A stretch of DNA of 14,927 nucleotides, taken from Candidatus Saccharimonadota bacterium (GTDB lineage: Bacteria; Patescibacteriota; Saccharimonadia; Saccharimonadales; Saccharimonadaceae). The DNA is taken from positions 1 through 14,927 of the forward strand of contig DODJ01000084.1 in the NCBI GenBank assembly GCA_003545655.1, given 5' to 3'. The translations under genes were made by a program, and so were the position numbers. Below the pieces are notes generated by a model. That model was not told the DNA's origin and did not search any database. It saw only the letters and a list, made by a program, of their open reading frames with translations. Positions 1 through 14,927 of the stretch are shown here, piece by piece. Numbering within the stretch: the first letter of the stretch is position 1; each line of letters starts with the position of its first letter.

Positions 1-456
1 ACGATTGTGGCGTACACCGGTATCCAGAGCAGGGCGTATGACACGGCTGTGCAAAACGATTTAGCAAATGCTGCTAAAAAAATCGAGCTGTACAAAACGA
101 ACGAGCCTGCCAATAGGTACCCCTTGGCGTCTAATGCGAGTCTTCTAGAGGCTGATTTTAGTGCAACTGTATCCGCCTACGATATCGACCCATCGACAAC
201 GCGAAACTTTATTTATTGTGCTCATAGCGACAGAAGCACGTATGCAATACTAGGCAAAAGCAAATCAGGTGCAGCCTATATCATCTCAAGCTCAGCTCCA
301 GCAGTAAGCGTGTATACAGGAACGTGGATATCCGCATCACCTGCGGCAGGAATTTGCCAGAGCGTCACTGGCGATAGTTCTGCATTGTTTTCGGCCGGAT
401 ATTACAACGCGAGCAGCAGCCCTAATGGATGGGCTGAATGGACTCATGCGAATTAA
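1..456 (+). CDS. Type IV pilin-like protein, 3' part (5' end outside window)
   Basis: The frame is open from base 1, and the first residues ([14 protein letters not shown]) look like the second half of a type IV pilin N-terminal helix, which in this family follows a GFTxxELLxVIxxIxILAAI segment. That segment would lie upstream of the window. The rest is a globular, Ser/Ala/Tyr-rich head with two cysteines about 46 residues apart (in FIYCAHS and AGICQS), a spacing that could form the disulfide that closes the pilin D-region. The protein would be an envelope-anchored pilus or pseudopilus subunit. A GTG at 7-9 could in principle start a protein, but it falls inside the helix and would remove the membrane anchor, so I read the gene as 5'-truncated by the window. 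Its TAA (454-456) interlocks with the uvrA stop on the other strand. The family call is reasonable; which pilin it is cannot be told. Confidence 0.7.
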
Positions 457-3266
457 AGCAGTGGTTTCAAGTATTTACCCGTAAATGACTCGCTCACCTT
501 CACAATCTCTTCCGGGGTTCCGCTTGCAACAACCATTCCCCCGGCGGCACCACCCTCAGGGCCCATGTCAATAATGTGGTCGGCGGTTTTAATAACATCA
601 AGGTTATGCTCAATAATCACCATACTATTTCCGCCTTCAACAAGTTTTTGCAAAATGCCCAGTAGGCGTTTGACATCGGCGCTGTGGAGGCCGGTCGTTG
701 GTTCGTCAAGGATATAGAGGGTTTTTCCGGTTGAACGGCGTGAAAGCTCGGCAGCAAGTTTAATGCGCTGCGCTTCACCACCACTAAAAGTCGTTGCTGG
801 TTGGCCGAGGCGAATATAGCCTAGCCCTACATCAACAAGGGTATCAAGTTTACGGGCAATTGCCGGGATATTTTCAAAGAATTTCGCACCCTGCTCAACG
901 GTCATATCAAGTACATCGCTAATCGTCGCATCTTTATACTTAATTTCAAGCGCTTCTCGGTTGTAGCGTTTGCCCTTACACACGTCACAAGTAACATACA
1001 CGTCGGGTAAGAAGTGCATTTCAATTTTAATCACCCCGTCACCCTGACAATTCTCACAGCGGCCACCTTTAACATTAAAGCTAAAGCGCCCAGCTTTATA
1101 GCCACGAATATTCGCTTCGGGAGTGCCGGCAAATAGCTCACGAATGGCCGTAAAGACACCTGTATACGTTGCGGGGTTTGAACGGGGCGTTCGCCCAATA
1201 GCCGACTGGTCAATAACAATCACCTTATCAAGCTGGCCAATACCCTCAATGCTATCGTGTGCACCTGGCACCTCGTGGGCACGGTGCAACCGAGCCGAAA
1301 GTTCTTTGGCTAGAATATCGTTTACGAGCGTTGACTTACCGCTTCCGCTCACCCCGCTTACTACGGTCATCACCCCTAAAGGTACCGAGACATCAATCTT
1401 TTTAAGATTATTTTCACGAGCACCCTTAACAACAAGCGTACGATCTTTTTGAATTGCTCGGCGCTTTTTAGGTACCTCAATTTTCTCCGTGCCGCTTAAG
1501 AAATGTCCGGTAATACTATTAGGGTCTTTTGCCACTTCAGCAGGTGTACCACTCGCCACTACTTGCCCACCATTTACTCCAGCACCCGGGCCAATATCAA
1601 GCAAATAATCCGCTTGGCGAATCGTGTCTTCGTCGTGTTCTACCACAAGCACCGTGTTTCCTAAATCACGCAGGTGTTGCAATGTGGCAATCAGGCGATC
1701 GTTGTCGCGCTGGTGCAAGCCAATAGATGGCTCGTCAAGCACATACAACACCCCCTGAAGCCCCGACCCAATTTGCGTTGCCAACCGAATACGCTGCGCT
1801 TCACCGCCCGAAAGCGTATTCGCCGCCCGTGATAACTCAAGATAGCTCAGCCCCACGTTATTCATGAAGCCAAGCCGTGCTTTAATTTCTTTTAAAATTT
1901 GGCTGGCAATAAAGGCTTCTTGTTCAGTAAGCAAAAGTTTTGTGTCAAAAAGGTCAAGCGCGTCTTCTACCCCAAGCGTACAAATATCCATAATATTTAA
2001 ACCGTGAATTGTTACGGCAAGCACCACCGGCTTAAGTCGCGCACCCTTACAAGCATGACACTCGCGTTCGCGCATGAACCGCTCGATGTCTTTACGCATA
2101 AAGTCGCTGTCGGTTTCTTTGTAACGACGTTCGAGGTTAGGGATTACCCCTTCGTAGGTTGAATCATAGGCGCGCCCATCGCCCAGTGAAATGCGGTACT
2201 TTTGGTCACCTGTACCATAGAGTACTTTTTGAATTGCCTCATCGGATAATTCTTTTACCGGCACCCGCAAACTAAAGTCATGCTCTTCAGCAACGGTCGC
2301 AAGGCGTTTCATATACCACGCGTCGCTGTTGACGCGATTATATGGGCGAATCGCGCCCTCTGCAATAGTAAGGTTGGGGTTAAAGACAAGCTCTGGGTCT
2401 ACTTCAAGGCGACTTCCGAGCCCTGTACACACCGGGCACGCACCTTGCGGAGCATTAAAGCTGAAAAGGCGCGGCTCAAGTTCAGGAATTTCCTCGTTCG
2501 GGTGGTCAACACACGCGTAGCGCTGACTATAAATATACGATTCTTCTACATCAACATCCTGTACCTCAACAATACCGCCCGCGATATCAAGCGCCTGTTC
2601 AACCGATTGCGCAACCCGCGATTGAATGTCTTTCGACAACGCAATACGATCAACAACAATTTCAATAGTGTGTTTGTAATTCTTTTCAAGTTCAGGAAAT
2701 TCATCAAGCGAATACACGACGCCGTCAACCCGCGCACGAGCAAACCCTAAACGGCGATACTGTTCGGGGATATGAGCAAACTCACCTTTTTTCGCCTTTA
2801 CGATAGGCGCTAAAATGAACAGGCGCGAACCTTCGGTAAGCTTCATAACTTCATCAATAATATCTTGAGGCGTACGGCGACTTACCGGCTTTGCACACAC
2901 CGGACAGTGCGGCACCCCAATGCGAGCGTACAGCAAGCGCATGTAATCATAAATTTCCGTCACCGTCGCAACGGTAGAGCGCGGGTTACGACTGGTGGAT
3001 TTTTGGTCGATACTAATTGCTGGGCTTAGGCCATCAATTTGGTCAACATCAGGCTTTTCCATAAGCCCCAAAAATTGGCGAGCGTAACTTGAAAGGCTTT
3101 CAACGTAACGTCGCTGCCCCTCGGCGTAGATAGTGTCAAAGGCGAGGCTTGATTTGCCCGAACCGCTTAACCCGGTAATAACCACTAATTTATCACGCGG
3201 GATTTCCACGTTAATATTTTTTAAATTATGTTCGCGCGCGCCGGTAACTCGTATAACCTCTGACAT
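453..3266 (-). CDS. uvrA: UvrA, excinuclease ABC subunit A
   Basis: Damage-recognition ATPase of nucleotide excision repair; as a dimer it loads UvrB at bulky lesions. The 937 residues match the usual full length. Visible in order: Walker A 1 (GLSGSGKSS, 32-40), the UvrB-binding and insertion regions, a zinc site (C252, H255, C277, C280), ABC signature 1 (LSGGEAQR, 485-492), Walker B 1 (VLDEPS, about 509-514), Walker A 2 (GVSGSGKST, 638-646), the C-terminal zinc finger (C737, C740, C760, C763), signature 2 (FSGGEAQR, 827-834) and Walker B 2 (ILDEPT, 852-857). The ATG at 3264-3266 is chosen because [15 protein letters not shown] aligns with the family N-terminus. Two departures: the first zinc module starts C-x2-H rather than C-x2-C, and signature 2 has Phe where Leu is usual. 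uvrB is not adjacent. A -10 box lies 9 nt before the ATG. Confidence 0.98.
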
Positions 3267-3275
3267 AGCCGTTTA

Positions 3276-3304
3276 ATTATACATTTATTTAAGAAGTTTT
3301 TCCA
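3276..3304 (-). promoter_or_regulatory. uvrA promoter, nearly leaderless
   Basis: Minus-strand TATAAT at 3276-3281 and TGGAAA (4 of 6 to TTGACA) at 3299-3304, spaced 17 bp. The -10 box ends 9 nt before the uvrA ATG, so a start 6-8 nt downstream would leave at most about 3 nt of leader. There is no room for a Shine-Dalgarno. Confidence 0.6.
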
Positions 3305-3330
3305 CACCCCTATACCTATTCCCCTCATGC

Positions 3331-3359
3331 TTGCCTTTAGCTAACAGAGGTGGTATTAT
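3331..3359 (+). promoter_or_regulatory. Promoter of the small membrane protein gene
   Basis: TTGCCT (3331-3336), a 17-bp spacer, and TATTAT (3354-3359) preceded by TGG, an extended -10 element. The predicted start is near 3366, giving a leader of about 22 nt before the ATG at 3388. It lies back to back with the uvrA promoter. Confidence 0.6.
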
Positions 3360-3387
3360 ATAGCACAACAAAAGCGGAAAATTGCAA

Positions 3388-3654
3388 ATGCGGAAGTTTA
3401 TCATCACCACCTGCCTTATTCTCTCGGGAGTTCTTATTCTCGACAGCTTTAATTTTGTCCACTCACTTGTGATGTTCGTACTTGTCGGGGTTATTCCGGG
3501 CACCAACACTGCAATCAGCGCTGATCAAATGCTCGTTCTCGTTGCCATTCTTCTTGGATTTATCTTCGGTCGCCTTGTAAACGGTGCTATCGTAAAAATT
3601 ACTCACCAAGTGGCACAACACTCTCAGCCCAAAGCTGCAACTCTTGTAAAATAA
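3388..3654 (+). CDS. Small two-helix membrane protein, unknown function
   Basis: An 88-residue protein I do not recognise. It has two hydrophobic segments, about residues 4-36 (long enough to include a hairpin or extended helix) and 48-66, joined by a short polar loop (GTNTAISADQ), with a soluble basic tail containing His and Gln. It would sit in the cytoplasmic membrane. I chose the ATG at 3388-3390; a TTG two codons earlier is open but adds nothing. The leader has only a weak purine stretch (GCGGAAAA). The gene has its own promoter about 30 bp upstream, runs opposite to both neighbours, and its last 56 bp are antisense to the end of the sbcB coding region. The size, hydrophobic pattern and promoter support a real gene; the function is open. 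Confidence 0.65.
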   Translation: MRKFIITTCLILSGVLILDSFNFVHSLVMFVLVGVIPGTNTAISADQMLVLVAILLGFIFGRLVNGAIVKITHQVAQHSQPKAATLVK

Positions 3655-5017
3655 ATTCTTTTGAATCATCGCCGGCATGCTTGGTCGCAAGTTCTTGCAG
3701 ACGCTTTACAAACCCAGGTAGCTGCGCCTGAATACGGGCAGCACGCCACGACTCCCAAGTCACGGCCTCGTCTTCCGCAAGACTCGTAGGGTAATTACGC
3801 GCCTTGTAATGAAGTAACAACGCATTAAGCCGTTCATCAATAAATTCAGGGTGAAGGTCGGCCAGTTCATTTGCTGAAGCCTGGCGCACCTTTGCACTCC
3901 GTAGCCTATCGGTATCCGGAACAAACCCTTCATACAGCTGGCCCTCTGGGTCAATTTCTTTTGCAAATTCTGGGCGGCTTTCAAAGGCAGTTCTAATATT
4001 TTCAGCAAAGCTCGGGTTGGCAAGAAGCACCGCACGGTGGCGTGCAATAGTTTCTTCATCAAGCCCTATACGCGCCCAGCCGTCTTCACGCTCTAACACC
4101 CCCAAAGGGGCTACTGCCGGTGCCCTATTTAGTTGCAGTTCTTTAACGGGTACTTTTTGAAAGCCCTCTGCTTGGCGCGCTTCCCAGGTGGCAAATAATA
4201 GCTCAGCAAGCTCTTTCGGTGATTTTGAAATAAACGGCATAGGGTCATATCGTAAGTCATATGCCACCACCGCCCCGTTGCGACCTGTTGTTAACGGAAA
4301 TGCCACGGTCGCCTTATGATACGCCGCGTCGTATCGCCCGCTTACGTATACGAAGGGTGTTTTATCTTCAAGGTTCACTAGTGAAGCAACCTGCTTTTTA
4401 TCTTTATACTTAAAAAGGTGCGCATAAAGTTGCGGCTGTTTCTCTTGAATAAGTTTCGTTACCGCAATAAGCGCCTCTACGTCACTCAGTGCATCGTGCG
4501 CTTTGAAATGGTCAATGCCATTTAATTTTGTAAGCAGTTCAAGACGGTTGGTTTCCTTACCATCAACGACTGGCCACTCAATACCCGCCGGGCGAAGCGC
4601 GCGCGTCATACGCACAACATCAAGCATATCCCAACGGCCTCGACCATCGCGCCATGCCCATTCATACGGGTCGTTAAAGGTGCGCCAAAACAAAGCACGG
4701 ATAAATTCATCATCAAACCGAATGTTATTAAACCCAACCGTAATGGTATCTTCGGTAAATACTTCTTCGATAAGAATACGGGCGAACTCTGCCTCGGTAT
4801 AGCCGTCTGCCTGGGTTTGCTGCGGAGTAATCCCGGTCACCATTAAGGCGTCGGGGCTTGGCAATGTATCATCATTTAGTTTTACAAGTATGTTATACGG
4901 CTCGCCAATTGGCTTGAAATCAAGGGTGGTGCGCTGGCCAGCGAATTGCATAATGCGGTCTTGCCGAGGATTAAGCCCGGAAGTCTCAAGGTCGTAGAAG
5001 AAAAATGTCTGTGGCAT
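3599..5017 (-). CDS. sbcB: Exodeoxyribonuclease I (SbcB/ExoI)
   Basis: A 3'-to-5' single-strand DNA exonuclease used in recombination, mismatch repair and clean-up of ssDNA ends. Its 472 residues match the roughly 475 of E. coli ExoI and it appears collinear throughout, from memory of that protein. The DEDDh active site is complete: D9 and E11 (YDLET), D102 (NNIRFDDEF), H174 and D179 (KAHDALSDV). Family blocks such as MVTGITPQ (59-66), RWDMLDVVR (128-136), the SH3-like middle (VYVSG, 223-227) and the C-terminal helical block (LLLHYKARNYP) are all present. The ATG at 5015-5017 fits the family N-terminus and lies 7 nt after a TATAAT. The family is best known from Gammaproteobacteria, so its presence here suggests old lateral transfer (inference). 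The 3' end overlaps the small membrane protein gene. Confidence 0.95.
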   Translation of the reverse strand: MPQTFFFYDLETSGLNPRQDRIMQFAGQRTTLDFKPIGEPYNILVKLNDDTLPSPDALMVTGITPQQTQADGYTEAEFARILIEEVFTEDTITVGFNNIRFDDEFIRALFWRTFNDPYEWAWRDGRGRWDMLDVVRMTRALRPAGIEWPVVDGKETNRLELLTKLNGIDHFKAHDALSDVEALIAVTKLIQEKQPQLYAHLFKYKDKKQVASLVNLEDKTPFVYVSGRYDAAYHKATVAFPLTTGRNGAVVAYDLRYDPMPFISKSPKELAELLFATWEARQAEGFQKVPVKELQLNRAPAVAPLGVLEREDGWARIGLDEETIARHRAVLLANPSFAENIRTAFESRPEFAKEIDPEGQLYEGFVPDTDRLRSAKVRQASANELADLHPEFIDERLNALLLHYKARNYPTSLAEDEAVTWESWRAARIQAQLPGFVKRLQELATKHAGDDSKEFILQELQLWAESVVPLGE

Positions 5018-5024
5018 ACACTTT

Positions 5025-5030
5025 ATTATA
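5025..5030 (-). promoter_or_regulatory. sbcB -10 box, leaderless start
   Basis: Minus-strand TATAAT followed by 7 nt (AAAGTGT) and then the sbcB ATG, so the expected start site falls at or next to the A of ATG. No good -35 is visible (AAAACA at 17-bp spacing is weak). The box lies just downstream of the terminator at 5064-5086, so sbcB would be transcribed on its own. Confidence 0.55.
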
Positions 5031-5063
5031 CGGGTTAATTATGAGATTGTTTTTAAACCAAAT

Positions 5064-5086
5064 AAAAAATCACCCGTATTGGGTGA
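5064..5086 (-). terminator. Intrinsic terminator of the 5063-5573 transcript
   Basis: On the minus strand TCACCC-AATAC-GGGTGA forms a 6-bp stem with a 5-nt loop (5070-5086), followed by six T (5069-5064), an A and three more T. The order of hairpin and T-run is right only for the minus strand. Confidence 0.75.
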
Positions 5087-5093
5087 AAAATAA

Positions 5094-5110
5094 GACAAAC
5101 TGGATAAAGA
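5094..5110. repeat. 17-bp inverted repeat, arm A
   Basis: GACAAACTGGATAAAGA on the plus strand; the exact reverse complement lies at 5518-5534. An ATGC just inside (5112-5115) can also pair with GCAT at 5508-5511 after a small bulge. It lies between the terminator and the body of the candidate RNA, as expected for an end-closing helix. Confidence 0.9.
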
Positions 5111-5270
5111 AATGCGCCAACGAGGGCGAGAATAGTTGACCGTCCTGAGGAGGGTACGCCAAAACTATTCTCGCCCCCGAAGGGCCTGAGTGAGTCGGGG
5201 GGATGTGGCTCACTCAGCGTAGATACATAGTCACCGTCCTTTCAGAAAGGTGCTTCGCAGTGAGGCCGGC

Positions 5271-5360
5271 TCAGGCGGAGCCCGCGGCCTCGATGCCGAC
5301 GGCGGTGACGACGATGATCTTCTTGTGGGAGGTGGTGCTGATCTTCTTCGGAGGGCTCAT
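5271..5360 (-). CDS. Possible 29-aa peptide, third of three linked mini-frames
   Basis: The ATG at 5358-5360 overlaps the stop of the preceding mini-frame as ATGA. The product would be a Lys- and Val/Ile-rich peptide beginning MSPPKKISTTSHKK and ending EAAGSA. Codons end almost entirely in C or G, unlike the neighbours. A purine stretch (AAAGAGAG) lies 6 nt before the ATG. Against coding: the frame's 3' end, including the stop, falls in a strong RNA hairpin (5262-5291) that would by itself explain the GC bias. I do not recognise the peptide. Confidence 0.3.
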   Translation of the reverse strand: MSPPKKISTTSHKKIIVVTAVGIEAAGSA

Positions 5361-5395
5361 TTGATACTCTCTTTCTTACCCCTGGGGGCGATCAT
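5357..5395 (-). CDS. Possible 12-aa peptide, second of three linked mini-frames
   Basis: Encodes MIAPRGKKESIK. It starts at an ATGA shared with the stop of the frame before it and ends at an ATGA shared with the start of the frame after it. It has no Shine-Dalgarno of its own, so translation would depend on coupling. Too short to judge by composition. Confidence 0.2.
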   Translation of the reverse strand: MIAPRGKKESIK

Positions 5396-5430
5396 GACGA
5401 CACTACTCTTCTTGAGTATAGGCGTGCCAT
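5392..5430 (-). CDS. Possible 12-aa peptide, first of three linked mini-frames
   Basis: Encodes MARLYSRRVVSS. Its ATG (5428-5430) follows AGGAGG (minus strand, 5435-5440) at a 4-nt spacing, the most complete Shine-Dalgarno match I noticed in the window, though slightly close. Its stop overlaps the next start as ATGA. The start codon lies in a predicted RNA helix (5424-5431/5396-5403), so the frame could also be chance within a structured RNA. Confidence 0.25.
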   Translation of the reverse strand: MARLYSRRVVSS

Positions 5431-5517
5431 CGTTCCTCCTACAGCCATTCACTGCAGGCACCCTGCCGCTACTATATGTAGTGGTTCGGTGTCTACAGTG
5501 ATACACTGCATGAATTC

Positions 5518-5534
5518 TCTTTATCCAGTTTGTC
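5518..5534. repeat. 17-bp inverted repeat, arm B
   Basis: Exact reverse complement of 5094-5110, starting about 40 nt after the predicted transcript start. The bases just outside the two arms (AAAAATAA and AATGAACT) show no convincing target-site duplication, so I favour an RNA helix over transposon ends. Confidence 0.9.
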
Positions 5535-5579
5535 AATGAACTCTTCAACAGCACATGGCTATTTCGTAGCTATTTTTTA

Positions 5580-5608
5580 ATTATAGCAAATTATTGACTT
5601 TTTGTCAA
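5580..5608 (-). promoter_or_regulatory. Perfect consensus promoter of the structured transcript
   Basis: Minus-strand TTGACA (5603-5608), a 17-bp spacer, and TATAAT (5580-5585) preceded by TGC, an extended -10. It matches the housekeeping sigma consensus at all 12 hexamer positions; the predicted start is near 5573. It begins 12 bp after the obg stop codon. Confidence 0.85.
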
Positions 5609-5610
5609 TA
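5592..5610. promoter_or_regulatory. 19-bp palindrome over the -35 box
   Basis: TATTGAC-5-GTCAATA: perfect 7-bp arms around a TTTTT/AAAAA centre. One arm contains most of the -35 hexamer of the structured-RNA promoter. It could be an operator or a weak A/T-rich terminator for obg. Confidence 0.45.
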
Positions 5611-5620
5611 TATATTTTTA

Positions 5621-6922
<1,302 letters not shown>

Positions 6923-6924
6923 TT

Positions 6925-6952
6925 ATTATATCACATTTACCCCTGTTTTCAT
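6925..6952 (-). promoter_or_regulatory. obg promoter, leaderless
   Basis: Minus-strand TATAAT (6925-6930) preceded by TGA, an extended -10, with ATGAAA (4 of 6) at 6947-6952 and a 16-bp spacer. Only 8 nt of A/T separate the -10 from the obg ATG, with no Shine-Dalgarno. Confidence 0.6.
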
Positions 6953-7032
6953 AGTGGTGCATCGCGCTTATTTTTAGGATATACGTGACGTATATAAACT
7001 TTATATGTATTTTATATGTTTCAAGAATACAC

Positions 7033-7066
7033 AAAAAACCGCAAGGCTTTTACTCCTTGCGGTTTT
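7033..7066 (-). terminator. Intrinsic terminator after the LysM-CHAP gene
   Basis: A 12-bp perfect stem (7035-7046 with 7055-7066, core CCGCAAGG/CCTTGCGG) with an 8-nt loop. On the minus strand it is followed by a T-run (complement of A at 7033-7038, partly in the stem). It lies 16 bp after the CHAP gene stop and before the obg promoter. Confidence 0.9.
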
Positions 7067-7081
7067 GATCAACAGTGATTA

Positions 7082-8338
7082 TTAGTGAACGTATCGATAG
7101 ACTGCAGCTTGGCCAGCTGATATAGTACGGTTATTTACAATATTGAAACCACCGTACGCCGCGTTATTCATTTCGCTAACAACAATCGAGCCGTCGGCGT
7201 TGACCGATTCAACAACGCCTGCGTGCCCTGGGCTACCCTCTTCTACAAACACAGCACCGGCAGCAGGTGTATTGTTAACCGTAAAACCAGAAGCCATTGC
7301 ACTATACGCCCATGATCCACCATTACCCCAGAAACTTCCTACAGGACGGCCTATTGCTGCACGTCGTTCATACGCGTACCAGGTACAGTTACCAAAGGCA
7401 TAGCGGTTACCTACTGACGCTGCGCGCCAACCAGAGTAACTACTTACACTGCCGGTACTTGTGTAGCTGTACACTACAGGGGCAATGTAGCCAGGGCGTT
7501 CGGTTTCAGGTAGCTCACCGTTAGGAATGATAATCTTTAATCCAGTGCTTACCCCGTTAATTTCGAGGTCGTTATAGGTGGTAACAAGTGAGGCATCCGC
7601 CTTATACTTGTCAGAGATACTTTCAACCGTGTCACCATCAGCAACGGTATACACAATACCGTCCCTAGGAAGAATTTCTAGCGTGTTACCCACTACAAGT
7701 GAGTCGGTGGTAAGGTCATTCGCCCATTTGATGGTTTGGGCAGTAATACCAAACTTCGCTGCGACTGAATCAACAGTATCACCGGGCTCAATAGTATAGG
7801 TAGTAATGCTTCGTGTGGCATCGGTGGGCTCAACAATGACCGGTTTAGCGATAGTAGCGGTATCAGCTGTCGTGGCGTATTCGCTTTGAATGCGGGTTGA
7901 TACCGCACGTTCAGCAATATTCGGTGCCACTGCAAGCTCTGTAGCTTCCGCGACTGATGCGGCAATATCTGTAGCCACCACATCATTTACTGCTACCTCA
8001 TCTTCGTCGGTAGTAGCAACAACTGGGGTCGCCGATGCCGTCACGCTTGCCTCTTGTGGTGTACGATACCCGACCGCAATAACCGCAATAAGAAGCGCGA
8101 AAAGACCAGTATATATAGCGACGGTTGACGATTTGATGCGACCCTTTGAAGATCGCTTGGTTTTTGGCTTAGCAGGCACATCCAAAGGACGCGCTACTGT
8201 AGCCCCACCCTGGGTAGTATGAATACTACCGCTCGTAATGTGATTACGAATTATCGTTCTCCTGCCGCTCGGATTTCTCTCGAGGGCGTCTACCGTACTA
8301 GGTCTTACTTCCCTGCGTTTACAGGGAACGGGATACAT
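7082..8338 (-). CDS. Membrane-anchored LysM-CHAP peptidoglycan hydrolase
   Basis: Predicted cell wall amidase or endopeptidase. Read from the ATG at 8336-8338 it has 418 residues: a basic cytoplasmic N-terminus, one membrane helix (about 73-92), a low-complexity Ala/Thr/Val linker (95-178), LysM 1 (about 180-223, YTIEPGDTVDSVA), LysM 2 (229-272, YTVADGDTVESIS), a Ser/Tyr linker, and a CHAP domain (about 311-418) with C318 (GNCTWYAY), H372 (GHAGVVE) and E389 or N391 as the likely catalytic set. LysM modules bind glycan and CHAP cuts peptide or amide bonds. The start is uncertain: TTG at 8185 or GTG at 8179 would still leave a basic signal-anchor and would put three small hairpins into the leader. 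It has its own strong promoter at 8491-8519 and a terminator at 7033-7066. Roles could be daughter-cell separation or action on a host wall; the sequence does not decide. Confidence 0.92.
   Translation of the reverse strand: MYPVPCKRREVRPSTVDALERNPSGRRTIIRNHITSGSIHTTQGGATVARPLDVPAKPKTKRSSKGRIKSSTVAIYTGLFALLIAVIAVGYRTPQEASVTASATPVVATTDEDEVAVNDVVATDIAASVAEATELAVAPNIAERAVSTRIQSEYATTADTATIAKPVIVEPTDATRSITTYTIEPGDTVDSVAAKFGITAQTIKWANDLTTDSLVVGNTLEILPRDGIVYTVADGDTVESISDKYKADASLVTTYNDLEINGVSTGLKIIIPNGELPETERPGYIAPVVYSYTSTGSVSSYSGWRAASVGNRYAFGNCTWYAYERRAAIGRPVGSFWGNGGSWAYSAMASGFTVNNTPAAGAVFVEEGSPGHAGVVESVNADGSIVVSEMNNAAYGGFNIVNNRTISAGQAAVYRYVH
8213..8328. repeat. Three small inverted repeats near the CHAP gene start
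   Basis: GGTAGTAT/ATACTACC (8213-8220, 8223-8230), CGTAAT/ATTACG (8234-8239, 8243-8248) and TTCCCTG/CAGGGAA (8309-8315, 8322-8328). All lie between the first possible start codon (8338) and the later GTG (8179). Confidence 0.6.
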
Positions 8339-8484
8339 GTCGACCAGTGTTTATTTAATATAGTTTTCTGGTATCCGTACGACCGTTATGGTAGGCGCAT
8401 TACGTCATCATTTCCCCACTCGCAGGTGTTTTCGGCATACACGGCCAGAAGGAACACTAGTAGATATGACACACGTAATGTGCT
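8339..8484 (-). promoter_or_regulatory. Long structured 5' leader of the LysM-CHAP mRNA
   Basis: From the predicted start near 8484 to the first ATG is about 146 nt. CAUUACGU (8473-8480) can pair with ACGUAAUG (8398-8405) over 8 bp, enclosing 67 nt; just before the ATG, ACCAG and CUGGU (5 bp) enclose an A/U-rich loop. A second CACATTACG occurs downstream at 8234-8242. This could be an RNA switch, but it matches no riboswitch consensus I know. Confidence 0.4.
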
Positions 8485-8490
8485 CCTTTT

Positions 8491-8519
8491 ATTGTACCAA
8501 CTATGGCTTTTTATGTCAA
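8491..8519 (-). promoter_or_regulatory. Strong promoter of the LysM-CHAP gene
   Basis: Minus-strand TTGACA (8514-8519), a 17-bp spacer, and TACAAT (8491-8496) preceded by TGG (extended -10). Eleven of twelve hexamer positions match. It lies 25 bp past the end of mltG, separating the hydrolase from the upstream operon. Confidence 0.85.
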
Positions 8520-8542
8520 TTTATTTTATAACTATACTAAAT

Positions 8543-8559
8543 TGTCAAATTATCTGACA
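8543..8559. promoter_or_regulatory. TGTCA-7-TGACA palindrome at the mltG 3' end
   Basis: TGTCA (8543-8547) and TGACA (8555-8559), spanning the mltG stop codon and upstream of the CHAP gene -35. A possible operator or spare -35 sequence; weak evidence. Confidence 0.2.
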
Positions 8560-9771
8560 CTTTACCTGGCAATGCTGTACGATGTTCGCCTCGTGTTCTT
8601 CAAGCGTGCGGGCAAAGTACGTAACATCGTCATCGCCGCTAAGGAAATAGAGGTACTCGGTATCAGCAGGATGAGCAGTGGCAAGGAGCGCCGCATATCC
8701 AGGCGTCGCAATTGGCCCGGGAGGGAGCCCGGGGTACCGACGTGTATTGTACTCTGAATCAAAATTAATATCCCGCTCGACGCCTAATTTATCGGTGATA
8801 TATTGATACGTTACATCTGACCCAAGCACCATACCGCTGCGATAGCGTGAGTAAAATACCTGGGCGATCTCTTCTTTGTCGTCGCCTCCGGATTCTCGTT
8901 GCACGATAGAAGCGAGGGTAATGCCTTCGTACAGGGTAAGCCCTTGCGCCTCAAATGCCGCTACAAGGTTATTCTCCTGTATAACTGCCCAAAATTCCGT
9001 GAAAGTACCTGTTAGTATATCTTCAACCGTTGCGTTACTGGGGAACTGATACGTCTCGCCGTACACATACCCCTCGAGGTCGGCGTCTGTGGGGCGACCT
9101 TGAAAGAGGGTGTCCGCAAAAGCTGGATACTGCGCAGCAATCCCCCGCGCCACTTCCTCTTCACTATAGCCTGCGCGCAGCAAAACAGAAGTGACATCAA
9201 GTTTCTGACTTTCAGGAGTATCAGTCGTGTTCGTAAGGGTTGCTCCAGGGAAGAAAGTTATCGAAAAGGTGTCAACACGACCGTTCACTAAGTGAGTCGT
9301 TATCTCCTGGGTTGATTCAGATGGAGATAGGCGGTATGTCCCCGCTTGTAGTGCATTCTGAACACGCTCGAAACGCGTATACCAAAGGAACGCCGTTTGG
9401 CTACGAATCACCCCTGACTCCTCAAGTGTCTGTGCAATTTGAGAGGGGGAGCTTCCTGAAACAACCTCTACCACAACAAGCTCCTCGGTGGCATCGGGGT
9501 TCACAGGTGCAAGCTGAGCAGTATACCACCAAAAAAGACCAGCGAGTGCAACCACCCCAAGCCCCACAAGGCCGGCGAGTGCTATGATAGTAATTTTTAC
9601 CCACGAGCGCTTTTTTGGGGGAGGTGACACCCCTGCTGGCGTTTCGAGTATCGGCTCTGCCGGCGGCGAAGGTACCGGAGACTTTTGAGGCGGAACAGTG
9701 GGGAGCTGTGAAGAGGGGGGAGTAGTTGGCGGTGTAAGCTTATTCACTGGTCGGCGGCGAAATTCATCCAT
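8545..9771 (-). CDS. mltG: MltG, endolytic peptidoglycan transglycosylase
   Basis: Cuts nascent glycan strands in the membrane and so sets their length. The 408 residues comprise a Pro-rich cytoplasmic N-terminus (11-52), one membrane helix (about 59-82), a LysM-like subdomain (about 98-165) and the YceG catalytic domain. The catalytic Glu is E293 in LASIVQRES, followed by the family blocks QVFYSRYRSGMVLGSD, YNTRRYPGLPPGPIATPG (342-359) and a C-terminal block of the DTEYLYF type. The Pro-rich N-terminal tail is unusual compared with enterobacterial MltG and could contact cytoplasmic partners. The ATG at 9769-9771 overlaps the ruvX stop by 8 bp and follows AGAGG at 6 nt, so translation is probably coupled. 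The last gene of the four-gene operon. Confidence 0.95.
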   Translation of the reverse strand: MDEFRRRPVNKLTPPTTPPSSQLPTVPPQKSPVPSPPAEPILETPAGVSPPPKKRSWVKITIIALAGLVGLGVVALAGLFWWYTAQLAPVNPDATEELVVVEVVSGSSPSQIAQTLEESGVIRSQTAFLWYTRFERVQNALQAGTYRLSPSESTQEITTHLVNGRVDTFSITFFPGATLTNTTDTPESQKLDVTSVLLRAGYSEEEVARGIAAQYPAFADTLFQGRPTDADLEGYVYGETYQFPSNATVEDILTGTFTEFWAVIQENNLVAAFEAQGLTLYEGITLASIVQRESGGDDKEEIAQVFYSRYRSGMVLGSDVTYQYITDKLGVERDINFDSEYNTRRYPGLPPGPIATPGYAALLATAHPADTEYLYFLSGDDDVTYFARTLEEHEANIVQHCQVKCQII

Positions 9772-10174
9772 GATGTGCCTCTAGATAGTCTTGCAAAATA
9801 ATGCTCGCGGCCTGGGCGTCGATGTCAGCTTTCGAGTAAGGCTTCTTGTGTGCCTCAAGCTGCTGTTCAGCAAGTACACTTGTCAGCGATTCATCCTGAT
9901 AGACCATGGTCGCCACACTACTCTCGAAGTTCTTCGCAAAAGTTTCCACAAACCGCGTCTGAGCAGTCGCCTCACCAAGTTGGTTGCGGGGGTAGCCAAC
10001 AACAAGCGTGTCGGCGTTTTCGTTTGCAATGATAGCCTGAATTGCCTGTACTTCAGTACCGTCAACCTCTATGGTTGTAAAGGGTACGGCAATACGAACA
10101 GCCAAATCGGCGATTGCCACCCCTATGCGCCGCTCACCGACGTCTAACCCAACAAGTGTTCGGGTGTTACTCAT
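9764..10174 (-). CDS. ruvX: RuvX/YqgF family RNase H-fold nuclease
   Basis: A small RNase H-like enzyme implicated in 16S rRNA 5' maturation, and annotated as a putative Holliday junction resolvase. At 136 residues it has the usual family length. The acidic residues are in place: D11 (GLDVGERRIGVA), D94/E95 (YQDESLTS) and D119 (DIDAQAASIILQDYL); the VVGYPRNQLG strand-turn (58-67) is also present. The ATG at 10172-10174 overlaps the stop of the gene before it by 8 bp, and its own stop overlaps mltG by 8 bp. The ruvX-mltG pairing is frequent in bacteria and supports both names. Confidence 0.95.
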   Translation of the reverse strand: MSNTRTLVGLDVGERRIGVAIADLAVRIAVPFTTIEVDGTEVQAIQAIIANENADTLVVGYPRNQLGEATAQTRFVETFAKNFESSVATMVYQDESLTSVLAEQQLEAHKKPYSKADIDAQAASIILQDYLEAHHG

Positions 10175-11855
10175 TTTCTACTTGAAATTCAACCGTTATC
10201 TTATCGGGGTTATTTGGTACAGTGCGCACCCAGAAGTACGAGAACTGAACGTCAACCGCAGTAATACCATCTTGGCCTTCAAGGGTTTGCTGCACCTCAC
10301 CGTATATCTTCCCAGCAGATTCTTCCTTTATTTGGTCTTCGTTAATTTTCGGCCCAACACGCCCCGTTGCATTAACGGTTGCAAGCATTGTCTCGCCGTC
10401 TAGACGGTAGTTGCCAATAGTAGCATCGTCAACACCGGTGCTGTAAATTTTCTGGGTAGCGGTATCTATTTTGGCGTTAATAGAGGCCTCAAGATAGGTG
10501 TTTAAATCTGATTTAGGCACCGCCTGCATGGTGTAGGTAGTAGGTATAGTAAGGACAGCCTTACCGTCAGGGGCTTCTTGGTCTACTCCGGGAGTCGAGA
10601 CGGCGTCACCCCGGGTAACGGTAAAGCTACTCGTAATAGCAACCTCACTGCTCGTAAATGCAGCAGCAAGCGCGTCTTTCTCTTGATCAGTTGACTGGCC
10701 AAGCAACTCGCCCTTTGCCCGCTCGACGTCTTCGTTGGTTACTACCTTAGCAACTTTTGTGGTTCCACCAGTCATGGCCGAACCGCGCGCGTAAATATCG
10801 CCCGATACCCCATTGATTGAGTAGTTCGTTGCGGCAATGTTATACGAATCGCCTGATTCAACAGCGCTTACATTCACCGAACCCGTTCCTGCACCCGCAC
10901 CGGTGCTACGACACTGCGAAGCCGACCCACTTAAGGCGGATACCGTTACCGACTCGGTGCTTGCGAATGTCTTTCCACCTGACGAGGTAAAGGTTGAGCC
11001 AGGTTCTAGCACAAAACTAGGACCGTCACAGTTTGTAATGGTGATGGTACCACTCGCTTTTTCACCAACATTCTTCGTACCTGTCGCGGTAAATTCTACC
11101 GTAGCATCTTTCTTCTCTTCTTGGGAAACCGAGCTTACTACCCCTGTTTCGTAATTTGTTGCGGCCGTGCCACCTAATTGTATCGACCCATTTATTGGGA
11201 CGGGTGTAGTGCTTGCGGTGATAATAATCGTGGCGGCAGGAGCGAACACGAACATCCATATCAGCAAGGCAATAAGAGCAACCCCACCACCAATACCAAA
11301 GAAGAGCTTTTTACGAAATGAGTCAAAGTTAGGTATTTTGGGGCGGTTCTTCCCTTTTTTAGCCACCCCTTTACGCCCCTTTGTGGTGGCTGCCGCACCA
11401 ACAGCAACATCTTCACCGTCGATATCTAAGTCATCGAGTGCTTCACTCCGCATTTCTTTTTTGGCTGCGTCCTCTGTGCGGGTGCCGTCTTTTACAGGTA
11501 TAGCCTTAACATGCTCGCCAACGGGTAGCTCAGCCCCATCGATAATGTCATCTCCCTCGTCTACGGCAAGCGCCGCTATTTCAGCGACCTCCGGTTTCGT
11601 TTGTAGGTTTTTTGCCACTGGAATTTTAGCCGCAGCGGCAAGCGCCACTAACGCTTGGTTATGTGTAATAAGCACGAGATGTTTTTTGCTTGTCTTTGCC
11701 ATACGGTCAAGCAAACGCAAATTAACCGCGCTTTGTAAGGCCCCAGCACGCTTCGGTGGAACAAGGGCGACGATTTTTTCTTTCGACGCTTTAATTTTGC
11801 CAATAATGGCCGTTACGTCGTCGTCAACATCGATATAAATTACGTCTTTATTCAT
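10167..11855 (-). CDS. Membrane-anchored CPR envelope protein, unknown function
   Basis: 562 residues. I recognise the type as a recurrent Patescibacteria protein that annotation pipelines sometimes label baseplate J-like, but I cannot give a function. The N-terminus (1-85, MNKDVIYIDVDDDVTAIIGK) looks like an alpha/beta cytoplasmic domain; then an acidic linker (95-150), a basic Lys/Arg stretch (159-183), one membrane helix (about 184-206) and about 355 exported residues rich in Ser, Thr, Gly and Val. The exported part suggests beta structure, with two cysteines (C276, C315) that could pair. The layout resembles a cytoplasmic domain tied to an extracytoplasmic one. It starts 2 bp after the stop of the ftsA-like gene and overlaps ruvX by 8 bp, so it is made with an actin-like ATPase and MltG. 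A role in envelope assembly or division is an inference from that. Confidence 0.8.
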   Translation of the reverse strand: MNKDVIYIDVDDDVTAIIGKIKASKEKIVALVPPKRAGALQSAVNLRLLDRMAKTSKKHLVLITHNQALVALAAAAKIPVAKNLQTKPEVAEIAALAVDEGDDIIDGAELPVGEHVKAIPVKDGTRTEDAAKKEMRSEALDDLDIDGEDVAVGAAATTKGRKGVAKKGKNRPKIPNFDSFRKKLFFGIGGGVALIALLIWMFVFAPAATIIITASTTPVPINGSIQLGGTAATNYETGVVSSVSQEEKKDATVEFTATGTKNVGEKASGTITITNCDGPSFVLEPGSTFTSSGGKTFASTESVTVSALSGSASQCRSTGAGAGTGSVNVSAVESGDSYNIAATNYSINGVSGDIYARGSAMTGGTTKVAKVVTNEDVERAKGELLGQSTDQEKDALAAAFTSSEVAITSSFTVTRGDAVSTPGVDQEAPDGKAVLTIPTTYTMQAVPKSDLNTYLEASINAKIDTATQKIYSTGVDDATIGNYRLDGETMLATVNATGRVGPKINEDQIKEESAGKIYGEVQQTLEGQDGITAVDVQFSYFWVRTVPNNPDKITVEFQVENE

Positions 11856-11857
11856 CT

Positions 11858-13120
11858 TTATATTTTAAGAAGTCGATTAAATTTGTCTCGGATGGTATCT
11901 CCGTTACCACTCCCTATTAGTGTATCATACCCTACCCTTAGCAGCCCCATAGCGGTAATAAAGGTGTGGTCGGTAACATCACCTGTAGTATCGGCGACAC
12001 CAATTACTTCGTCGGGATTAATATGGTGAACCGCAGGTTTTTTCGTGAACGGAAGTTCTTTGTGCCAGTCAGTGCCGTGAAGTGCGTCGACCAATTTTTC
12101 AAGGCTTGAACCACCTCCACAAAGAAGAATACGGTTTGGAAGGTGGTCGACCGAATCGAACTCGCTTAGTGCGAGCTCTACCCCGGCAATCCATACCTCA
12201 AGGGTTTTATCGAGTGCCTCGTCAACTTCTTTTTTCACTGAAGCTTTAATGTTTGAATGGTCAATATTTACCTTTAATTTCTCAGCATCTTTATAAGAGA
12301 GGTTCATATCGGTCGCAATCGTTTGCGTAAAACTACGCCCCCCAATACCGAACATTTTAGTACCTTCGACGCCACCATCATTCACCACAGCAATATCAGT
12401 CGTACCACCCCCAACGTCCGCAAGTATGGCGGTGAAGTTGCTACTTGCGTCACTCCCTAGCACACTACGGCTCACCGCAAATGGCTCAGCTGCCACTGCT
12501 AATAGTTCAAGCGAGAGTTCATCGGCAACGCGCTCAAGCGCGCCAATATGGACCATTGGGGCGAAGGCGGTGTAAATTTGCACCGCAACATCGCGACCCT
12601 GAAAACCAATAGGGTTACTTACCTTATACCCATCAATATGGATACCAACTAATGCGCTGTTTACAAGCTTTACTTCAACTTCGTCATTACCGGTTTCAAG
12701 GCCAATTTGCTTTTGTGCCTTTAACTGGGCACGTTCTTGTACTTTTTCGATAATAAATTCCATTTCAGCATCATCAAGCGGACGATCAGGCTGAGGACGA
12801 CGATACCGAATTGTGTCAGTTACCCCCTTTACAAGCTCACCGGCAATACCAATAACTACCCGTTTTGCCTGCAACCCCGCTTGGTCTTCAGCTTGCGCAA
12901 GGGCTTCTTCACAGTTGCGCACTACCCCGGCAATATCCGCAATTGCCCCCGAATGCATGTCACTTACTTCTTGGCGCGCGCGGCCTACCCCTATAATACT
13001 AAGCTCGTCGCCTTCAAGCTGTGCGATAAGTGCCTTTACAAATTCAGTCCCAATATCAAGTGCAACAATATAGTCTTCGTCTGACGCTTTGCGTGTTTTT
13101 CGTAATTTTTCTAATACCAT
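11858..13120 (-). CDS. ftsA: FtsA-like (FtsA/PilM family) actin-fold ATPase
   Basis: In bacteria FtsA tethers FtsZ to the membrane and recruits the divisome; PilM plays a similar part in type IV pilus assembly. The 420 residues show phosphate 1 (LDIGTEFVKA, 21-30), a domain in the 1C position (about 95-185), phosphate 2 (ADVGGGTTDIAV, 234-245) and the adenosine motif (LLCGGGSSL, 332-340). The C-terminus (DKFNRLLKI) could be a short amphipathic membrane-targeting helix as in FtsA. I favour FtsA over PilM from the region around AEPFAVSRSVL and because no PilN/PilO genes follow, but the two are hard to separate by eye. First gene of the minus-strand operon. ATG at 13118-13120; AAGGGG just before it is a possible Shine-Dalgarno, though it lies next to the predicted transcript start. 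Confidence 0.8.
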   Translation of the reverse strand: MVLEKLRKTRKASDEDYIVALDIGTEFVKALIAQLEGDELSIIGVGRARQEVSDMHSGAIADIAGVVRNCEEALAQAEDQAGLQAKRVVIGIAGELVKGVTDTIRYRRPQPDRPLDDAEMEFIIEKVQERAQLKAQKQIGLETGNDEVEVKLVNSALVGIHIDGYKVSNPIGFQGRDVAVQIYTAFAPMVHIGALERVADELSLELLAVAAEPFAVSRSVLGSDASSNFTAILADVGGGTTDIAVVNDGGVEGTKMFGIGGRSFTQTIATDMNLSYKDAEKLKVNIDHSNIKASVKKEVDEALDKTLEVWIAGVELALSEFDSVDHLPNRILLCGGGSSLEKLVDALHGTDWHKELPFTKKPAVHHINPDEVIGVADTTGDVTDHTFITAMGLLRVGYDTLIGSGNGDTIRDKFNRLLKI

Positions 13121-13131
13121 AATTGCCCCTT

Positions 13132-13137
13132 ATTATA
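13132..13137 (-). promoter_or_regulatory. -10 box of the ftsA-like operon
   Basis: Minus-strand TATAAT within TATATAAT, ending 11 nt before the ATG. The -35 is poor (TTACGA at 18 bp). A start 7 nt downstream would leave about 5 nt of leader, so the AAGGGG would be only partly transcribed. Confidence 0.45.
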
Positions 13138-13164
13138 TACCAAAGCTGCTTATGGTCGTAATTG

Positions 13165-13193
13165 TTGTATTTTTTAATTATTTGTGGTATAAT
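13165..13193 (+). promoter_or_regulatory. Promoter of the 308-aa gene, leaderless
   Basis: TATAAT (13188-13193) preceded by TGG (extended -10), with TTGTAT (3 of 6) at 13165-13170 and a 17-bp spacer. Only 6 nt (ATTACT) separate the -10 from the ATG, placing the expected start on the A of ATG. Confidence 0.65.
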
Positions 13194-13199
13194 ATTACT

Positions 13200-14126
13200 A
13201 TGAGCGAAGCTCGGCCTATACAGAATCGTGAACTCCTATTCAGCCGTGATCAACGACGTGAAATGAGTAAGGATATAAATCCGCTTATTGATAGTGCCTT
13301 GGCAGCGCGGGGATACACCGAGCAAAGTACTTCAAGCGAACGCATTCACCTTGATGGTAGCGGGGTTATCCCTTCTAGGGCATACCTTTCTATGTTTGGC
13401 AACACCCCCTTTGACGGTCTCAGCGTTCATAGCATATATAGCGTATATAGCAACGAGCGACACTTGTCGCGTTCAACTGTAGAACTTCGAAAAATAGGCG
13501 GGTTTAGTGTTTCGCGTCTCGTGAGCATCGGAGACCGCTTTTATACAAGGACAGTAAAAACACCCGCCCCCCACAACAAGGTGCCACACACTCGGATTAG
13601 CGAGGCGGCAGCTTTAGATATCCTACAAGATATCCGCGCGCATACGATGCTCGGATACTCTTCTGCGGACGCCCCACGACCAGCTTTTGAAGTAATACGT
13701 GAGCTTGAGGGGCTTCATACCTACCGGTCAGTCGAGCAACGTGCTCATTACGAATTTGATGTAGGGCCCGAGTATGGTGATATCCAAATGAATGTTGGCA
13801 AGAGTTTCGCGGTACAAGCAAACAAAGACACGGGCAGAATGCGCCGTACTACTCCGAAGCGTTTCTTTGAATTAATTGCCGAACAACCCCTTACTGAAGG
13901 TCCGGCTTTTCTAGGGGTACATTACTCATCAGGCCGAGGTGACGCCAGCATAAAACTATCCGCCGATATACAGGATTCAAGCTATTCAGGTGAAGAGGTT
14001 AGCGCCTACTACAACGGTATGGTACGAAAACTACAGGAAGAAGACACGTCAGGGCTTCAGCAGGGTGTCGTAAGGAACCTGAAAAAAATCATTCACCCAG
14101 ATTCTGAAGTGCAGCGTCTAGGCTAG
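13200..14126 (+). CDS. Uncharacterised 308-aa cytoplasmic protein
   Basis: I do not recognise the family. The protein begins MSEARPIQNRELLFSRDQR and has no signal peptide, membrane segment or repeat. It is fairly rich in Arg, Ser and Tyr, has no run of catalytic-looking motifs, and seems to alternate beta-prone stretches (HYEFDVGPEYGDIQMNVG, about 201-218) with helices, ending in a basic helix. I chose the ATG at 13200-13202 because a strong -10 box ends 6 nt before it; reading further upstream would add a hydrophobic 37-residue stretch encoded by the promoter itself. It is divergent from the ftsA-like operon with an intergenic region of only 79 bp. Its last 9 bp overlap the end of alaS on the other strand. 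Confidence 0.75.
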   Translation: MSEARPIQNRELLFSRDQRREMSKDINPLIDSALAARGYTEQSTSSERIHLDGSGVIPSRAYLSMFGNTPFDGLSVHSIYSVYSNERHLSRSTVELRKIGGFSVSRLVSIGDRFYTRTVKTPAPHNKVPHTRISEAAALDILQDIRAHTMLGYSSADAPRPAFEVIRELEGLHTYRSVEQRAHYEFDVGPEYGDIQMNVGKSFAVQANKDTGRMRRTTPKRFFELIAEQPLTEGPAFLGVHYSSGRGDASIKLSADIQDSSYSGEEVSAYYNGMVRKLQEEDTSGLQQGVVRNLKKIIHPDSEVQRLG

Positions 14127-14927
14127 TACGGCCTTAATCCGCCGTATCCCGGCGCTTGAGGCTTCTTCTTTGGTGATCTTAAACCTCTTACCGCCTTCCG
14201 CAAGTTGCCCGGTATGGTCAACGTGTGGACCGCCACAAATTTCAAGACTCACGATATGGTCATCTGGGCCCATTTGATACACTTTCACCTCAGTATCATA
14301 GCGTTCGCCAAACGGACCAATCGCACCCATATCCAAGGCTTCTTGGGTTGGATACATTTTAAAACCAACCGGAAGATCTTCCGCAATCCAGCCGTTCACG
14401 AGCTCTTCGGCTTTATCAAGTTCCTCGCGCGTTACCTTACGGTCAAAGCTAAAGTCAAAGCGAAGGCGATCTTCGGTAATATTACTTCCGTGTTGTTGAA
14501 TACCTGTACCAATGATTTCGCGGAGTGCCGATTGCAACAGGTGTGTTGCGGTGTGATACTTGAGGTGAATGGGGTTTTGGCCACCAAGTCCACCTTTAAA
14601 TTCACCTTTCGTAGCCGTACGCGAGCGGTTGCGCTGTTCTTCCATGTTGGCGTCGAACTCTTCACGCCAGTTTTCGGACAGCTCAATGCCCTGCTTAAAC
14701 GCTTCTTCCGTAGAAAGCTCAACAGGGAACCCGTAGGTGTCATACAGGGTAAATAGTTCAGCACCCGTTACACCATCTGCCGCAAATTTCGTAAGCTGCT
14801 GAAGGCCTTTTCGAAGTGTCTGGCGGAATACTTTTTCTTCTTTCACTAGTACGGCAATAATCGTCTCGCGGTTTTCGGCAACTTCAGGATAGTCTGTAGC
14901 GTACAAGTCGGCAATTACCGGCACAAT
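14118..14927 (-). CDS. alaS: Alanyl-tRNA synthetase, C-terminal part (5' end outside window)
   Basis: The frame is open to the window edge; 269 residues are visible, starting in IVPVIADLY, close to the end of the tRNA-recognition region. Present: the LYDTYGFPVEL linker, then the editing domain that deacylates mischarged tRNA(Ala), with the metal ligands of HTATH (H125 and H129 counted from the first visible residue) and CGGPH (C231, H235). The protein stops immediately after SSAGIRRIKAVLA, which in typical roughly 870-residue AlaRS is followed by a helical linker and the C-Ala domain. So this AlaRS appears naturally short at the C-terminus. The stop overlaps the convergent 308-aa gene by 9 bp. 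The true start and aminoacylation core are not in the window. Confidence 0.95.
   Translation of the reverse strand: MVPVIADLYATDYPEVAENRETIIAVLVKEEKVFRQTLRKGLQQLTKFAADGVTGAELFTLYDTYGFPVELSTEEAFKQGIELSENWREEFDANMEEQRNRSRTATKGEFKGGLGGQNPIHLKYHTATHLLQSALREIIGTGIQQHGSNITEDRLRFDFSFDRKVTREELDKAEELVNGWIAEDLPVGFKMYPTQEALDMGAIGPFGERYDTEVKVYQMGPDDHIVSLEICGGPHVDHTGQLAEGGKRFKITKEEASSAGIRRIKAVLA

Follow-up and report, generated by a model that had tools for sequence, protein, structure and literature searches.

A structured, end-closed RNA unit behind obg in Saccharibacteria: a putative peptide mRNA with foreign codon usage

The window analysed here, a stretch of 14,927 nt from a Saccharibacterium, carries between obg and sbcB an intergenic unit at positions 5063–5608 of the minus strand, with a predicted promoter, ∼510 nt with closed ends and a terminator (Table 1). 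An initial annotation of this DNA had proposed a complete promoter-to-terminator unit at this place, and its promoter, end-to-end helix and terminator were recovered; the terminator stem lies at 5086–5070, with the T's after it. The transcription start (∼5573) is deduced from the −10 box.

Table 1. Predicted features of the unit between obg and sbcB and its two neighbouring genes.
Feature	Position	Strand	Basis
obg, upstream neighbour, synteny anchor	5621..6916	-	Obg, NF008955
Promoter TTGACA-17-TATAAT, TG before second hexamer	5580..5608	-	12/12 hexamer positions
5′ leader hairpin, ends ...TTCATT before closing helix	5535..5573	-	fold
Closing helix, 5′ arm GACAAACTGGATAAAGAGA	5516..5534	-	pairing, covariation
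ORF MARLYSRRVVSS, 12 codons, behind AGGAGG; stop overlaps next start (ATGA)	5392..5430	-	predicted coding
ORF MIAPRGKKESIK, 12 codons, ATGA overlap at both ends	5357..5395	-	predicted coding
ORF MSPPKKISTTSHKKIIVVTAVGIEAAGSA, 29 codons, GC3 0.96, TGA stop, foreign-codon ORF	5271..5360	-	predicted coding
Mini-ORF MTMYLR, GTG start, behind GAAAGGA, TGA in hairpin base	5214..5234	-	sequence
Hairpin CTGAGTGAG/CTCACTCAG, contains mini-ORF stop	5186..5217	-	pairing
Strong 3′ hairpin just inside closing helix	5121..5179	-	pairing
Closing helix, 3′ arm	5094..5112	-	pairing, covariation
Intrinsic terminator and T run	5063..5086	-	sequence
sbcB (exodeoxyribonuclease I), downstream neighbour	3599..5017	-	NF008746

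The two ends of the predicted transcript are complementary. Recomputation returned the mismatch-free 17-bp pairing that had been annotated, 5094–5110 with 5518–5534 (17 nt, 100% paired), which extends to 19 bp if one G-U pair is allowed. Its score of 43 was equalled by none of 60 shuffles of the 5′ arm region (mean 18.2, maximum 26). The minimum free energy fold of 5573–5063 is closed by this helix and reaches −210.3 kcal/mol, compared with −153.5 ± 6.3 for 100 shuffles (z = −8.98). The strong inner hairpin noted before at 5163–5176/5124–5137 reappeared as a 17-nt pairing of 5121–5137 with 5163–5179 (94%), and a comparable strong 3′ hairpin, judged by eye, is present in several of 14 folded units. 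Leaders resembling that of the window's unit occur both in the units of other genomes and at other genome sites.

That this RNA matches no known family, as had been claimed, was borne out by the Rfam check of the unit. When the window was scanned with the Rfam 15 library of 4227 families, which by design includes RNase P, tmRNA, 6S, SRP and riboswitches, no family reached gathering level within the unit, and a permissive scan of 5020–5640 gave six matches, each far under its family's cut-off. Across 16 loci with related units, Rfam returned 13 matches, all of them lysM-TM7 upstream of obg and none in the units. tmRNA was ruled out by the absence of a tRNA-like domain (ARAGORN found 0 tRNA and 0 tmRNA genes in the window). 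An RNA of the retron or reverse-transcriptase-linked type was likewise rejected: the neighbours encode ObgE and exodeoxyribonuclease I, and PADLOC detected no reverse transcriptase among six window proteins. As a separate observation, PADLOC gave sbcB a score against the SbcB component of a reverse-transcriptase defence system, PDLC03817. Among the literature matches listed, many of them off topic, there was no description of an obg–sbcB RNA family or of host-dialect genes in Saccharibacteria. We conclude that the structure is real and that the RNA family is undescribed.

The window does contain one known structured RNA, lysM-TM7 (RF03005), at 8259–8396 of the minus strand (88.8 bits), where it precedes a LysM/amidase-like gene; it is also found at 13 of the 16 related loci. 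Like the unit it is a structured Saccharibacteria RNA, but it is a cis-regulatory family of 138 model positions at another place, and we saw no relation between the two.

BLAST with the unit gave a match at E ≤ 0.01 in 35 of 198 family genomes, the window's genome included. Outside that genome the matches were short (19–64 nt) and mostly fell on the promoter, few of them elsewhere; for the interior of the unit, only short sequence matches were found in relatives within these 198 genomes. The window unit had no BLAST match in phage or plasmid collections. In the homologue search that had been suggested, synteny was more productive than BLAST. In all 17 same-genus genomes sbcB lies downstream of obg, at a spacing of 436–716 nt in 14 of them; the remaining three have 59, 118 and 1216 nt. 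Among 80 distinct gaps of the family, 54 measured ≥ 350 nt and 35 contained a promoter plus a terminator. Compared with 60 shuffles of each gap's own 5′ arm region, the end-to-end helix was better than all shuffles in 20 of these 35 gaps and not in the remaining 15. A tally of 76 gaps, based on a different locus set and different duplicate rules from those of the 80, contained 18 near-empty sites (gap ≤ 130 nt). Tandem units were seen as well, two in L196 and others in L039 and L062 (partly by eye). The units behind obg share a plan and little sequence.

The closing helix was then compared across units. Our finder gave 27, one of which (L151 at 729) was dropped by judgement, as coding region, before all counts on the 26 units described here. 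By selection, the window's unit and the 25 others each have their own −35/−10 promoter and a closing helix between leader and terminator. The 26 units contain 25 different 5′ arms. Of the 14 helix positions, 13 show all four Watson–Crick pairs and one shows three types, and 10 of the 364 cells (26 units × 14 positions) hold non-standard pairs. A finder that demands a helix will favour paired cells in this count, and the informative parts are the sequence diversity and a control in which arms were swapped between units. Here, own-pair scores of 27–43 stood against 17.9 ± 4.5 for swapped arms, with 42 of 650 swaps scoring ≥ 27. A lack of compensatory changes in homologues had been named as evidence against the annotated RNA; for the closing helix the result went the other way, since different sequences still paired in the 26 units.

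Three ORFs on the transcribed strand, joined by ATGA overlaps, and the mini-ORF MTMYLR were absent from the initial annotation. The third of the joined ORFs, MSPPKKISTTSHKKIIVVTAVGIEAAGSA, has a weak Shine–Dalgarno (SD) sequence of its own and would be reached from the two 12-codon ORFs via the overlaps. Its GC content at codon positions 1 to 3 is 0.46/0.54/0.96, and overall 0.63 versus 0.49 for the remainder of the unit. Searching 55 gaps of ≥ 350 nt for SD-led ORFs of ≥ 25 codons with GC3 ≥ 0.85 gave 16 gaps on the sense strand, the window's among them; the antisense strand gave 4 of 55, and none of eight shuffle sets contained any. Fifteen of the 16 ORFs end in TGA, and 15 begin 190–305 nt past the end of the obg match. 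The sole TAG-ended ORF lies in L066, where its coordinates coincide in part with the antisense strand of a high-GC3 gene of 124 aa; it is probably an antisense shadow of that gene, and is kept in the counts. Some of the gaps with a high-GC3 ORF (L166, L169 and L178) gave no promoter by scan, and 39 of the 55 long gaps, that of TM7i among them, have no high-GC3 SD-led ORF. In the helix-selected set, ORFs of ≥ 24 aa with GC3 ≥ 0.9 were found in 6 of 26 units, against 0 in 20 shuffle sets and 2 in the reverse complement.

Ten unit peptides searched against Pfam gave nothing above the cut-off. Signal-peptide-like starts were seen by eye in a few encoded proteins (L165, L166 and L196). One close ORF pair, L069/L071, differs by 9 non-synonymous and 2 synonymous changes over 43 aligned codons (stop included); both of its length changes are in frame, but purifying selection on this peptide is not apparent from the pair.

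The units are also rich in shorter frames. SD-led ORFs of 3–11 codons numbered 47 in the 26 units, as compared with 17.8 in shuffles (maximum 26). Ten of these mini-ORFs have SGFT-like and four KRHx-like endings, where shuffles give 0.1 and 0.05 and the reverse complement has neither; both motifs were picked after the peptides had been seen. The SGFT codons vary synonymously among units (nucleotides read by eye), which suggests selection on the SGFT peptide. The window's unit has neither motif.

The initial annotation had read the unit as a large, folded and non-coding RNA laid out like RNase P, tmRNA or the OLE/ROOL class. The large structured unit stands, with its fold (z = −8.98) and covarying ends; the non-coding part does not fit the SD-led ORFs that recur in the units, some with extreme GC3 and TGA stops. 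The RNA of the window is probably not non-coding, and 'structured peptide mRNA', putatively transcribed and translated, is the better name. It remains conceivable that the unit is a structured regulatory or scaffold RNA whose ORFs are incidental or only load ribosomes, and we regard this as quite unlikely. The strong fold and the covariation would suit such an RNA, as would the 39 long gaps that have no high-GC3 ORF and the mini-ORFs of 5–8 codons, some stopping at a hairpin, that resemble ribosome-control devices. It accounts poorly for high-GC3 SD-led ORFs that are found in none of the eight shuffle sets, sit at similar positions and commonly stop at TGA, and for the synonymous variation of the SGFT endings.

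Comparison with known RNAs shows both shared features and differences. OLE, ROOL and GOLLD RNAs are, like the unit, hundreds of nucleotides long, with their own promoter and terminator and mutually paired ends; the unit differs from them in having no Rfam match, an interior that changes between genomes and ORFs with extreme codon bias. The dual-function sRNAs SgrS and RNAIII also combine a structured RNA with a short peptide-coding sequence, but the unit carries a foreign-dialect peptide, multiple mini-ORFs, changing cargo at a fixed site and no known target-pairing segment. tmRNA shares paired ends and a short reading frame with the unit, which in contrast has no tRNA-like domain, SD sequences with ATG starts and no Rfam match.

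Codon usage sets the unit ORFs apart from the genes around them. Ten 20-kb samples from each of two relatives gave a GC3 of 0.464 ± 0.080, with 2 of 162 genes at ≥ 0.8, and of 0.471 ± 0.064, with 0 of 179. Among ordinary genes (GC3 < 0.65) of the two relatives, TGA is the stop in 17 of 103 and in 12 of 127. In G105, just two genes of ≥ 100 aa within the 200-kb sample reach GC3 ≥ 0.8; they lie side by side (L329:11657–13577), both end in TGA, and by eye they are membrane-like and lipoprotein-like. Another gene, at L059:2049–2807 (GC3 0.86), appears by eye to have a signal peptide and a C-terminal anchor and resembles actinobacterial surface proteins. Ribosomal protein genes of five genomes, that of the window included, have a GC3 of 0.32–0.58 (genes named by reading, L2 alone via Pfam), and strong expression is therefore not the cause of high GC3.

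The codon use of 12 unit ORFs correlates at 0.97 with that of nine other high-GC3 orphan genes, both sets having been chosen partly for GC3. The correlation is 0.83 with the actinophage (Streptomyces phage) phiC31, which at GC3 0.77 is a proxy only for the host, 0.43 with nine ribosomal genes and 0.07 with native genes. CCA accounts for 0 of 40 Pro codons in unit ORFs versus 32 of 60 in ribosomal genes, GGT for 4 of 48 Gly codons versus 82 of 119, and CTT for 1 of 21 versus 41 of 86, the reference being the nine ribosomal genes from two genomes. The unit ORFs reverse the native codon preference. Their codon and stop usage lies far from the native optimum and near that of the host group, as judged by the phiC31 proxy alone.

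These codons could still be read at home. TM7i has G34 tRNAs for many C-ending codons, as judged from 34 of its 37 tRNA hits, matched by coordinates, so native decoding is possible. The unit might accordingly be a peptide mRNA that is translated in the Saccharibacterium itself, with closed ends that stabilise it, odd codons that serve RNA stability, slow translation or another internal need, and peptides that act in the epibiont or are secreted from it; we hold this to be doubtful, with an appreciable chance of being right. Structure and ORFs fit it too, high GC3 raises RNA stability, the TM7i tRNAs would cover many of the codons, a similar leader serves native genes (see below), and the signal-peptide-like starts seen by eye in L165, L166 and L196 would agree with secretion. 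General stability is a poor reason, however, since the remainder of the window's unit is lower in GC than MSPPKKISTTSHKKIIVVTAVGIEAAGSA, and the excess of this ORF sits in third positions; ribosomal genes choose other codons, and RNA stability leaves the TGA bias of the gap ORFs (15 of 16) unexplained.

Foreign origin is a further explanation for such codons, namely that fragments or genes of high-GC organisms entered an integration hot spot next to obg, on its downstream side. The cargo is variable, 18 of 76 sites are empty or near-empty, and units occur in tandem in L196, L039 and L062, all of which would be expected of such a spot. Moreover, in the obg–sbcB gap of L066 (= L162) the obg tail is present a second time (110 bp, 80%), following an inserted gene of 124 aa that has a GC3 of 0.98 and lies on the opposite strand. 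The copy is a possible footprint of integration into the obg 3′ end, at the only such locus among those scanned. Yet the unit layout, covarying ends included, is repeated in many members of the family. The orphan proteins L221, L008 and L021, from three genomes of the genus, have a GC3 of 0.92–0.95; pairwise comparison links two of their pairs, one at 30% identity (E 8e-10) and one at 26% (E 9e-9), and finds nothing for the third. That proteins at 26–30% identity keep this GC3 speaks against a recent transfer. When three cargo proteins were compared with 5.8 billion database entries, they had 4, 2 and 3 matches, with the query's own cluster counted in the first two, in a search that needs shared 5-residue words and could miss remote relatives. 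Phages and plasmids gave no match for the window unit, nor did phages for the L221 protein or plasmids for the L196 protein. Capture of foreign DNA is very unlikely in our judgement.

We tentatively favour the reading that the unit is a structured peptide mRNA written for the translation machinery of an actinobacterial host, a possible rather than a probable account for which we infer transcription, translation and transfer. The consensus promoter would drive a self-contained, end-closed mRNA. Leader hairpin, closing helix and strong 3′ hairpin would fold the RNA, as computed, and presumably protect it. The short inner peptide cistron would be in the codon and stop dialect of high-GC Actinobacteria, and a message meant for host ribosomes seems the most likely reason for the foreign codons. 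The transcript, or less likely DNA, would reach the attached actinobacterial cell, and the peptides would be made there as effectors. Variable cargo at a fixed chromosomal place might be an adaptation to changing hosts, and the SD-led mini-ORFs, some ending at a hairpin, may be ribosome-loading or stalling devices. The full form of this proposal, in which Saccharibacteria export protected end-closed mRNAs that host ribosomes translate into effector peptides, i.e. an RNA-delivered effector system between two bacteria, we consider unlikely.

Several reports provide a setting for such a route. According to excerpts of PMC10633639, cultivated members, mostly Saccharibacteria, grow on Actinobacteria, and one cultured species depends on what appears to be an essential T4SS; the host of TM7i is given as Leucobacter in a passage of PMC8672522. 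The T4SS of Patescibacteria is described, in parts of PMC12102498, as homologous to monoderm conjugation machinery and seemingly co-opted beyond conjugation, usually without a relaxase and with its substrate unknown. PF12846 (VirB4-type ATPase family) was above the cut-off in the window's genome, and this T4SS is possible machinery for delivery. Seven of nine Saccharibacteria phages that are co-targeted by spacers of other bacteria are targeted by Actinobacteria, as stated in an excerpt of PMC10746230; this shared targeting shows only that both partners meet the same DNA. Counting against the host reading are the 39 of 55 long gaps that have no such ORF, including that of TM7i, a relative with a named host, and the 15 of 35 promoter-plus-terminator gaps with no closing helix beyond shuffles. 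The L069/L071 changes (9 non-synonymous, 2 synonymous), the G34 tRNAs of TM7i and the relaxase-poor T4SS weigh in the same direction.

Among known systems, the closest case of recipient-dialect genes is probably the Agrobacterium T-DNA, where genes kept by the donor are written for the recipient's expression machinery, as proposed here. In our case the recipient would be a bacterium, the delivered form may be RNA, and delivery is itself a proposal. The host reading would bear on the control that epibiotic CPR bacteria exert over their hosts. If it is true, host-directed genes can be sought across whole genomes by their codon dialect, and nucleic acid passed between bacteria as message, not inheritance, becomes directly testable. 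Even without transfer, the units represent an undescribed large-RNA family, marked by covarying ends and by peptides that recur, and the lineage they belong to makes up a large share of microbial dark matter.

The leader is more widespread than the units. RNAalifold on a MAFFT leader alignment gave no pairs, and the model built from it, R1, is therefore sequence-only; comprising promoter, leader and 5′ arm, it is partly a promoter model, and many of its weaker matches cover the promoter part only. Within the class, and beyond this one family, 97 of 195 genomes gave R1 matches at E ≤ 1e-4, some of them at the promoter end alone. In genus g2, a promoter and leader of this kind are mostly followed by ordinary genes with native GC3, one of which reads like ribosomal protein S2; the leader is thus no dedicated export tag. 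In G307, from another family, four R1 hits were examined, and the ORFs behind them have a GC3 of 0.83–0.94. The leader is therefore of general use, and the host-like dialect belongs to some of the cargo behind it. The exact leader motif had four matches in viral contigs, none with a unit.

Larger high-GC3 ORFs outside the layout were scored for a closing helix as well. None of 12 was significant (best L221, 6/100 shuffles); five others of this set had no terminator in reach, and L066, L234, L240 and L318 gave no score. Seven of the 12 ORFs stop at TGA, two at TAA and three at TAG. Neither the closing helix nor the TGA bias is therefore general to high-GC3 genes. L264/L313, which were unscored, show by eye a 14-nt complementary match between the leader and the stretch after the stop.

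Two further leader patterns came up in these comparisons. In L221, L008 and L021, the 330 nt before the orphan ORF contain a second conserved 5′ UTR pattern, CCCTGTCA...ACACAAG...CTTGTGTCGG...GTCGACATT (by eye, with variations), possibly a cis-regulatory RNA. In g2, a very similar leader, gacgaccattaacaaccgaatcatctcagg, precedes several genes that look membrane-protein-like by eye (for example at L282, L304, L309, L312 and L315), and may be a genus-wide 5′ UTR element.
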